From assembly GCF_001905125.1 (NCBI RefSeq), contig NZ_LWLE01000005.1, forward strand, positions 1 to 64,000: a DNA stretch of 64,000 bases, read 5' to 3'. A model generated the notes under the pieces. The model was not told the origin of the DNA, did not search any database, and saw only the letters and a list, made by a program, of their open reading frames with translations. The stretch comes from Streptomyces sp. TSRI0281 (lineage in GTDB: Bacteria > Actinomycetota > Actinomycetes > Streptomycetales > Streptomycetaceae). Position 1 is the stretch's first letter, and each line of letters begins with the position of its first letter. The translations under genes and the position numbers were made by a program. Of the stretch, positions 1 through 64,000 are shown piece by piece.

Positions 1-280
1 CCAACCCCTGGCCGCGAGTCAACCCCCTTCTGCCGCTTGACGAAACATAGGGGCTTCCTCTCCGCCCACAAAGCACCGGTGGTGCATAAGCGGCTGCTCG
101 CGCACCCCCGGTTCCACCCGCACTTCACTCCCACCCACTCGTCATGGATCAACCAGGTCGAGCGGTGGTTCGCCGAGCTGGAACGACGAGGCCCAGCCCT
201 TCAAATGGACCAGGACCGCCGACCAAATCCTCGACCGGATCTGCCGCTGCTGCGCACGCATCTCCGAACCAGATCCCTAG
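1..280 (+). pseudogene. IS630-family transposase, C-terminal remnant
   Basis: The frame from the window start to about base 180 reads HPRFHPHFTPTHSSWINQ followed by VERWFAEL, the hallmark C-terminal block of IS630-type DDE transposases, including the last catalytic Glu region. After this the frame is lost. A second frame starting at 185 reads PFKWTRTADQIL and ends at a TAG at 278-280, which is the normal C-terminal tail of the family. About 25 residues that usually join these two blocks are missing, so the copy has an internal deletion with a frame change and cannot be active. The N-terminal part lies outside the window or is lost. The stop overlaps the end of the gene on the other strand by three bases, suggesting the insertion or its decay set that boundary. 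Confidence 0.75.
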
Positions 281-1389
281 TCGGTGTCCATCGCCGCCAG
301 CACGGCAAGTCGGCGGCAGTCGGGCGAGAGGGCGGCTATGCCGTAGCCGGAGCCGATGTCGTTGTGGAACCAGTCCGTATCGGCCTCGAAGTGGAACCAC
401 GTGCTCTGCTGGGCCTGGCGCTCCACCTCCTCCGCGCTCGCGCCCGCTGGGGTGCCGCTGAGCCCTGCGATCGAACGCCATGCCCACAGTCGGCCGTAGG
501 CCGCCTGCACGCCCGAGTTGCCCATGCCGCCCATCGAGGCGGTGGCGAAGAGCAGCCGCCAGATTTCGTCCACCGGGCGGATGGCGATCTCAAAGCGGTC
601 CGTGGGGCCGAGCCCGTCGACGCACCGCATGCGCAGAGCCGGCAGCAACGCGGGTACCCGCTCGGGTGCGACGGCCTCGTCCAGCATGAAGACCCAGGCG
701 TCGCAGTCCCCCCAGTCGCCGGCCTGCACCGCGGCAACGATGCTCTCGTGGACGTCCGTGGTGGCGACGTCCCGAAGCGCCGACCGCTCGGACGTACGGG
801 GCGTCGGCGGGTCCATCCGGCCCTCGGCGGGCAGGCCGCCCGGCACTCCGGCGGCGGAGCCGTTCATCGAGCGGCTGGGGAAGTCGACGTTGGCCTCAAG
901 GTCGCGGCGATGTACCGGGAGCCAGGCCAGCGGGTGCCAGCCAGGTCGCACGAGCGGCCAGGAGCGCAGCGGCGGGAAGACGTCGATGTCCACGCCACGG
1001 AGCACCAACTCGTGGAAGAGGCAGGCGCGCAGATCGTCCAGCCGGTCCCCTTCGCGGCGGTCGAAGACAGTCGCTGCCAGGTCGGCGGCCCGGTGGTGCT
1101 CCGCAAGGAGCGAGGCGACGAAGCGTGGCAGGACGCCGTGGCCGGACGGACGTTTCTCGTCGAGGAATTGGAGCAGCTGTTCCAGGCTGTCGCGGCCGGG
1201 GGTGAGGGCGAGCACCCGCACGACGTGGGCGAGTTGGCGCTCGTAATCCCGCAGCTGCTCGGCAGCGGACGCGTACCGGTCGGCCAGCTGCGACCCCAGC
1301 TCGCGTACGTACCGGACGTCACCCTGCGCGGCACGCTGTTCGGCCTGGGACCATACGAGTCCGCCGAGTTCGTCCGTGACGTCTTCCAT
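277..1389 (-). CDS. DUF6183 family protein
   Basis: A 370-residue protein without signal peptide or membrane segment. The sequence is typical of the Streptomyces family I remember as DUF6183: a helical N-terminal half (regularly spaced LADRY, LRDYERQLAHVV, LEQLLQFL) and a C-terminal half with VDEIWRLLFATASMGGMGNSG followed by AYGRLWAWRSIAGL. Many Arg, Leu and Trp residues suggest a soluble, helical fold. No catalytic motif is recognisable and no function is known. The ATG at 1389 is the first start in the frame and gives a normal family length. Its 3' end runs directly into the transposase remnant. Family name is from memory of similar sequences; function is unassigned. Confidence 0.7.
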   Translation of the reverse strand: MEDVTDELGGLVWSQAEQRAAQGDVRYVRELGSQLADRYASAAEQLRDYERQLAHVVRVLALTPGRDSLEQLLQFLDEKRPSGHGVLPRFVASLLAEHHRAADLAATVFDRREGDRLDDLRACLFHELVLRGVDIDVFPPLRSWPLVRPGWHPLAWLPVHRRDLEANVDFPSRSMNGSAAGVPGGLPAEGRMDPPTPRTSERSALRDVATTDVHESIVAAVQAGDWGDCDAWVFMLDEAVAPERVPALLPALRMRCVDGLGPTDRFEIAIRPVDEIWRLLFATASMGGMGNSGVQAAYGRLWAWRSIAGLSGTPAGASAEEVERQAQQSTWFHFEADTDWFHNDIGSGYGIAALSPDCRRLAVLAAMDTD

Positions 1390-1575
1390 GATCCATCACC
1401 CTATGGCCCGCTGGGATCCACCGGCAGGACGGGGGTGAGGGCACCCGCACACGCGCCGCACCTCTGCCGCACACCTATCGCTCAGAGCGATGCCAGAACA
1501 CGGTCGAGCGCCGCCTGCCCCGCAGATCACCATATCGGCTTGCCGCCGGGCAGGCCCTGATCCCCGGCCTGTCCG

Positions 1576-1827
1576 ATGAGGATGAGGACAGGGCGTCGTC
1601 CCAGACGTCCCGGATCCCGGACCGGACCGGACCGCACCTGCGTCGAGCTCGTCGGCGACGCGCTGGGCGGCCGGCTCGTGGATGTCACGAGCCGGCCGCG
1701 CGAGGAGCGGGCCGCCGGGCCCGTACCGATCACGAACGACAACCGGTACGGGCCCGGCTGCCACGCCGACTACGAGCCGCGCGCAGACGACCCCAGCCTG
1801 TGGGACTGGTCCGGCGACGCACCCTGA
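1576..1827 (+). CDS. Small hypothetical protein, possibly 5'-truncated
   Basis: An 83-residue frame whose C-terminal 60 residues look protein-like: CVELVGDALGGRLVDV, a Gly-Pro-Gly-Cys stretch and a tail YEPRADDPSLWDWSGDAP. Such tails occur in short Streptomyces hypothetical proteins. The first 20 residues are Arg/Pro-rich and resemble translated non-coding DNA, and there is no clear ribosome binding site before the ATG, so the true N-terminus may have been lost by deletion or frameshift. No function can be assigned. The flanking stretches 1390-1575 and 1828-1951 show no gene. Confidence 0.4.
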   Translation: MRMRTGRRPRRPGSRTGPDRTCVELVGDALGGRLVDVTSRPREERAAGPVPITNDNRYGPGCHADYEPRADDPSLWDWSGDAP

Positions 1828-1951
1828 CCCCCGCCTCCTCCGGTGGGAGCGGGCCGATAAGGATGAGTGCTGCGCCAGGGGTTCGGGTCCCGGTTCCAGC
1901 GATCAGCCGTCGGACGAGGCCCCTGACCGCCTTCCCGCTTCTGCGTCGCGG

Positions 1952-2650
1952 TCAGGGGCGCCAGTCGAAGGGGAAGTGCTTGCTGGATCCACCGCGGTAT
2001 TCATGGGAGAAGTCGAACCCCTCCGCATGGTCGCTCTCGACGACGCCCCAGGTGGCGATCTGGCCGGGGCCGACCTCGGCGCCCGGAGAATTGATCAGCT
2101 GGACGCGGCGGGAGGGGTCGGCGGTCGGGCCGGTGAGCGCCGTCGCGCCGACGGAGACCTTGTCGGCGACACGGGCCCGCCAGTACGAGAGATCCTCGGC
2201 GGCCTCGAAGTGGACCGGCGCGTACCGCACCTCGCGCAGTTCGCTGATGAGCGAGCCGAACTGACCCGGCCAGCCGCCGACATGACCAGCGAAGATCTGT
2301 TCCAGCGCGTCACGCTGAGCCTGGTCGCCCTTGGCGTCGATGTAGAGCATCACCTTCATCGTGGCGTCCGGGTCACCGACCCACATGTTCCCGGCGAACT
2401 CTCCCAGTGCCACCACTCCCAGGCCGTCCAGGCGCACGTCCCCGAAGTGCCCCTCGTGAACCTGCCAGACGAGCGTGAAAAGACAGTCCCCGTGGGTCGG
2501 CGTCTGGGCGAACGTACAGGGGCAGGGCAGTGCGCAGCTGCACACGTCGAACCACTCACCCCGTAAGTGCCAGTCGGGCAGCATGCCATCACTCGTGCCC
2601 GCTCGGACGACGGCGGGCACGCTTGGCGATGCGGCGGAAGTGGTACACAT
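1952..2650 (-). CDS. DUF1326 domain protein, CsoR-regulated candidate
   Basis: A 232-residue soluble protein of the DUF1326 family. After a short N-terminal tail, the family signature WHLRGEWFDVCSCALPCPC follows, with four clustered cysteines (C37, C39, C43, C45), an arrangement suited to metal or thiol chemistry. The start is placed at the ATG at 2650 because GGAGG lies 5 bases upstream; longer frames extend into operator DNA. Two palindromes of the TACCCC...GGGGTA type (2670-2686 and 2734-2748) sit directly upstream, which ties the gene to copper control by the adjacent csoR. The role of DUF1326 proteins is not established; a copper-binding or detoxifying function is an inference from context and the Cys cluster. 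Confidence 0.85.
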   Translation of the reverse strand: MCTTSAASPSVPAVVRAGTSDGMLPDWHLRGEWFDVCSCALPCPCTFAQTPTHGDCLFTLVWQVHEGHFGDVRLDGLGVVALGEFAGNMWVGDPDATMKVMLYIDAKGDQAQRDALEQIFAGHVGGWPGQFGSLISELREVRYAPVHFEAAEDLSYWRARVADKVSVGATALTGPTADPSRRVQLINSPGAEVGPGQIATWGVVESDHAEGFDFSHEYRGGSSKHFPFDWRP

Positions 2651-2669
2651 GGTGACCTCCAGATCACTC

Positions 2670-2686
2670 ATACCCCTAAGGGGTAT
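2670..2686. promoter_or_regulatory. CsoR-type operator upstream of the DUF1326 gene (proximal)
   Basis: ATACCCCTAAGGGGTAT, a near-perfect 17-bp palindrome with 8-bp arms around one central base. It lies 20 bp upstream of the ATG at 2650, where bound repressor would block transcription. The same TACCCC...GGGGTA pattern recurs at copZ and the other copper genes in this window, matching the GC-tract palindromes known for CsoR. Confidence 0.8.
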
Positions 2687-2733
2687 CTCGTGGACAAGAG
2701 AAAGACTAAGGCTCGGCAAGTCCCCACGGCAAC

Positions 2734-2748
2734 TACCCCCTGGGGGTA
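2734..2748. promoter_or_regulatory. CsoR-type operator upstream of the DUF1326 gene (distal)
   Basis: TACCCCCTGGGGGTA, a perfect palindrome with 7-bp arms, 48 bp from the proximal site. On the minus strand a possible promoter (TTGCCG, 18 bp, TAGTCT) would lie between the two operators, so the pair could bracket RNA polymerase. The promoter call is weak, the palindrome itself is clear. Confidence 0.75.
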
Positions 2749-2972
2749 CCTCAGTTGACAGCGTGGCCTGGGCGTTCGGGGCGGCGCTTCGTCGCTCCGG
2801 TGGGCGGACAGCACGCGGTACGCCGCCATCGGCGTTGCGCAACTGCGGCGACGCCTGCGCGTTTGACCCCTGTACGGTCTCGATCTCACGCCGCCGAAGC
2901 GGGGCTCCGCTTCCAGTTGCTGATCGGTTCGGTCGCAGCCGGCCCGGACCGGCCGTCACCAGCCTTGCGGAG

Positions 2973-3254
2973 TCACGAGCGCACGAGCCGGGCGATGGCG
3001 TCGCCGGCTTCCTTGAGTTTCATGTTCCCGTCTTCGCCGCCTTCCGCGACGGCGGCACGGACACAGGTGTCCATGTGTTCGTCGAGCATCTGCAGGGCGA
3101 AGGACTGCAGGGCGCGCGTGGTGGCCGCGACCTGAGTGAGGACATCGACGCAGTAGGTGTCCTCTTCGACCATTCTCTGCAGACCTCTCACCTGCCCTTC
3201 TATGCGCCGCAGCCGTTTGAGCTCATTCTGTTTGTGAGTGCTGTAGCCGGCCAT
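2973..3254 (-). CDS. csoR: Copper-sensing transcriptional repressor CsoR
   Basis: A 93-residue all-helical DUF156/CsoR-family protein. The N-terminus has the family pattern LKRLRRIEGQVRGL. The copper ligand set of true CsoR proteins is present: C35 (TYCVDVL), H60 and C64 (DEHMDTC), with Y34 and a Glu near residue 82 as second-shell candidates. This Cys-His-Cys pattern separates it from RcnR- and CstR-type relatives. Cu(I) binding releases the tetramer from GC-tract operators. The ATG at 3254 has AAGGAGG 5 bases upstream. It lies between the DUF1326 gene and the His-rich secreted protein, all on the minus strand, but no operator palindrome was found in the 245 bp upstream of csoR itself, so it may be constitutive or co-transcribed with its upstream neighbour. 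Confidence 0.95.
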   Translation of the reverse strand: MAGYSTHKQNELKRLRRIEGQVRGLQRMVEEDTYCVDVLTQVAATTRALQSFALQMLDEHMDTCVRAAVAEGGEDGNMKLKEAGDAIARLVRS

Positions 3255-3499
3255 CGATTCCTCCTTGCCGCTGCGGGCTCCTGTGCTGCTGTGGACGTGC
3301 GCAACGCACCTGCCCTCCGTCGGCCGACCGCGGCAGGGCCGGGACGACAGGAGATCAGGTGCGGTTGCGCGCCGGCGAGTGAACCAGGGTTCGTTGCTCG
3401 GATCTCCTGACGTGGCCGCGGTGTCGGGGGCTCGGTGGCCGTACGGGCCGTGGTGATCTGCCGGACACCCGGGCCGACCGCCGCCACGGGCAGTGGCGG

Positions 3500-4447
3500 T
3501 CAGTGCTGGTGCCCGCCGGGCTCATCGGCGTCCGCCGCCGTCTCCGGCGTGGCGGACTTCCCGGCCTGGACAGTGAAGGCCGCGGTGCGGACAGTGCCGT
3601 TGTGCTTGAAGTCCAGGAAGAGGCGGTAGCTGCCCGAACTGGGCACGGTGGTGCTGAAGGAGATACCGGGGCCGGGCTTCGTGGTGCCGTCGCCGGGTTC
3701 ACCGTTGGGGTGGACATGGAGGTAAGCGAGGTCGCCGGAGCGCAGGGCGACCAGATGGCCGTAGGCACCGAGGTAGGGCTGCAGGTCGGTGACCGGACGG
3801 CCGTCGCGGCTGACGCCGAGGGTGACGCCGGACGTCTTGCCCGGGGTCAGGTCGCCGTTGAGAGTGACGGCGTAGCCGTCGACGGTGGAGACGGTGGCCG
3901 GCGCGGGCAAGGCGGCGGCCTTGTAGGGGCCGGAGGCCGCGAGGTCGGCGCCCAGAGTGAGGTTGGCCGCTTTGCCGGTGGCCGGAGTGAAGTCGGCGAA
4001 GACGCGGTAGGAGCCGGCGGCGGGCAGGGTGACGGGGGTGCTCCAGGTTCCGTCGGCGGCCCGGGTGGGGTGAAGGTGCCGGTAGGTGACCAGGTCACGT
4101 GAGGCAAGGATGAGATGCAGTTCCTTGTCGTGCTCGCGCTGGAACGAGGTGACCTGTCGCCCCTGCTGATCACGGATGGCGAAGCGGAGTTCGCTCTTTT
4201 CTCCTGCGGCGACGCGAGGAGTCTTCAGGTCGAGGGTGTACCCGGCCTGGGAGATCTGCAGGCCTGCGGGCGTCGCGTCCACCCGGCCGCTGTCGCGATC
4301 CGGGGTTGACGGCTTGTCGTGAGCCGCGTGGGCCGCCGACGGCGGATCCTGCTTGATGGGGTCAGCTGCTGTACCGACGCCATAAGCGGCACCGAAGGTC
4401 GCCGCGACCGCGGCGGCAAAAGCAGTGATCTTAACGCCCGTGTTCAT
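3500..4447 (-). CDS. Exported His-rich beta-rich protein, copper-associated
   Basis: A 315-residue protein with an N-terminal signal or anchor (residues about 5-27, Ala/Val-rich) and a predicted extracytoplasmic body of two beta-rich repeats. Each half carries histidine motifs: YRHLHP in the first and YLHVHP near QPYLGAYGHLVALRSGDLA in the second. The protein ends in GGHQH. This layout resembles YtkA/FixH-like and other Ig-like domains found near copper genes. The start at 4447 follows a purine-rich AAAGGGCC; longer frames run into operators. It is divergent from copZ and shares a promoter region with three CsoR-type palindromes. It is a paralogue of the protein at 7795-8637. Periplasmic or cell-surface copper binding is inferred, not proven. 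Confidence 0.8.
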   Translation of the reverse strand: MNTGVKITAFAAAVAATFGAAYGVGTAADPIKQDPPSAAHAAHDKPSTPDRDSGRVDATPAGLQISQAGYTLDLKTPRVAAGEKSELRFAIRDQQGRQVTSFQREHDKELHLILASRDLVTYRHLHPTRAADGTWSTPVTLPAAGSYRVFADFTPATGKAANLTLGADLAASGPYKAAALPAPATVSTVDGYAVTLNGDLTPGKTSGVTLGVSRDGRPVTDLQPYLGAYGHLVALRSGDLAYLHVHPNGEPGDGTTKPGPGISFSTTVPSSGSYRLFLDFKHNGTVRTAAFTVQAGKSATPETAADADEPGGHQH

Positions 4448-4500
4448 GAGGGCCCTTTCTCTGCGGTGTCGCACTTTCCGCGACGAGCACCCTCGACTAT

Positions 4501-4600
4501 ATACCCCTGGGGGGTATGAGCAAGAACGTCGGAGCATTTGGAGAATATACCGGCAGGGGGTATACATGGGAGATCACCATTGGTACCCCCCATGGGTACC
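4501..4600. promoter_or_regulatory. Triple CsoR-type operator array between His-rich gene and copZ
   Basis: Three palindromes in 100 bp: ATACCCCTGGGGGGTAT at 4501-4517; TATACC and GGTATA arms at 4546-4551 and 4559-4564; GGTACCC and GGGTACC arms at 4582-4588 and 4594-4600. The region serves two divergent genes, with ATG at 4447 on the minus strand and at 4629 on the plus strand. The site nearest copZ ends 28 bp from its start codon and the first lies 53 bp from the other start, so each promoter has at least one operator and the middle one could serve both. Confidence 0.8.
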
Positions 4601-4628
4601 TGTAGGCGCGCATCCTTCAGGAGGAACC

Positions 4629-4907
4629 ATGTCCTGCTGCACCCCCGACGGCAGCTGCTCCACCGACACCGTCACGGTCGACGTCATCGAGGGCACCACC
4701 ACCGTCTACAACGTCTCCGGAATGACGTGCGGGCACTGCAAGGCCACGCTCACCAAGGAGATCGGCGCCCTGGACGGCGTCCTGATGGTGGACGTCGACG
4801 TTGAGGCCGGCCGGGTCTCCGTGACCACCTCCGGCGAGCCCGACGACGCGCTGCTGGCGAAGGTCGTCGACGACGCCGGCTACGAACTCAACGGCCGCGC
4901 GGCCTGA
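4629..4907 (+). CDS. copZ: Copper chaperone CopZ (heavy-metal-associated domain)
   Basis: A 92-residue protein with one HMA domain. The Cu(I)-binding loop GMTCGHC places ligands at C34 and C37, and the fold ends with the usual DDAGYEL. The protein has an unusual N-terminal extension of about 25 residues beginning MSCCTPDGSC, giving three extra cysteines that could form a second copper or thiol site. The ATG at 4629 follows AGGAGG by 5 bases. It is the first gene after the triple CsoR operator and lies 81 bp before copA, so it should hand Cu(I) to the N-terminal domain of CopA. A small hairpin between the two genes may lower copA expression relative to copZ. Confidence 0.93.
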   Translation: MSCCTPDGSCSTDTVTVDVIEGTTTVYNVSGMTCGHCKATLTKEIGALDGVLMVDVDVEAGRVSVTTSGEPDDALLAKVVDDAGYELNGRAA

Positions 4908-4925
4908 CGACTCCGCCCACCGGTC

Positions 4926-4943
4926 GGGCCCGTCCTCGGGCCC
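4926..4943 (+). terminator. Hairpin between copZ and copA
   Basis: GGGCCCG, loop TCCT, CGGGCCC: a perfect 7-bp stem followed by a pyrimidine run (CTCCTTCTTTCCCCC). It sits between two genes that should share a promoter, so it is better read as an attenuator or mRNA-stability element than as a full terminator. Confidence 0.5.
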
Positions 4944-4988
4944 GGCTCCTTCTTTCCCCCTAGAACCCGCCCAGCCCGAGGAGCGGTG

Positions 4989-7253
4989 ATGGCTACCACG
5001 GTCCCTGAGACAGCCGAGGTCGAACTCGCCATCGGCGGCATGACCTGCGCCTCCTGCGCGGCCCGGATCGAGAAGAAGCTGAACCGGATGGAGGGGGTCA
5101 CCGCCACTGTCAACTACGCCACCGAGAAGGCGAAGGTCGCATTCGACGCGGACATCGCCGTGACGGACCTGATCGCCACGGTGGAGGCCACCGGCTACAC
5201 CGCCCGCGAGCCCCGGCCGGAATCCGCGTCCGGCGCGGCCGGTTCCGGGGAGGGCGGGCCGGACCGGGCGGCGGCCGACGAGCTGCAACCACTGAGGCAG
5301 CGGCTGATCACGGCCGTGGTCCTGACCGTCCCCATCATTGCGATGGCGATGATCCCGGCGCTCCAGTTCGCCTACTGGCAGTGGCTGTCGCTGACCCTGG
5401 CGGCGCCCGTGGTGACGTACGCGGCCTGGCCCTTCCACAAGGCGGCGTTCACGAACGCACGGCACGGCGCCGCGACGATGGACACGCTGATCTCCGTCGG
5501 CACCTCGGCCGCGTTCCTGTGGTCGCTGTGGGCACTGTTCTTCGGCTCCGCCGGCACGCCCGGCATGACGCACCCCTTCGAGTTCACGATCGCCCGCAGT
5601 GACGGCGCCGGGAACATCTATCTCGAGGCGGCCGCCGGAGTCACGGCCTTCATCCTGGCCGGGCGCTACTTCGAGGCCCGCTCCAAGCGCAAGGCCGGCG
5701 CCGCCCTGCGCGCCCTGCTTCACCTGGGCGCCAAGGACGTCACCGTGCTGCGCGGCGGACGTGAGGAGCAGATACCGGTCGGCGAGTTGAACGTCGGGGA
5801 CCGCTTCGTGGTCCGTCCGGGCGAGAAGATCGCCACCGACGGCACGGTCGTCGAGGGCACCTCGGCGGTCGACGCTTCGATGCTCACCGGCGAGTCCGTA
5901 CCCGTCGAGGTCGGTGTGGGCGACGCCGTCACCGGGGCGACCGTGAACGCCGGCGGACGCCTGGTGGTGGAGGCCACGCGAGTGGGCGCCGACACGCAGC
6001 TCGCCCGCATGGCCAAGCTGGTCGAGGACGCGCAGAACGGCAAGGCGGCGGCCCAACGGCTCGCCGACAGGATCTCCGCCGTCTTCGTCCCCGTCGTCAT
6101 GGCTCTGGCCCTGGGCACCCTGGGGTTCTGGCTGGGCAACGGTGCCGGTCTGACGGCCGCGTTCACCGCCGCCGTCGCGGTCCTGATCATCGCCTGCCCC
6201 TGCGCCCTGGGCCTGGCCACGCCGACCGCGCTGATGGTCGGCACCGGCCGCGGCGCTCAGCTCGGCATCCTGATCAAGGGCCCGGAGGTGCTGGAGTCCA
6301 CGCGCAAGGTCGACACCGTGGTCCTGGACAAGACCGGCACTGTCACCACCGGGCGGATGGCCCTGCTGGCCGTACACACCGCGGAAGGTACGCGAGAGGA
6401 GGACGTCCTGCGCCTGGCGGGCGCCCTGGAACACGCCTCCGAGCACCCGATCGCCCGGGCGGTGGCCGCGGGTGCCGTCGAACGGGTCGGTACGCTTCCC
6501 ACGCCGGAGGACTTCGTCAACGTGCCTGGCCTCGGCGTTCAGGGGGTGGTCGAGGGCCACGCGGTCCTGGTGGGCCGCACCAAGCTCCTCGCCGAGTGGG
6601 CCATGGACCTGCCCGCCGGCCTGGCGCGGGCCAAGGCGGACGCCGAGGCCGCGGGCCGCACCGCGATCGCGGTCGCCTGGGACGGCGAGGCCAGGGCGGT
6701 CCTTGAGGTCGCCGACGCCGTCAAGGACACCAGTGCCGAGGCCATCACCCGCCTCAAGGCCCTGGGGCTGACACCGATCCTGCTGACCGGCGACAACAAG
6801 GCCGTCGCCGAGGCGGTGGCCGCGGAAGTCGGCATCGCCGAGGTGATCGCCGAGGTCATGCCGGAGGACAAGGTCGACGTCGTCAAGCAACTGCAGGGCG
6901 AGGGCCGTTCGGTCGCCATGGTCGGTGACGGTGTCAACGACGCCGCCGCACTCGCCCAGGCCGACCTCGGCCTCGCCATGGGCACCGGCACCGACGCCGC
7001 CATCGAGGCCGGCGACCTGACTCTCGTCCGCGGCGATCTGCGGGCCGCCGCCGACGCCATCCGCCTGGCCCGCAAGACGCTGGGCACCATCAAGTCCAAC
7101 CTGTTCTGGGCCTTCGCCTACAACGTGGCCGCACTTCCGCTGGCCGCGGCCGGACTGCTCAACCCGATGATCGCCGGAGCCGCCATGGCGTTCTCCTCGG
7201 TCTTCGTCATCAGCAACAGCCTGCGCCTGCGCGGCTTCAAGGCAGCCGCCTGA
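4989..7253 (+). CDS. copA: Cu(I)-exporting P1B-type ATPase CopA
   Basis: A 754-residue P-type ATPase that pumps Cu(I) out of the cytoplasm. It has one N-terminal metal-binding domain (GGMTCASC, C20 and C23), eight expected membrane segments, the intramembrane CPC motif in [16 protein letters not shown], the phosphorylation site DKTGT, the P1B-specific HP in EHPIARAV, and the hinge MVGDGVND. All catalytic residues are present and the length is normal. The ATG at 4989 is chosen because GAGGAG lies 5 bases upstream; a GTG at 4986 adds one residue. It is downstream of copZ under the triple CsoR operator and is followed by a very strong hairpin. Confidence 0.96.
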
Positions 7254-7274
7254 AATCCGCCCGCGCCACACAGG

Positions 7275-7309
7275 AACGAGGGGCGGGCCCGCCGGGCCCG
7301 CCCCTCGTT
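7275..7309 (+). terminator. Strong terminator after copA
   Basis: A perfect 16-bp stem (AACGAGGGGCGGGCCC at 7275-7290) with a 3-base loop and its exact complement at 7294-7309, 22 bp after the copA stop. It ends with TT but lacks a long U-tract, as is usual in Streptomyces. Confidence 0.85.
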
Positions 7310-7697
7310 CGCGTAACGGCTCCCCGGAGGGCAGCCGGTCGGACACACAAGGAGGTTCCCCATGGCCGCATCATCATGGACCAGCACGGTAGGCCGGATA
7401 GCCGGCCATCCCGTCGTGAGGATGGCAGCCGCCGCGACACTACAAGCTCTGGCGTCCCATCTCACCCAGCAGGACAGGCCTGGACGTCCTGCACGGACGC
7501 GTGCGCCCGTGTGCCGGCCGGTCGCTCCGAGGTGCCTGCTGCCCGTCGGTAGACGCACTCACGCGTGCACGCCGCGCACCGCGGCACCGTCGCCGGTCCG
7601 GCCGTGCGGCTGCGATCCGCGTGCCCCCGGGCGCGGCGCCGCACCCGGTGCGGGTTCCCACGACGACACGCCACCCGTCGAGACACCCCTGATGGGA
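7310..7697. other. 388-bp stretch without an assignable gene; one RBS-led frame
   Basis: No recognisable gene. A frame starting at the ATG at 7362 is preceded by a near-perfect AAGGAGG 6 bases upstream and begins MAASSWTSTVGRIAGHP, but after about 40 residues it becomes Arg/Pro/Cys-rich, as translated non-coding DNA does, and it runs on without stop through the next operator and into the following gene in the wrong frame. This could be the start of a gene broken by a frameshift or deletion. The remainder up to 7697 shows nothing I recognise. Confidence 0.4.
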
Positions 7698-7714
7698 ATA
7701 CCCCCTAGGGGTAT
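7698..7714. promoter_or_regulatory. CsoR-type operator upstream of second His-rich gene
   Basis: ATACCCCCTAGGGGTAT, the same palindrome family as at copZ, 80 bp upstream of the ATG at 7795. The spacing leaves room for a promoter overlapping or just downstream of it and a short leader. Confidence 0.8.
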
Positions 7715-7794
7715 GTTGTTGTGGCGGGTGTACCGCATACGGACACCGCACCGAAGGTGCATCACCCAGCACACATCACACAGGTGGAGACACG

Positions 7795-8637
7795 ATGAAG
7801 AACAATTCCGGCCACGACATGACCAGCCACAGCGGCCACGGCGGAGCCCGTCCCGGCGGGCTGTCGGTCTCCGAGAGCGGGTACACCCTCGACCTCGACT
7901 CGACGATCCTTTCCACCGGGGCGCAGACGGTCACCTTCCGGGTGATCGGTCCCGATGGACAGCCGGTGACCGAGTTCACGCCCGAGCACGAGAAGGAACT
8001 GCACTTCATCGCCGTCCGGCGCGACACGACGGGGTTCCAGCACGTGCACCCGGTGATGGACGAGAAGGGCACCTGGAGCATCGACGTGGCCCTGAAACCC
8101 GGAGACTGGAGGTTCTTCGCCGACGTCCACCCGGTCGGCCATGACGCGACCATGACGCTGGGGATCGACGCCTCGGTCGCCGGGCAGTACGAGCCGCAGC
8201 CGCTTTCCGAGGACACCCGCACCGCCCACGTAGCCGAGTACACCGTCACCCTCGACGGCGAACTCGCGCCCGGTGAGGCGAGCGACCTGACGCTCACCGT
8301 CAGCCGGAACGGGCAGCCCGTCACCGATCTGCAGCCCTACCTGGGCGCGTACGGGCATCTGGTGGCGCTGCGGGTCGGCGACCTCGGCTACCTCCACGTC
8401 CACCCGGAGGGCGAGCCCGGTGACGGCGCCACCGCGCCGGGGCCCGAGATCACCTTCATGGCCGCCGCGCCGTCGGGCGGCACCTACCGCCTCTACCTGG
8501 ACTTCCAGCACAACGACGTCGTCCGGACGGCCGAGTTCACGGTGCGGACCACCGCCACCGCCCCCCACTCGGACACGGCATCCCAGGCCGCACCCGAGCA
8601 CACGAGCCACCACCCCGGCGACCACGCACACCACTGA
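7795..8637 (+). CDS. His-rich beta-rich protein without signal peptide, paralogue of 3500-4447
   Basis: A 280-residue protein related to the exported protein at 3500-4447 along the whole body: shared landmarks are SESGYTLDL, EHEKELHFI, FQHVHP, DLQPYLGAYGHLVALR, YLHVHPEGEPGDG and a Tyr-Arg-Leu-Tyr-Leu-Asp-Phe strand. It differs at both ends. The N-terminus, MKNNSGHDMTSHSGHGG, has no hydrophobic signal, and the C-terminus is a His-rich tail (HTSHHPGDHAHH). An in-frame stop at 7690 and the absence of other in-frame starts rule out a hidden signal peptide. GGTGGAG lies 5 bases before the ATG. A cytosolic copper-buffering partner of the exported paralogue is a reasonable inference; no enzyme motif is visible. 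It is controlled by its own CsoR-type operator. Confidence 0.82.
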   Translation: MKNNSGHDMTSHSGHGGARPGGLSVSESGYTLDLDSTILSTGAQTVTFRVIGPDGQPVTEFTPEHEKELHFIAVRRDTTGFQHVHPVMDEKGTWSIDVALKPGDWRFFADVHPVGHDATMTLGIDASVAGQYEPQPLSEDTRTAHVAEYTVTLDGELAPGEASDLTLTVSRNGQPVTDLQPYLGAYGHLVALRVGDLGYLHVHPEGEPGDGATAPGPEITFMAAAPSGGTYRLYLDFQHNDVVRTAEFTVRTTATAPHSDTASQAAPEHTSHHPGDHAHH

Positions 8638-8684
8638 CCGCAGGAACGTCACTGACCAGCTGCCGCGACATACGACGCGGTCAA

Positions 8685-8710
8685 GGGGCGCTCGACTCGT
8701 CGAGCGCCCC
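8685..8710 (+). terminator. Hairpin after the His-rich gene
   Basis: GGGGCGCTCGA, loop CTCG, TCGAGCGCCCC: a perfect 11-bp stem 48 bp after the stop at 8637 and 38 bp before the next start. Confidence 0.75.
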
Positions 8711-8748
8711 GCCGCCCCCGCTCCATCCTCCACGTCGGAAGGACCGTC

Positions 8749-9279
8749 ATGCCCCGCCTGACCCGACTCACGCCCGATACAGCGGTCGGCGCCTCGCGCG
8801 ACCTCCTCGCAGAGCTGGCCTCACGCCACGGCCAGATCGGTGACATGGTCTCCACCATGGCGCACTCGCCCGCTGTTCTGGGCGGCTATCTACAGCTCAG
8901 CCGGGCCATGGGACGAGCCAAACTCGACCGCGAGATCAGCGAACGGATCTCGATCGCCATCCAGGTCCTTCAGGGCTGCGGGCTGTGTCTCGACGCGCAT
9001 GTCAGCGCTGCCCGCGCGATGGGAGTGGACGAGGAAGAGATCGAGCGTGCCCGAGCGGGCACCTCGGCCGATCCCGCGATCGCGGCGATCATCACCCTCG
9101 CCCTCCAGGTCTACCGCGAGCCGACGTCGATCACCGACGACCAGTTCATCGCGTTGCGCGCGCACGGCTACAGCGACCGCGCGATAGCCGACGTCGTCGG
9201 CGTCGTCGCACTCAACATCCTCACCGGCGCCTTCAACCTGCTCGCCGGCCTCACGCCGGAGAGCGGCACCGATGCGTAG
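8749..9279 (+). CDS. AhpD-like carboxymuconolactone decarboxylase family protein
   Basis: A 176-residue all-helical protein of the CMD/AhpD family. The redox motif C-G-L-C-x3-H (C77, C80, H84) is the AhpD-type CxxCxxxH site, which supports thiol-disulfide or peroxidase-partner chemistry rather than lactone decarboxylation. The preceding Glu-Arg-Ile-Ser pattern in REISERISIAIQ is also typical of the family. GGAAGGA precedes the ATG. Lying inside the copper island between a His-rich protein and an MFS exporter, it may help deal with the oxidative side effects of copper; that is inference. Hairpins on both sides suggest it is not simply co-transcribed at full strength with the genes around it. 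Confidence 0.85.
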   Translation: MPRLTRLTPDTAVGASRDLLAELASRHGQIGDMVSTMAHSPAVLGGYLQLSRAMGRAKLDREISERISIAIQVLQGCGLCLDAHVSAARAMGVDEEEIERARAGTSADPAIAAIITLALQVYREPTSITDDQFIALRAHGYSDRAIADVVGVVALNILTGAFNLLAGLTPESGTDA

Positions 9280-9301
9280 AGACATCCCGGCCTCCCTCTG
9301 T

Positions 9302-9333
9302 GGGGCACGGCCTCCGGCCCGAGACCGTGCCCC
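9302..9333 (+). terminator. Hairpin after the AhpD-like gene
   Basis: GGGGCACGG at 9302-9310 and CCGTGCCCC at 9325-9333 form a perfect 9-bp stem with a 14-base loop, between the stop at 9279 and the MFS start at 9361. Confidence 0.55.
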
Positions 9334-9360
9334 GCCGCATGGACATGGAAGGAACACGCC

Positions 9361-10635
9361 ATGCGCCTGTTCGCCATCCGCGACTACCGCCGTCTGTTCG
9401 GCGCCCAGATCATCGCCCTGCTCGGTACCGGGCTGACAACAGTGGCCCTCGGGCTGCTCGCCTACGACCTCGCCGGCCCGCGCGCCGGCGTGGTCCTCGG
9501 CACCGCGCTGACCATCAAGATGGTCATGTACGTGGTCATAGCTCCGCTCGCCGCCGCGTACGTCGACCGCTTCTCCAGAAGAACCCTCCTGGTCCTCCTC
9601 GACGTGATGCGCGCCGCAGTAGTCCTGGCGCTGCCGCTCGTCACCGAGGTCTGGCACATCTATGTACTGATCGGCCTGCTCCAAGCCGCGTCCGCGGCGT
9701 TCACCCCGACGTTCCAGGCCGTCATCCCCGACATCGTCACCGATGAGTCCGACTACACGCGTGCCCTGTCCGCCTCCCAGGTCGCCTCCACCATGGAAAG
9801 CCTGCTCAGCCCCGTACTGACTGCGGTCGCCCTGGCATTCATCAGCATCGACTGGCTGTTCCTGGGCACCTCCGCCGGATTCCTCCTCTCCGGCCTGCTC
9901 GTCCTGTCGACGCGCATCCCCGACGCCCGCCCCAGTGCCCACACCAAGGCATGGGACAAGGCGGCGGCGGGGATCAGGACATTCCTCAGGACTCCGCGGC
10001 TGCGCGGCGTCCTGGCGCTCAATCTCGTGGTCGCGGCAGCGGGATCGATCGTCGTCGTCAACACCGTCAATTACGTCCGTGACGAACTCGGCGGCTCGCA
10101 GTCGGACGTCTCATGGATGCTCGCCGCCTCCGGCGGCGGAACCCTCCTGGCCGCCCTCTCGCTGCCCCCCATACTCGACCGGATCACCGCCCGCACCGTG
10201 ATGGTGACCGGCGCCGGAGTCCTCGTCGGCGGCACGATCGCCGCGGTGGCTCTCATCGCGGCCGGCCTGACCACATGGACCGGTACGGCGATCGTCTGGA
10301 CCGTGATCGGCATCGGCATGGCGCTGATCATCACACCGACCGGCAACGTCCTGCGCGCCTCCGTCGCGCCGAACGCGATCCCCGAGGCCTTCGCAGCCCA
10401 GTTCTCCCTGTCGCATCTTGCCTGGCTGATCACCTACCCCATCGCGGGAGGGCTCGGTACGAACGCGGGCTTCGCTCTCGCCTGGTCCGTCCTCGCGGTC
10501 CTCGCCGGGGCGGGCGCCATCGGCGCTCTCCTCCTGTGGCCGCGCCACGACAGCCGAGGAGCCGTGACCCGACCCGCGACGCTCGTCCGGCCCGCGCGCC
10601 GGACGGACAGGTCCACCCTGTCCAAGGCCGCGTAG
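9361..10635 (+). CDS. MFS transporter (MFS_3/EntS-like)
   Basis: A 424-residue, 12-helix membrane transporter. The N-terminus FAIRDYRRLFGAQIIALLGTG is typical of MFS_3 exporters (siderophore or drug efflux type), and the loop between helices 2 and 3 has DRFSRRTLLVLLD, the family's A-motif region. GGAAGGA lies upstream of the ATG. It follows the AhpD-like gene by 81 bp within the copper island and ends at a large hairpin. The substrate is unknown; efflux of a copper-binding metabolite or drug would fit the neighbourhood but nothing in the sequence proves it. Confidence 0.85.
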   Translation: MRLFAIRDYRRLFGAQIIALLGTGLTTVALGLLAYDLAGPRAGVVLGTALTIKMVMYVVIAPLAAAYVDRFSRRTLLVLLDVMRAAVVLALPLVTEVWHIYVLIGLLQAASAAFTPTFQAVIPDIVTDESDYTRALSASQVASTMESLLSPVLTAVALAFISIDWLFLGTSAGFLLSGLLVLSTRIPDARPSAHTKAWDKAAAGIRTFLRTPRLRGVLALNLVVAAAGSIVVVNTVNYVRDELGGSQSDVSWMLAASGGGTLLAALSLPPILDRITARTVMVTGAGVLVGGTIAAVALIAAGLTTWTGTAIVWTVIGIGMALIITPTGNVLRASVAPNAIPEAFAAQFSLSHLAWLITYPIAGGLGTNAGFALAWSVLAVLAGAGAIGALLLWPRHDSRGAVTRPATLVRPARRTDRSTLSKAA

Positions 10636-10686
10636 AACGCTCCGACCGTCTACGCCGCACCCGCACACGCTCCTGGTCAGGCGCAT

Positions 10687-10740
10687 GAGAAGGCCGTAAC
10701 CGCCGTCCCGCTCCGCGCGGGCGGCGGTCACGGCCTTCTC
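10687..10740. terminator. Large hairpin between two convergent MFS genes
   Basis: GAGAAGGCCGT at 10687 pairs with the run ending at 10740 (ACGGCCTTCTC), and an inner ACCGCCG/CGGCGGT pair extends the stem. It lies between the plus-strand MFS stop at 10635 and the minus-strand MFS stop at 10947 and can end both transcripts. The rest of 10636-10946 holds nothing else that I recognise. Confidence 0.8.
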
Positions 10741-10946
10741 GTACGGGACCGAACGGAGCGTCAGGGAAGCGGTTTCCGGGAAGCCGTGTCCGGCGAGCCG
10801 CTACCGGAGGACGGACGGCACGCTCAGCGTCGCGAGCCGGGCACCGGGAGCGGTCCCGATCGCCCGTAGCGCGGATAGTGGGCCACGGAACCTCAAACTC
10901 CCGGCAGAGTCGCCCAGTTGCAGCGAGCACCCGGAGGGAAGGCGTC

Positions 10947-12170
10947 TCAGGGCTGCCGTGCGGCCGCCGGCTCCCTGGCCGGCTCATCGGAGCGCAGGCG
11001 GAGCCGGGCGATCGTGGCCACGACGCCGAGAACGGCGATGGCGACGCCGAGAACCGCCATGGCGCCCTGCACCGTCAGGACGGGAACGAGAAGTCCGGCG
11101 ACGATGGTGGGCACTCCGAGCGCGAGGTAGGAGATGCTGTAGATCACCCCCATGATGGCCGCCCGCTCGGCGGGAACGGTGTACGGCATGAGTGTGCGCA
11201 GCGCCCCCATGAACGAGGTGCCGAAGCCGGAACCGACGATGACCACGGTCGCGAGATACGCGGGGAACGAGTGGGCCGCGAGTGCGGCCAGGCTCAGCAC
11301 CGTACCGATGGCCAGCGCGGACGTTCCGTAGACGGTGATGGCACGCGAGGAGCGGCGGGAGACGAGCCTGGAGGCGAGGATGCCGGAGACGGCCAACGTG
11401 AGCATGACGGTGCCCGCCTGCGTGTGCGTGACGGCGCCGAACTCGCTCTTGACGAGCCCGGCACCCAGCGCGAGAAACAGTCCGTTGGTCGCCGAGCCCG
11501 CGACGATGGCAGGCGCGGCCACGAGGAGCACGCCGCGAAGACGGGGCGAGGCACGGAACCGCGGACGCACCGGTCCGGCGGAGGCGGGCGTCTTCCCCGC
11601 GCTCTCCGGAACGAGCCACACGAGCACGGCGGTCAGGGCGGACAGGCCGGTCAGCGTTCCGAACACCGCCCCCGCAGGGTTCGCCGTGACGTCGAGGAGG
11701 AGCGCCGCCGTCATGGCACCGGTTCCGAGGCCCATCATGGGGGCGATGGTGTTCCACAACGCGGCACGTCCCGGCCGGTGCGGTGGTTCGAAGTCGACCG
11801 TGACCGCCGAGAGAGCGGGTATGAGCAGGCCTGCGGCAACACCTTGGAGTGAGCGGGCGACCAGCAGCAGGCCGAGGCTTTCCGAACGCCAGAAGAGGAC
11901 CAGGCTCGCCGCGAGCAGCAGAGCGCCGACGGTGACGACGGGGCGCCGCCCCTTGGTGTCGGACAGCGGCCCCAGGAACAGCAGTGTCGCGAGCATGGTG
12001 AAGGCGTAGACCGCGAACACCGCGGTCGTCGCGACCGGGGGCAGGGCCAGTTGTTCAGCCAGCTGGGGGTAGAAGAGGGACGGTGCGCTGGCAGAAGCCA
12101 TCGTCAGGATGGTCCCGCCGATGGCGAGGCCGAACCCCCGACGGGCTGCGGTGCGGGCATGTGTGGGCAT
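10947..12170 (-). CDS. MFS transporter (DHA1-like drug exporter)
   Basis: A 407-residue, 12-helix transporter. The loop motif GPLSDTKGRRPVV between helices 2 and 3 is the MFS A-motif, and LLVARSLQGVAAGLLIPA carries the helix-4 pattern of drug/H+ antiporters. The start at 12170 (MPTHARTAARRGFGL) is preferred over longer frames because it leaves a normal short cytoplasmic tail; GGGGAG lies about 11 bases upstream. It faces away from the PadR operon. A CsoR-like palindrome lies about 310 bp upstream of the start, further than for the other copper genes, so copper control is possible but not certain. Substrate unknown. Confidence 0.83.
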   Translation of the reverse strand: MPTHARTAARRGFGLAIGGTILTMASASAPSLFYPQLAEQLALPPVATTAVFAVYAFTMLATLLFLGPLSDTKGRRPVVTVGALLLAASLVLFWRSESLGLLLVARSLQGVAAGLLIPALSAVTVDFEPPHRPGRAALWNTIAPMMGLGTGAMTAALLLDVTANPAGAVFGTLTGLSALTAVLVWLVPESAGKTPASAGPVRPRFRASPRLRGVLLVAAPAIVAGSATNGLFLALGAGLVKSEFGAVTHTQAGTVMLTLAVSGILASRLVSRRSSRAITVYGTSALAIGTVLSLAALAAHSFPAYLATVVIVGSGFGTSFMGALRTLMPYTVPAERAAIMGVIYSISYLALGVPTIVAGLLVPVLTVQGAMAVLGVAIAVLGVVATIARLRLRSDEPAREPAAARQP

Positions 12171-12478
12171 GGAAGGCGTTCTCCCCGGGGATTGGTCGGG
12201 CGCGGGGCCCGCCCACCGGATGGGTTCGGACCGCTGTCCGGCCTGTGCCGAACGAGCGGTGGCGACGGTGCGCACTGCGGCTTTCCGTCGGCTGCGGAGC
12301 GTGGCTGTCCACCGGCCGATGCCGTCGAAGGACCGAAGGGATCATCGACCGCAACCGCACCGGTTTTGGCATGGCACCGCCTGCCGAACTCACCGATGGC
12401 GTGTCCGGTCAGGCGGTGCGGCGTGGCCTCTTCTCCTGGTCAGCCATTCGATCACCGGTTTCCGACAACACCCTCAGC

Positions 12479-12495
12479 ATACCCCCCTAGGGTAT
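12479..12495. promoter_or_regulatory. Isolated CsoR-like operator
   Basis: ATACCCCCCTAGGGTAT, clearly of the same pattern as the copZ operators. It lies 308 bp upstream of the MFS start at 12170 (minus) and about 195 bp upstream of the PadR start at 12691 (plus). No gene of its own is visible. It could control a long-leader transcript of the MFS gene or be what remains of a lost copper gene. Confidence 0.65.
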
Positions 12496-12627
12496 TTTTC
12501 GGCATCGCCATCGCGGCCCCCGAAGAGTGCCGGACGCGTGACGAACCGGCCGCCGCCCGCCCGGGTCACGCACCGCTCGTATCGCTTCCATGGCCCCACG
12601 CTCACCGCCCACCGGACTACTCCGTGA

Positions 12628-12662
12628 TACCGTGTAGCGGTACTCGGTATTACGCAGTACCG
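12628..12662. promoter_or_regulatory. Tandem inverted-repeat operator upstream of padR-type gene
   Basis: Two back-to-back inverted repeats: TACCG-N5-CGGTA at 12628-12642 and CGGTA-N8-TACCG at 12645-12662. They end 28 bp before the PadR ATG and probably overlap its promoter, as expected for an autoregulated PadR protein. Confidence 0.65.
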
Positions 12663-12690
12663 GGAAGGCGGATCGAGGAGGGGAGCCGCG

Positions 12691-13017
12691 ATGGACGACC
12701 TGACGGAGATGCTGAAGGGCACGCTTGAGGGCGGCGTGCTCGAAATCGTCGGCAGCGAGGAGACCTACGGGTACGCCATCACGCGTCGGCTGAATGAACT
12801 CGGCTTCGCCGACGTCATCGAGGGGACGGTCTACACCATCTTGCTGCGATTGGAGAAGAACGGACTCGTTCAGGTGACGAAACGACCGTCCGGGGTGGGC
12901 CCGCCGCGCAAGTTCTATGCGCTCAACGACGCGGGGCGCGAAGAGCTCGGGAAGTTCTGGGCGAAGTGGGAGTACCTCTCATCACGAATCGACAAGCTCA
13001 AGGAGGGCGGGCGATGA
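12691..13017 (+). CDS. PadR-family transcriptional regulator
   Basis: A 108-residue winged-helix regulator. The N-terminal part, LKGTLEGGVLEIVGSEETYGYAI, followed by a second helix pair and wing ending FYALNDAGREEL, is the PadR signature. The protein is of the short (subfamily 2-like) type with a single C-terminal dimer helix. GAGGAGGGG precedes the ATG. Its stop overlaps the start of the first DUF1048 gene (ATGA), so the three genes at 12691-13698 form one operon. PadR-DUF1048 pairs recur in Actinobacteria and Firmicutes; the inducer is unknown. The double inverted repeat upstream suggests autoregulation. Confidence 0.92.
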   Translation: MDDLTEMLKGTLEGGVLEIVGSEETYGYAITRRLNELGFADVIEGTVYTILLRLEKNGLVQVTKRPSGVGPPRKFYALNDAGREELGKFWAKWEYLSSRIDKLKEGGR

Positions 13018-13370
13018 ATTTCTGGGAGACGGTTACCGGCAGCGACCTCACCAGGGAATGGACGGCGTACGAAGCCCGGTCCGAGGCATTGCCGGCCGAC
13101 TACCGGGCGGCATGGGAACAGATCAAGTGTCACCTCTCCCCCTATTCGGGCTTCACGGGCCGCAACCTGATGCCGATCCTCGACGGCGCCCTGGGACTGC
13201 TCGAAGAAACGGCGGCAGATGGGCAGAGCGTTCACGAGGTGCTGGGCGACGACATCAAGGGCTTCTGCGCGGCGCTGGCCGGCGGAGAAGGGGCTCGGAA
13301 CTATCGCGACCGGTGGCGCGAGCAGTTGAACCGGAACGTCGCCAGAAAACTGGGCCGGCTAGGAGGCTGA
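13014..13370 (+). CDS. DUF1048 family protein, first copy
   Basis: A 118-residue soluble helical protein of the DUF1048 family. Family features are the N-terminal ALPADYRAAWEQIKCHL, a middle segment LDGALGLLEETAADGQSVHEVLG and the DIKGFCAAL stretch near the C-terminus. The ATG at 13014 overlaps the PadR stop and has AAGGAGGGCGG upstream, so translation is coupled. It is followed one base later by a second, diverged DUF1048 gene. Function is unknown; constant linkage to PadR regulators suggests a stress or membrane-related role. Confidence 0.88.
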   Translation: MNFWETVTGSDLTREWTAYEARSEALPADYRAAWEQIKCHLSPYSGFTGRNLMPILDGALGLLEETAADGQSVHEVLGDDIKGFCAALAGGEGARNYRDRWREQLNRNVARKLGRLGG

Positions 13371-13371
13371 C

Positions 13372-13698
13372 ATGGGCATCCAGGACATCGTCGAGGGCAA
13401 GAAGCAGTGGCGAGCGCACATGGCGCGCATCAAGGCGCTCCCACCGGATTATCGAATCGTCTACAAGGAGATTCAGAAGTACTACTTCAAGGTCGGACCG
13501 ATCGACCTGCCTGACGGGGCCCTGCTCTCGGAGATTGCCGATTTCTTCGAGGAGGGCGTCGCGTCCGGCAAGGGAGTACTGGAACTCATCGGCAACGACG
13601 TCGCCGCCTTCTGCGACGACCTGGTCAAGGACTCGCGCACCTACGCGGACATCTATCAGGAGTCCATCAGCGGAAAGCCCGGCACGGCCGAGACGTAG
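13372..13698 (+). CDS. DUF1048 family protein, second copy
   Basis: A 108-residue helical protein with the same plan as the gene just upstream: ALPPDYRIVYKEIQKYY, LPDGALLSEIADFFEEGVASGKGVLELIGNDV and FCDDLVKDSRTY. It starts one base after the previous stop, with GGAGG just before it inside the upstream gene. The two copies are clearly related but well diverged, so they are likely partners (for example a heterodimer) rather than a recent duplication. No catalytic motif is visible. It ends the PadR operon. Confidence 0.88.
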   Translation: MGIQDIVEGKKQWRAHMARIKALPPDYRIVYKEIQKYYFKVGPIDLPDGALLSEIADFFEEGVASGKGVLELIGNDVAAFCDDLVKDSRTYADIYQESISGKPGTAET

Positions 13699-13717
13699 AA
13701 CCGACCGGCGGGATGGA

Positions 13718-13972
13718 TCACCTGAGGCGGCGTGTGGTGGGAGGGCCGTCCCAGCGACAGCGGCAGGCAGCTCGGCGGAGCAGCGTGCGGAGCATGACGA
13801 GTACGGCGGCGAGGTTGACGTGGAAGTCCACGACCTCGCCGCTCCTCTCAGCGAGCGGCGAGGCGCAGCGCAGCGCACGGGACTTGGCACTGTCGCAGCC
13901 GCGGCCGAGGTTGACGTTGACGGTTTCCGGCATCGCGCCGATCTGCTCCTTCGCCGCGTCCAGGGTGGGCCG
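13718..13972 (-). pseudogene. IS5-family transposase, C-terminal remnant
   Basis: On the minus strand the reading RPTLDAAKEQIGAMPETV continues into NLGRGCDS and ends VDFHVNLAAVLVMLRTLLRR then RWDGPPTTRRLR and a stop. This is the C-terminal third of IS5-type transposases, whose tails typically read YRWDTRPTTRRLK. The catalytic Asp block (normally DRGYDS) is present as GRGCDS, but the region carrying the catalytic Glu is deleted, so the copy is dead. With the IS630 remnant at the window start it flanks the copper island. Confidence 0.65.
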
Positions 13973-13982
13973 CTACGGTGCC

Positions 13983-14543
13983 CTACCTGAGCAGTTCCTC
14001 AGCGGGAGCGAACGCCACTTCGGACGCCGGCAGCACCCGGATGCTCCGCCCGGGGAAGCCGATGTTCCGGAAGATCTCGTTGTGATGCGCGATCGACTGC
14101 CGCGGCGAGGCGTACTCGCCGCTGTCGAGCCGGACGGACGTGGTGTGCCCGTCGGCGACCAACACGAGGTCGTACCGTTGGCTCAGCGCCTGCCGCGCCG
14201 TGGTGTCCACACAGATCTCGGTCGCGAACCCGGTGACGACCACCTCGGTGACTCCCAGCGCCTTCAGGACCTTGTCGAGGTCGGTGTCCAGAAAGCTGTC
14301 CGGGCTGCTCTTGTGGACGACCGTCTCGTCGGCAGCGGGCGCGAGTTCGGGCACGATCCGCCAGCCCTCGGTCCCGGCTTCCATCCCGGAGCCCCGGTCC
14401 TGAATCGTTATCACCGGTACGCCGACGGCCTTGGCCCGTTCGCGCAATCCGGCGATCACGGCGACGGTCTCGGCGGCCCGGTAGGCGATGGCCACCGGGT
14501 CGTTCTGCATGTCGATGACGAGGAGTGCGGAAGCGTGTGACAT
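13983..14543 (-). CDS. Isochorismatase-like cysteine hydrolase
   Basis: A 186-residue Rossmann-like hydrolase of the isochorismatase/nicotinamidase superfamily. The catalytic triad is visible: D11 in LLVIDMQND, K78 in VVHKSSPDSF and C111 in TEICVDTT, preceded by the usual cis-peptide region GFATEI. Metal ligands of true nicotinamidases are not obvious, so it is more likely an amide or ester hydrolase of unknown substrate. The start at 14543 gives the family's normal N-terminus; upstream residues in the longer frame are not family-like. It reads toward the IS5 remnant. Confidence 0.85.
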   Translation of the reverse strand: MSHASALLVIDMQNDPVAIAYRAAETVAVIAGLRERAKAVGVPVITIQDRGSGMEAGTEGWRIVPELAPAADETVVHKSSPDSFLDTDLDKVLKALGVTEVVVTGFATEICVDTTARQALSQRYDLVLVADGHTTSVRLDSGEYASPRQSIAHHNEIFRNIGFPGRSIRVLPASEVAFAPAEELLR

Positions 14544-14581
14544 GGGCTCACGGTAGCGGCCCCCTCGGGGCAGCGACGTGA

Positions 14582-14731
14582 TCACGAGGAATGCTGCCCG
14601 CCACGACATCCGCGCTTCGCTGCGATCTCCTGTGTCAACGCCTCCGGACCAGTGAGCTCATGGATTTCACCACCTCCGAGCGGGCCCGTCAGCAGCACGG
14701 CGGCACGGTCAGCAATGTCTTGGGCACCGTG
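14582..14731 (-). pseudogene. NmrA-like NAD(P)-binding protein remnant
   Basis: Fifty codons on the minus strand read HGAQDIADRAAVLLTGP and then GGGEIHELTGPEALTQEIAA before meeting a stop. This matches the segment of NmrA-like SDR proteins that follows the substrate pocket (DIADVAA...YELTGPEALT). The N-terminal nucleotide-binding half and the C-terminus are missing. No start codon or RBS goes with it. Confidence 0.5.
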
Positions 14732-15055
14732 AACCGGACCGGGCGCGAGCCCTGCCCGTGCGTACGGAGCGAGGCCGCGGCCGAAGCGGTAGCGGATGCC
14801 CCGACTTCGTCCAGCAGACCCGTGCCGGGTGCGAGCGTGTCTCCTGCGGTGACCAGCGCGGCACCGCTGCCGCCGCTACGTCAGGCTGCCTGCGGCCGGG
14901 GACGACCGCGGGTTCGCCGCCGCATCGCTCGATGCCCTGCGGGCGGGGCGACCTGATCAACCGGTTCGACGTCACTGGCGATGACCCCGACCGCGCGCTC
15001 CCGACACGGGTCCGCCACCCCTCGGAGAGGCGGATCTCGGATCAAGCAGGGTCAG
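14732..15055. other. 324-bp stretch with no recognisable gene
   Basis: Several short frames exist on both strands but all are Arg/Pro/Ser-rich and lack RBSs. It may include further decayed sequence from the NmrA-like remnant, but nothing could be aligned from memory. Confidence 0.5.
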
Positions 15056-16198
15056 TCACTTCCCGCAGTACTCTCCCTCGATCACCTTGTCCATGTCGCC
15101 GGTCCAGTCGCCGTTGAAGTTCACGGAGAGGGAGTGGCGGCCGTCGGCCGTTGTCGTGACCGAGGACAAGGAGCCATGGATTCCGCCGTCGTGACCCCAG
15201 ACATGGACACCGCAGGAGAGGGTGCGGTCCATCAGTCCGAGTCCGTAGGACGCGTTCGAAACGCCGTCCACCTTCACTGTCGTCTTCATCTCCTTGAGCT
15301 GCTTCGGCGGCAGCAGTTCGCCCCTCAGGAGAGCGGAGGTGAAGCGGTTCAGGTCGGCGGAACTGGAGATCATCTCCCCGGCGGACGAGGCGATCGACGG
15401 GTTCAGGTACGTCACGTCGTACGTCCGGCCCTCCGTCGTCTCCGCCAGCTTCGAGTACGCCCTGCTATTCGGGGACGGAACCGTCGGGCTCGTGCCCGGC
15501 ACCGATGTCGCCTTCAGGTGCAGGGGCTTGATGATGCGACGGCTGATCTCCTCGCCGAAGGTGTGCCTCGTCGCCTTCTCGATCACCATCCCGGCGATCA
15601 CGTAGTTGGTGTTGGAGTAGCTCCACGACGTTCCCGGCGCGAACTCCGGCCCGTGGGCCATCGCGGTCGCCACCAGCTGTCGGGGCGTACGGGTGTCGTA
15701 GCGGTGCTGGAAAAAGCCGTCGGCCACGAAGTACGCGCGGTAGAATGCCGGGTCCCCCAGGTAGTCGTAGATACCGCTGGTGTGGTTGAGAAGCTGGCGG
15801 AGGGTGATGCGTCGGCCGTCGTGGCCGTGGCCCCGGACCAGGTCCGGCAGCCATGTGTCCACCGTGTCGTCGAGCGACAGGCGTCCCTCCGCCTCCAGCT
15901 GGAGCATGACGGTGGCGACGAACGTCTTGGTTATGCTGCCCACCCGGTAGCGGTCGTCGGCCGAACGTGGGCTGCCGATGCGGAGATTGCCCACACCGGC
16001 CGTCGTCGACCAGGTGTCGTGTCCGTCCCGTGCGGTCGCCGTGACGCCGGGGATACCCGCCGTCACCGCCGCCCGGACGGCGGTTCTCGTCGCGGAGTGG
16101 TCGTCCGCGTGGCTGTCCGCCGCGGCGAGCGACGGTGCCGCCAGGGTCACTGTGAGAGCTACGGCCGTGGCGGCCACCAGTGTCGTGCGTACAAGCAT
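15056..16198 (-). CDS. Secreted serine hydrolase (beta-lactamase/D-Ala-D-Ala carboxypeptidase family)
   Basis: A 380-residue exported protein with a signal peptide (about residues 1-27, ending SLAAA). The class C beta-lactamase-type active site is complete: S88-x-x-K91 in GSITK, Y194-S-N196 in SWSYSNTNY, and a C-terminal H-x-G-type motif in GHDGG. LLNHTSGIYDYL is a usual companion motif. Such enzymes in Streptomyces are mostly DD-carboxypeptidases or esterases acting outside the cell. The ATG at 16198 is chosen because GGGGGAAG lies just upstream; a longer frame starts at 16210 inside that RBS. Two cysteines near the C-terminus (LSCGVHVW and EYCGK) could form a disulfide. Confidence 0.9.
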   Translation of the reverse strand: MLVRTTLVAATAVALTVTLAAPSLAAADSHADDHSATRTAVRAAVTAGIPGVTATARDGHDTWSTTAGVGNLRIGSPRSADDRYRVGSITKTFVATVMLQLEAEGRLSLDDTVDTWLPDLVRGHGHDGRRITLRQLLNHTSGIYDYLGDPAFYRAYFVADGFFQHRYDTRTPRQLVATAMAHGPEFAPGTSWSYSNTNYVIAGMVIEKATRHTFGEEISRRIIKPLHLKATSVPGTSPTVPSPNSRAYSKLAETTEGRTYDVTYLNPSIASSAGEMISSSADLNRFTSALLRGELLPPKQLKEMKTTVKVDGVSNASYGLGLMDRTLSCGVHVWGHDGGIHGSLSSVTTTADGRHSLSVNFNGDWTGDMDKVIEGEYCGK

Positions 16199-16355
16199 GT
16201 CTTCCCCCAACTGGGCCGGTGATCAGCTTGGTCGGGAAACAGGACGCAGGTCGATGCGCGACAGTTGCTTCTCTTGGGGTGGTTGAGAGGTTTTCGGTCT
16301 CCTTTCGGCGACGGGCCGGGCCTCGACGGGACACCGCTCGCCCGCCGAACCCCAC

Positions 16356-17579
16356 TTACGGGTTGTTGAAGGTAACTTCTGGTTCGGTCGGCGTCGGGCC
16401 GTCCAGCAGCGGCTGGGGAGTGTGCTTCAGCTGCAGGCCGAAGAAGGCCCCGACGTACGCACGGCTGATGTCCAGCGAGCGGCTGCCGGAGAGGACCGGC
16501 GGTGACTGCGTGCCGGACAGACCGAGTTCGTCCAGGAAGAGGGGGACGTCGGAGAAGCTGTAGTGCGTCGCCCCGGCGACGGTCAGCCAGCGCTTCCAGC
16601 CATCCAGCCGGTCCCACGCCTGGTCCCAGCTCGTGTCCGTACCGCCGGGACGGTGCGTGCCGTCGTCCGTGCCGAGCATCATGAACGGCCTGCCGCCGAG
16701 TCCGTCGGCGGGTACGGCGGCGTGGAAGGCACCGTCGATGTTGATGCCCGCCCGGATGCGGCGGTCGCGCGCCATGGCTGCCGCCGCACTCGCGCCGCCG
16801 ACCGAGTGACCGGCCATGCCGATCCGGTTCCGGTCGATCAGTCCGGCGTACCGCCAGGCCGGGCGCGGCCCGGTGAGCCGGTCCAGGAGGAAGGAGACGT
16901 CCGCACCCCGGCCGGCGGTGAGAGCCTCCATGTCCTGTTCGCTCCGGACTTTCGCGCAGGCGACGCAGGTCAGCATCCGGTCACCGGGGAAGGCGGTGCC
17001 GACGGACTCGTAGGCGTGGTCCACTGCGGCGACCACGTATCCGCGGCCGGCGAGTTCCTCGGCAAGGCCGGTGAGGGTGAAACTTGAGACACCGAACCCC
17101 GGAGAGAGCACCACCAGGGGATACCGGCCGCGGGCGGGCCGAGCGCCGACGCGGCCGCTGGTGATCGTGGCGCTCAAGGTCTCGGCGGGGAAGACGTCTT
17201 CCAGCCCGTAGCTCTTCAGGAACAGCCGGGCCTCCGGCACTGTGGCGTACGGCGTCGGCGTACCGGTGCCGGGGAGGGCGGGATAGAACATGCCGACCCT
17301 CAGCTCACGAGCCGTATCCGGCACCCACGGGTCGCGGCGGGCATGGTCGACGAGGTGGAGGGTGTCGCGGCCGACCGCGTACGGGCCGGTGGGACGAGGG
17401 AGCGATGTCCGGGGGTCCGTGTCTCTGCGGACGGAAGAGGCGACGGACGAGGAAACGGAAGGAGCGGCGGACTCGTGCGTAGGGGTCGGAGCCGCGGCGG
17501 CGGGCCGTGCCACGGCGGTCGGCAGCGCGAGGGCCAGCGTGAGCAGGGCAACGGTCGGGGTTGCGGAGAATCTGGTCAT
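16356..17579 (-). CDS. Secreted alpha/beta hydrolase, PAF acetylhydrolase-like
   Basis: A 407-residue exported hydrolase. Residues 1-30 form a signal peptide, followed by a Ser/Thr/Pro-rich linker. The catalytic core resembles the platelet-activating factor acetylhydrolase group: LVVLSPGFG (oxyanion region), the nucleophile elbow GHSVGG (S259), an acid in GINIDGAFH and a His in GATHYSFSD. The substrate is unknown; relatives cleave esters and polyesters outside the cell. It precedes the serine hydrolase on the same strand with 157 bp between them, so they may or may not share a transcript. Confidence 0.85.
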   Translation of the reverse strand: MTRFSATPTVALLTLALALPTAVARPAAAAPTPTHESAAPSVSSSVASSVRRDTDPRTSLPRPTGPYAVGRDTLHLVDHARRDPWVPDTARELRVGMFYPALPGTGTPTPYATVPEARLFLKSYGLEDVFPAETLSATITSGRVGARPARGRYPLVVLSPGFGVSSFTLTGLAEELAGRGYVVAAVDHAYESVGTAFPGDRMLTCVACAKVRSEQDMEALTAGRGADVSFLLDRLTGPRPAWRYAGLIDRNRIGMAGHSVGGASAAAAMARDRRIRAGINIDGAFHAAVPADGLGGRPFMMLGTDDGTHRPGGTDTSWDQAWDRLDGWKRWLTVAGATHYSFSDVPLFLDELGLSGTQSPPVLSGSRSLDISRAYVGAFFGLQLKHTPQPLLDGPTPTEPEVTFNNP

Positions 17580-17936
17580 GTCCCGGACGCTAAAGGTCGC
17601 GGCCGGTCCAGCGCGTCAACCGCCGGTCGCGTTCTGGCGCCCCGCCCGTACGCCCCCGTCCCGGCCTCGTGAGCCGCGTTTCCCAGACCCGTTTCCCCAG
17701 GTCGAACCGCTACGCCCGTCCTCCCGCCGTCCCCCGGTGGCGACCGGTGTCCATCTGCGACGGGTGCGGCGGAGCCGCCCGGTGCGCCGACGTCTACCCC
17801 TGCGGGTGGAGGGGTGTCCACCCCGGGATGCGCATCTTCGGCGGTGGGTTCAACCCGTGGGTTCATGTGCCGCGCCGGGCCGGAAATCTAGCGTGGTGGT
17901 CAGTTGACGCCACTGCGACCCCGACGAGGACATCCG
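17580..17936. other. 357-bp divergent intergenic region
   Basis: This separates the minus-strand hydrolase from the plus-strand ABC transporter and must hold both promoters. A small inverted repeat GGGTT-C-AACCC lies at about 17847-17857, followed by a second GGGTTC. It could be an operator, but no regulator gene is adjacent on the hydrolase side. No gene is visible. Confidence 0.4.
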
Positions 17937-18881
17937 ATGATCGAAGCCCATGGGCTCACCAAACGCTATGGGGACAAGACCGCTGTCATGGATCTCAGCT
18001 TTGTCGTCCGGCCCGGTGTTGTCACCGGATTCCTCGGGCCGAACGGCGCCGGGAAGTCCACCACGATGCGGATGATCCTGGGACTGGACGCCCCGACGGC
18101 CGGCCGGGTCGTGGTCAACGGAAAGCACTACGCCGCGCACCGCTCACCGCTGCATGAGGTCGGGGCGATGCTGGAGGCCCGCTCGATCCATACCGGCCGC
18201 TCCGCCTTCAACCATCTGCTGGCGCTGGCTGTCACCACGGGCATCCCCCGCAGCCGGGTGGACGAGGTGATCGACATCGTCGGGCTGCGGAAGGTGGCCG
18301 GGAAGCGGGCCGGCGGCTTCTCCCTGGGCATGGGCCAGCGGCTCGGTATCGCCAGCGCTCTGCTCGGTGACCCGGCCACCGTCGTCCTGGACGAGCCGGT
18401 GAACGGGCTCGATCCCGAAGGCGTGCTGTGGATCCGCAGTCTGCTCAAGGACCTGGCCGCCGAAGGGCGCACGGTGCTGGTCTCCTCGCATCTGATGAGC
18501 GAGATGGCGTTGACCGCCGAGCACCTCATCGTGATCGGGCGCGGCCGGCTGATCGCCGACACCTCGGTCGGGGAGTTCACTCGGCGTGCCGCCCGCAATT
18601 CGGTGCTCGTACGCAGCGACGAGGCGGAGCGGCTGCGTGCGGCGCTGACCGGGCCGGATGTCGCCGTGGCGTCGGCCGACCGGGGCGTACTGGAAGTCAC
18701 CGGCCTGAGCAGCGATCGGATCGGCCGGATCGCCGCCGACCACGCGATCGCGCTCGCCGAACTGACACCTCGCCAGGCGTCGTTGGAGGAGGCGTTCATG
18801 GAGCTGACCCGGGACGCTGTCGAGTACCAGACCCCGGACCGGCTTCCGGCCGGTTCCGGCACCGAAGGACGTGCGGCGTGA
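17937..18881 (+). CDS. ABC-2 type transporter, ATP-binding protein
   Basis: A 314-residue ATPase of the drug/bacitracin exporter type. Walker A GPNGAGKS lies at residues 35-42, the signature is FSLGMGQRLG, Walker B is VVLDEP followed by VNGLDPEG, and the switch His is in VSSHLMSEM. The C-terminal 90 residues form the extra domain common in these exporters. The ATG at 17937 starts right at the conserved N-terminus. Its stop overlaps the GTG of the permease gene (GTGA), so the two are translationally coupled. Downstream lies a two-component system that may control it. Confidence 0.93.
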   Translation: MIEAHGLTKRYGDKTAVMDLSFVVRPGVVTGFLGPNGAGKSTTMRMILGLDAPTAGRVVVNGKHYAAHRSPLHEVGAMLEARSIHTGRSAFNHLLALAVTTGIPRSRVDEVIDIVGLRKVAGKRAGGFSLGMGQRLGIASALLGDPATVVLDEPVNGLDPEGVLWIRSLLKDLAAEGRTVLVSSHLMSEMALTAEHLIVIGRGRLIADTSVGEFTRRAARNSVLVRSDEAERLRAALTGPDVAVASADRGVLEVTGLSSDRIGRIAADHAIALAELTPRQASLEEAFMELTRDAVEYQTPDRLPAGSGTEGRAA

Positions 18882-19702
18882 GCACCGATACGATGCACCG
18901 GTTCACCGCCCCCGCCGGGCGCGGCCGGCTCACCCGGACGCGGGTGCTGCACTCGGAGTTGGTCAAACTCCGCACCCTGCGCTCGACGTTCTTCGCCCTG
19001 CTCGCCGCCGCCGTGGCGATGACCGGGATGGGCCCCTTGTTCTCGGCCCTCACCGCCTCCCACTGGTCGGACATGAGCGTGGCCGAGCGGGCGAGCGTCA
19101 ACCCGACGGCACTGAGCCTGATCGGTTTCTTCCTGGCGCAGTTGGCGGTCGGCGTCATGGGTGTGCTCGTGGTCAGCGGCGAGTACTCGACCGGCATGAT
19201 CCGTGCGACCTTCTCGGCGGTGCCGCGACGGCTCCCGGTCCTGTGGGCGAAGGCCACCGTGTACGCGGCGGTGACCTGGGGGCTGATGACTGCCATGTCC
19301 CTGACGGCGTTCCTGGCCGGTCAGGCCCTGATGTCCTCCACGGGAGCCGGCGCCTCGCTGAGCGACCCGGGTGTCACTCGCGCCGTCCTCGGTACCGGTC
19401 TGTACCTGACCGTTGTGGGACTGCTCAGCGTCGCTGTCGGCACACTGACCCGTAACACCGCGGGCGGCATCACTGCCGTCTTCGGTCTGCTGCTGGTCCT
19501 GCCGGAGCTCGTCAAGGCCCTCCCCTCCTCCTGGTCCGACCGGATCGGTCCGTACCTGCCGAGCAACGCCGGACACGCGCTCGCCGTCCTCCAGTCGGAT
19601 CCGCATACCTTGGCGCCATGGACCGGATTCACCGTGTTCTGTCTGTACGCGGCTGTGGCGCTCGGCGGAGCCGCGGTGGCACTGAAACGACGGGACGCGT
19701 AG
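18878..19702 (+). CDS. ABC-2 type transporter, permease
   Basis: A 274-residue membrane protein with six expected helices. It begins with a GTG at 18878 that overlaps the ATPase stop. The N-terminal HSELVKLRTLRSTFFALL is the typical entry into helix 1 of ABC-2 permeases, and VSGEYSTGMIRATFSAVPRR is their conserved cytoplasmic loop. It forms an exporter with the ATPase of 17937-18881. Substrate unknown; the linked histidine kinase and response regulator suggest it is induced by a cell-envelope or antibiotic signal. Confidence 0.92.
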   Translation: MSTDTMHRFTAPAGRGRLTRTRVLHSELVKLRTLRSTFFALLAAAVAMTGMGPLFSALTASHWSDMSVAERASVNPTALSLIGFFLAQLAVGVMGVLVVSGEYSTGMIRATFSAVPRRLPVLWAKATVYAAVTWGLMTAMSLTAFLAGQALMSSTGAGASLSDPGVTRAVLGTGLYLTVVGLLSVAVGTLTRNTAGGITAVFGLLLVLPELVKALPSSWSDRIGPYLPSNAGHALAVLQSDPHTLAPWTGFTVFCLYAAVALGGAAVALKRRDA

Positions 19703-19850
19703 TGGTCGGTGAGGGCGCGGTCGGATTCGTCAACCGGCCGGGCAGGACGGGAGAGGTCGCCGCCTCCCGACGGGCCGGACACCGCGGCGGGCCGGCCTGG
19801 GTGCCTGCTGCCGGGGCACCGCCCAGAGGCCGGACCATGGTGAGCAGTCG

Positions 19851-21098
19851 ATGACGGCGACCGAGCACGCCACCGCACCGGTCGGGCAGCCGTGGCGCAC
19901 CCTGACCGGGTGTGCCCGAATGCTGCGGGCGCATGCCCAGCTACCGCCGATGGCGGTGGACGCGATTCTGGTGGCCGCGCTCTTCATCCTCACCGCCCTC
20001 GTCGTCCGCATCGACCTGCACGAACGCCCATGGCTCCTCGCATTCCAGGCGGCCTTGCTCCTGCCCCTGATCAGGCGGCGTCGGGCACCCCTGACGGTGT
20101 TCGCCGCAGTGGCCTGGGCGGCCTTCGCCCAGTGGCTCGTCGACGTCCAGCTACCGGCCGACATCGCGTTGTTGATCGCCCTCTACACCGTGGCCGCATA
20201 CACCGGCGGCCGGCAGTTGCTGCTGGCCGGCGCTGTCTCCGAAGCGGGCATCCTGATGGCATCCGTGCGCTGGTCGACCGAGGGGAGATTCCTCGGCGCG
20301 GCCGTGAGCCTGACCGCCATGGCCACCGCCGCCGCGGTCATCGGCACGAACATGCGCACCAGGCGTGCCTACTTCGCGTCCGTGGAGGACCGTGCGGTAC
20401 GTCTGGAACGTGAGCGCGACCAACGGGCTCGGCTCGCGGTGGCCGAGGAACGGGCCCGTATCGCCCGCGACATGCACGACATCGTCAGCCACAACCTGTC
20501 CGTGATGATCGCTCTCGCCGATGCCGCGGTCTACGCCCAGTACCGCACGCCCGACAAGACGACCACCGCCATGCGGCAGGTCGCCGACAGCGGGCGCCAG
20601 TCCCTCACCGAGATGCGACGAGTCCTCGGGATCCTGCGTGCCGATGAACCGGACGCCCTTCGTCACCCGATACCCGGCATCGCCCAACTGCAGTCCCTCC
20701 TCGACCAGGTGCGCACCGCCGGGCTGCCCGTCCGCCTCCGTCTGGCAGGCGATCCCTCCCACGTCCCCACCGCCGCACAGCTCACCGTCTACCGACTGGT
20801 ACAGGAAGCCTTGACCAACACCCTCAAGCACGCCCCTCCCGGCACCCGCGCCGAGGTGCGGGTGTGCTGCTCCGCCGAGACCATCGCCCTCGATGTCACC
20901 GACGACGGCCACGGCCGCACCGCGCAGGATCCCGACGCGCCGCGCGGGCACGGAATCCCCGGTATGCGCGAGCGCACGGCCGCGTACGGCGGAACGCTGC
21001 GGGCGGGACCGCTACCGGGCGGCGGCTGGCGGGTCTCGGCCCACCTCGACCTGAGCACAGCAGGAGCAGCAGGAGCAGCAGGGACCGGTGCCGCGTGA
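19851..21098 (+). CDS. Sensor histidine kinase (HPK7, HisKA_3 type)
   Basis: A 415-residue membrane kinase. Four to six hydrophobic segments fill residues 35-165, with almost no extracytoplasmic domain, as in intramembrane-sensing kinases. The DHp domain has the phospho-acceptor H209 in RARIARDMHDIVSHNLSVM, and the ATP-binding domain carries LTVYRLVQEALTNTLKHA and a G-box GIPGMRER. The C-terminus ends in a low-complexity STAGAAGAAGTGAA encoded by repeated AGCAGG units. Its stop overlaps the response-regulator GTG, so the two are coupled. It follows the ABC-2 exporter by 148 bp and probably regulates it. Confidence 0.93.
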   Translation: MTATEHATAPVGQPWRTLTGCARMLRAHAQLPPMAVDAILVAALFILTALVVRIDLHERPWLLAFQAALLLPLIRRRRAPLTVFAAVAWAAFAQWLVDVQLPADIALLIALYTVAAYTGGRQLLLAGAVSEAGILMASVRWSTEGRFLGAAVSLTAMATAAAVIGTNMRTRRAYFASVEDRAVRLERERDQRARLAVAEERARIARDMHDIVSHNLSVMIALADAAVYAQYRTPDKTTTAMRQVADSGRQSLTEMRRVLGILRADEPDALRHPIPGIAQLQSLLDQVRTAGLPVRLRLAGDPSHVPTAAQLTVYRLVQEALTNTLKHAPPGTRAEVRVCCSAETIALDVTDDGHGRTAQDPDAPRGHGIPGMRERTAAYGGTLRAGPLPGGGWRVSAHLDLSTAGAAGAAGTGAA

Positions 21099-21757
21099 CG
21101 ATCCGTATCCTGCTCGCCGACGACGAACCACTGCTGCGTATGGCGTTCACCATGGTCCTGGAGGCCCAGCCGGACATGGAGCCGGTCGGCGAGGCGGGGG
21201 ACGGCACCGAAGCCGTACGACTCGCCCGGCTGCTCCGCCCCGATGTCGTTCTGATGGACGTCCGGATGCCCGGTACCGACGGCATCGAGGCGACCGGCCG
21301 GATCACCCGGGACTGTCCACAGACCCGGGTCCTCATTCTGACCACCTTCGACCTCGATGAATACGCCTTCGCCGGACTCAGAGCCGGGGCGTCGGGCTTC
21401 CTCCTGAAGAACGCCCTGCCCGAGGAACTCCTCGCGGCCGTCCGGAACGTCGCCGCGGGCGACGCGGCGATCTCGCCACGCATCACCCGTCGCCTGCTGG
21501 AGAACTTCGCCCACCAACTCCCCGCGGACCGCGAGCAGGTGGAGGACGAGCGTCTGGGACGGCTCACGCCACGCGAACGCGAAGTACTCGTCGAGGTGGC
21601 CCGCGGCCTGTCGAACACCGAAGTCGCCGCCGCCCTGCACCTCGCGGAGGCCACCGTGAAAACACATCTGAACCGGATCCTGACGAAGCTGGAGCTACGC
21701 GACCGAGTGCAGGCCGTCGTCTTCGGCTACGAGACCCGCCTCATCCGCCCGGCATGA
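21095..21757 (+). CDS. NarL/LuxR-type response regulator
   Basis: A 220-residue regulator. The receiver domain has acidic residues D9-D10, the phospho-acceptor D55 in VVLMDVRMPG, and a conserved Lys in LLKNAL. The C-terminal LuxR-type HTH (LTPREREVLVEVARGLSNTE, then ATVKTHLNRILTKL) binds DNA. The GTG at 21095 overlaps the kinase stop and starts exactly at the conserved N-terminus. With the upstream kinase it forms a two-component system; the ABC-2 exporter next to it is the likely target. Confidence 0.94.
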   Translation: MTIRILLADDEPLLRMAFTMVLEAQPDMEPVGEAGDGTEAVRLARLLRPDVVLMDVRMPGTDGIEATGRITRDCPQTRVLILTTFDLDEYAFAGLRAGASGFLLKNALPEELLAAVRNVAAGDAAISPRITRRLLENFAHQLPADREQVEDERLGRLTPREREVLVEVARGLSNTEVAAALHLAEATVKTHLNRILTKLELRDRVQAVVFGYETRLIRPA

Positions 21758-21940
21758 GGACGTTCAGGGACGTCGCACCGCTGGCGGCCGGCTCTTCGCA
21801 CCGTACTCGCCCTGGACGCCGGCCCGGCGGGACCCACGGTCCCGACCACGTCGGCCCTGGAGCGGCGTCGCTGCGGCGGGTGATGACGCGGAGCAGGTGC
21901 CGCGCCTGTCTGCTGGTCAGGTCGCGGCACGTGTCTGCCG

Positions 21941-22465
21941 TCAGGCGGTGGCGGTCCCCGGGCGGGCGGAAGTGGAGCGCTTGCCACGCCGGTCGGCGAA
22001 GAAGGCATGGGCGACACCGATGACGACCCAGGCGGTGAGCACCAGGGCGGGGAGGCCGGCGCCTGTGCCGTCGAAGAAGGCGTTGGTGCGCACGAGGCTG
22101 CCGGAGGCGCCCGGGGGGGGGAGGAGTTGACCGACGGCGGCCCAGCTTGTGGGGAGCCAGTGGGGGCCGATGGCGAGGCCCGAGAGGGGGTTGCCCCGGA
22201 GCATCATGAGTGCGCTGCCGAGGGCGAAGCCGGCCATCCCGAGGAGGGCTTGGAGCCCCAGGAGGGTGGTGGACATGGCGGCCATGCCGAGGGTGACTCC
22301 GAGGGCGGTGAGCCAGTAGTTGCCGTCGACCGAGTGGGTGGCGAACTGAAGGACGGCGGCGACAGCGGCGCCCGCCGCGACGGAGAAGAGCAGAGCTCCC
22401 GTGAGGCGGGTTCGCAGCCCTCGGTGGCCGGGGAAGACGCTGCTGAGGATCAGGGCGGGGAAGAT
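21941..22465 (-). pseudogene. YhgE/ABC-2-like membrane protein, C-terminal remnant
   Basis: The minus-strand frame is open from an in-frame stop at 22466-22468 and reads FPALILSSVFPGHRGLRTRL, then several membrane helices and RGNPLSG...QLLPPPGASGSLVR and NAFFDGTGAG. These are the last four helices and extracytoplasmic loop of YhgE/Pip-like membrane proteins. The N-terminal half is missing, and a stop lies right before the conserved part, so the gene is truncated. An internal ATG at 22285 could only give a 114-residue fragment. A full-length relative lies at 29435-30508. Confidence 0.65.
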
Positions 22466-22695
22466 TCATAGTGAGTCTTTCTGTGCTTCATGCCGTGCGC
22501 GGAGAGGACGGAGCCCCCGTCCGGGCCGGGGTGGTGCAGAAGGCCGGACTGCGCTGGGCGCCCCGGCCACGTACGCCGCAGCGGGTGGTCCGTACGGCCC
22601 CGATGCGGTCGCCGGCCGCGCGGCCCGTGGGCCGGACATCGGGCCGATTCGGCCCCGGTGGGCTGTGACCGAGACCCGACGCCCGGCCGTGATCC

Positions 22696-23334
22696 TCAGG
22701 CGCGGGCCGCCGCCGCGGCGACGATCCAGTTCCTGAACTCGACGGCGTAGTGCCGGAGGTGATGCTCCAGGACGTCGTCCGGGCACGTGGTGGGCAGGTA
22801 GACCGTCAGGTTTGCGGTGAAGCCGTCGGCGGTGTCACCGAACTGGATCAGCGCCCGCCCGACGACGGTGCCGTCGGCCAGGAACAGGTTCGAGGACATC
22901 TTGCGCGGATACGCGGACTCCGGGAGAACCTCGTCCGCGTCCGCTGCCCAGGCCAGTGCGTCCGTTCCCCAGCCGCCCATGTAGAAGTCACTGACGTGGG
23001 TGCCGATGTTCTCCACCACGCGCGCTCCGATGGCATCGGTGCCCCTCACGTAGTGCTCGGGGTGCGCTGCGAGGAGTGCGCTCTCGTCGCCCGCGAATGC
23101 GCTGTCCATCCAGGCCAGGAACGCGCCGGGGGTGAGGCCCTGCGTCGCGAGCACGGTCGTGCCTGCCTTGAAGCTGCCGTCGGAGGTGCGAGCACACTCG
23201 CGCAGGAAGGCGTTGCCCTCCTCGATGTCCTCGGCCAGGAGTTCGAGGAGCCCCTGGCGTCCCAGCAGCGTCCGGAAGCGGTGTCCGTCCAGCGCCCTAC
23301 CGGGAACCCAGGCAGGCACGCAGCGCCGCGACAC
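22696..23334 (-). CDS. Hypothetical protein with uncertain N-terminus
   Basis: A 212-residue soluble protein I do not recognise. The body is protein-like (LAEDIEEGNAFLRECARTSDG, FLAWMDSAFAGDESALLAAH, then a beta-rich end LFLADGTVVGRALIQFGD and a C-terminal FRNWIVAAAAARA). The only in-frame start is a GTG at 23334, and the first 15 or so residues look non-coding and overlap the 5' part of the divergent TetR remnant. Divergent genes of this sort should have a promoter region between them, so a deletion has probably removed it together with both true N-termini. Function unknown. Confidence 0.5.
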   Translation of the reverse strand: MSRRCVPAWVPGRALDGHRFRTLLGRQGLLELLAEDIEEGNAFLRECARTSDGSFKAGTTVLATQGLTPGAFLAWMDSAFAGDESALLAAHPEHYVRGTDAIGARVVENIGTHVSDFYMGGWGTDALAWAADADEVLPESAYPRKMSSNLFLADGTVVGRALIQFGDTADGFTANLTVYLPTTCPDDVLEHHLRHYAVEFRNWIVAAAAARA

Positions 23335-23919
23335 TGGCTCGCGTACCGCGGGCTGCCGAGGAAATCGCCTCCTCGTCCGGTCTGGAAGAGATGACGATCA
23401 CCGGCGTCGCCCGACGCGCCGGCGTCTCGGTCGGCACGATCTACCGCCGCTTCGAAGACAAAGAACAGCTGATCACCGCCCTGACCGAGCGGATGCTGGA
23501 ACGGCGCGAGGAGTACGTGGCCGAGCGGCTGCGCGCGGCCGAACCGTCACTCTCCGGCGTCATGGAGGCCTACGCGAACGCACTGCTGCAGTCCTTCGCC
23601 GACGGCAGCAAGCTCTTCCCCGAACTGATGCGGGCGCGGGGAACGCGCGCCCTGGACCGCGGGGCCCGCACCATCACCGAGATGCACCGCCTCCTGCTCG
23701 AAGCGGCAGCCCCGTACGCCGACCAGATCCGGCGCTCCGACGCACAGGCGGCGCTGGACACCGTGGCCCGCGCCGTCCCTCGGCGCCTGCTTCCACAACT
23801 CCGTACGCCCCGACCCCGCTACGGGCGCGGCCGCCCAACGCCGGTACGCGGGCGAACTCAGCGACATGGCGATCGCCTACCTCATGACCCCCGACCGCGG
23901 CCGCACCGCCCACAACTGA
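23313..23919 (+). pseudogene. TetR-family regulator, frameshifted and lacking a start
   Basis: The N-terminal HTH is clear: AAEEIASSSGLEEMTITGVA then RRAGVSVGTIYRRFEDKEQL. The frame is open back to about 23313 but has no ATG, GTG or TTG before the ATG at 23391, which already lies inside helix 1. The C-terminal ligand domain reads normally up to AALDTVARAV, then an extra C at about 23777-23779 shifts the frame. Reading on in the +1 frame gives GACFHNSVRPDP, ELSDMAIAYLMTPDRG and a stop at 23917-23919, the natural end of the protein. So the gene carries both a 5' loss and a single-base insertion. The insertion is in a CCC run, so a sequencing error is possible for that lesion but not for the missing start. 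Confidence 0.75.
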
Positions 23920-24570
23920 GGACGCCGAAGCGACCGGACGCCACACCCCCGAGGGCGTGCCGGCGACCGGGGACGGGGCCGCCGGGGGACGGACCGGCAC
24001 CGGGGCGCACAGCGTACGGACCAGCCGGTTCGTCACCACGAGGTCGAGCCCGTCACCCCGGATCCCGACAGCCAGGTCGCCGATTGCGTCGAAGGCTCAT
24101 TGGAGGGACCGGTCGCAGGAGGCCAACCTCGTATCATCAGGCGATGACGGCCACGCCCGCGCCGGATCATCCGGCCGCGCCCGGCAATGGCGTTCCCCTG
24201 AACGTCCTGCCCCTCTCCGACGACCCGCGCTGACCGCCGCGCCGCCGCGCACATGACCGGCCCGGCGCAGAATGTGGACGGCGTCGCCACCATCCACGCC
24301 GCGATCGCCTGCATCCTGGCCCAGGGCCGACGGAACGGCGACATTCGTCGCCCTGATCGGAGCCGGGCGCCCCCACCGCATCGCCCAAGCCCTTCCCGCA
24401 GCCGTGGGCGATCGCTGCGCCGCCCCGCAGCCCGCCCAACCCGACAGCGAACGCTGAGCCCCCACGCGGCGAAAGCCCCGCTCGCCGGTCATCGCTCTCC
24501 CTGCGCCTCCCCCGTCCGCACGGCGAACAGCACACGACTCCACTCCCGCCGAACTCTCCGAAGGAACACC
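23920..24570. other. 651-bp stretch without an intact gene
   Basis: Short frames include MTATPAPDHPAAPGNGVPLN (24144, 29 codons) and VDGVATIHAAIACILAQG (from 24253), which look like coding fragments in different frames, but no family is recognised. The area lies between two frameshifted genes and is probably part of the same decayed block. Confidence 0.4.
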
Positions 24571-24899
24571 ATGTCTCTCAACGACGAACAACGGGCCCGG
24601 ACAAAGGATGAGTCGCCGGCCAACTTCCGTCTGGCGGGCACCACCCCCCGAAGAGATCCAGGCCCACCTGGACGTCACCTCCCAGCAGTTCGACGACACG
24701 ATCAACCTGCGCGAACAGTGCAAGCCGCAGGATGTGTGGCTGCTGCGCGACCACCTGGAGAAGCTGGTCCAGGCCCGCGGCGCGACCCCCGACCCCTACA
24801 GCGTCCTCACCCGGAGAGCACGCCTCGCCGCCGCCCTCTGGTTCCCCCTGCGCCGCGCGCCGGGCGAGGAGCACCGCCCTCGAAGGGACTCAGCGCTGA
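24571..24899 (+). pseudogene. DUF2316 family gene with a frameshift
   Basis: The start ATG at 24571 gives MSLNDEQRARTKDESPANFR and then LAGTT, the normal N-terminus of DUF2316 proteins. At the following run of six C the frame breaks; with one C fewer it continues PEEIQAHLDVTSQQFDDTIN, PQDVWLLRDHLEKLVQARG, PYSVLTRRARLAAALWFPLR, the rest of the family sequence. The 3' end is uncertain; a stop in a third frame is at 24897-24899. DUF2316 proteins are about 105 residues and of unknown function, with an HTH-like look. Because the lesion is in a homopolymer, a read error is a real alternative to a true pseudogene. Confidence 0.65.
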
Positions 24900-24922
24900 C
24901 CAGTACGGGGGCTTCCGGTCCG

Positions 24923-25918
24923 TCATACGTGAGGCGGGCTTCGCCGGGCGGAGTTCGTGAGCCGTTCGGCGAGAGCTTCGACGAGGCCGCGGAGCTCATC
25001 CGGGCGTTCGATGACGAAGGGCCGGTCCAGCGAGGCGAGTACAGCAGGAAGCCAGTCGAGCCGGTCCACACGCAGCTCGACACGGGACCAGCGCCCGGTC
25101 CCCGGATCCGCGCCGCTCGGGGAGGGCAGTTCCTCCACGAGCGCGACACTTTCGGGAAGCCGGGAGTGAATCTGCTCGGCCGTCCCCTGAATCCGCAGGC
25201 TCACTTCATGCCGGTACGGAGCTGTGGCGAGCCCTGTCAGAACGCGCTTCGCCGGGTCGAGACCGGCGGGTGGCTCGAACGATCCGGGCAGCGTTCTCAC
25301 ACCGGTGATGCGATCCAGGCGGAACGTGCGGTCCTCGCCGGTCGTGAGATCCGCAGCCGTTACGTACCACCTGCCCGAGTGGGCGACGACCCCGTGCGGG
25401 TGCAGTGTGCGTTCGCTGCGCCGGCCGTCGGCGGCGGCGTACCGGATCGAGACGGGCCGGTGATGGTTCACCGCGTCGGCGAGGGGGAGCAGGACCGCGG
25501 ATTCCGGGGCGACCGCTTCGCCCGGCGGAGCCGTGAAGGCCAGGGAGCCGAGCACGGCGCGCAGTCTGAGGCTCAGCCGCTCGGGCAGCGCCCGCCGGAT
25601 CTTGGCCGCCGCCGTCTCACTCGCCGTGTCCGTGGCCAGGCCGGCGCGACGGCCCGCGAGCAGGCCGAGCAGGACGGCGAGCGCTTCGTCATCGCTCAGC
25701 ATGAGCGGAGGCATCCGGTATCCGGGGGCGAGCCGGTAGCCGCCGTAGCGGCCGCGCACCGATTCGACGGGCACGTCGAGGTCGAGGAGGTGGCCGACGT
25801 AGCGCCGTACGGTGCGTTCGTCGACGTCGAGCCGCTCGGCGAGTTCGGCCACGGTCCGGAGGCCTCCCGACTGCAGGAGTTCCAGCAGGGTGAGCACGCG
25901 GGCAATGGGGCGGGGCAT
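24923..25918 (-). CDS. WYL-domain transcriptional regulator (YafY type)
   Basis: A 331-residue regulator with an N-terminal HTH_11/DeoR-like domain (LELLQSGGLRTVAELAERLD, then ERTVRRYVGHL) and a central WYL domain, whose core reads VVAHSGRWYVTAADL, followed by a WCX-like C-terminal domain. The start at 25918 (MPRPIARVL) is preferred: a longer frame from 25939 would place its start codon inside a perfect palindrome. It is divergent from a VOC-family gene, and the palindrome at 25938-25962 between them is the likely operator for both. The ligand is unknown. Confidence 0.92.
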   Translation of the reverse strand: MPRPIARVLTLLELLQSGGLRTVAELAERLDVDERTVRRYVGHLLDLDVPVESVRGRYGGYRLAPGYRMPPLMLSDDEALAVLLGLLAGRRAGLATDTASETAAAKIRRALPERLSLRLRAVLGSLAFTAPPGEAVAPESAVLLPLADAVNHHRPVSIRYAAADGRRSERTLHPHGVVAHSGRWYVTAADLTTGEDRTFRLDRITGVRTLPGSFEPPAGLDPAKRVLTGLATAPYRHEVSLRIQGTAEQIHSRLPESVALVEELPSPSGADPGTGRWSRVELRVDRLDWLPAVLASLDRPFVIERPDELRGLVEALAERLTNSARRSPPHV

Positions 25919-25937
25919 GCCCAGAAGTCTCCCGCAC

Positions 25938-25962
25938 ATACCGGGCGGGTTCCGCCCGGTAT
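25938..25962. promoter_or_regulatory. 25-bp palindromic operator between WYL regulator and VOC gene
   Basis: Perfect 11-bp arms, ATACCGGGCGG at 25938-25948 and CCGCCCGGTAT at 25952-25962, around a 3-base centre. It lies 20 bp upstream of the regulator's ATG and 47 bp upstream of the VOC ATG, so one bound dimer could control both promoters. Confidence 0.8.
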
Positions 25963-26008
25963 TCGTCGTAGCGTGCGATCAGAGCACCGGCCGACCAGGA
26001 GAATCTCC

Positions 26009-26407
26009 ATGAACTTTGTCTCTGTCCGCATCATCACGGACGACGTCGCCCGCCTCGTCGACTTCTACGAGCGCGCCACCGGAGTACCTGCCGCCTGGTC
26101 CAACGAGGACTTTGCCGAGCTCAGGACCCCCTCGGCCACCCTCGCGATCGGCAGCACCCGTACCGTCCCTCTGTTCGCGCCCGGCTCCGCCCGCCCGGCC
26201 GACAATCACAGCGTCATCCTCGAATTCCTTGTCGCCGACGTGGACAGCGTGCACAAGAACCTGACCGCCTTCGTGGAGGACTTCGTCAACGATCCCACCA
26301 CGATGCCCTGGGGTAACCGCGCGCTCCTGTTCCGCGACCCCGACGGCAACCTCGTCAACTTCTTCACCCCCGTCACACCGGCCGCCGTCGAGAAGTTCAC
26401 CCGCTGA
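26009..26407 (+). CDS. VOC-family protein (glyoxalase-like)
   Basis: A 132-residue protein of the vicinal oxygen chelate fold with two beta-alpha-beta-beta-beta units: FVSVRIITDDVARLVDFYER and later HSVILEFLVADVDSVHKNL, ending ALLFRDPDGNLVNFFTPV. The C-terminal Arg-Asp-Pro-Asp-Gly-Asn turn is a strong family mark. Metal ligand positions are not obviously kept at the first site, so either a binding protein or an enzyme of unknown substrate is possible. AGGAG lies 9 bases before the ATG. It is divergent from the WYL regulator and most likely its target. Confidence 0.88.
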   Translation: MNFVSVRIITDDVARLVDFYERATGVPAAWSNEDFAELRTPSATLAIGSTRTVPLFAPGSARPADNHSVILEFLVADVDSVHKNLTAFVEDFVNDPTTMPWGNRALLFRDPDGNLVNFFTPVTPAAVEKFTR

Positions 26408-26469
26408 GGGCAACACGACCCCGCAGGTGTACGGCTTCGCCTCCGGCCCCGCAGACGGGCGCGGCCTGG

Positions 26470-27204
26470 TCATTCGAAAGGGGCGGGGCGGGGCGCCCGG
26501 TAGGAGCGTCGGCAGGCAGCGGCGACGGCTGCGTGGATGGGTGTGGTGCCGGAGATGAGTTCCAGGGTCCGGCCCGCTGTCGCGGGAGTGGCGAGCAATG
26601 CGGCGAGGACGGCCGCGACGTCGGCGCGGTTCACCTCGCCCGGACCGGTGGACTCCGCGAGGCGGACCCTGCCGGTGCCTGCGCTGTCCCGGAACCAACT
26701 GGGGCGCAGAATCGTGCAGTCCAGAGCGGGGCGGGACAGAAGGTTCTCGTCGACTTCGCCCTTGCCCCGCATGAACGCTTCGACCACGGGGTCCACCGGG
26801 TACTCCATGGTGGGATCGGCGCCCAGGGCGGACAGCATGATGTAGCGGCGAACGCCGACACGCTCTGCGGCGTCCGCCATCGTCAGGGCGGCATCGCGGT
26901 CGACGGGGTGCGCCCGGCACGCGTCTCCCCGCCCGACACCGGCGGCGAAGACGACCGCGTCCGCGCCGGCGAGAAGGACAGCGAGCTGCGCTGCCGTGGC
27001 GGTGGCCAGGTCCAGGAGCAGCGTTCGGGCACCTGCCGCCCGGAGGGTGTCGGACTGTTCCGGACGGCGGATGATCCCGGAGATCCTGTGCCCCCGGGCT
27101 GCGAGCAGACGAGAGAGCGCGAGCGCGACGCGGCCGTGGCCGCCGGCGATAACGATATGCACGTCATGCCCGTGCCCACTCCGGCGTTGCTCGTACACGT
27201 CCAT
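26470..27204 (-). CDS. NAD(P)-binding SDR-like protein (NmrA/YwnB-like)
   Basis: A 244-residue protein of the atypical short-chain dehydrogenase group. The nucleotide-binding loop is IVIAGGHGRVALALSRLL (G-G-H-G-R-V in place of the usual GxxGxxG), and FAAGVGRG and YIMLSALGAD are the expected strand-4 and strand-5 motifs. No Tyr-x-x-x-Lys pair is evident, so it may be a regulator-like or binding protein rather than a classical reductase. The ATG at 27204 has GGAG 4 bases upstream. It converges on the VOC gene. Substrate unknown. Confidence 0.85.
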   Translation of the reverse strand: MDVYEQRRSGHGHDVHIVIAGGHGRVALALSRLLAARGHRISGIIRRPEQSDTLRAAGARTLLLDLATATAAQLAVLLAGADAVVFAAGVGRGDACRAHPVDRDAALTMADAAERVGVRRYIMLSALGADPTMEYPVDPVVEAFMRGKGEVDENLLSRPALDCTILRPSWFRDSAGTGRVRLAESTGPGEVNRADVAAVLAALLATPATAGRTLELISGTTPIHAAVAAACRRSYRAPRPAPFE

Positions 27205-27334
27205 CACTCCAAGAACCTTTGTATGACACACCTCCGCGAGCGGGCCGCCGGGCCGTGCGGCCGCCCGTCCTGCTGGATCACCGGGACCGGGAGCCACGGG
27301 TACACCACGTCACCGGGATCGCTCCGGGGTCGCG

Positions 27335-28338
27335 CTATGCGTCGCAGACGGTGTCCCGGGCGGGCAGGGTGCCGTTCAGCAGGTAGGTGTTGACGGTCCG
27401 GTTCACGCAGCCGTTCGGGTAGTACGCGTAGACGGGACCGGCTTCTGTGCCGCCCGTTCGATCGTCCCCTCTACGCCGGTACGTACCGCGGCGGGCGTGC
27501 TGCCGAGTCCGTACTCGCGGTGCCGCTGTGCGGCCCAGGCCGCGAAGTCGTCGAGCGCCTTCTCATTGGCGGGTCCCGCGCGTCGCACCATGCGGAGCGG
27601 GTACTCGGCGGGATCGGTGCGCTGTCCAGGACCAGCCGGTCGACCCTGCGGGGGAACATCTGGGCGAAGGTGGAGCCCAGAACCGTTCCGTACGATTGCC
27701 CGAACAGCGACGTCCTCCGCTCGCCCAGCACGCTGCGGACGATGTCCACGTCCCGGGCGATATTGCGGGTCGAGAGGTGGGGCAGCACATCGGGGTGCTT
27801 GTCCCAGCACCTGCGGGCGTCCATGCGGGACAGCCGCACGCTCTGGTCGAATCCCGCCCGGTCCGCCCCCGGGGCGTGGAGCCAGGTGCCGCGGGTCAGC
27901 CCGCAGTCCACCGGGGTACTCCTCCCGAGCCCACGGGTGTCCATGCCGATGATGTCGTACACCGCTGCCACCCCGGGGACTCATCACCTTCCGCAGGTCC
28001 CGGGGCATGCCGAGCCCCCGGACCCCGGGGCCGCCGGGGTTGGTCTGGAGAATGCCACGCCGCTTCGCCGGATCAGACGATTTCAGACGTGAGACGGCGA
28101 CCTCGATGGTGCGCCCCTCCGGCGTGCCGTAGTCGAGCGGAACCCTGGCCCGCGCGCACTGTGTCCCGCTCGCGGCGAGCGAGGTGTCATCACACCCGGC
28201 CCAGTCGACGGACTGGCTGCGGAACCGGCCCAGACCGTCCCCTCCGCCGGACGAGGAGGCGAAAACGGGCGGCCCGGCCGTCGTGGCGAGAGTGACGACA
28301 GAGAGGGCGAACACGCCCAGAGCTGCGGCTTTCTTCAT
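27335..28338 (-). pseudogene. Secreted alpha/beta hydrolase (TAP-like), multiply broken
   Basis: The gene starts normally at 28338 with a signal peptide (MKKAAALGVFALSVVTLATT) and the family motifs VPLDYGTPEGRTIEVAVSRL and LQTNPGGPG. Near 27970 the frame shifts; the second frame reads AAVYDIIGMDTRGLGRSTPV and the nucleophile region LFGQSYGTVLGSTFA. Near 27615 it shifts back (AEYPLRMVRRAGPANEKALD). After about 27445 some 140 residues are missing and a third frame reads VYAYYPNGCVNRTVNTYLLN to a stop at 27335-27337, the normal C-terminus of tripeptidyl-aminopeptidase-like hydrolases. With at least two shifts and one deletion, this is a true pseudogene. Intact relatives are about 490 residues. 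Confidence 0.8.
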
Positions 28339-28422
28339 GATCCGGAACGCTACTGGTTCAGCATGTCACTGCACACCGTTGGAGAGCCTGCGGAAGCCTG
28401 AGAAGTGGAGAGTTCACCCACC

Positions 28423-29286
28423 ATGGGAATCATCGAGACGCACCACGATGTGCTGAGCCGGCTGCTGCCCGGTGACAGGGTGGACGAACTCACCTTCCAC
28501 CAAGGGCAGTTCCACCATGTGGTGATCGGCTCGGACCGGGTGGTGTGCTTCGCCCGCACCGAAGCGGCCGCAGCTCGGCTGCCCGCACGCGCGGGCGTAC
28601 TGCGCGCCCTCGCAGGGCTTGACCTCGGCTTCCGTACTCCGCGTCCGCTTGCCGAGTCCGGCTGCCGGGCCTCCGACGGACCTCCGTACCTGGTGCTGAG
28701 CCGAATCCCCGGGGCGCCGTTGGAGGACGACGCGTGCGACAGCCCCGCGGTGGCCGAGGCAGTGGCAACGCAGTACGTCACCCTCCTGTCCGCTCTCGCC
28801 GCCGCGGGCAGCGACGAGAGTGTGCGCGCCGCGCTGCCGTTGGCTCCCGAGAGGGAGTGGCAGGAGTTCGGGGCGGGGGTGCGCGCCGAGCTGTTCCCGC
28901 TGATGTCCGACAGCGGGCGGGAGCGCGCCGCGCGCGAGCTCATCGCGCTCGACGCGCTCCCCCACCTCACCGCCGCCGTGGTCCACGGCGACCTCGGAGG
29001 CGAGAACGTGCTGTGGGAAACCTCTGGCGGTCTGCCTCGCCTGAGTGGTGTCGTCGACTGGGACGAGGTCACCGTCGGAGACCCGGCCGAGGACCTGGCC
29101 GCGGTCGGGGCCGGCCACGGCGAGGAACTGCTGGGCCGGGTGCTCACGCTCGGCGGCTGGGCCGACCACGAGATGGCCGGGCGGATCGCCGCGATCCGCG
29201 GCACCTTCGCCCTCCAGCAAGCTTTGTACGCGCAGCGTGACGGCGACGAGGAAGAGCTGACGGACGGTCTCATCGGCTACCGGTAG
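28423..29286 (+). CDS. Aminoglycoside phosphotransferase-family kinase
   Basis: A 287-residue kinase-like protein of the APH family. The catalytic loop HGDLGGEN is at residues 188-195 and the metal-binding DWDE at 212-215, followed by GDPAEDLAAV, so the active site is complete. The N-terminal lobe is short. Similar Streptomyces proteins phosphorylate small molecules or antibiotics, but the substrate cannot be read from the sequence. The ATG at 28423 starts at the conserved part; GGAGAG lies about 12 bases upstream, and a GTG at 28405 is a possible alternative start. Confidence 0.85.
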   Translation: MGIIETHHDVLSRLLPGDRVDELTFHQGQFHHVVIGSDRVVCFARTEAAAARLPARAGVLRALAGLDLGFRTPRPLAESGCRASDGPPYLVLSRIPGAPLEDDACDSPAVAEAVATQYVTLLSALAAAGSDESVRAALPLAPEREWQEFGAGVRAELFPLMSDSGRERAARELIALDALPHLTAAVVHGDLGGENVLWETSGGLPRLSGVVDWDEVTVGDPAEDLAAVGAGHGEELLGRVLTLGGWADHEMAGRIAAIRGTFALQQALYAQRDGDEEELTDGLIGYR

Positions 29287-29434
29287 GCCCGGGAGCCGGG
29301 AGCGCCGGTCAGATCCGTGGCGCTCCCAGTGGGTCGGTGACACCCGCTCGTGCGTAGGCGCCGCTGCTGTACGTGATCAGCCGTTCGGCCCCGCCCCGGC
29401 TGCGCCCGCACCGGCTTGCGCCGAAGTTGGGCGT

Positions 29435-30508
29435 ATGGCAGCGCAGAGCTCGGACGGCGGACTCGGCGGTCACTCGGCGATCGGGCTCCGCGGCATCAGA
29501 GGTGCTGGGAGCGGGCGATCGGCGCTCCTGCTCCTCGGGGTACTGGTGCTGCAGACCGCCTTTGTCCTGTCGTGCATCGACGCGTTCCTCGAACACACCC
29601 CGCACCGCATTCCGCTGGCCGTCACGGCCCCCACCACGCGGATCGCCGACGACGCGTTCTACCGGCTCGCGCTGCTCCCCGGTGAGCCGGTGGATCCGCG
29701 CCAGGTGGCCGACGAGGCCGCCGCCCGGAAACAGATCCGCGATCGGGAGGTGGCCGGCGCGCTCGTCCTCGCCCCGCACGGCACCGCCGACCTTTTGCTG
29801 GTCGCCGGTGGCGCGGGCCCCTTGCTCGCCGAGGAACTCGCCGCGCACGTCACCGCGGCCGAGAAACTCCACGGGCGCACGGTCCGCATCCGGGACGTGG
29901 TCCCCACCGCACCGGGCGACCCCCGTTCCCTCTCCTGCTTCTCGCTCGTCGTGGGCTGGTGTGCGGGCAGCATCCTGTGCGCCTTGGTACTGGCTTTCAG
30001 GGCGGGCGGCGGCCGGGCAGGGGCACATCTCGCTCCAGCCGCCCTGGGGGTGCTGCTGTTGTACTCGGTCCTTGCGGGACTGCTCGGTACGCTGGTCGCC
30101 GGGCCTCTTATGGACGCGGCTCCGGGGAACTTCTGGGCGTTGTGGGGGCTCGGATCCTTGCTGGTTCTGGCGGTCGGAGCACTCACGCTCGCGCTGTACG
30201 AACTGGCGGGCGTGCTCGGAATCGGTCTGGCTCTCCTGCTCGTGGTCGTCCTCGGTGTGCCGAGCGCGGGCGGGGTGTGTCCCACCGAGCTGCTGCCCAC
30301 GTTCTGGCGCACGATCGGCCCCTCGCTGCCTCCCGGCGCGGGCCTGGATGCCGCACGCTCGATCGCCTACTTCAGCGGCAACGGCGCCGGCGGTCCGTTG
30401 CGGACGCTCTCCGTCTGGGCTGCCGGCGGCGCGGCCGTGGCACTGCTGTGCGGAGTTCTCGCGTCACGGGCCGGCGCTCCTGCGGGGCAGGGCCGTCGCC
30501 GCCCCTGA
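29435..30508 (+). CDS. YhgE/ABC-2-like membrane protein
   Basis: A 357-residue membrane protein. One N-terminal helix (about residues 30-50) is followed by an extracytoplasmic region of about 120 residues (ALLPGEPVDPRQVADEAAAR, ADLLLVAGGAGP) and then five or six helices in the C-terminal half, the layout of YhgE/Pip and ABC-2 permease-like proteins. The loop near the end, LLPTFWRTIGPSLPPGAGLD followed by YFSGNGAG, matches the same region of the truncated gene at 21941-22465. No ATPase gene is adjacent. The start at 29435 lacks a strong RBS. Transport or export-accessory function is inferred from topology only. Confidence 0.75.
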   Translation: MAAQSSDGGLGGHSAIGLRGIRGAGSGRSALLLLGVLVLQTAFVLSCIDAFLEHTPHRIPLAVTAPTTRIADDAFYRLALLPGEPVDPRQVADEAAARKQIRDREVAGALVLAPHGTADLLLVAGGAGPLLAEELAAHVTAAEKLHGRTVRIRDVVPTAPGDPRSLSCFSLVVGWCAGSILCALVLAFRAGGGRAGAHLAPAALGVLLLYSVLAGLLGTLVAGPLMDAAPGNFWALWGLGSLLVLAVGALTLALYELAGVLGIGLALLLVVVLGVPSAGGVCPTELLPTFWRTIGPSLPPGAGLDAARSIAYFSGNGAGGPLRTLSVWAAGGAAVALLCGVLASRAGAPAGQGRRRP

Positions 30509-30547
30509 TGTCGAGTCACCGGAACGGCGCTCCCGGTCTGCGGGCGC

Positions 30548-33286
30548 TCACCACTCGTCGTCCGTCCACTGGTCCAGGAGGGCTTCGCCGTCCGCGCTGC
30601 TGTCGGGAACCCCGGTGACGAGGGACTGCTCGGCCCAGATGACCTTGCCGCGTGCGGTGTAGCGCGTGCCCCAGCGGTGCGCGAGCCGGGCGATGATGAA
30701 CAGGCCGCGCCCGCCCTCGTCGGTGGTGGCGGCCCGGCGTACGTGCGGGGCGGTGCTGCTGTCGTCGGCGACTTCGCAGATCAGGGTGTCGTCGTCGTGC
30801 AGCAGACGGAGCCGGATCGGCGGACTCCCGTAGCGGATCGCGTTGGTGACCAGTTCACTGACGATGAGTTCCATCGTGTACGCGACGTCCTCCAGGCCCC
30901 ACCCCTTCACCACGCGAGCCGCCTCGGCCCGGATCCCGGAGACAGCGGTCGGGTCGTCGGGTACGTCCCAGTCGGCGACGTGGCCGGGGTCCAGGAGACG
31001 GGTGCGGGCGACGAGCAGGGCCACGTCGTCCGTGGGCCGGGCGGACAGCAGGGCGTCGAGGACCACTTGGCAGGTGGCCTCCGGACCGAGGTGACCGGAG
31101 CGATCCAGCGTGGTGCGCAGCAACTCCAGTCCGGTGTCGATGTCGCGGCCCCGCCGCTCGACCAGTCCGTCGGTGAACAGGACCAGCCTGCTCCCTTCGG
31201 GCAGCACGAGATCGGTGGTCTCCACCGGCAGTCCTTCGCTGATTCCGAGCGGCGGGGACCCGGGGATCTCCGGATAGGTGACCGTACCGTCGGGGAGTAC
31301 CAGGGCGGGGCCCGGGTGACCGGCCCTGGCCAGGGTGCAGTTGCCGGTGACCGGGTCGTAGATGGCGTAGAGACAGGTGGCGCCGGAGACTTCGACGTCG
31401 CTGTCCCCCTCCGTGTCGAGACGGCTGACGACGTCGTCGAGGCGGGCGAGGAGTTCGTCCGGGGACAGGTCGAGGGTGGAGAAGTTGTGCACGGCGGTGC
31501 GCAGCCGGCCCATGGTGGCGGCGGCGTGCAGGCCGTGGCCGACGACATCGCCGACCACCAGCGCGACCCGGGCTCCGGGCAGCGGGATGACGTCGTACCA
31601 GTCCCCACCCACTCCGGGCTGGGCCGGAAGGTAGCGATGGGCCACCTCCAGGGCTGAGGGCGTGGGCAGGACGCGAGGGAGCAGACTCCGCTGAAGGGTG
31701 ACCGCCATGGTGTGCTCGCGGGTGAAACGGCGCGCGTTGTCGATGGCCACACCCGCTCGGGCTGCCAGTTCCTCGGCGACGGACAGATCCTCGGGCTCGA
31801 AGGGGGCCTTGTCCTTGCGCCAGAAGCCGACGCTGCCCAGCACCGCACCACGTGCCTGCAGCGGTGCGGAGACCAGGGAGTGGATGCCGTAGTCCAGCAC
31901 CGCACGGGCCTGTGCCGGGTCCTGGGCGATCCAGCCGTCGGAGGCCGGGAGCTCGGCCGTGAGGACGGCCCGGCCGTCGGCCGCACCGAGCGCCGCAGGA
32001 CTGCCGGGAGGGAAGTGCAGCATCTCCCCCACCGGGTGGAGGGGGTGGTCGTCGCGGATACCGGCAATCGCCGTGCGGCGCATGTCGGTGGCGGCTCCGG
32101 TCGGTTCCTCCCCGTGCAGTACCGGGTCCAGCAGCTCCACGGTGGCGAAATCGGCGAACCGAGGCACCACCACGGCCGCCAGTTCCTCGGCTGTGTGCAC
32201 CACGTCGAGGGAGGTGCCGATGTGTGTCCCGGCGTCGAAGAGCAGTTGCAGCCGTGACCGTGCCACTTCGGCCCGGCCCGCCAGCTCGCGCAGCTCGGTC
32301 GTGTCCCGCAGCGTGACCACGCTGCCCGTCGGGCCCCCTCCGCCCTCGACGGTACGGAGGTTGACGGCGAGCAACCGGTCTGCGGTGGAGTGGACCTCGT
32401 CGTCGGCCGTTCTGCCCGAGACCAGGAGTTGTGTGGTGTCCGGGGCCAGGCCGAGGCCGGCCACCTCGCGCTGCTCGGCGTCGCGCGGCAGGTCGAGCAG
32501 GCGTCGCGCCTCGTCGTTGGCCAGCGTGAGCACTCCGCGGTCGTCGATGATGAGCACACCTTCCCGGACCGAGTGCAGGACCGCGTCATGATGCTCGTAC
32601 ATCCGGGTCATCTCGGCGGGCCCCAGTCCACGGGTCTGGCGGCGCAGCCGTCTGCTCACGACCGCCGAGCCGGCCGCGGCCAGCAGGAGTGCCCCGCCGG
32701 CGACCGCGAGGAGAGCCGGCAACTCGCGTCCGACCATCTCGTTCACGCTCTTGACATAGATCCCCACCGAGATCAGTCCGACGACCCGGCCCTTGTCGTC
32801 GAAGACGGCGACCGTCGTGTCGACGGCTCGGCCCAGAGCGCTGTCGAACGTCTCCTGGAACGGCTTGCCCGTGAGCGCGGGTCCGAAGGTGCCGGTGACA
32901 TGGCCGCCGATGCGGTTCGGGTCGGGGTGGGACCAGCGGATGCCGTTCGGGTCGAATGCGACGACGTAGCCCACGTGGGCGTCCTTGCGCATCTTCTCCG
33001 AACTGGGCTGCAGCACCAGGGTGGGGTGGGCCGACCTCATCGCGGCGGCGGTGCCGGGCGCGTCCCGGAATACGACGGCCACGGCGAGCGACTTGTCCCG
33101 CGCCTCGTCCGTGGCGCGCTGCCGGGATTGGACGACGAGCACCAGCAGAATCGCAGCGACGAGCACGACCGCCACGACCACCTGGAGCAGGAAAACCTGT
33201 CCTGCGACACTCCGTGGAACCAGCGGGCCGGGGAACCGGCGAGGACGCCAGGTGGGAGACCGCCGCGGATACTGATGCTCGCCCAT
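30548..33286 (-). CDS. Membrane sensor SpoIIE-family phosphatase with PAS, GAF and HATPase domains
   Basis: A 912-residue multidomain signalling protein. Order: TM1 (about 31-52), an extracytoplasmic Cache-like sensor (about 55-185, with GRVVGLISVGIYV), TM2 (about 190-210), a PAS domain (about 230-340, VREGVLIIDDRGVLTLANDE), a GAF domain (about 345-515), a PP2C/SpoIIE phosphatase (about 540-735, with GVGGDWYDVIPL, VVGDVVGHG and LVLFTDGLVERRG, DDVALLVAR) and a C-terminal HATPase_c_2 domain (ELVTNAIRYG, GGRGLFIIARL). It can thus both dephosphorylate an anti-sigma antagonist and phosphorylate one, the two opposing activities of sigma-factor partner switching. No anti-sigma or antagonist gene is adjacent. 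Converges on the 29435-30508 gene. Confidence 0.92.
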   Translation of the reverse strand: MGEHQYPRRSPTWRPRRFPGPLVPRSVAGQVFLLQVVVAVVLVAAILLVLVVQSRQRATDEARDKSLAVAVVFRDAPGTAAAMRSAHPTLVLQPSSEKMRKDAHVGYVVAFDPNGIRWSHPDPNRIGGHVTGTFGPALTGKPFQETFDSALGRAVDTTVAVFDDKGRVVGLISVGIYVKSVNEMVGRELPALLAVAGGALLLAAAGSAVVSRRLRRQTRGLGPAEMTRMYEHHDAVLHSVREGVLIIDDRGVLTLANDEARRLLDLPRDAEQREVAGLGLAPDTTQLLVSGRTADDEVHSTADRLLAVNLRTVEGGGGPTGSVVTLRDTTELRELAGRAEVARSRLQLLFDAGTHIGTSLDVVHTAEELAAVVVPRFADFATVELLDPVLHGEEPTGAATDMRRTAIAGIRDDHPLHPVGEMLHFPPGSPAALGAADGRAVLTAELPASDGWIAQDPAQARAVLDYGIHSLVSAPLQARGAVLGSVGFWRKDKAPFEPEDLSVAEELAARAGVAIDNARRFTREHTMAVTLQRSLLPRVLPTPSALEVAHRYLPAQPGVGGDWYDVIPLPGARVALVVGDVVGHGLHAAATMGRLRTAVHNFSTLDLSPDELLARLDDVVSRLDTEGDSDVEVSGATCLYAIYDPVTGNCTLARAGHPGPALVLPDGTVTYPEIPGSPPLGISEGLPVETTDLVLPEGSRLVLFTDGLVERRGRDIDTGLELLRTTLDRSGHLGPEATCQVVLDALLSARPTDDVALLVARTRLLDPGHVADWDVPDDPTAVSGIRAEAARVVKGWGLEDVAYTMELIVSELVTNAIRYGSPPIRLRLLHDDDTLICEVADDSSTAPHVRRAATTDEGGRGLFIIARLAHRWGTRYTARGKVIWAEQSLVTGVPDSSADGEALLDQWTDDEW

Positions 33287-33618
33287 CCGCCCAGCATCAC
33301 CGAGGGCGGGTCCGCAGCGCGGCTGACCGCGCCGTGCGCGGCAACCGCCTCACACGTCGGGGTCACGGCCCACCGGCGGTTCCGGGGCGGGATCGGACGG
33401 GGCGCGCGTGCCTGGCCGATACGCCGGAGGGATGGGCCGGCAGGGATGGCCGGCATCCCCGCGTGTACCGGAGCGGGGAGGGCCTCCGTCGCGGCTGCCG
33501 GGTTCACGACGGGACTTGAGGAGTGGTCACGGGGTGAGCGCGAGCGCACCGTCCGAGCGGTCGGCGGCCTGGTCACGGATGACGGTCCACGCGGTGGCGG
33601 TGGGCGACGGTCGGCGGG

Positions 33619-33949
33619 CCCGGTCTCCGCCCCGACCCTGAGCGTGACCGGCGTACCACTGATATCGCCGAGCCGGCTGCTCATGATGGGGGTGATGGTG
33701 ACGGTGCCGGCTGCCCTGGCGGTGACCTTGCCGTTCCGGTCGACCGCGGCGACCGGCCCTGAACTCGTTGTCCTCGACTCGGATGTTGCGGTGCACCGCG
33801 TCCGCCTCGTCGGTCACCTGGTCGGTGGGTTCGACGAATATCACCGGGCTCGCAGGGCGCAGGAACGCGTTGTTCCTGATCAGGACGTCGCGGACGGGGC
33901 CGGACTCGTACCACCGGCAGGCGTCGGACGAGATGAAGACGCTGGACAT
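33619..33949 (-). pseudogene. Beta-helix glycosidase (GH110-like) plus Ig-like domain remnant
   Basis: The minus strand reads SSVFISSDACRWYESGPV, RDVLIRNNAFLRP, VIFVEPTDQVTDEADAVHRN and IRVEDNEFRAG (33752-33949). These are right-handed beta-helix rungs like those of GH110-type alpha-galactosidases. Directly after it, in another frame, come VAAVDRNGKVTARAAGTVTI and SGTPVTLRVG, typical of a bacterial Ig-like (Big_2) domain. This fits a large secreted enzyme whose N-terminus and internal part are deleted. The stretch 33287-33618 further on shows nothing recognisable. Confidence 0.5.
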
Positions 33950-34096
33950 CTGATCGCCGAGGATCCGACGCTGGCCGAACACGAGCGTGTCGTGCGCGCC
34001 ATTGTGCGCGGGGAGGCCGACCGCGCCGCCGAGGCCATGACGGAACATCTGACCCTCAGCCTCCAGCGCCGGCTCAGGCAGGAGAACGGGGCCTGA
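33947..34096 (+). pseudogene. GntR-family regulator (FCD domain) C-terminal remnant
   Basis: The last 49 codons before a stop at 34094-34096 read LAEHERVVRAIVRGEADRAA and EAMTEHLTLSLQRRL, the final helix pair of the FCD ligand domain of GntR/FadR-type regulators (EH..IV.AI..GD...A...M..HL). Nothing upstream in this frame is GntR-like. It abuts the 3'-truncated beta-helix remnant of the opposite strand at 33947-33949, so this base pair region is a rearrangement junction. Confidence 0.5.
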
Positions 34097-34136
34097 GGTA
34101 CGTCCCGGCACCTCACGACAGCGCAGCCCGATGTGC

Positions 34137-35633
34137 TCATTCCCAGGAGCGCCCGGCAGCTCGGGTGACGCCGGTGAGGCCGTAGTAGTCGGCGACGCAG
34201 GAGGCGGGCCAGGCCATGCGACGGCTGAACGGTTCGGTCATTTTGCTGATGGGCAGCCGCTGGTACGGAAGAACCTGGGCACCGGCCGCGGATCGGCTGC
34301 GCAGCCAGTTGTCCTGGGCATCCCATTGCTGTGCCCGTGCCGCCATGTCGCTGTCGAGGCTGCCGAGCGACATGGCGAGCGAAAGGCAGACGAGGCCGCA
34401 CATCGCTGCCCCGGTGGCCAGGGGCAGTGCGATCCGTTGCCCATGGCGCAGCCACCCTCGACCGAGAAGAACTCCCACGAGGACGAGAAGCAGGAGATAC
34501 AGCAGGAGGTAGTCGTTCCACAGGCGCGTGGACGTCGCGACGCTCTGTCCGAATGCGGGGTACGTGATGACCGTACAGACGTAGCCGGAGACCAGCAGGG
34601 CGCAGATGCCCGCCCCGGCCCATAGCGCCAGGTCCTTCGCGGGGGCGGTCCGGCCTCGGGGACGCCGGTCCAGCAGCGCCAGGAGGATGCCGACCGCGAC
34701 GGCGCCCAGGTACTGCCACGTCGTGACACACGCGACGGCGATGTCGGCGAAGCCTCGCAGGGACGCGAGGAGCGATTCGGGGTCGAGCATCGAGGCGGCG
34801 CCGTGCTTCTCACGGCGATGCCGTGCACCCGGCGATGTGAAGAGGATCAGCCCGGAGATCAGGACGGCCGCGATCCCGGCGGCGCACCAGCACCGGACGA
34901 AGCGGCGTCGCGCCGGTGCCAGGACCCGGCCGCTGATCAGCAGCAGAGCGCCCAGGACGGCCACGGCGACGACGGAGGTCTCCTCCGACAGCAGGCCCAG
35001 GAGCAGCCCCGCGAGAAAGACCGTCAGCAGGGCGAAGGTCCTCCCCCGCCGCGACGCGGCACGCAGCAGGGGGATGGCCGCGGCACAGGCGAGCACGGGG
35101 GGCACGGTGTGCGAAACGGATGCCGCGGGCCAGTAGAACGTCTTGTAGGTGTTGGGGGAACCGAGCAGGAACAGTGCCGTCACCATGGATGCCACCAGGA
35201 GCGGGACTCCCCGCGGGGCGCTCAGTCGCGCTCTTGGCAGGACCGTGGCGATGAACGCCCAGAGGAGGCAGAGGATCAGCACACCGCTGACCGGACCGAA
35301 CCACTGGTGGCCTGCCACGCCGAACCGCGCGTAGGACCAGACCAGCACCGCGTTCACGACACGCCCGTTGTCCATGGAGTAGAACGTGTCCACGATCGCG
35401 GACAGCCCGCCCTCCCGGACCACGGGCAGGAAGCACCAGTCGTCACCGCTGGGACGGACCCGGCGCCCGGCCCAGGCCGCTGCCGCGAGCAGGAGGATCG
35501 GCAGGAGCGAAAGCACTCCGACCGGGAGCGGCCCCCACCACCGCCTCGGACTACGGTCCTGAGCACCTTCCGTACTTCGCTCCTGATCGGACCTCTCCTG
35601 CACGCACTCCACGGCTGGTGCCCCTTTCCGCAT
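34137..35633 (-). CDS. DUF6056-like polytopic membrane protein
   Basis: A 498-residue integral membrane protein with about 11 to 12 hydrophobic segments. Between helix 1 and 2 lies an extracytoplasmic loop with RPSGDDWCFLPVVREGG and FYSMDNGRVVNAVLVW, where the acidic DD pair and the NGR motif resemble the first loop of GT-C-type glycosyltransferases and of the DUF6056 family. A C-terminal soluble tail of about 70 residues follows. The start at 35633 lacks a good RBS; a GTG at 35696 with GGGGAAG upstream is the alternative. A lipid-linked sugar transferase or related role is possible but unproven. Confidence 0.7.
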   Translation of the reverse strand: MRKGAPAVECVQERSDQERSTEGAQDRSPRRWWGPLPVGVLSLLPILLLAAAAWAGRRVRPSGDDWCFLPVVREGGLSAIVDTFYSMDNGRVVNAVLVWSYARFGVAGHQWFGPVSGVLILCLLWAFIATVLPRARLSAPRGVPLLVASMVTALFLLGSPNTYKTFYWPAASVSHTVPPVLACAAAIPLLRAASRRGRTFALLTVFLAGLLLGLLSEETSVVAVAVLGALLLISGRVLAPARRRFVRCWCAAGIAAVLISGLILFTSPGARHRREKHGAASMLDPESLLASLRGFADIAVACVTTWQYLGAVAVGILLALLDRRPRGRTAPAKDLALWAGAGICALLVSGYVCTVITYPAFGQSVATSTRLWNDYLLLYLLLLVLVGVLLGRGWLRHGQRIALPLATGAAMCGLVCLSLAMSLGSLDSDMAARAQQWDAQDNWLRSRSAAGAQVLPYQRLPISKMTEPFSRRMAWPASCVADYYGLTGVTRAAGRSWE

Positions 35634-35825
35634 CGGGATCACAGGAAGTGCCGGCCGCCAGGACGAGCGGTCGAACCGGGCCGGCCACGGGAACACGGCT
35701 TCCCCGACGCAGGAACATTGCTAGCAGCCCGCCCGCTCCCGCGGCGGCATCCCTGGGGCCGGTTCGGGGAAGTGCCCGACGGCTTCGCCCATTCGGTGCC
35801 ACCACGGGTGCTGCCGGAGAGCGGT

Positions 35826-36764
35826 TCAGTCCGCCCAGGCGCGGGCCAGGCAACGGTGCCGGAGCGGATCGGAATGGTCGGTGAAGGAGGTCCGGCCATG
35901 CAGAACGGTGTTGTTGTCCAGCATGAGAAGGTCTCCCCTGCGCAGGGGCAGGCGCAGGAACAGGCTTTCGTCGCCGAGCACTTCGTCGAAGGCGTCGAGG
36001 GCTTCCACCTGCGCTGCGGTCAGTGGCTCGCCAGCCGCCTGGTGGCCGCGTTCGATCTGGTACCTGTTGTACCGCACGGTGAGCCGGCCGTTGGTTCGGG
36101 TGAAGACGGGCCCGGAGCGTGCCAGGTTCCGTTCCGCGCCGAAATGGAAGTCCCGGTGGAGCGTCGGCAGCACCGCGGGGCGGTCGGCCGAGAGCCGGTC
36201 GTGCACAGTATGACCGCTGACCAGCAGAGATTCGCCTCCCGTCGAGGCCGGCCTGACACAGAGAAGTGCGAGCAGGCGTGGGGGTCCGGATGGCCCCGCA
36301 CGGTCGGTGTGCGGAGCCAGTGCCGCTTCTTCCACCGGATCCTGAGGCAGGTCGTCGCGGTCAGCGCCCTCGGATACCGGGGAGGTTCGGACGGTGGTGA
36401 GGAGATGGTCCATCGGCGCGGCGGACTCCGGTGGGCGGGGTGTGCCCGCCAGGGAGAGGACCGATCGGCACAGGTCCGCGCAGGCCCGATCGCTGAGTCC
36501 GTCCAGCGGAAGGCCACGCACAACTGCCAGTCCCGGCCCGTCACACAGGGCCGACAGAAGTCGGCCCGTCAGTTCTTCGAACGGGTGAGAGCCTGGTGAG
36601 GACTTCGCATCTTCCGGTGCTCGCACGGCGGTGTCCGTCAGCTCTGTGACGGTGAGGCTGCTCGCGAGCCAGGACGGTGGCAGGTGGATCAGCCAGGCGT
36701 CTTCCTCCAGCGTGTCCCGGTCCCACAGGTGAATTCGTTCGGCAGCGACGGACTCTTCTTCCAT
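35826..36764 (-). CDS. TauD/clavaminate-synthase-like Fe(II)/2-oxoglutarate dioxygenase
   Basis: A 312-residue oxygenase. The iron triad is visible: H152 and D154 in APHTDRAG and H289 in TVLHGRTSF, with an Arg in PLRHRCLARAW as the 2-oxoglutarate anchor. LVRPASTGGES-like text (CVRPASTGGESLLVSG) and VRYNRYQIERGH resemble amino-acid beta-hydroxylases such as clavaminate synthase relatives and arginine/asparagine oxygenases of natural-product pathways. The ATG at 36764 follows GGGGGTG. It lies 177 bp after the peptide-transporter operon on the same strand, so possible read-through exists. No NRPS gene is in the window, so its substrate is open. Confidence 0.87.
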   Translation of the reverse strand: MEEESVAAERIHLWDRDTLEEDAWLIHLPPSWLASSLTVTELTDTAVRAPEDAKSSPGSHPFEELTGRLLSALCDGPGLAVVRGLPLDGLSDRACADLCRSVLSLAGTPRPPESAAPMDHLLTTVRTSPVSEGADRDDLPQDPVEEAALAPHTDRAGPSGPPRLLALLCVRPASTGGESLLVSGHTVHDRLSADRPAVLPTLHRDFHFGAERNLARSGPVFTRTNGRLTVRYNRYQIERGHQAAGEPLTAAQVEALDAFDEVLGDESLFLRLPLRRGDLLMLDNNTVLHGRTSFTDHSDPLRHRCLARAWAD

Positions 36765-36941
36765 GAACACCCCCTGCGTCCTGCGCACAGGCGTTCCCCA
36801 TGACGCAGGCCGGAACAAGCTGACGGCATCGTGTGATCAGTAACAGCTTCCCCCCGTCCGACGGGCATCAAGCGGAATGGGATGGGCCCGCCGCCGACTT
36901 GTGGGGGCACCTTCCGCGCCGTCGTGTTCTCACCGCCCCCG

Positions 36942-37805
36942 TCACCCCGGACCGTGCGACTTCAGGGGATCGAGCTCCCGGCGTCGGCGGCTGATCGAGT
37001 CGGGGTCCCAGCCCGGCCGGGGAACGGATGCCAGCAACAGCCGGGTATAGGGATGTCCGGGTGTCGCGAGCAGGTCCGCGACGGGCCGGTGTTCCATGGT
37101 CCTCCCCCGGTACAGGACGAGCGCCTCGTCGCATACGTACCGGACGACGGCCAGGTCATGGCTGACGAAGACCAAGCCGATGCCGGTGTCGCGGCGGATG
37201 TCCGACAGCAGGTTGAGCACCTGTGCCTGTACCGACACGTCCAGGGCCGACACCGCTTCGTCGAGCACGAGCACCGTGGGTTCGACGGCCAACGCCCTGG
37301 CGATCGCCGCACGTTGGCGCTGCCCGCCGGAGAGCCTGCGGGGCAGCGCGGCCGCCTCGCGGTCGCCGAGGCGGACCCGGGCCAGCAGTTCCCCGGTCCG
37401 GGCCGCCCGGGCCGCGCGGTCCCGGAGCCCGTGCAGGCGCAGCACCCCGTCGATGGTCGCGCCGATGCTGATCCGTGCGTCCAGCGAGAGGTAGGGGTCC
37501 TGGAAGACGATCTGGACCGCCTTGGCCCGTGCCAGCCGGGCGTCCTTCCCGCGTACGGTGGCGGCCAGCGGCTCGCCCTGGACCAGGATCCGTCCCGCGT
37601 CCGGGCGTTCGAGGCCGATCAGCATCCGGGCCGTGGTGGTCTTGCCGGAACCCGACTCCCCGACGATGCCGAGTGCGCCGCCGGCCCGTACGGAGAACGA
37701 CAGGTCCTCGACCGCGACGACCTCCTTCGCTCCCCTCCGGTAGGTCTTGCGCAGACCGCTCACCTCCAGCAGCGTTCGCGCCGAGGGTGTGGGATCGGTG
37801 GTCAA
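36942..37805 (-). CDS. Dpp/Opp-type ABC importer ATPase (DppF-like)
   Basis: A 287-residue ATPase. Walker A GESGSGKT, Q-loop VFQDPYLSLD, signature LSGGQRQRAA, Walker B VLVLDEAVSALD and switch FVSHDLAVV are all present. It starts with a TTG at 37805 that overlaps the stop of the previous ATPase gene and has AAGGAGG 4 bases upstream; longer frames read through the upstream gene. This is the second ATPase of the importer and the last gene of the operon. The D-loop region has EAVS rather than the usual EPVS, a mild change after the catalytic Glu. Confidence 0.92.
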   Translation of the reverse strand: MTTDPTPSARTLLEVSGLRKTYRRGAKEVVAVEDLSFSVRAGGALGIVGESGSGKTTTARMLIGLERPDAGRILVQGEPLAATVRGKDARLARAKAVQIVFQDPYLSLDARISIGATIDGVLRLHGLRDRAARAARTGELLARVRLGDREAAALPRRLSGGQRQRAAIARALAVEPTVLVLDEAVSALDVSVQAQVLNLLSDIRRDTGIGLVFVSHDLAVVRYVCDEALVLYRGRTMEHRPVADLLATPGHPYTRLLLASVPRPGWDPDSISRRRRELDPLKSHGPG

Positions 37806-38833
37806 CGGTCCTCCTTGTTCGGCGAGAGGGATCCGGCCGCCGCCGCGTCGGCCGCCCCGTGCGTATCCGTGAGTTCGTCGGTGCGGTGGCAGGCGACCAG
37901 AGCCGGGCCGTGTCGTTCCAGGGGCGGCGGTGACTGGTCGCACAGCCCGGGCCGGACGGCATGGCAGCGGGCCGCGAAGGAGCAGCCGGGCGCGGAGTCC
38001 AGGAGGCCCATCGGCGCTCCGGGGATCGGGGTGAGGCGGGCGACCGGACCGTCCGGCGCCGAAAGGGGCGGGGACGAGCTGAGGAGACCGGCGGTGTACG
38101 GGTGACGGGGGGCGGCGAAGAGTGCGGCCGTGGGCGCCGTCTCGACGATCCGCCCGGCGTACATCACGTAGATGCGGTCGCAGGCGGCGGCTGCGAGCTC
38201 GATGTCGTGGGTGATGAGGAGCAGACCCAGGTCGCGTTCACGTTGCAGTCTTCCCAGGATGGCCATGATCTCGGCCTGGGTGGAGACGTCGAGGGCCGTG
38301 GTCGGCTCGTCGCACAGCAGCAGTCGGGGTTCGGTGCTGAGCGCGCCGGCGATCATGACGCGCTGGAGCATTCCGCCGGAGAGTTCGTGCGGGTACTGGT
38401 TCAGGTGCCGGGCGGGGTCCGGCAGACCGACCGCGGTGAGCAGTTCGACGGCCCGGACGTTCGCCCGGTCCTTGGGCCAGCGGTGGCCCGTGCGCAGCGA
38501 CTCGGTGAGGAAGTCCCCGATGCGGCGCACCGGATTGATGGCCGCCCGGGGATCCTGGAAGACCATGGATGTGGCGGCCGTACGTACGGTGCGCAGACTC
38601 GCGGCATCGGCGCCGACCAGGTCGGTGCCGTCGACACGGACCTGTCCCTCGATGCCGGCGCCCGCCGGGAAGAGGCCGAGTGCGGCTCGGGCCGTGACCG
38701 ACTTCCCGGAGCCGGATTCGCCGACCAGGGCGACCACCTCGCCCGCCGAGACCGTCAGGCCGACGCGGTCGAGGACCGGGCGGGCCATCCCGGGCAGTTC
38801 GACGCTCAGGTCCTCGTACTCCAGCAGTGTCAT
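37802..38833 (-). CDS. Dpp/Opp-type ABC importer ATPase (DppD-like)
   Basis: A 343-residue ATPase with Walker A GESGSGKS, Q-loop VFQDPRAAINPV, signature LSGGMLQRVMIA, Walker B LLLCDEPTTALD and switch His in LITHDIEL. The C-terminal oligopeptide/dipeptide domain carries CSFAARC...LC and ACH cysteines, the pattern that binds a 4Fe-4S cluster in DppD/OppD proteins. It follows the DppC-like gene with a one-base overlap and overlaps the TTG of the second ATPase. Confidence 0.94.
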   Translation of the reverse strand: MTLLEYEDLSVELPGMARPVLDRVGLTVSAGEVVALVGESGSGKSVTARAALGLFPAGAGIEGQVRVDGTDLVGADAASLRTVRTAATSMVFQDPRAAINPVRRIGDFLTESLRTGHRWPKDRANVRAVELLTAVGLPDPARHLNQYPHELSGGMLQRVMIAGALSTEPRLLLCDEPTTALDVSTQAEIMAILGRLQRERDLGLLLITHDIELAAAACDRIYVMYAGRIVETAPTAALFAAPRHPYTAGLLSSSPPLSAPDGPVARLTPIPGAPMGLLDSAPGCSFAARCHAVRPGLCDQSPPPLERHGPALVACHRTDELTDTHGAADAAAAGSLSPNKEDR

Positions 38834-39696
38834 CAGGAGTCCCTCCCCGCGAGCCGGTCGCCGATGTTCTCCCCGACGATGTTGAAGGCGACGACGACCA
38901 GCACGACCGCGGTCGCGGGCACGATCGCGGACAGCGGCTCGCCCTGCAGAACGGCGGCCTGGCTCTGGTTGATCATCGCGCCCCAGTCGGGTGCAGGTGG
39001 CTGCACGCCCAGGCCCAGGAAGGACAGGGCCGCGAGGTCGAGCAGCGCGTAGCCGAAGTTGACGGTCGACTGCGCGAGCACGGTCGGGCCGATGTTCGGC
39101 AGCAGTCTGCGGACCGCGATGAACACCCCGGAGTGCCCCTGCACGCGGTAGGCCGCGATGTAGGGCCTGGCCTTCTCCTGCATGGCCAGGCCGCGCACCA
39201 GGCGCGCGGTGTACGGCATGTACGCGATGGCCATGGCGATCACCGGTGCGGTCATCCCCTTGCCGAAGACCGCCACCGCGAGGATCGCGACGAGCAGTGC
39301 GGGGAAGGCGAACACGATGTCCAGCATCCGGCCGATGAGTGTGTCGGCCCAGCCGCCCCGCCAGGCGGTGAACAGACCGATGGCTGTGCCCGTAACGGTG
39401 GAGAACAGCACCACCGCGAGGGGTCCGGCGAGACTGGTACGGGTCCCCTCGATGAGGGCCGAGAGGGTGTCGTGCCCTCCCTGATCGGTGCCGAGCCAGT
39501 GTTCGGCGCTCGGGCCCCGCAGGCTTGCGCCGAGGTCACCGAAGGCCGGGTCCTGAGGTGCCAGCCAGGGTGCGAACATGGACACCAGGAGGAAGAGGAT
39601 CAGGAGCAGCAGGCACAGGTGTTGCAGCCGGCTGCCGCCCAGCGACCTGATCCGGGTGACCGGGCCGCGCACCACGTCGGCGATCTGTGCGCTCAT
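38833..39696 (-). CDS. Dpp/Opp-type ABC importer permease (DppC-like)
   Basis: A 287-residue permease with six helices. WLGTDQGGHDTLSALIEGTR is the family's N-terminal signature and YRVQGHSGVFIAVRRLLPNI is a slightly altered EAA loop, the contact for the ATPases. The stop overlaps the DppD-like start, and its own start overlaps the DppB-like stop (ATGA), so the operon is tightly coupled. It acts with the DppB-like protein to form the membrane channel. Confidence 0.94.
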   Translation of the reverse strand: MSAQIADVVRGPVTRIRSLGGSRLQHLCLLLLILFLLVSMFAPWLAPQDPAFGDLGASLRGPSAEHWLGTDQGGHDTLSALIEGTRTSLAGPLAVVLFSTVTGTAIGLFTAWRGGWADTLIGRMLDIVFAFPALLVAILAVAVFGKGMTAPVIAMAIAYMPYTARLVRGLAMQEKARPYIAAYRVQGHSGVFIAVRRLLPNIGPTVLAQSTVNFGYALLDLAALSFLGLGVQPPAPDWGAMINQSQAAVLQGEPLSAIVPATAVVLVVVAFNIVGENIGDRLAGRDS

Positions 39697-40661
39697 CGTG
39701 CGCTCCCCACTGCGGTCACCCGCGGATCGATCAGCGGATGCACCAGATCCACCAGTGCGTTGACCACGACGAACGCGGTCACCACGAGCAGCACGATCGC
39801 CTGCACGACCTGGAAGTCCATCTGGTTGACCGACTGGACGAGGAGAGAGCCCACGCCCGACATGCCGAACGCGGTCTCCACGATCGAGGTGCTGACCAGC
39901 ATTCCCGAGACGAGCAGCCCGGAGACCGTGACGATCGGGCCGAGCGCGTTGCGCAGGACATGACGCCGGATCACGGTCCGGCGGGGTGTGCCGCGGCTCA
40001 GCGCGACCTCCACATGCTCACGGCCCAGTTCGTCCAGCATCGCCGACCTGGTCACGCGGGTGACCAGGGCCATGAAGGTCACGGACAGGGCCACCGAGGG
40101 AAGAACCACGTGGTACAGGCTGTCGAGGGCTCCGGTGCCGTTCCCGATGGTGGGGAACCAGCCGAGCCGTACCCCGAACACCGACCTCAGCAGCAGTGCG
40201 GCCACGAAGGCGGGGGCGGCGGCCCCCACCGTCACGAGCAGCATCAGGGTCGCGTCGGTACGCGTGCCGCGCCGCAGTGCCCCGATGATCCCGGCCGCGA
40301 CGCCCACCACCGCGATCAGCAGGGCCGATACCGCAACCAGCAGCAGGGAGGACGGCAGGCGTGACCAGATGACCGGGCCGACGTCCTGGTGGAGGAGGTA
40401 GGACCGGCCGAAGTCGCCGTGGAACACGCCTTCCAGCCAGTGCCCGTACCGCTCCAGGAACGGCTCGTCGAAGCCGTACTGCAGCCGGATCCGGGCGAGT
40501 TCCTCCGGGCTCGCGCTACGGCCGCGCACCAGGAAGCTCGCCGGGTCGCCGGGCACGAGGTACAGCGAGGAGAACACCAGGAACGAGGTGATCAGGAGGG
40601 TTCCGGCCATACCGGCCAGCCTGCGCAGGACCCGTAGCGCCCGCGTCACTGCGGTCGTCAT
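39693..40661 (-). CDS. Dpp/Opp-type ABC importer permease (DppB-like)
   Basis: A 322-residue permease. The first helix is followed by YLVPGDPASFLVRGRSASPE and LRIQYGFDEPFLERYGHWLEG-type text (here RLQYGFDEPFLERYGHWLEG), typical of DppB/OppB. The EAA loop is ALSRGTPRRTVIRRHVLRNA. The ATG at 40661 overlaps the stop of the binding-protein gene (ATGA), which fixes the start; a longer frame is disfavoured. Confidence 0.93.
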   Translation of the reverse strand: MTTAVTRALRVLRRLAGMAGTLLITSFLVFSSLYLVPGDPASFLVRGRSASPEELARIRLQYGFDEPFLERYGHWLEGVFHGDFGRSYLLHQDVGPVIWSRLPSSLLLVAVSALLIAVVGVAAGIIGALRRGTRTDATLMLLVTVGAAAPAFVAALLLRSVFGVRLGWFPTIGNGTGALDSLYHVVLPSVALSVTFMALVTRVTRSAMLDELGREHVEVALSRGTPRRTVIRRHVLRNALGPIVTVSGLLVSGMLVSTSIVETAFGMSGVGSLLVQSVNQMDFQVVQAIVLLVVTAFVVVNALVDLVHPLIDPRVTAVGSAR

Positions 40662-42340
40662 CCGTTCGCCCCGATCTCGGCCGCCCACGGGTAGTACAGG
40701 TAGGCGATCGACGGCTGGACGCCGGTGATCCGTTTGCCGAGGAAGACGCTCACGGGCTGTGTGTACAGGGGCAGCCAGGGCAGTTCCTCCATGGCGATCT
40801 GCTGGGCCTCCGCGTTGGCGGCGGCGTGCGCGGCGGGGTCGTAGGTTCCGACGGCCCGGTCGACGGCCGCGTCGAAGCGGGGGTTGGACCAGCCGCCGTA
40901 GTTGGTGAACGCGCCGGTCTCCAGGGAGCTGTACATGTCCAGCGGGTCGGTGATCGACGTGTACCAGAAGGTGAGGAAGAGATCGGTTCCCTTGCGGGCG
41001 GCCGGGTCGGTGAAGAGCGTCGAGTACTTCTCCGTGGAGAGGGTGTCGATACGGGGCTTGAGCCCGATGGCCGTGGCCGCCTGGGCGACGGCCTGCGTGA
41101 TGATCGTGGTCTGGGAGTCGAGCGGGCTGGTCGAGATGACGATCGGCCGGCCGCGCACGCCGGCCTTCTCGGCGAGCTTCTTGGCCTTGGCCGGGTCGTA
41201 CGCGTATGTCGGCAGGTTCGCGCGGAGGGCCTCGCGCGTCCCGGCGGGCGCTTCGCTCCAGAGGTTGTCGGTGACCAGGGAATCGGCGACCTCGCCGACC
41301 CCGCCGGCTCCCGCCTCGACGATGCCCTTGCGGTCGATGGCCATGAGGAGGGCCTGGCGCACCCGGGCATCGCCCAGGGGACCCTTGAGGTTGCCGACCA
41401 CCTCGGCGGCGACGGTCGTGTTGCGGCCGAAGTAGAGCTTTCCCGCCCGGGAGGAGCCGAGTTGACCGAACGCGTCGGACGGGACCGCCCAGCCGCCGTC
41501 CACCTCACCGCTCTGGAGTGCGTTGACCCGGGTCGTCGCATCGCTCAGGAACACGAACTTGACCTGGCCGGACCGTGCCTTGAGGGCCGGGTTCCAGTAG
41601 CCGTCGAACTTCTTGAGCACCAGCGACCGGCCCGGGGCCCAGGAGGAGAACGAGAAGGGGCCGGTGCAGTTCACACCGCCTTGGGGGCTGCCGTACTCCT
41701 TGCCCTGCTGGACCAGGGTGGCGGCGGATTCGACCGTGCCGGGTCCGGCGGCGAGTTGCTTGTTGAAGGTCGAGTCCGGCTTCGTCAGCTTGACGGTGAC
41801 TTCCAGCGGCCCGGACTCGGCCACCGACTCCACATTGCGGAACGAGTTGGCCCAGGCGCTGCCCGTCGCGGGGTCGAGGTGGCGGCGCAGCGAGGCGACG
41901 ACGTCCTTCGAGGTGAGGACCGTCCCGTCGTGGAAGCGGACACCGGGACGGATCTTGTAGACCCAGGTGGTGGGCGTCGGATTGGTGTACGAGGACGCCA
42001 GGTTCGGCGAGGTCGTCAGGTCGGGGTTCCAGCGCAGCAGGCTCTCGCAGACGTTGGACAGGATCTGATTGGGCGGGTAGTCGAACGCGTAGGCGTAGTC
42101 GATCGAGGTCGGCTCGGCGTAGATCGACCAGGTGAAGGAGTCCAGTGCGCCGGTGGGGGCGGGCGTCCGGTCGGTGAGCCGGTGGGCGGTGCTCACGCCG
42201 GCGCCCCGGTCCGGCTGGGCGGTGCCGCTGCACGCGGCGGTGATGAGTACGGTGGCCGTCGCGAGGGCGGTCCCCGCGGTGCGCCGGATTCTCCGTGGCC
42301 CGCGCCGCGATCCGGCTTCGACTGATGATGCTGCGGACAT
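40658..42340 (-). CDS. Dpp/Opp-type solute-binding lipoprotein (SBP family 5)
   Basis: A 560-residue binding protein. An Arg-rich N-region is followed by a lipobox ITAAC with C37 as the lipidated residue. Family 5 features are DSFTWSIYAEPTSIDYAYA, the ANPGVRFHDGT-type motif (here KIRPGVRFHDGTVLTSKDVV), VRQALLMAIDRKGIV and the C-terminal ELPWLPLYTQP. It delivers a ligand to the permeases encoded just downstream. Linkage to an amidohydrolase suggests N-acylated or peptide-like ligands. It begins 45 bp after the amidohydrolase stop. Confidence 0.93.
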   Translation of the reverse strand: MSAASSVEAGSRRGPRRIRRTAGTALATATVLITAACSGTAQPDRGAGVSTAHRLTDRTPAPTGALDSFTWSIYAEPTSIDYAYAFDYPPNQILSNVCESLLRWNPDLTTSPNLASSYTNPTPTTWVYKIRPGVRFHDGTVLTSKDVVASLRRHLDPATGSAWANSFRNVESVAESGPLEVTVKLTKPDSTFNKQLAAGPGTVESAATLVQQGKEYGSPQGGVNCTGPFSFSSWAPGRSLVLKKFDGYWNPALKARSGQVKFVFLSDATTRVNALQSGEVDGGWAVPSDAFGQLGSSRAGKLYFGRNTTVAAEVVGNLKGPLGDARVRQALLMAIDRKGIVEAGAGGVGEVADSLVTDNLWSEAPAGTREALRANLPTYAYDPAKAKKLAEKAGVRGRPIVISTSPLDSQTTIITQAVAQAATAIGLKPRIDTLSTEKYSTLFTDPAARKGTDLFLTFWYTSITDPLDMYSSLETGAFTNYGGWSNPRFDAAVDRAVGTYDPAAHAAANAEAQQIAMEELPWLPLYTQPVSVFLGKRITGVQPSIAYLYYPWAAEIGANG

Positions 42341-42385
42341 CGTCTACCTCTGTCTGGGGTGGCTGGGGAACGTACGCGGTCGGGG

Positions 42386-44068
42386 TCAGCCGGTCGCGGA
42401 GTGGACGAGCTGCCCCTCGACGTAGGTCCGGCTCACCCGGGTGTCGGCGATCTCCGGGGCGGGGTGCGCGAAGGGGTCGCGGTCGAGGACGACGAGGTCC
42501 GCGTACTTCCCGGCCTCGACGGTTCCGGTCATGTCGTCGAGATGGTTCACCCAGGCGCTGCCCGCGGTGTACGCGGTCAGCGCCTCGCTCAGGGTCAGGG
42601 CCTGTCCGGGGAGGAACGGCGGGCACGGCGTGGGGCCGCCGGGGGCGTTGGGCGTCTCGACGGGTACCGCCCGGTTGACGGCGACGTGAATGCCCCACAG
42701 CGGGTCGGGGCTGCTCACCGACCAGTCGCTGCCCGCGACCAGTCGGGCTCCGGCGCGCCGCAGATCCCCGAACGGGTATTGCAGGGCGGCGCGTTCGGGG
42801 CCGAGGAACGGAATGGTCAGCTCGTCCATCTGCGGTTCGTGCGCGGCCCACAGTGCCTGGATGTTCGCGGCGACGCCCAGGCTCGCGAAGCGCCCGATGT
42901 CATCGGGATGGACGACCTGGAGGTGCGCCATGTGGTGCCGGTTGTCGTTGACGCCGTTGGCACCGCGGGCTGCGGCGAGCGCGTCGAGGGCCTCGCGGAC
43001 GGCGCGGTCACCGAGCGCGTGGAAGTGGACCTGGAAGCCCGAGCGGTCGAGCGCGCACACCGCGTCGGCGAGCAGGCCGGGTTCGATGAAGCTCAGCCCG
43101 GAGTTGGCGGTGGGGCAGCCGCAGCGGTCGAGGTAGGGCTCCAGCATTCCGGCGGTGAAGTTCTCGGCGATGCCGTCCTGCATGATCTTGACGCTGGTCG
43201 CGTTGAAGCGGCCGACCTGCCCGGTACGTCGGCGCTCCTCCAGTACGGGGAGCTGATCGAGGCCGCGGTCGCGGTCCCACCACAGGGCGCCGACGACGCG
43301 GGCGCGCAGCGAACCCTCGCGCGCCGCGCGCAGATAGACGTCGAAGTTGTCAGGGTTACCGGGGAATTCACCGATCATGGCGTCCTGCCAGCCGGTCACC
43401 CCGAGGGCGAACAGGTGCTCCTGTGCGGCGAGCAGTCCGGCGTGCGCCTCGTCCGCCGTCGCGACGGGCAGGTGCCGGCCGACCAGGTCCACGGCGCCTT
43501 CCTGGAGGGTGCCTGCCGGGGTTCCGTCCGGCTCCCGTTCGATCCTGCCGTCCGCCGGGTCGGGGGTGTGGCGGTCGATGCCCGAGAGTTCCAGCGCGCG
43601 GGTGTTGGCCCAGGCGCCGTGGCCGTCGCGATTGGTGAGCATGACGGGCCGGTCGGGGACCACCGCGTCGAGCATGCCGCGGGTCGGCGTACCTCCGGGG
43701 AAGCTGTCCATCGACCAGCCGCCACCCCGGATCCAGGACGCGTCGGGGTGGTTCTCGGCGTGCCGGGCGACCACCGCCAGATACCCGTCGGCGGTGTGCT
43801 CGTCGCTGAGGTCGCAGCCGAGCATCTGGACCCCGGCCACCGCAGGGTGGACATGGGCATCCTGGAAGCCGGGGACGAGCAGGCCGCCCGCGAGATCGAC
43901 GACCTCCGTGGCCCGTCCCGCGAACGACCGGACCGTGGTCGCGTCGCCGACGGCCAGGATCCGGCCGCCCCCGACGGCGACGGCCGCGTCCACCGGAGCC
44001 GGCCCGGTCCCGGTGAAGACCCGTCCTCCCACGAATATGGTGTCGGCCCGCTGGCTGGTGTTCGCCAT
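42386..44068 (-). CDS. YtcJ-type amidohydrolase
   Basis: A 560-residue metal-dependent amidohydrolase of the YtcJ/NfdA-like group. Metal ligands: H72 and H74 in QDAHVHP, a Lys in TSVKIMQDG, His in HFHALGDRAV and in HHMAHLQVVHP, and the Asp in VAGSDWSVSSPD. The N- and C-terminal strands form the beta-sandwich (DTIFVGGRVFTGTG, YADLVVLDRDP). Relatives remove formyl or other N-acyl groups. No signal peptide, so it acts in the cytoplasm on imported substrate. GGAGGATG lies upstream of the ATG at 44068; a TTG at 44071 adds one residue. It is the first gene of the importer operon, divergent from a TetR gene. Confidence 0.9.
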   Translation of the reverse strand: MANTSQRADTIFVGGRVFTGTGPAPVDAAVAVGGGRILAVGDATTVRSFAGRATEVVDLAGGLLVPGFQDAHVHPAVAGVQMLGCDLSDEHTADGYLAVVARHAENHPDASWIRGGGWSMDSFPGGTPTRGMLDAVVPDRPVMLTNRDGHGAWANTRALELSGIDRHTPDPADGRIEREPDGTPAGTLQEGAVDLVGRHLPVATADEAHAGLLAAQEHLFALGVTGWQDAMIGEFPGNPDNFDVYLRAAREGSLRARVVGALWWDRDRGLDQLPVLEERRRTGQVGRFNATSVKIMQDGIAENFTAGMLEPYLDRCGCPTANSGLSFIEPGLLADAVCALDRSGFQVHFHALGDRAVREALDALAAARGANGVNDNRHHMAHLQVVHPDDIGRFASLGVAANIQALWAAHEPQMDELTIPFLGPERAALQYPFGDLRRAGARLVAGSDWSVSSPDPLWGIHVAVNRAVPVETPNAPGGPTPCPPFLPGQALTLSEALTAYTAGSAWVNHLDDMTGTVEAGKYADLVVLDRDPFAHPAPEIADTRVSRTYVEGQLVHSATG

Positions 44069-44130
44069 CAACGCATCCTCCGGCTCGGCGGGGCGGACCC
44101 GCTGGCTTGTTGTTGAGGAGGAGTGAACGG

Positions 44131-44163
44131 CAGCGCAACGCTGTTGTCAACGGTGTTGCGCTG
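44131..44163. promoter_or_regulatory. 33-bp palindromic TetR operator
   Basis: CAGCGCAAC at 44131-44139 and GTTGCGCTG at 44155-44163 are exact complements, and the centre GTTGTCAAC (44143-44151) is itself symmetric. It lies between the amidohydrolase start at 44068 and the TetR start at 44196, fitting a site that controls both. Confidence 0.8.
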
Positions 44164-44195
44164 GCCCGGTTCCGGATCGATACACTGGCCGCATC

Positions 44196-44891
44196 ATGCC
44201 GAAGTCATCTGCCGCCCCCGCACGGAACAAGCGTGCGGGCAGCCAGCTCACGCCCGAGGCCATCATTGAGGCGAGCCTGCGCATCGCAGCTCGCGGAAGC
44301 GAGGACGCCTTCACCGTCCGGCGCCTCGGTGAGGAGCTCGGCACCGACCCGACCGCGATCTACCGGCACTTCCGCGACAAGGACGAGCTGCTGCTGTCCG
44401 TCGCGGACCGCACGCTGGGAGAGGTGCTCGACGGCATCCCCGAGGGCCTCGACTGGAAGGGGCGCATCCGGGCACTCGCCGTGGGCTCGCTGGAGGTCGC
44501 CCTCAGATATCCGGTGGTGGGATCGGCCATGGCCAGCCGTACCACCCGGCGGACGAACGAGTTCCGGGTCGTCGAGCTCATCCTGGGAGCCGTCATGGAA
44601 GCCGGACTCCAGGGCGCCGAGGCAGCCGTCCACTACCGTATGGTCGGCGACTCTATCCTCGCCTTCGTCGGCCAGCGCGCCGCCTACCTGCTGTTCGACG
44701 CGGACATCCGGGCGGCCGACGAGTCCTCCTGGGACCGCGAGTACCGCCTGGTCGACGCGCGGGGATTCCCGAACATCACCCACCTGAGCACCGAGCTCGC
44801 CGAGGTGACGGAGGAACGGATCTTCGAGGTCAGGGTCGAGGCCCTGATCTCCGCGATCGAGCAGCGGGTCGAGGCCCTGCGCGAGGCGTAG
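44196..44891 (+). CDS. TetR-family regulator of the amidohydrolase-importer operon
   Basis: A 231-residue regulator. The N-terminal HTH is TPEAIIEASLRIAARGSEDA followed by TVRRLGEELGTDPTAIYRHF, a standard TetR DNA-binding unit. The C-terminal domain is helical (VEEL-like ELILGAVMEAGLQGAEAA) and similar to TetR_C members of the long type. It is divergent from the amidohydrolase with a 33-bp palindrome between the two, which makes autoregulation and control of the operon very likely. The inducer is probably the imported compound or its hydrolysis product. Confidence 0.92.
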   Translation: MPKSSAAPARNKRAGSQLTPEAIIEASLRIAARGSEDAFTVRRLGEELGTDPTAIYRHFRDKDELLLSVADRTLGEVLDGIPEGLDWKGRIRALAVGSLEVALRYPVVGSAMASRTTRRTNEFRVVELILGAVMEAGLQGAEAAVHYRMVGDSILAFVGQRAAYLLFDADIRAADESSWDREYRLVDARGFPNITHLSTELAEVTEERIFEVRVEALISAIEQRVEALREA

Positions 44892-44960
44892 CACAGCACG
44901 CCGAGCACCCCTCCCGGCGGACCTCACCTCAGGGAACACGCGTGGGGCGGTCATGGACGC

Positions 44961-45008
44961 GGCCGTTGCCCGCCCCCCTTCTGCCGGATCGGGGAGCGGG
45001 CAACGGCC
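44961..45008. terminator. Terminator after the TetR gene
   Basis: GGCCGTTGCCCGC at 44961-44973 pairs exactly with GCGGGCAACGGCC at 44996-45008, with inner C and G runs extending the stem. It lies between convergent genes (TetR stop 44891, DUF6351 stop 45224). Confidence 0.85.
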
Positions 45009-45061
45009 GACCGTCACCGAATCCCGGAGTTCAGCCCGCATCAGGGTCCGGGGGAGCGGAG

Positions 45062-45106
45062 GCGGGGCCGGCGCCCGGACCGAAATGATCCGCCCGCCGG
45101 CCCCGC
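45062..45106. terminator. Second hairpin before the DUF6351 gene end
   Basis: GCGGGGCCGGCG at 45062-45073 and CGCCGGCCCCGC at 45095-45106 form a perfect 12-bp stem, followed by TCTTG. It probably ends the minus-strand DUF6351 transcript or doubles the first terminator. The rest of 44892-45223 holds no gene. Confidence 0.75.
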
Positions 45107-45223
45107 TCTTGACCCGCTCTGCTCTCCTCACCCCAGGTGACGGCCCGGACGAACGCGGGGACTCACCACCGCGGGCACCGGAGCGAGAGCCTGCCCCCGC
45201 TCCGGCTCGCCCGCGGCGGTCCG

Positions 45224-47374
45224 TTACTTCGGGTCGAAGGACTGCCAGGTGCCGGTGATGCCCTGCTGACCCGCCCCGGGCACGGACCAGTCGCAGACAC
45301 CGGTTCGGAAGATCGACTGCAGATCCACGAACTGGGCGTCGGTCACGGGTACTTGGTAGTCGGTGCGGACCACGGGACGCTTGCGGCACTTGACGATGTC
45401 GTTCGCCACGTCGGCTCCGGCGACCATCCGCGGGGATGTCCACACCGGGTAGAGGGTGTTGCACTCGGTGTTGTTGATGCCCTCGACCTGGGGCTCAGTG
45501 ATCTTCTTCGCCCCTATGCCACGGGTCCAGCAGGCGTCCGTGAGACCCTGCGGCCGGTTGCGGACGATCTTGTCGATGGGGGCGTCGGTGCCGGAGTCGC
45601 CCTTGATGCCGGTGAGCCACTGGTCCATGTCGGACAGCATCCCGGCGAGAGTGAATCCGTGCCCGCTGGAGCGGGTGAGCATGACCTGGTTGGCGTGGGT
45701 TCCGTTGGCCTTGTCCAGGCGCGCCCGGGTGGAGAAGGAGTGGAAGCGCATGTGCATGTCGCCTGCCGCCGCGTCGTCCGTGTAGTCGCGGTAGTCGATG
45801 ATCGGAACGTCGGCGAGGCCGCCACCGCCGTTCAGCATGCGGCCCGTGCGGTAGGCGAGCCGTACCGCCTTGAGATCGGCGACGGTGCGCTCGGCGGCGG
45901 GCTTGGCATCGTCGTCGAGACCACCGACGCGCCGGTTCAGATCGATGAACTGGCCGATGTCGATGGACCCCTTGTTCAGGGCCTCAAGTCCGTACTGGAT
46001 ACCGGTGTTGTCCAGCGGCCTGCGCGCCTTCCCGGTCTCCGGCACCTCGCCGTAGACGTTCACGGCGTGGCTGTAGACATCGCAGCGGGCACCGTCCGGA
46101 TTGGTGACGGGGTTGTAGCGCTGCGCCGCGGGCAGCTGCCCCGGACAGTACACCGTGGGGTCGATGCGGCCGCTGGCCCTGGCCAGGCTGCCGATGCTCT
46201 CCCACTTACCGAACCCGGAGACCGCCCTCTGCTGTTCCTGGGTGAAGGCGTCCGGCGCGACGTCCTTGAAGTAGTGGTTCAGGAGCTGGGCGTCGCTCAG
46301 CGTCTGAATCGTCCCGAAGCCGACGTCGGGAAAGCTGCAGCCGGAGAGGATGCCGTCCAGCAGACCCGGGTAGTTGTCGGCGATCTGGTGGGTCTGGTAC
46401 GAGCCGCCGGAGCAGCCGTTTCCGATGGTGAAGGCCGGGTCGCCGTACGTCTCCACGAAGTGTTCCTTGACCATGCTCATGGTCTCGGCGGCCAGCACGT
46501 CGTTGCAGTTGTTGCCGAAGACGTTCAGCGAGGACGAGGCGACGCCGTAGCCCTTGCTCAGATACGCGTCGTTCATGATGCCGACGGTGTTGCGGCCCTG
46601 GACGTACCAGCCGCCGTTGCAGCCGCCGCCGAAGCCGTACACGAGGCGCCCGTTCCAGCCCGGCCCACGTTGCAGCGGGTCGGGGGTGCCCTCACTCGGG
46701 TCGTGCAGCACGGCCGTCTCGTAGATGCCGCGGTTGATGGTGCCGGTCTCCACGCGGACGATGTACGGCACCTTCTTGCCCGCACTCGTCGTGGCGGTCG
46801 CCAGGTCGGCGGGACGGGCGCTCTCGTCGGGCAGCGGCACGAACTTGCCGGCCGTGGTGCGATACACGTAGTCGACGCGGGTCTGGACCGAGCAGTCCTG
46901 GTCGATCGGCTGCCCGAGGGTGACGCCGGTGACCGTCTTGAACTCGGCGGTGTCACAGACGAACGGCTGCTCGTGCGGCCCGGAGAAGATCGGCCCCGTG
47001 ATCGGGTGGTTCTTCAGGGCCAGCTGTCCGGCGTCCGCGCCCTGGGCCCTGGCCGTGAGTGTGTTGGCGCCCTTGGACAGCTCCTTCACCACGCCCATCA
47101 GCGCGTGGTCACCAAAGGGGCGGAAGCTCGACGTCACGTCCCGGCCGTCCGCCTCGACCCGGACCGAGCCGACCAGGATGGAGGCGGGCACCTCCACGCG
47201 TATCAGGGCGTCGTCTCCCGATACCGTGCCGGGCCGCGACGACACGGCCGTCACCTGCAGCTTCTCGAGTTCCTGGCTGCCGGCCGGCGTGGCCGACGCG
47301 CCCACCAGCACGCCCATGAACGCTATGCCGGCAAGGCCCAGTTGGACTGGTCTCGCGGCTCCTCTGAACGACAC
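45224..47374 (-). CDS. Secreted DUF6351 family protein (alpha/beta-hydrolase-like)
   Basis: A 716-residue exported protein with an N-terminal signal (to about residue 33). Residues 40-125 form a beta-rich domain, followed by the large DUF6351 region. A nucleophile-elbow-like motif GNGCSGG (S322) precedes SYQTHQIADNYPGLLDGI, recalling tannase/feruloyl-esterase proteins (GCSTGG) and PHB depolymerases. GFGGGCNGGWY lies before it as a possible oxyanion loop, and a His is in GHGF. Many cysteines suggest disulfides. The start at 47374 is the first ATG of the frame. An extracellular esterase or depolymerase is likely; substrate unknown. Confidence 0.8.
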   Translation of the reverse strand: MSFRGAARPVQLGLAGIAFMGVLVGASATPAGSQELEKLQVTAVSSRPGTVSGDDALIRVEVPASILVGSVRVEADGRDVTSSFRPFGDHALMGVVKELSKGANTLTARAQGADAGQLALKNHPITGPIFSGPHEQPFVCDTAEFKTVTGVTLGQPIDQDCSVQTRVDYVYRTTAGKFVPLPDESARPADLATATTSAGKKVPYIVRVETGTINRGIYETAVLHDPSEGTPDPLQRGPGWNGRLVYGFGGGCNGGWYVQGRNTVGIMNDAYLSKGYGVASSSLNVFGNNCNDVLAAETMSMVKEHFVETYGDPAFTIGNGCSGGSYQTHQIADNYPGLLDGILSGCSFPDVGFGTIQTLSDAQLLNHYFKDVAPDAFTQEQQRAVSGFGKWESIGSLARASGRIDPTVYCPGQLPAAQRYNPVTNPDGARCDVYSHAVNVYGEVPETGKARRPLDNTGIQYGLEALNKGSIDIGQFIDLNRRVGGLDDDAKPAAERTVADLKAVRLAYRTGRMLNGGGGLADVPIIDYRDYTDDAAAGDMHMRFHSFSTRARLDKANGTHANQVMLTRSSGHGFTLAGMLSDMDQWLTGIKGDSGTDAPIDKIVRNRPQGLTDACWTRGIGAKKITEPQVEGINNTECNTLYPVWTSPRMVAGADVANDIVKCRKRPVVRTDYQVPVTDAQFVDLQSIFRTGVCDWSVPGAGQQGITGTWQSFDPK

Positions 47375-47615
47375 GACGGAAATCGCCTCACTTCCTGGAG
47401 TCGGAATTCGTGCTAAGTGTGCGGACGCGGGCTGTGCGCCCGCCGGGGCAGTGACGCACCTGTCCCGTTGTCACGGTGTACGGCCTCCCGGCCAGTAGCC
47501 GGAAGGGCCTGCTCCCTGTCCGGCGTCGTGCTTCTCCGCCGGATGGGCCACAAGGGTGGTAGGTGGCCCTGGATTCCGCAGGGGTGGACCGGCGCGGCCG
47601 GCCCGCCCTGCCCGG

Positions 47616-48758
47616 CTACCAGTTGGTGAACGCCCCGTCCGCCGTACGCAGGTGCGGGCGCTCGTCCGCCGTGGCCTGGTACCGGCGCGCAGCCTCCCGG
47701 TCGATGTCGACGCCGATGCCGGGCAGTTCGCTCAGCTCCACCCGCCCCGGCACGATCGTCGGCCGCGCGGTGAAGAGGGCGGCGATCGCCGGATCGGGAT
47801 CGGTCTGGTGCTCCTGGATCGCCACATTGGGGCAGGCCAGGTTGAGTTGGAGCGAGGAGGCGGCGGTGACCGGACCGAGCGGGTTGTGGGTGGCGAGCTT
47901 GATGTGGTGGGTCTCCGCCATCGCCGCGATCTTCTTCGCCTCGGTCAGGCCCGCCGCCACCCCGATGTCCACGCGCGCGTAGTCGATGAGGTCGCCCTCG
48001 ATGAGGGTCTTGAACTCCCATTTGGAGCCGTACTGCTCACCTGCGGCCAGTGGTACGCCGGTGCGGGCCCGCAGCATGCGGTAGCTGTCCGGGTTCTCAC
48101 AGCGCAGTGGGTCCTCCACGAAGTACGGGCGGGCCGCCTCGATCTCCCGGCACAGGGTCAGCGCCTCCGGCGGATCCAGACGCGTATGGACGTCGAGGAT
48201 CAGCTCCACCTCGTCGCCGACCGCGTCCCGCACCTGGTGGAAGAGGTCGACCGAGTCGCGCAGGCAGCGGCGGGCGTCGAGCGTGCCGTCCTCGTCGTGC
48301 GGCGAGGCGAACCGCAGATGGCGCCAGCCCTCGGTGACCAGGTCGCGGCAGCGGTCCAGGAACCGTGCGCGGTCGTGGTAGCCGTCGCCGACATGCACAT
48401 AGGCGGGCACGTGATCACGCACCCGGCCGCCGAGGAGCTCATGCACCGGTACGCCGAGCGCCTTGCCGCGGATGTCCCAGAGGGCCACGTCCACTGCTGC
48501 GATGGCGGCGCCGAGTATGCGGTCGGCGGGGAAGAACCCGCGCCGGAACATGACCTGCCAGAGGTGCTCGATCCGTCGCGGGTCCTCGCCGACGATCAGC
48601 TCCGCGAGGTGTTCGAGACCCCCCGCGACCGCCCGCTGGCGCGACCTGATGCCGACCTCGCCCAGACCGTGGATGCCCTCGTCGGTGTCGACCACGACCA
48701 GCATCATGCTGTCGCCGTGGTCGGGGAGAGTCAGCACTTCCAGGCCGGTGATCTTCAT
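47616..48758 (-). CDS. Enolase-superfamily acid-sugar dehydratase (DgoD-like)
   Basis: A 380-residue enolase-superfamily enzyme with the N-terminal capping domain (to about 125) and a modified TIM barrel. Metal ligands: D189 in LILDVHT, E215 in FVEDPL and E241 in AAGEQYGS. H191 in DVH and H291 in ATHNPLGP match the two catalytic His positions of the galactonate/mannonate dehydratase branch rather than mandelate racemase or MLE. It should dehydrate an aldonate or aldarate to a 2-keto-3-deoxy acid in the cytoplasm. GAGGAG precedes the ATG. It is divergent from the LacI regulator across a region with two GAACGTTC-like sites. Confidence 0.9.
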   Translation of the reverse strand: MKITGLEVLTLPDHGDSMMLVVVDTDEGIHGLGEVGIRSRQRAVAGGLEHLAELIVGEDPRRIEHLWQVMFRRGFFPADRILGAAIAAVDVALWDIRGKALGVPVHELLGGRVRDHVPAYVHVGDGYHDRARFLDRCRDLVTEGWRHLRFASPHDEDGTLDARRCLRDSVDLFHQVRDAVGDEVELILDVHTRLDPPEALTLCREIEAARPYFVEDPLRCENPDSYRMLRARTGVPLAAGEQYGSKWEFKTLIEGDLIDYARVDIGVAAGLTEAKKIAAMAETHHIKLATHNPLGPVTAASSLQLNLACPNVAIQEHQTDPDPAIAALFTARPTIVPGRVELSELPGIGVDIDREAARRYQATADERPHLRTADGAFTNW

Positions 48759-48771
48759 TCCACTCCTCTAT

Positions 48772-48921
48772 GAAAACGTTCCCGCAATTTCAGTGCCGTT
48801 CTTGAGAGCACATCATCGGCAGCAGTCGGGCCGAAGCGCAAGACCCGTGCATACAGAAGGTTTCCCTCGATGAAATACTCCGGACACATCTCTTGACACG
48901 CCATGGGAACGTTCGCAAACA
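48772..48921. promoter_or_regulatory. LacI-type operators and promoter between dehydratase and regulator
   Basis: AAAACGTTCCC at 48773-48783 lies 14 bp upstream of the dehydratase ATG. GGGAACGTTCGC at 48905-48916 lies between a plus-strand -35 TTGACA (48893-48898) and a weak -10 at about 48916-48921. AACGTT cores are typical LacI-family half-site centres, and their positions suit repression of both divergent promoters. Confidence 0.7.
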
Positions 48922-48992
48922 TCAACCGCACTCGCAGGGTTCCGATGCGAGACGACCGGGTCCCCCGGCTCACAACGACGAGGAGGCCGTTC

Positions 48993-49994
48993 GTGGCAGT
49001 AACGATCCGGGAGGTGGCGAGCGCCGCAGGCGTCTCGGTGTCGACGGTGTCCCGTGCGTTCACCGCACCCGACCAGGTGCAGCCGACGACACGGCAGCGC
49101 ATCCTCGATGCCGCGACCAAGCTCGGCTACTCCCCCAACCCGGCGGCCCGTTCACTGCGCGGCGGCGGCACCGGAACGCTCGGCCTGATCGTCCCGGACA
49201 TCGCCAACCCGTTTTTCCCGCCGATCATCAAGGCGATGCAGGCCCGCGCCCGACACCTGGGCTACACGGTCCTGGTCGCCGACAGCGACGAGCGCGAGGC
49301 GGACGAGCTGGCCGCCATCGCGGCCGTGTCGAAGCGGGTCGACGGCCTGATCCTGTGGGCCTCCACCCTCACCGAGGACCGGCTCCACGAACTCGCGGAC
49401 CGGATGCCACTGGTGGTGGTGAACCGCCACGTACCGGGCATCCCCGAGGTTCGGATCTCTCTGTCCGCCGGCATCGCGCAGGCCGCCGAACAGCTGAAGG
49501 CGTACGGTCATAGGCGCTGCGTCTTCATCAACGCGTCCCGCGCCGAGCTGAGCCGCGGCAAATCCATCCAGGAGTCCTTCGAAGCGCTCGATCTCTCCCT
49601 GTCCGAGCTCGGACCGTACGAGCCGCGGTTCGAGACGGGCGTGCATGCCGCCACCCTCGTCGCCGCCCACGAAGCGACGGCCGTGATCGCCCACAACGAC
49701 CTGGTCGCCCTCGGCGTGCTGCACCAGATGGCCAACCTCGGCATGAGCGTGCCGCGCGATGTCAGCGTCATCGGCATCGACGACACGTTGCTCGCCTCCG
49801 TCTCCACCCCCAGCCTCACCACGATCAGGATCGACCCCGAAGAGATCGCCACGCGGGCGGGGGACCTCCTGATCGAGACGATCGCGAGCAAAGCAGGCCG
49901 CACCGGGAAAGGACTTGAGGTCACTTCCCCCTTCGTGGAGATCGGCTCCCGCCTGATCCCCCGCGCCTCGACGGGCCCCGCACCCGCCCACTGA
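48993..49994 (+). CDS. LacI-family transcriptional regulator
   Basis: A 333-residue regulator. The HTH begins directly after the start: VTIREVASAAGVSVSTVSRA, followed by hinge helix NPAARSLRGG and a periplasmic-binding-protein-like sugar domain (LGLIVPDIANPFFPPII, ALIAHNDLVALGV-type VIAHNDLVALGVL, VSVIGIDDT). The GTG at 48993 is chosen because GAGGAGG lies 6 bases upstream and homologues start there; longer frames begin within the promoter. It most likely responds to the imported sugar or an intermediate and controls the divergent dehydratase and the genes to 58845. Confidence 0.93.
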   Translation: MAVTIREVASAAGVSVSTVSRAFTAPDQVQPTTRQRILDAATKLGYSPNPAARSLRGGGTGTLGLIVPDIANPFFPPIIKAMQARARHLGYTVLVADSDEREADELAAIAAVSKRVDGLILWASTLTEDRLHELADRMPLVVVNRHVPGIPEVRISLSAGIAQAAEQLKAYGHRRCVFINASRAELSRGKSIQESFEALDLSLSELGPYEPRFETGVHAATLVAAHEATAVIAHNDLVALGVLHQMANLGMSVPRDVSVIGIDDTLLASVSTPSLTTIRIDPEEIATRAGDLLIETIASKAGRTGKGLEVTSPFVEIGSRLIPRASTGPAPAH

Positions 49995-50069
49995 TCCACG
50001 GCGCACACCACCACTGCGAACACAGCACCGCACTACACCGCACCCACTCCTGCCCTTCTTGGAGCCGTT

Positions 50070-51449
50070 ATGCCCAGAAACTCCCGTCGTGCGACCGTAC
50101 TTGGCTGCATGGCGCTGACCGCTACCCTCGCGGGCTGTTCCTCCCTCACCCCGAGCAGCGCCGCCGGGGACGGCGATCTCGTACTGCGGGTGCAGGGCAT
50201 GCCGCCGGCCACCGACAAGCCGGGGCTCGCCCTGTTCAAGAAGCAGGTGGCCGACTTCGAGAAGGCCAACCCGGGCATCAAGGTCAAGGGCTCGACCACG
50301 GTCTTCGACCCGCTGACGTTCTCCGCGAAGCTGTCCGGCGGCAATGTCGAGGACGTCATCAAGGTGCCGCTGACCGAGCCGCAGCGGCTCATCCAGCAGA
50401 AGCAGGTGCAGCCGATCACCGGGCAGCTCAAGGAGTGGGAGCACTTCAAGGAGTTCAACCCCCAGGTCCTCCAGCCGCTGACCGACAGCGCCGGCGACGT
50501 GTACGGCGTGCCGCAGAATCCTTACGCCCAGGGCCTGGTCTACAACCGCGAGCTGTTCGAGAAGGCCGGGCTCGACCCCGACACACCGCCGGCCACCTGG
50601 GAGGAGGTCCGCACCGCCGCCAAGAAGATCAGCGACAGCACCGGCAAGGCGGGCTTCGTCCACGAGTCCAAGGACAACCAGGGCGGCTGGCAGCTGGCGA
50701 TGCTGACGTACGCCTTCGGCGGCGAACTGCAGAAGGAGCAGGGCGGCACGTACACCGCCACGCTCACCGGGGAGCCGACGAAGAAGGCGCTGCGGCTGCT
50801 CAAGGACATGCGCTGGAAGGACGACTCGCTCGGAAAGACCCTCCTCAACAATCAGAACGACGTGATCAAGCAGTTCGCGGCCGGGCAGGTCGGCATGTTC
50901 ATGGGCAGCCCGGGGACGTACCGACTGGCGAAGATGCAGTTCGGCATGGAGAACACCGACGCCTTCGGTGCGGCTCCGATGCCGCAGTCCGGCGGCGACG
51001 CCACACTCACCGGCGGCGACATCTACATGGTCCCGAAGTCCGCGGACAAGAAGCATGCGGCAGCCGCGGTCGATTGGCTGACCTTCGCCTACGCCAAGCC
51101 GCAGTACAGCACCGACATGGCCGCCGAGCAGGCCAAGGTGCTCTCCGCCGACCCGAAGTCCGCGGTGGGCGTGCCGACGCTGCCGGTCTTCGACAAGAAG
51201 CGGCAGACCGAGATCGACGCCGCGATCAAGCCGTACGTCAATGTGAAGCTGCAGAACTTCAAGCCGTACATCGACGGTCTCTCCACGCTGAAGCTGAAGC
51301 CGGAGCCGCCGTACCAGGCACAGAAGCTGTACACCGCGCTCGACCCGGTGGTCCAGTCTGTGCTCACCAAGCGCGACGCCGACATCGACTCCCTGCTCGC
51401 CTCGGCCGAGAAGGACGTCAATGCCAAGCTCGCCGCGGACCAGAAGTAG
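50070..51449 (+). CDS. Carbohydrate ABC importer binding lipoprotein (SBP family 1)
   Basis: A 459-residue binding protein. The lipobox LAGC gives C23 as the lipidated residue. The body has family-1 features: FKKQVADFEKANPGIKVKG, AQGLVYNRELFEKAGLDPDT, TWEEVRTAAKKI and a GMFMGSPGTYRLAKM segment. It binds a sugar or oligosaccharide at the cell surface for the two permeases encoded next. No dedicated ATPase gene is nearby, which is normal in Streptomyces, where MsiK serves many such importers. TTGGAG lies upstream of the ATG. Confidence 0.93.
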   Translation: MPRNSRRATVLGCMALTATLAGCSSLTPSSAAGDGDLVLRVQGMPPATDKPGLALFKKQVADFEKANPGIKVKGSTTVFDPLTFSAKLSGGNVEDVIKVPLTEPQRLIQQKQVQPITGQLKEWEHFKEFNPQVLQPLTDSAGDVYGVPQNPYAQGLVYNRELFEKAGLDPDTPPATWEEVRTAAKKISDSTGKAGFVHESKDNQGGWQLAMLTYAFGGELQKEQGGTYTATLTGEPTKKALRLLKDMRWKDDSLGKTLLNNQNDVIKQFAAGQVGMFMGSPGTYRLAKMQFGMENTDAFGAAPMPQSGGDATLTGGDIYMVPKSADKKHAAAAVDWLTFAYAKPQYSTDMAAEQAKVLSADPKSAVGVPTLPVFDKKRQTEIDAAIKPYVNVKLQNFKPYIDGLSTLKLKPEPPYQAQKLYTALDPVVQSVLTKRDADIDSLLASAEKDVNAKLAADQK

Positions 51450-51456
51450 CCGGCCC

Positions 51457-52407
51457 ATGGCCCTGCTCACTCCGTCCCGCCGCCCCGCCGCTGTGTCCAA
51501 GGACCCCGTGCCGCGCACCCTGCCGCTGCGGCAGCGTGGCACCGGCGCCCGCAAACAGTTCACGGCCTGGCTGTTCCTCGTCCCCGCGCTGCTGGTCTTC
51601 GGGCTCTTCGCCTGGTGGCCGATCGTGCGCAGCATGCTGCTCAGCTTCCAGGAGACCAACCTCGTCGATCCTGCGGTCTGGGTCGGCCTGGACAACTTCC
51701 GTACGCTCTTCGACGACCCACTGCTCGGCACCGCCGTCGGGAACACCCTGTTCTTCGTGGTCCTCGGCGTGCTGATCGGCTTCCCGGCGCCACTGATCCT
51801 GGCGGCGATCATGTCGACGGTGCGGCGCGGCGCGGGCGTCTACCGATTCCTGGTGTATCTGCCGGTGGTCATCCCGCCCGTCGTGGCGATCCTGCTCTGG
51901 AAGTGGTTCTACGATCCCGGGAGCGGGCTCTTCAACAATGTCCTCGGCAAGGTCGGGCTCGGCCCGTACTCGTGGCTGGAGTCCTCCGACAGCGCCATGC
52001 TCTCGCTGGTCCTGGAGTCCACCTGGGCGGGCATGGGCGGCGCCGTCCTGATCTACCTCGCGGCCATGGTCGGCATCCCCGGCGAACTCTATGAGGCCGC
52101 CGAGATGGACGGCGCCGGAATCTGGCGGCGGATCTGGCATGTGATGCTGCCCCAGCTCCGTTCCGTCATCGGACTGCTGCTGCTCGTCCAGCTGATCAAC
52201 ACGGTGCAGGTCTTCACCGAGCCGTACGTCTTCACCGGCGGCGGACCCGAGAACTCCACCCTCACGGTCCTGCTGCTGATCTTCCGGTACGCCTTCCAGG
52301 ACGGCGAGTACGGCCAGGCCGCCGCGCTCTCCTTCCTGATGGTGCTCGCCCTCGCCCTGCTCTCCGCGGTCTATCTTCGGGCCACCCGCAGCTGGAGCAC
52401 GTCATGA
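51457..52407 (+). CDS. Carbohydrate ABC importer permease (MalF-like)
   Basis: A 316-residue permease with six helices after a basic N-terminal tail. FLVPALLVFGLFAWWPIVRS begins helix 1, and YEAAEMDGAGIWRRIWHVML is the classic EAA loop of sugar permeases. The ATG at 51457 is 8 bp after the SBP stop. It pairs with the following permease, whose start overlaps its stop. Confidence 0.94.
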   Translation: MALLTPSRRPAAVSKDPVPRTLPLRQRGTGARKQFTAWLFLVPALLVFGLFAWWPIVRSMLLSFQETNLVDPAVWVGLDNFRTLFDDPLLGTAVGNTLFFVVLGVLIGFPAPLILAAIMSTVRRGAGVYRFLVYLPVVIPPVVAILLWKWFYDPGSGLFNNVLGKVGLGPYSWLESSDSAMLSLVLESTWAGMGGAVLIYLAAMVGIPGELYEAAEMDGAGIWRRIWHVMLPQLRSVIGLLLLVQLINTVQVFTEPYVFTGGGPENSTLTVLLLIFRYAFQDGEYGQAAALSFLMVLALALLSAVYLRATRSWSTS

Positions 52408-53282
52408 CCACGCTCACCACCTTCGTCTCCACCAACGACCGCCAACGCCCCGGCGTACGCGCCGCAGTGCGCTCCATCCAGGTGTTCACCCTGATCCTGC
52501 TGCTGCTCATCGGCATCGGGCCGCTGTACTGGATGGTCAAGGGCGCGGTCTCACCGCCCACCGAGCTCACCACCCAGCCCCTGGCCCTGTGGCCGGACCG
52601 GCCGGCCCTGGGCAACTTCGCGACGGCGTACACCGATCTGAGTGTCGGCCGCTATCTGATGAACACCTTCCTGGTGGTCGGCGGATCGTGGTTCGTGCAG
52701 CTCTTCGTCTCGGCCACGGCGGGCTTCGCCCTCTCGGTACTCAGGCCGAAGTTCGGCAAGGTCATCTACGGGGCGATCCTCGCCACGATGTTCGTGCCGT
52801 ACACGGTGAACATGGTCAGCCTCTTCATGACCGTGATCGATGTACCGTTCCTCCACCTCAACCTGGGCGACACCTACTGGGCGATCTGGCTGCCCGCCGG
52901 CACGAACGCCTTCACGGTGCTGCTCGCCAAGCAGTTCTTCGACGCCCTGCCGAAGGAGCTGTTCGACGCGGCGCGGGTCGACGGGGCGAATACCTGGCAG
53001 CTGCTCACCAAGATCGTGCTGCCCATGAGCAAGCCGGTGATCGCCGTGATCAGTCTGCTCGCGGTGATGCACTCCTGGAAGGACTTCATCTGGCCGCTGG
53101 TGGCCATCACCGACCCGGAGAAGCAGCCGATCAGCGTCGCTCTCGCCCAGCTCGCCACGCAGGCTCCGCAGGACCAGCTGATCGCCGCGATGGTGCTCGC
53201 CGTCGCCCCGCCGGTGCTCGTCTTCGTCGTCTGCCAGAAGTACATCGTCGCCGGGCTCGGCTTCACCGGAGTCAAGGGCTGA
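52404..53282 (+). CDS. Carbohydrate ABC importer permease (MalG-like)
   Basis: A 292-residue permease with six helices. The EAA loop FDAARVDGANTWQLLTKIVL is intact, and the N-terminal part (LLLLIGIGPLYWMVKGAVSP) is typical of the MalG branch. Its ATG overlaps the stop of the first permease (ATGA). Together with the SBP at 50070 and a remote ATPase it forms the importer. Confidence 0.95.
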   Translation: MTTLTTFVSTNDRQRPGVRAAVRSIQVFTLILLLLIGIGPLYWMVKGAVSPPTELTTQPLALWPDRPALGNFATAYTDLSVGRYLMNTFLVVGGSWFVQLFVSATAGFALSVLRPKFGKVIYGAILATMFVPYTVNMVSLFMTVIDVPFLHLNLGDTYWAIWLPAGTNAFTVLLAKQFFDALPKELFDAARVDGANTWQLLTKIVLPMSKPVIAVISLLAVMHSWKDFIWPLVAITDPEKQPISVALAQLATQAPQDQLIAAMVLAVAPPVLVFVVCQKYIVAGLGFTGVKG

Positions 53283-53349
53283 GATCCCCCGGAGCCGGGC
53301 GTCGAGTTCCGCCGGAGCCGACGCCGAGCTCTCCGCTCCCCTGCCACAG

Positions 53350-53376
53350 CTTCCGCTTCCGCTTCCGCTTCCGCTT
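53350..53376. repeat. Short hexamer tandem repeat
   Basis: CTTCCG repeated about four and a half times in the 144-bp gap between the permease and the glycosidase genes. It encodes nothing recognisable and precedes a CCGGAG motif. It may be a slippage-prone spacer. Confidence 0.6.
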
Positions 53377-53426
53377 CGGAACATCCGGAGCATCTGGAAC
53401 ACCCCCACCAAGAGAAGGGCACCTCC

Positions 53427-55718
53427 ATGTCAGTCGCCCGCCGCAGATTCATCCAGGGCACGGCCGTCGCCACCGGCGCCGCGCTGTTGCCGACCGTTCC
53501 CGCATACGCCGCGGACCCGGTCACCATCCAGGCCGACGGCATCACCCTGATCGGCCGCAGCGACGGCAGCGTCCTCGTGCAGGACGGTGCGGGCACCGAC
53601 CGCATCCTGCTCAACCACTTCATGTTCAAGGACTCCGCGCTCGGCCAGCAGCGCACCTTCGGCGGTACGCCCGCCCGGATCACGCTCCCCGACGGGCGGC
53701 CCGCGATTCAGGTCACGTACACGATGGCGAGCGGGACGTCCGGAGTCACGGTGCGCGGCACCTTCGACGTCACTGCTCGCAAAGCGCACATGAAGTGGGA
53801 GGTCGGCGGCTCCAGCACGCTCACCCCGACCGGCTTCATGTTCTCCCGCACGGTGTACGGAGCGAGCGCTGCGGAGTCGTACGAAGCGCTGACCGTCTGG
53901 GAGCGGGACGCCCGGGGCGGCATTCCGTACGAGGTGAACGCGGGCGGCGTATACGTGGAGACCTGGGCGGGATCGAAGGGCTTCTTCTGCCTCTCGTCCA
54001 CCAACCCCGCGAACACGAACGCCACCTGGGTCCATTCCCCCGGCACCTCGACCGGTGCGAACACCGCCGTCACCGAGGCCGATCTGGTCCTCGGCGATCT
54101 GCGGCCGCGCGCGGCGGGAGCGCTCGCCGCCAAGAGGCCCCTCGGCGTGGAGGTGTGGACGGACCAGCCGTTCAACCTCTACAAGGCGGCCGGGCAGACG
54201 ATGACGCTCAAGGCGCAGGTCGTCAACGGCTCCGCCGCTGCCAGGAAGGTGACCCTGACGTGGTGGGCGCGCGACTTCGGCGGCACGAAGATCGCCGGTG
54301 GAACGCTCTGCAAGACCCTCGCGGCGGGCGCCGCCTGGGACGCCTCCTTCCCCGTGACCTCGCCGTCGCAGAACATCGTGTTCACCGGGGTGGAGGTGGT
54401 CGGCGGAAGTGACAAGGCGCTGGCCCGCACGAATCTGAGCGTGCTCCCGGAGTTCACGTACAAGGCGGGCAAGGAGTCGATGTTCGGCCTCGCCAACTAC
54501 CCCTGGCTGCTCAAGCCCAGCAAGGAGGCCGTCCTCGGGCTGGTCAAGACGCTCGGCATCAAGTGGATCCGCATCGCCTACGCGGGCGCACCGGGCATCG
54601 ACACGGCGACTCTGGACGCCAACGGCATCGGGCACAACGTGGAGCTGTCCGGCATCCCCGTGGGCGGCAGTCCGGAGCAGATCACGGCCTGGGCCGACAC
54701 GAATGTCGCCAAGGCCCTGAACGCCGAGGCCGCGTACTTCGAGGTGAGCAACGAGGTCAACCAGCCCTGGATGTCGGGCCGCGGCGCCGACGCCTATGTC
54801 CGGGACGGCCTGCGCCAGGTCACCACGCGCCTCGACGCGGCGGGCTCGCAGATGAAGGTCATGAACGCCGGCCTCGGCGGCATGGACTACGTGTGGACGA
54901 AGAACTTCCATGACGCGGGCGGCTGGGACCTCATCGACGCCTTCGCCTTCCACCCCGGTCGCGGCAATTTCACGCCCGACTTCGCGCCGCCGCCCGAGGA
55001 GTGGACGCAGGGCTCGGCCGGCTCCTACTGGAACTTCCTCGGGGCGCTGCGCAAGGCGAACCAGGTCCTTGAGGAGTACGGCGGCGACAAGGAGCTGTGG
55101 CTCACGGAGGCATACGCACCGACCCGGCCCAACGCCTGGTGGAGCGACACCTACCGGCACGCGGCCGAGAACACGCTGCTCACACTCGCTCTCGCCAAGG
55201 CCGAGAAGGTACGTGCCGTCAACTGGTACCAGCTGCACGACTCGGTGCTCTACCACCCCCAGGAGGCCGATCCGGCCAACGCCGAGTACCACTACGGCCT
55301 GATGAACCGCGACACCAGCGCCAAGCCCTCCCTCCTCGCCTTCGCGACCGCCGCCCGGGTCCTGGACGAGGCCGAGTTCGTCCGGCATCTCACCTTCGCG
55401 GACAAGGACATCAAGGGGCTCCTCTTCACCACTCCCGGCGGACCGGTGTCGATCCTCTGGAGCCGCAAGGACGGGTACATCCTCAACTCCGAGCACGGTG
55501 AGGATCCGTGGTTCGCCTCGCCGGAGCCCTGGGTCGACACCTGGACGACCAGGACCCCGGTCGTCGCCCACTCGGGGACGGTCAACGGCACGGTGCGGGA
55601 GCTGAACTGCATCGGCCAGGAACGCTCCCTGAAGGCCGCCGGCGGCAAGATCACCCTCACCCTCGACGGCGCCCCGCGCATCTACTACGGGCTCGCCGCC
55701 AATCCTGACTGGAAGTAG
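53427..55718 (+). CDS. Tat-exported glycoside hydrolase-like protein (clan-A-like TIM barrel)
   Basis: A 763-residue exported protein. A Tat signal (ARRRFIQG, cleavage near AYA-A at 28-29) is followed by a beta-rich N-terminal half (about 30-345, with SVLVQDGAGTDRILLN and a repeat of Ig-like strands), then a TIM barrel (about 350-680), and a beta-rich end. Candidate catalytic residues of a clan A retaining glycosidase are E443 in FEVSNEVNQPW (acid/base) and E561 in LWLTEAYAP (nucleophile), at the ends of strands 4 and 7. The fold resembles GH39/GH5/GH79 enzymes but I cannot assign a family. It likely releases the sugar taken up by the adjacent importer. Confidence 0.75.
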   Translation: MSVARRRFIQGTAVATGAALLPTVPAYAADPVTIQADGITLIGRSDGSVLVQDGAGTDRILLNHFMFKDSALGQQRTFGGTPARITLPDGRPAIQVTYTMASGTSGVTVRGTFDVTARKAHMKWEVGGSSTLTPTGFMFSRTVYGASAAESYEALTVWERDARGGIPYEVNAGGVYVETWAGSKGFFCLSSTNPANTNATWVHSPGTSTGANTAVTEADLVLGDLRPRAAGALAAKRPLGVEVWTDQPFNLYKAAGQTMTLKAQVVNGSAAARKVTLTWWARDFGGTKIAGGTLCKTLAAGAAWDASFPVTSPSQNIVFTGVEVVGGSDKALARTNLSVLPEFTYKAGKESMFGLANYPWLLKPSKEAVLGLVKTLGIKWIRIAYAGAPGIDTATLDANGIGHNVELSGIPVGGSPEQITAWADTNVAKALNAEAAYFEVSNEVNQPWMSGRGADAYVRDGLRQVTTRLDAAGSQMKVMNAGLGGMDYVWTKNFHDAGGWDLIDAFAFHPGRGNFTPDFAPPPEEWTQGSAGSYWNFLGALRKANQVLEEYGGDKELWLTEAYAPTRPNAWWSDTYRHAAENTLLTLALAKAEKVRAVNWYQLHDSVLYHPQEADPANAEYHYGLMNRDTSAKPSLLAFATAARVLDEAEFVRHLTFADKDIKGLLFTTPGGPVSILWSRKDGYILNSEHGEDPWFASPEPWVDTWTTRTPVVAHSGTVNGTVRELNCIGQERSLKAAGGKITLTLDGAPRIYYGLAANPDWK

Positions 55719-57952
55719 TGACGTACGACATGAGGAATGAAACCGCACGGCACGACATCACCGTCGTCGGCGGCGGCCTGGCCGGGGTCTGCGCGGCGAT
55801 CGCCGCGGCCCGGCTCGGCCGGAGCGTCGCGCTGATCAACAACAGGCCGGTCCTCGGCGGCAACGCGAGCAGCGAGGTCCGGGTCTGGGTGTGCGGCGCG
55901 ACCGGCCACGGCAAGAACCACCATGCCCGTGAGGGCGGCATCATGGGCGAGCTGCTCGTGGAGAACCAGTTCCGCAACCCGGACGGGAACCCCTACTACT
56001 GGGATGCCGTGGTCCTGGACGCCGTGCGCGCCGAGCCCGGCATCACGCTCTACCTCAACACCGACGTGCGCGAGGTCGACGCCGAAGGTCCGGACGAGGC
56101 CCGGCGGATCACCTCGGTCACCGGCTGGATGATGGGCTCGGAGCGGCGGATACGTTTCGAGAGCCCGCTCTTCCTCGACTGCACGGGAGACGGCCTCATC
56201 GGCCACCTGGCCGGCGCCCACCACCGCATCGGCCGGGAATCACACGCCGAGTACAACGAGGCATGGGCTCCGGAGACGGCCGACGACATCACCCTGGGCT
56301 CGACTCTCCTCTTCTACACGAAGGACGCCGGTCGCCCGGTCAAGTTCGTGCCGCCGAACTTCGCCAAGGACATCACCGGGACCTCCATCCCGCAGCGCCG
56401 CATCATCAAGGCGGGCGACAACGGCTGCGCGTACTGGTGGATCGAGTTCGGCGGCGAGCTCGACACCGTCCACGACAACGAACGCATCCGCGACGAGCTG
56501 TGGTCGGTGATCCACGGCATCTGGGACCACATCAAGAACTCCGGCGAGTTCGACGCGGAGAACATGACCCTGGAATGGGTGGGCTCGATCCCCGGCAAAC
56601 GGGAGTACCGGCGCTTCCTCGGCGACTACGTCCTGCACCAGGGCGACATCCTCGGCCAGACCGAGTTCGCCGACCGGGTCGCCTTCGGCGGCTGGTCGAT
56701 CGACCTGCACCCGCCGCAGGGCATGTACGCCACCGAGGCAGGTGCCAAACAGCTCTACGCGGACGGCATTTACCACATCCCGTACCGCAGCCTCTACTCG
56801 GTGAACACCGAGAACCTGCTCTTCGCCGGGCGCAACATCTCCGCCAGCCATGTCGCCTTCGGCTCGACCCGGGTCATGGCGACCTGCGCCACGATCGGCC
56901 AGGCGGCCGGCACGGCGGCGGCACTCTGCGCCACCGGCGAGGTCACCCCGCGCGAACTCCCCGTACCCCGGCTGCACCGGGCGCTGCTGCGCCAGGATGC
57001 CTCGCTCATCGGCCTCGCCTCGACGGACCCGGAGGACCTGGCGCTGCGGGCGACGGCCACGGCATCGTCCACCTTGAGCAGCCTGGCCGTCGAGGACTCC
57101 GACGAGCTGTGGCCGCTCACGGCGGACGCCGGACTCGTCCTCCCCGCGGACCCGGACCTCTCCGGGGTGGAACTGCTCGTCGACGCCGACCGCGACACCG
57201 AGATCGTGATCGATCTGTACGACCCCGAACTCGGCCAGAACTACGTCCCGCGCCGCCTCGTCACCTCCATCACCCTGCCCGTCGCCGCCGGTGCCCGGCA
57301 ATGGCTCAAGACCGGCCTGGACTGGACACCCGAAACCCCGCGCAACGCCTTCCTGGTCGTCCGCGCCAACGACGCCGTCGCCCTGCACCGCTCCGACCGC
57401 CCGACCCCCGGCGTCCTGAGCTTCACGCGCGTCCCGCTGCGCCCGTCGGACGAATCGCCGCAGCCGCTGCGCGAGTGGACGGACAAGGGCCTGCTGCGCC
57501 GCACCTTCTGCTTCCGTACGGGAGAGACCGCGGCCTACTCCCCCGCCAAGGCCACCGACGGCTATGCCCGCCCGTACGCGGGACCACACATGTGGGTCTC
57601 CGAACCGCTGGCGGACGCCTCGTCCCCCTGGCTCCAGCTGACCTGGCCCGAACCTGTCGCACTGGGCCGGATCGAGGTCATCGCCGACGACGACGTCAAC
57701 GAGGACCTGATCAACCTGCACCATCACCGCACGCCCTTCGATACCCTCCCCACCCTCCTTCGCGACTACCGCGTCGAGGCACTGGATACTGACGGCAGCT
57801 GGCGCGTTATCGCCCATGTGGCGCAGAATCGTCGGCGACGCGAGGCACACACGCTGCCGGAGCCGGTCACCACATCGGCGATCCGGGTCGTCGTCGAAGC
57901 CACCAACGGGGCGGCGGCGGCGCACGTCGTCGCCGTGCGCGCCTACGAGTAG
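55718..57952 (+). CDS. FAD-dependent oxidoreductase with C-terminal discoidin-like domain
   Basis: A 744-residue flavoprotein of the FAD_oxidored family. The dinucleotide fold is at residues 15-40 (ITVVGGGLAGVCAAIAAARL), followed by GGNASSEVRVWVCGATGH, and the second FAD contact is NLLFAGRNISASHVAFGSTR. Residues about 610-744 resemble an F5/8-type (galactose-binding) domain (SSPWLQLTWPEPVALGRIEV, TSAIRVVVEATNG). There is no signal peptide, so the protein is cytoplasmic and should oxidise an imported sugar or glycoside. A GTG at 55718 overlaps the glycosidase stop; an ATG at 55730 is the alternative start. Sugar-binding domain plus flavin oxidase in one chain is unusual for a cytoplasmic enzyme. 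Confidence 0.83.
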   Translation: MTYDMRNETARHDITVVGGGLAGVCAAIAAARLGRSVALINNRPVLGGNASSEVRVWVCGATGHGKNHHAREGGIMGELLVENQFRNPDGNPYYWDAVVLDAVRAEPGITLYLNTDVREVDAEGPDEARRITSVTGWMMGSERRIRFESPLFLDCTGDGLIGHLAGAHHRIGRESHAEYNEAWAPETADDITLGSTLLFYTKDAGRPVKFVPPNFAKDITGTSIPQRRIIKAGDNGCAYWWIEFGGELDTVHDNERIRDELWSVIHGIWDHIKNSGEFDAENMTLEWVGSIPGKREYRRFLGDYVLHQGDILGQTEFADRVAFGGWSIDLHPPQGMYATEAGAKQLYADGIYHIPYRSLYSVNTENLLFAGRNISASHVAFGSTRVMATCATIGQAAGTAAALCATGEVTPRELPVPRLHRALLRQDASLIGLASTDPEDLALRATATASSTLSSLAVEDSDELWPLTADAGLVLPADPDLSGVELLVDADRDTEIVIDLYDPELGQNYVPRRLVTSITLPVAAGARQWLKTGLDWTPETPRNAFLVVRANDAVALHRSDRPTPGVLSFTRVPLRPSDESPQPLREWTDKGLLRRTFCFRTGETAAYSPAKATDGYARPYAGPHMWVSEPLADASSPWLQLTWPEPVALGRIEVIADDDVNEDLINLHHHRTPFDTLPTLLRDYRVEALDTDGSWRVIAHVAQNRRRREAHTLPEPVTTSAIRVVVEATNGAAAAHVVAVRAYE

Positions 57953-57978
57953 AAGCACCGACGCAGGAGAGTGACTGG

Positions 57979-58845
57979 ATGGTCGGAAGAGCGATGGTCA
58001 CCGGGGCCGCCGGGCGGATCGGGCGAGCGGTCCTCGCGCTGCTCGCCGAGCGCGGCATCGAGGCGAACGCCTTGGTCCTCGATGATCCCGGTGACCTCGC
58101 GGCACGCCTGGTCGTGACCGGTGACGCCGCCGACGCGAAGACCGTGCGGGCGGCCCTGGAGGGCGCCGACGCGGTCATCCACCTGGCGGCGATCCCGACC
58201 CCCGCGCGCAACACCGCGTTCGAGGTCTTCGCGGGCAACAGCCTGTCCACCTTCACCGTCCTGGAGGAGGCCGGCCGGGCCGGGATCCGCCATGCGGCGG
58301 TGGCGAGCTCCTGGGGTGTCACGGGCCTGCCCTGGACGCACGCCGAGGATCCGCATCCGCTGTACGCACCGGTGGATGAGGCGATGGCCTCCCAGGTGGC
58401 CGACCCCTACGGCCTCTCCAAACAGGTCGACGAGCTGACAGCGCAGATGATGGCGCGGCGGCACGGGATGAGCGTGGTGTGCCTGCGCTATCCGTACGTG
58501 GGCGGATTCGAGGAACGGCTGCACGCCCACGCCGCCCGGCTCACGGCCGACCCGGCCGCGGGGGCGAGGGACCTGTGGACCTACCTGGAGGTCCGTGACG
58601 CGGCGAGGGCCGCACTGCTGGCCCTGGACGTACCCGGCCGTGCGGCGCACGCGGTACACCTCTGCGCCCCCGAGATCATCGTGCCGTACCCGACGGAGGA
58701 ACTGCTGCGCCGCTACCACCCCACCGCCGTGCTGCGGCACCCGCTGCCGGGGCGCACGGCGCCGGTCGACACCTCGGCCGCGCACAGGCTGCTGGGGTTC
58801 ACGGCACAGAATCTTCTCAATCACGGGGCGATTCCGCCGAGTTGA
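57979..58845 (+). CDS. Extended SDR, uronate/sugar dehydrogenase-like
   Basis: A 288-residue NAD(P)-dependent extended short-chain dehydrogenase. The cofactor loop is TGAAGRIG (8-15), with an Asp after strand 2 region and HLAAIPTP; the catalytic set is S110/S111 and Y144-x-x-x-K148 in DPYGLSK. The short length and SSWGVTGLPW region resemble uronate dehydrogenases (Udh), which oxidise hexuronates to aldarolactones. AGGAG precedes the ATG. As the last gene of the LacI locus it could supply the acid that the DgoD-like dehydratase at 47616 uses. Confidence 0.85.
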   Translation: MVGRAMVTGAAGRIGRAVLALLAERGIEANALVLDDPGDLAARLVVTGDAADAKTVRAALEGADAVIHLAAIPTPARNTAFEVFAGNSLSTFTVLEEAGRAGIRHAAVASSWGVTGLPWTHAEDPHPLYAPVDEAMASQVADPYGLSKQVDELTAQMMARRHGMSVVCLRYPYVGGFEERLHAHAARLTADPAAGARDLWTYLEVRDAARAALLALDVPGRAAHAVHLCAPEIIVPYPTEELLRRYHPTAVLRHPLPGRTAPVDTSAAHRLLGFTAQNLLNHGAIPPS

Positions 58846-58975
58846 GGCCAGACGGCCACCGAGCCGCCGCAGAAAGGGAAGGAAAAGGCGTTCCCCGAGG
58901 CCGTTGCCGCACCGGTCATGGGCGCGCCCGGAGCGGATGCCGGACTCCCGGTGCGGGAGCGGACGGCCTTGTTGT

Positions 58976-59001
58976 CGGGCCCTCGTTCGGGCGAGGGCCC
59001 G
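58976..59001. terminator. Terminator after the sugar locus
   Basis: CGGGCCCTCG, loop TTCGGG, CGAGGGCCCG: a perfect 10-bp stem between the SDR stop at 58845 and the convergent stop at 59022. Confidence 0.8.
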
Positions 59002-59021
59002 AGAACATCGCAGGCGTGACC

Positions 59022-59705
59022 TCAGGGGCGACTCCAGTCACCCAGAACGGTCGGGTGCACCCAGTGCAACATCGTCACGGCATGAATCAGGCGCATGTCC
59101 GGCCAGCCACTCACGACTCCGTAACTGCCCTCGTCGAAGTGCATCACCTCGTGGCCTTCGCACCACCACCGAGTCGTCAACGGCATCCGCGGGAACTCAC
59201 CCCCGAAGGGAATCAGCACCAGCATCACCGCCCATACCGGCGAGAACAGCCACCACAGGAACCAGCCGGCCAGGTGCCCCTTGCGACCACGCAGCACCGG
59301 CCCGCCGCTCACCTCGACCCGCCACGACGTACGGGCGAACCGGAAGATGCTCCCCCGCCGACGCGTCACCCGCGCCAACAGCTCGCCCTGAGAACCGAGC
59401 ACGCGATACACCGCCGTACCGGAATCGGCCGACTCGGTCTCGATCGCCATCACCCATGCCTGACGTCGCGCGTCCCCCCACAGCGTCAGATGCCGCCAGT
59501 CCTTGTTCTGCGTCTTCTTGTCCCGCTTGACGTCATCGACGAACAACTCGTATTCGGGCACCTGCGGAGACGGTTCCCCACCAGGCTTCGACGACAGCGA
59601 CGGCCCCGCCCACGTCCCGGCCGGCTGTTTCGCGAGCGTCTTCTCGTCGAGCTGCATCCTGACATTGATCCTGGTCCCCGGTGCTATACCCGTCACGTAT
59701 GTCAT
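59022..59705 (-). CDS. Hypothetical protein with a membrane hairpin
   Basis: A 227-residue protein I do not recognise. The first 150 residues are soluble and beta-rich (IAPGTRINVRMQLDEKTLAK, WRHLTLWGDARRQAWVMAIE, AVYRVLGSQGELLARVTRR), and one strongly hydrophobic segment with many Trp (WFLWWLFSPVWAVMLVLIPF) lies near residue 165. The pattern suggests a Tubby-like or PH-like lipid-binding sensor fold attached to the membrane, but this is a guess from strand rhythm. The ATG at 59705 has GGGGGAC just upstream. The 318 bp up to 60023 hold its promoter and no other gene. Confidence 0.65.
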   Translation of the reverse strand: MTYVTGIAPGTRINVRMQLDEKTLAKQPAGTWAGPSLSSKPGGEPSPQVPEYELFVDDVKRDKKTQNKDWRHLTLWGDARRQAWVMAIETESADSGTAVYRVLGSQGELLARVTRRRGSIFRFARTSWRVEVSGGPVLRGRKGHLAGWFLWWLFSPVWAVMLVLIPFGGEFPRMPLTTRWWCEGHEVMHFDEGSYGVVSGWPDMRLIHAVTMLHWVHPTVLGDWSRP

Positions 59706-60023
59706 CCCGTCCCCCCGTCCGATCGGCCGACCCGACCAACAAGGCGAATCGTACGGCCCGCCCCGGCGTTGCCGCCGTCGAGAGTCGCCCGGGGCGAAAC
59801 AGGTCGTACGAGGTCGGGTGTGCGGCGCGGGCCGCGCGGCCGGCCGCCATCGAGGGGCGCCCCGCACCATGACAGCAAGACCGGCGCGAACACGGCAAAC
59901 CGCGCCCGCCCACCATCGGCTTCCATGGCTGATGGCCCATCACGGCCGGCACCCCGCTGAGACCGAACCGGTGTATCGCGGCGAGTATCCGGATCCCGGA
60001 GCACTCCCTCATATGCTCATCCG

Positions 60024-60173
60024 ATGGCCACCGCACTGATACTCGCCGGAACCGGCGTCGCGCTGCTCATCTCGATCATCGTCATCGTGCTGCTGCTGTG
60101 CGGACGCCGAGTACGGCGCGGTCGGAAGCTCGGCCGCTACCCCTACCGCGCAAACAACAACGGCGGCTCGTAG
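60024..60173 (+). CDS. Small single-helix membrane protein (49 aa)
   Basis: A 49-residue frame: one hydrophobic helix (ALILAGTGVALLISIIVIVL) followed by a basic tail (CGRRVRRGRKLGRYPYR) that fits the inside-positive rule. Its regular amphipathy and clear topology suggest a real small membrane protein. No strong RBS; an overlapping out-of-frame ATG lies at 60013. The stretch 60174-60480 downstream (307 bp) shows nothing recognisable. Confidence 0.5.
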   Translation: MATALILAGTGVALLISIIVIVLLLCGRRVRRGRKLGRYPYRANNNGGS

Positions 60174-60480
60174 ACGAGCAGCCCCCACGGAACGCCGAGA
60201 CAGCGCCGTTCCTGCTCCGGCAGCACCCGGCAGCTCGGTCCGGAGCGCCGCTTCCTTCCTCGGAAACGCTGTGAAGTCTGCCGTCTCCTCTGCCGCCACC
60301 GTTCCCGTGTCCCACCCAGATGTCCCGGACAGTCGGCGTCCTGCCTGGTCAGCGCCCGTTCCAGCATTCCGGTGTCCCGTAGTGCCGTCCCGTTGTGGCG
60401 GGCGGGACGGAGCGCGGCACAAGCTGTGGTCGTCCAAGCCTTCCGCTGGGCAACCCCACTTCCATGACACGGAGACTTCG

Positions 60481-61029
60481 ATGCGTTCGCGCCTTGCCAC
60501 CCGTTCCGCCCGCCTCGTCCTGACCGCGGTCGCCACGGCGGCCCTCACCGCCGCTGCCACCACCACCGCCCTCGCCGGCAGCAGCGGAAGCACCACCGAC
60601 GCCGCCCGGAAGGACGGCTGGGGACAGGTCTGCGGTACCACCGACCTGACCTTCAAGGTCAGTGAGGAGACGCAGGCAGGCGGCTATTTCCTCGTTGCCG
60701 CCAAGGCGAAGCCGGGCATCACCTGCTACCTGGAGGGCACCATCCCCTCGGCCGCCTTCGGCTCCGCCCCCGACACCCAGGCATCCCCTGCCGAACAGGC
60801 AGTCAGCGACACCATCAAACTCTCCGGCTCCGCCACCGCCTACGCCGGCATCAACCCCAAGTCCACCAACACCGACTACGGCAAGGAGCTCGGGCAGCTC
60901 ATCATCGCTGTCGCCGGCGACGAGGCCAACGCCGTCGCCTTCAAGCTCCCCGGGACCGTCCTGGTCGACAAGCCCATCACCACCAACTGGCACGCCGACC
61001 CCGCCGACGCCGTTCCCTTCACCGACTGA
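60481..61029 (+). CDS. Secreted DUF4232-like protein
   Basis: A 182-residue exported protein. The signal peptide spans about residues 1-32 (LVLTAVATAALTAAATTTALA). The mature part is beta-rich, with two cysteines (QVCGTTDL and ITCYLEG) likely to form a disulfide, and looks like the DUF4232 family of actinobacterial cell-wall-associated or secreted proteins. GGAG lies a few bases before the ATG. No enzyme motif is visible and no operon partner is close. Confidence 0.78.
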   Translation: MRSRLATRSARLVLTAVATAALTAAATTTALAGSSGSTTDAARKDGWGQVCGTTDLTFKVSEETQAGGYFLVAAKAKPGITCYLEGTIPSAAFGSAPDTQASPAEQAVSDTIKLSGSATAYAGINPKSTNTDYGKELGQLIIAVAGDEANAVAFKLPGTVLVDKPITTNWHADPADAVPFTD

Positions 61030-61256
61030 CACCCCACGTATAGCGGCCGCACCACGCAAGGCCGAAGCTCGGCGTGGAAGCCGACGCACACCCAGGGGTC
61101 CCCAGGGGCCGGGGCGGCGGTCCGTACTTCCGCCGCCTCCGGCGAGGGCACGCACGGCATCAACGCCGTGTTCGTCAAACCGACCGCGCGGAGCGCCCAC
61201 CGCCACCCGTGACAGGCAGCGACCTGCGCCAGGGGCCGGCTGGTAACTTGGCCCCC

Positions 61257-62081
61257 ATGATGGTGGCGTTGATCGACTCAGGGCTTGGCCTCCTTTCCAC
61301 CACAGGGTGGCTTCGGCACCTCGCCCCGGAACTCGATCTGCTGCTGCTTCTGGACCCCGACGGCGCCCCCTGGGGATCGAGAACAGCCTCCTTCGTCACG
61401 GACCGTCTGTTCAGTGCGGCTCAATTGGCCGTCCAGCGGGGCGCCGACGCCCTTGTGGTCCCCTGCAACACCGCCACCGTCACCGCGATCGACGCTCTGC
61501 GCGAGAGTTTTGAACCCCGTGTGCCTGTGATCGGAACCGTGCCCGCCGTGAAGTCGGCCGCGGCGGCCGGCCAAGCCATCGCCGTGTGGGCAACCGTCCG
61601 GACCACGGCGAGCGACTACCAGGCTCGCCTGATCGCGGACTTCGCGAACGGTCGGCCTGTCGCGCGTATCGCATGCCCTGGTCTGGCGGAGGCGATCGAC
61701 CACGGAGACACCGCCGCGGCAACGGAAGCGATCGCCGAAGCAGCCGAGCGGACCCCGCGGAATTGCGACTCCGTGGTGCTGGGATGCACGCACTACCCCC
61801 TGATGGCGCCGGAGATTCTGCGGAGCCTGCCCACCGGAACCACCCTGTACGACAGCGCGGAGGCGGTCGCCCGCCAGACGCTGCGGCGATTGGACCGAGC
61901 AACGCCCTCGCACAGCACCACGGGCTCCATCGACGTGCTGCTCAGCGGTCGCCACGGAAGTCTCCCCGCAGGCGCCCACTCCTACCCCGTGGGCCGCGCC
62001 CTGGCCGCCGCGGCGCGGGTGCCGCGCGACATTCTCATCACCGCCGCAACTCGGGCCTCGATGAACGCTCCGGCGATCTGA
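61257..62081 (+). CDS. Asp/Glu racemase-family protein (MurI-like)
   Basis: A 274-residue protein of the glutamate racemase family. Both catalytic cysteines are present, C70 in VVPCNTAT and C177 in VLGCTHYP, with D7-S8 in LIDSGLG at the N-terminus. The usual GVFDSGxGGL start is changed to ALIDSGLGLLS, and the expected D-x-x-x-Y/P segment is altered, so it is not the housekeeping MurI of Streptomyces and may act on another amino acid. The ATG at 61257 lacks a clear RBS. It converges on the methionine aminopeptidase gene. Confidence 0.85.
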   Translation: MMVALIDSGLGLLSTTGWLRHLAPELDLLLLLDPDGAPWGSRTASFVTDRLFSAAQLAVQRGADALVVPCNTATVTAIDALRESFEPRVPVIGTVPAVKSAAAAGQAIAVWATVRTTASDYQARLIADFANGRPVARIACPGLAEAIDHGDTAAATEAIAEAAERTPRNCDSVVLGCTHYPLMAPEILRSLPTGTTLYDSAEAVARQTLRRLDRATPSHSTTGSIDVLLSGRHGSLPAGAHSYPVGRALAAAARVPRDILITAATRASMNAPAI

Positions 62082-62157
62082 TCAAGCGCCGGAACCTCCA
62101 CAGCTTCGTCGCCCAGGGGTACGGTCCCCGAATTCGGAGGTCGAGCATCTCACCTCG

Positions 62158-62976
62158 TCAGCGTTCGGTTGCCGACGGTTCCCGCCGGTCCTCCAGCCCC
62201 TCGTCGCGCCGAGGGCGACCGGTGAGCACGAGCGGGCCGCTCTCGGTGATGGCGACCGTGTGTTCGGAATGGGCGGTGCGCGAGCCGTCGGCCGAGCGGA
62301 TCGTCCAGCCGTCTGGGTCGTAGACGATCTTGTTGGTGGAGCGGGCGAACCAGGGCTCGATCGCGATCGTCAGACCGGGGCGCAGCTTGAAGCCGCGACC
62401 GGGCCGGCCGTCATTGGGTATGTGCGGGTCCTCATGCATGGTGCGGCCGAGGCCGTGACCGCCGAATTCCAGGTTGACCGGGTAACCGTAGTCCGAGGCG
62501 ACCGCGCCGATGGCCGCGGAGACATCCCCCAGCCGGTTGCCGGGCCGGGCAACCTCGATCGCGGCTTCCAGCGCGACCTCGGTGGCCCGTATCAGCCGCA
62601 GGTCCTCCTCGGCAGGCGTGCCGACGATGACGGAGTACGCCGAGTCGGCGACCCAGCCGTCGATGCTCACAGCCATGTCCATGCTCAGCAGGTCCCCGTC
62701 GCGCAACGTGTAGCTGTGCGGCAGACCGTGCAGAACGGCGTCATTGACCGAGAGGCACACCACATTGCGGAAGGGGCCGCGACCGAACGAGGGTGAGTAA
62801 TCCCAGTAGCAGGATTCAGCGCCGCGCTCCTTGATCCGACGGCGGGCATGGTGCTCCAGATCCATCAGATCAACACCCACCGCGGCGAGGTCACCGAGCT
62901 CCGCCAGCAACTGTCCGATGAACTGACCTGTGACGCGCATACGTTCGATCTGATCGGGAGACTTGAGCTCGATCAC
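62158..62976 (-). CDS. map: Methionine aminopeptidase, type I
   Basis: A 272-residue metallopeptidase that removes N-terminal Met. All five metal ligands are visible: D100 in LLSMDMAV, D111 in VADSAYSV, H174 in FGGHGLG, E207 in AIEPWF and E238 in HSEHTVAI; H83 in VLHGLPH lines the Met pocket. The start ATG at 62976 gives the normal IELKSPDQIERMR beginning. The last 20 residues are a divergent basic tail. Streptomyces usually carries a second, ribosomal-operon map gene, so this is likely a paralogue. It is divergent from an XRE regulator with two tandem operators between them. Confidence 0.95.
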   Translation of the reverse strand: MIELKSPDQIERMRVTGQFIGQLLAELGDLAAVGVDLMDLEHHARRRIKERGAESCYWDYSPSFGRGPFRNVVCLSVNDAVLHGLPHSYTLRDGDLLSMDMAVSIDGWVADSAYSVIVGTPAEEDLRLIRATEVALEAAIEVARPGNRLGDVSAAIGAVASDYGYPVNLEFGGHGLGRTMHEDPHIPNDGRPGRGFKLRPGLTIAIEPWFARSTNKIVYDPDGWTIRSADGSRTAHSEHTVAITESGPLVLTGRPRRDEGLEDRREPSATER

Positions 62977-63003
62977 TGGCGATCCTCGATTCCCAGATTG
63001 CGT

Positions 63004-63037
63004 GGAGGTATTTTTATACCGGAGGTATTTTTATACC
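63004..63037. promoter_or_regulatory. Two tandem 17-bp operators between map and XRE gene
   Basis: GGAGGTATTTTTATACC occurs twice without a gap (63004-63020 and 63021-63037). Each copy holds the inverted repeat GGTAT-TTTT-ATACC. The AT-rich block stands out in this GC-rich DNA, lies 28 bp before the map ATG on the minus strand and about 50 bp before the XRE start, and includes -10-like TATAC on the minus side. Confidence 0.75.
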
Positions 63038-63087
63038 AGACGGTGGAGTGGTTGTCGTCCAAAGGATGTGGCCATACCGTGGTCCGC

Positions 63088-63426
63088 ATGGTCCGTCATC
63101 CGCTCGCCCCCGAACAGATCGACGCGGGACGATGCCTCGGGGCCTTCCTGCGCGGCGCCCGGGGCGAGCGCCGCCTCGTCGAAGTGGCCCTGGCAGCGGG
63201 CATCTCGCCGGAAACCCTCCGCAAGATCGAGACCGGTCGGCTGCCGACGCCCGCGTTCGGCACCATCGTCATGCTCGGCGAGGTGCTCAGCATCTCGCTG
63301 CCCCAGCTCGCGGACGCCTGGCGCGCCGGTCTGATCCAGCACGAAGCCGTCCCCGCTCCGGTGGCCGGTGCGATCGGCACCACCGCCGCACATCCGGTGG
63401 TGCCCTCCGGTGCCGGGATCTCTTGA
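63088..63426 (+). CDS. XRE-family HTH regulator
   Basis: A 112-residue protein with one helix-turn-helix (Cro/C1 type): LGAFLRGARGERRLVEVALA, then AGISPETLRKIETGRLPTPA, a standard XRE pattern with the recognition helix around SPETLRKIE. The C-terminal part has VMLGEVLSISLPQLADAWRA as a dimer or partner-binding helix. The ATG at 63088 is preferred; a GTG nine bases upstream is possible. The two tandem repeats just upstream are its likely binding site, and it should control the divergent map gene. Confidence 0.87.
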   Translation: MVRHPLAPEQIDAGRCLGAFLRGARGERRLVEVALAAGISPETLRKIETGRLPTPAFGTIVMLGEVLSISLPQLADAWRAGLIQHEAVPAPVAGAIGTTAAHPVVPSGAGIS

Positions 63427-63885
63427 CGTACCCGTAGAGGAAGCGCATCCCGCTCCGCCCCCGGAGCCGCTCAAGGATCCAGCAGCGCCACCCGCCGCCC
63501 TCCGCACCGGACGGAGCGGGGTACACCAGGTCCTCGGCATCAAGGTCGTCGATGGCCGGGTCCTCTCCGTTGTCCGGATTCCCTGGCAGACGTCCACGCC
63601 CTCGGCGCTCAGGCCGGACGTCCGGCAGCAGACGGACCTGGCCGGGATGGTCGCCGACGGTGCTGCCTCCCGAAGAGAGGCAGGAGCGCGCCGAGTCCGA
63701 ACTCCACGGTTGGCCGCACAGCTCAGACCGACCGGCAGGCCGGTTCTCCTCGGCCTCGCGACAGCCGCCCTCTGGGCAGGCGAAAAAATCTCCGGGAAAA
63801 TTCGCGCCGCCGGCGATGAGTTCCGTCGGAGTGCGCGGTCCAACTACATGACAGCAACTGATAGCCAATATTGCAGGAGCACCTC
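63427..63885. other. 459-bp stretch without a recognised gene
   Basis: A plus-strand segment reads HQVLGIKVVDGRVLSVVRI and looks coding, possibly a fragment of a sigma-factor or NTF2-like tail, but no family could be assigned and the frame has no start. The last 60 bp before 63886 are AT-rich and probably carry the promoter of the next gene. Confidence 0.4.
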
Positions 63886-64000
63886 ATGCGGAAGATCATC
63901 GCCGGTCTGTTCTCGTCCCTGGACGGCGTGGTGGAGGCCCCGGAACTGTGGAACATGCCGTACAGCAGCAGCGAGACGGGCGCCGCCCTGATGCGGCTGT
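63886..64000 (+). CDS. Dihydrofolate reductase/RibD C-domain family protein, cut by window end
   Basis: The first 38 codons, beginning MRKIIAGLFSSLDGVVEAPE, are the conserved N-terminus of the RibD C-terminal/DHFR-like family common in actinomycetes, whose members are NADPH-binding reductases of mostly unknown substrate. AGGAG lies 7 bases before the ATG. The rest of the gene lies beyond the window, so nothing more can be said. Confidence 0.8.
   Translation, partial: MRKIIAGLFSSLDGVVEAPELWNMPYSSSETGAALMRL

Follow-up and report, generated by a model that had tools for sequence, protein, structure and literature searches.

The closest described counterpart of the locus studied here is the CsoR regulon of Streptomyces lividans and S. 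coelicolor, which, in the sections of PMC3902906 and PMC6414726 that treat it, comprises csoR-4375, copZA1 and copZA2. PMC3902906 describes calorimetry on the S. lividans type 2 operator, reports in that section that a TAC/GTA swap abolishes CsoR binding and that an RLxR motif and a conserved glutamine are needed for DNA contact, and suggests modular control for sites with more than one TAC/GTA repeat. CsoR control has also been predicted for SCO1044, which lies beside the copZA genes SCO1045/1046 (PMC6414726). In the mycobacterial RicR regulon, too, a CsoR-family repressor has its targets at scattered places in the genome, and the targets listed in the relevant part of PMC10141476 (mymT, lpqS, Rv2963, socAB, a multicopper oxidase and ricR) include no DUF1326 gene. 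Here we analyze a stretch of 64,000 nucleotides from Streptomyces sp. TSRI0281 (contig NZ_LWLE01000005.1, positions 1 to 64,000), hereafter the window, which shares with the S. lividans/coelicolor regulon the operator sequence, the copZ-copA targets and the predicted control of a copZA neighbour. Beyond that regulon, as set out in the sections cited, the window has a DUF1326 gene in an operator-promoter-operator arrangement, a further His-motif paralogue that is unsecreted and precedes ahpD-MFS genes, and its own csoR inside the cluster. A multi-promoter, CsoR-repressed copper regulon is, judging from sequence, a highly probable explanation of the cluster, whose features are as follows.

1952 to 2650, minus strand: DUF1326 gene (PF07040), 232 aa, Pfam 185.7 bits, ATG at 2650, GGAGG ribosome site by eye
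2671 to 2685, unstranded: proximal CsoR-type operator of the DUF1326 promoter, exact match
2703 to 2732, minus strand: putative DUF1326 promoter, -35 TTGCCG, 18 bp, -10 TAGTCT, between two operators, a layout that recurs in relatives
2734 to 2748, unstranded: distal CsoR-type operator, exact, one base before the -35
2973 to 3254, minus strand: csoR/ricR-like repressor, 93 aa, Pfam 97.9 bits, best PDB match 4adz (E 1.6e-31)
3500 to 4447, minus strand: HisA, His-motif paralogue with an apparent secretion signal (by eye), 51% identical to HisB (alignment A3)
4502 to 4516, unstranded: operator in the likely HisA promoter spacer (TTGCTC-16-TATAGT, minus strand), exact
4548 to 4562, unstranded: degenerate operator in a possible copZ promoter spacer, two mismatches, similar position in relatives
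4584 to 4598, unstranded: operator in the copZ leader, one mismatch, also present in G541, another genome from this species group
4629 to 4907, plus strand: copZ, HMA copper chaperone, Pfam HMA 57.6 bits
4989 to 7253, plus strand: copA, P1B-type copper ATPase, TIGR01511 525.1 bits (cut-off 397)
7699 to 7713, unstranded: operator in the likely HisB promoter spacer (CTGATG-17-TATGTT), exact
7795 to 8637, plus strand: HisB, His-motif paralogue without an apparent secretion signal (alignment A3), with sites at close-relative loci
8749 to 9279, plus strand: AhpD-like (CMD family) protein downstream of HisB, Pfam CMD 41.3 bits
9361 to 10635, plus strand: MFS1, exporter candidate, Pfam MFS_1 107.6 bits, conserved gene order
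12480 to 12494, unstranded: operator-like site, one mismatch, between MFS2 and a PadR-like gene

The initial annotation had reported seven TACCCC...GGGGTA palindromes in four intergenic regions. All are there, displaced by at most 2 bp, and all seven (2671, 2734, 4502, 4548, 4584, 7699 and 12480) fit TAC-N9-GTA, but the strict form TACCCC-N3-GGGGTA is found in only four (2671, 2734, 4502 and 7699). One mismatch separates 4584 (TACCCCCCATGGGTA) and 12480 (TACCCCCCTAGGGTA) from that form and two separate 4548 (TACCGGCAGGGGGTA), in which the left G/C-tract is broken and TAC-N9-GTA is kept. In their sequence, the window sites have the form of the Streptomyces CsoR type 2 operator. A chance origin of the palindromes was rejected, given four exact sites in the window against 0.02 expected (100 shuffles) and six in the whole genome (9,627,007 bp). 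Sixty Markov copies of the window contained no exact site, 0.08 one-mismatch sites per copy and 1.6 two-mismatch sites per copy; 4548 by itself is therefore not above chance, and its backing is purely positional, namely a possible -35/-10 spacer before copZ and a similar placement in relatives. In several of these (for example L066, L070, L077 and L083) a site lies at a distance of 45-48 bp from the exact one next to it, and in L081 and L082 the counterpart of 4548 carries two mismatches, as in the window. G541 keeps all seven sites and is too near in kinship to serve as an independent case. Genome-wide, 19 sites have at most one mismatch. The two exact sites outside the window lie before a second copA (C1) and before a copZ-copA pair (C23).

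The DUF1326 gene is the sole match to this family in the genome. A consensus promoter scan of 1800-13100 found none, and the promoters named here derive from position and comparison. The order operator, 1 bp, -35, 17-18 bp, -10, operator recurs in 33 of the 34 two-site promoters of the DUF1326 group, a count that leaves out the five intact loci with a single site (L094, L099, L106, L107 and L109), because of which the clamped layout is not universal. The exception, L101, has an operator spacing of 38; elsewhere in the two-site promoters the spacings are 57-59 and 63-66 bp. As these do not keep one helical phase, DNA looping behind the paired operators was rejected and simple double blocking is preferred. 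The fixed layout bears on the modular control suggested for CsoR in the cited section of PMC3902906.

That DUF1326 and both His-rich paralogues are linked to copper, as proposed in the initial annotation, is supported by comparison with other species. Among close DUF1326 relatives, 38 of 39 intact genes carry a site of one mismatch or none in the 600 bp upstream of the match (exact in 35), comprising 18/18 Streptomyces and 20/20 mycobacterial loci and leaving only Sorangium (L102) without one; a 40th locus, L124, is a fragment truncated at both ends and was dropped. Outside the group, none of 67 DUF1326 loci has such a site within that distance (30, L026-L055; 25, L130-L154, with 8 shared genes counted once; and 20 distant, hand-picked loci, L181-L200), and a copper link for DUF1326 as a whole was accordingly rejected. 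One-mismatch sites farther off occur about 1.3 kb upstream in L033 and about 0.8 kb downstream in L190. On the DUF1326 tree the site/no-site label changes twice, against a shuffled mean of 32. Many of the mycobacterial loci are closely related (L113 and L120, for instance, both come from M. peregrinum), and the locus counts therefore do not represent independent events. Two further species carry DUF1326 on plasmids with two sites 59 bp apart, and none of the three relatives examined outside Actinomycetota (Sorangium, Chroococcidiopsis and Microvirga) has such a site.

The same kind of comparison links the two His-motif paralogues to CsoR sites no less strongly than it does DUF1326. Sites occur at 29/29 close-relative loci (exact at 25), these being the best-ranking loci of other genomes (one from each, out of 74 genomes that gave matches), and at just 2 of 20 hand-picked, lower-ranking loci: L165, whose one-mismatch site lies some 600 bp upstream, and L167, whose exact site is on the downstream side. 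By a simple spacer score, 24 of 62 sites of His loci fall into the spacer class. In Staphylococcus, Prescottella and Rhodococcus, relatives with 30-72% identity adjoin csoR, copA and copZ-type genes, and on a Staphylococcus plasmid a 30%-identical relative sits within a csoR-copA-copZ row. A fold search with HisB gave only general Ig-like matches, so the protein was put in no family; CopC is absent among the matches listed, which excludes nothing. A supposed full-length third paralogue at C37 proved to be a fragment. For copZ, the promoter candidate at 4548 reads TTGGAG-17-TATACA by eye, and the best candidate by script, TGGAGA-16-TATACA, is equalled in score on the opposite strand. The local copA of G541 has shrunk to a short remnant.

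Because related species keep the same sites before the same proteins, DUF1326 and the His-motif proteins are very likely part of the copper response of this bacterium. At low copper, apo-CsoR (core, local or both) would sit on TAC-N9-GTA operators with G-tracts, within the likely -35/-10 spacer at HisA, copZA and HisB and, at DUF1326, on two operators clamping the promoter, one abutting the -35 and the other just past the start point. Binding of Cu(I) to the Cys-His-Cys ligands would then release CsoR and switch on efflux by CopZ/CopA, the secreted and unsecreted His-motif proteins, which probably bind copper, and the DUF1326 protein. The earlier view that this set is larger than usual holds in part: control of a copZA neighbour had already been predicted (SCO1044, in the part of PMC6414726 cited above), whereas a literature search (DUF1326, PF07040, 'DUF 1326') found no paper linking DUF1326 to CsoR or copper. 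DUF1326 and a mostly "hypothetical" His-motif family would thereby gain a specific, testable place in the actinobacterial copper response.

The initial annotation had included in the regulon, as a perhaps, the exporter at 10947 (MFS2), a link that hangs on the one-mismatch site at 12480, 205 bp above the called start. A better candidate, which it did not name, is MFS1 at 9361; this gene comes after HisB and ahpD in the row that the 7699 operator precedes. The order HisB-ahpD-MFS1 is kept in five other loci (L085, L089, L092, L157 and L159). L085 and L158, whose contigs are equally long (29,778), were treated as one record. Transcription may stop at a hairpin that separates HisB from ahpD. The 12480 site could also control MFS2 or the PadR-like gene (12691), a possibility we lean slightly against. 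It keeps TAC and GTA intact and persists in G541, and comparable sites away from copper genes are confined to C33:312296, which may be a real site, and C38:265874, which lies inside a predicted gene. Yet the -35 match is weak on both strands, the likelier ATG of MFS2 (by eye) puts the site about 310 bp above the start, and at E<=1e-60 MFS2 was found in just two of 199 genomes from the genus, one of them its own, with G541 too close to count as independent.

The DUF1326 protein itself is most likely a cytosolic copper-binding or copper-protection protein, which would work through its cysteine cluster. The predicted model (mean pLDDT 78.7) is loosely acetoacetate-decarboxylase (ADC)-like: the ten hits that Foldseek gave at E<=0.001 all belong to ADC or ADC-like proteins, though with low TM-scores (0.40-0.50 by query, rmsd 11-14), and in the VIA comparison the top 12 entries, ADC-like (3c8w, 4jmd and 4zbo), reach Z 9.8-11.2 against 7.2 for the next entry. 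Identity to these proteins is 6-16%, and DUF1326 differs from them in its own Cys-x-Cys-x3-Cys-x-Cys motif; PDB sequence searches with DUF1326 and with the His family were uninformative. ADC enzymes use a Schiff-base lysine for catalysis. An ordinary ADC-type metabolic enzyme, merely copper-inducible and with no copper chemistry of its own, would match the predicted fold, and the five cysteines are invariant also in DUF1326 genes lacking operators (alignment A2) and therefore do not set the copper-linked group apart. We consider this reading rather unlikely. The columns listed for A2 as invariant or almost so contain no lysine, and the only one kept in all rows reaching it, in the sequence alignment alone, is K224 near the C-terminus (16/16; 3 of 19 rows end earlier). 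Met89, Met98 and Met101, moreover, are invariant in the 40 rows of A1 and absent from the nine outside-group rows of A2. Our tentative and still somewhat doubtful proposal is that the group is a new copper-handling protein, cytosolic and ADC-like in fold, which would hold Cu(I) on the ancestral five-cysteine cluster with group-specific methionines (89, 98 and 101) and be induced alone from a CsoR/RicR-clamped promoter in streptomycetes and mycobacteria.

The csoR at 2973, to which the sites had been assigned, need not be the regulator, because no CsoR-type site was found upstream of it (3255 to 3499 scanned) and the core csoR on C7 has a one-mismatch site upstream; it counts as one of two likely sensors of copper. 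In 34 of the 39 intact DUF1326-group loci, the flanks examined contain no match to csoR or any other window protein. The operators at these loci also weigh against a horizontally acquired island whose sites are read by its own CsoR alone, as does the same operator type at the core csoR and other copA genes; such an island appears improbable, although Streptomyces sp. NBC_01237 carries the same cluster on a linear plasmid of 1.6 Mb and the window is the start of a contig. It is very improbable that a CsoR-family protein sensing something else (persulfide CstR, Ni/Co) binds the sites and that the genes do not answer to copper. In favour of this, the genome has a third CsoR-family gene (C12), some 0.8 kb away from a gene resembling an MBL-fold hydrolase (by eye), and on an M. 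gallinarum plasmid a metal-sensitive regulator with DUF302, TauE and MBL genes comes after DUF1326. Against it, the other side of that DUF1326 holds a CopC gene, the two exact sites beyond the window stand before copA and copZA, and the window CsoR aligns best with 4adz, the copper CsoR of S. lividans, with identical C35, H60 and C64 (the Cys-His-Cys Cu(I) ligands). R14-L15-R16-R17 and Q41 also align with 4adz. Among the NCBIfam models matched by the window CsoR, RicR (NF052430) scores highest, at 138.6 bits, under the curated cut-off of 175.

Seven sites of the form TAC-N9-GTA are spread over four intergenic regions of the window, which forms the start of contig C5 in a genome of 9.63 Mb. The initial annotation had read all seven as TACCCC...GGGGTA palindromes; all keep TAC-N9-GTA, but the strict form (TACCCC-N3-GGGGTA) is present in only four, with two sites deviating by one mismatch and one by two.

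CsoR-type palindromes in the window, by intergenic region.
2671 and 2734: two sites between the DUF1326 gene (1952..2650, -) and the local csoR (2973..3254, -)
4502, 4548 and 4584: three sites between the His-motif gene HisA (3500..4447, -) and copZ
7699: one site between copA and the His-motif gene HisB (7795..8637, +)
12480: one candidate site between MFS2 (10947) and a PadR-like gene

Shuffled windows give 0.02 exact sites by chance vs the 4 present, and Markov copies of the window give 0.08 sites at one mismatch and 1.6 at two. The entire genome holds six exact sites; of the two outside the window, one lies before another copA (C1) and one before a copZ-copA pair (C23); sites with at most one mismatch occur at a background of 19 per 9.63 Mb. 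This type of regulon is already known. The type 2 sites of Streptomyces lividans CsoR are ATATACCCCTNAGGGGTATAT, and detectable binding is abolished by a TAC/GTA base swap and likewise by Cu(I) (PMC3902906). In alignment, the local CsoR retains the Cys-His-Cys ligands, the RLxR motif and the glutamine. The core csoR on contig C7 has a one-mismatch site approximately 200 bp upstream of its aligned coding part, and either the core or the local CsoR may act on the window sites.

A search for close relatives of the DUF1326 protein returned 40 loci, comprising one fragment (L124) and 39 intact loci (18 Streptomyces, 20 mycobacteria and 1 Sorangium; 68–96% identity). At 38 of the 39 intact loci, the 600 bp upstream of the match contain a site with no more than one mismatch; an exact site is present at 35. 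The sole exception is Sorangium, with no site in that interval and a copper-type ATPase gene directly upstream instead. Other window proteins have no match in the flanks of 34/39 loci (up to 8 kb per side, shorter in some), and hence the operator accompanies the DUF1326 gene and not the cluster; the loci with another window protein nearby are L085, L089, L092, L102 (Sorangium) and L123. Among DUF1326 loci outside the group, 0 of 67 have a site within 600 bp upstream, and the relatives in Chroococcidiopsis (63%) and Microvirga (53%) lack a CsoR-type site. On a tree of 107 proteins, with long branches flagged and the group readable as a clade or a grade, two changes account for the site label, one of them in Sorangium, vs a shuffled mean of 32.

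Two further species, Mycobacterium gallinarum and S. clavuligerus, carry the DUF1326 gene on plasmids, behind a pair of sites spaced 59 bp apart. Two-site promoters were compared at 34 loci (the window and 33 others), and 33 share one layout: the distal operator, exactly one base, an xTG -35 element, 17 or 18 bp, a TAnnnT -10 element, and then 11–20 bp to the proximal operator. Only L101 does not fit; at five of the intact loci just one site is present. The predicted window promoter is TTGCCG-18-TAGTCT. In the papers searched, from a library with few subscription papers, we found no account of this group as a CsoR/RicR-type target that is conserved and has a clamped promoter. In the promoters of HisA and HisB, and with less clarity in that of copZ, the operator seems to sit within the -35/-10 spacer, a second class that by a simple score fits 24 of 62 sites in close His-family loci.

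The predicted DUF1326 structure (mean pLDDT 78.7, 40 sequences) loosely resembles acetoacetate decarboxylases: all ten Foldseek hits at E ≤ 0.001 belong to this type, with TM-scores of just 0.40–0.50, and VIA gave Z of 9.8–11.2 over the top 12 entries vs 7.2 for the next. Lysine K224 is the only one kept in every alignment row reaching that position. Cysteines 37, 39, 43, 45 and 56 are invariant both inside and outside the group, and Met89, Met98 and Met101 are invariant in 40 rows of the close-relative alignment and missing from all 9 outside-group rows of the second. The predicted regulation and these residues together suggest a copper-binding role.

Two plasmid settings were also observed. 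In M. gallinarum (L202, 4131–8915) genes for CopC, DUF1326, a CsoR-family regulator, DUF302, TauE and MBL form a row, in which copper genes adjoin possible sulfur-stress genes. On Chroococcidiopsis plasmid pA (L201) the DUF1326 gene, without CsoR-type sites, lies approximately 4 kb from a gene for a four-helix bundle copper-binding protein.

HisA and HisB are 51% identical. Read by eye, HisA starts with an apparent secretion signal absent from HisB, a difference that also holds for the relatives aligned (one of HisA, three of HisB). HisB is predicted to form two Ig-like domains (mean pLDDT 76.5, 6 sequences), each with an HxHP motif and with histidines invariant across the aligned sequences (65, 70, 83 and 85 in the first; 188, 201 and 203 in the second). 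CsoR-type sites occur at 29/29 close-relative loci examined (25 exact) and 2/20 distant ones. Relatives in Prescottella (72%) and Rhodococcus (62%) adjoin copA, HMA and csoR genes, and one in Paenarthrobacter (46%) precedes a copper ATPase gene, with an exact site upstream. A Staphylococcus epidermidis plasmid carries csoR, copA and copZ followed by a 30%-identical relative as the fourth gene, with a one-mismatch site ahead of csoR. From gene order we infer that HisA is the orthologue of SCO1044, for which an earlier study predicted a CsoR link (PMC6414726). A fragment of a third paralogue (C37; L022, 2174–2428) with a one-mismatch site at its start (2405) looks like a relic.

Gene order, kept at five other loci, ties ahpD and MFS1 (9361..10635, +) to HisB, but in the window HisB and ahpD are separated by a hairpin. 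At 12600–13700 an inverted repeat GGTACT...AGTACC (read by eye) stands ahead of the PadR-like gene, after which come two small related-looking proteins; together they are possibly a self-controlled unit.

Streptomyces sp. NBC_01237 carries the cluster on a linear plasmid of 1.6 Mb (NZ_CP108509.1, 1,601,525 bp), and therefore the window cluster may be plasmid-borne too. In a second genome of the same species group the local copA has shrunk to a short HMA-domain remnant (L157, 9215–9466) with nearby operators kept, and S. atratus has a similarly short CopA-like piece (L085, 4724–4909). After the window copA, a seemingly degenerate frame opens at a start that has a good ribosome site (7362–7440), a possible gene remnant. 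Elsewhere in the window's genome, a small His-containing membrane-type protein, a possible further CsoR target, has its likely ATG (read by eye) approximately 12 bp downstream of a one-mismatch site TACCCCTACCGGGTA (C33:312296; L023, 1797); in S. atratus (L085, 8967–11151) a similar-looking protein adjoins a gene reading like a multicopper oxidase.
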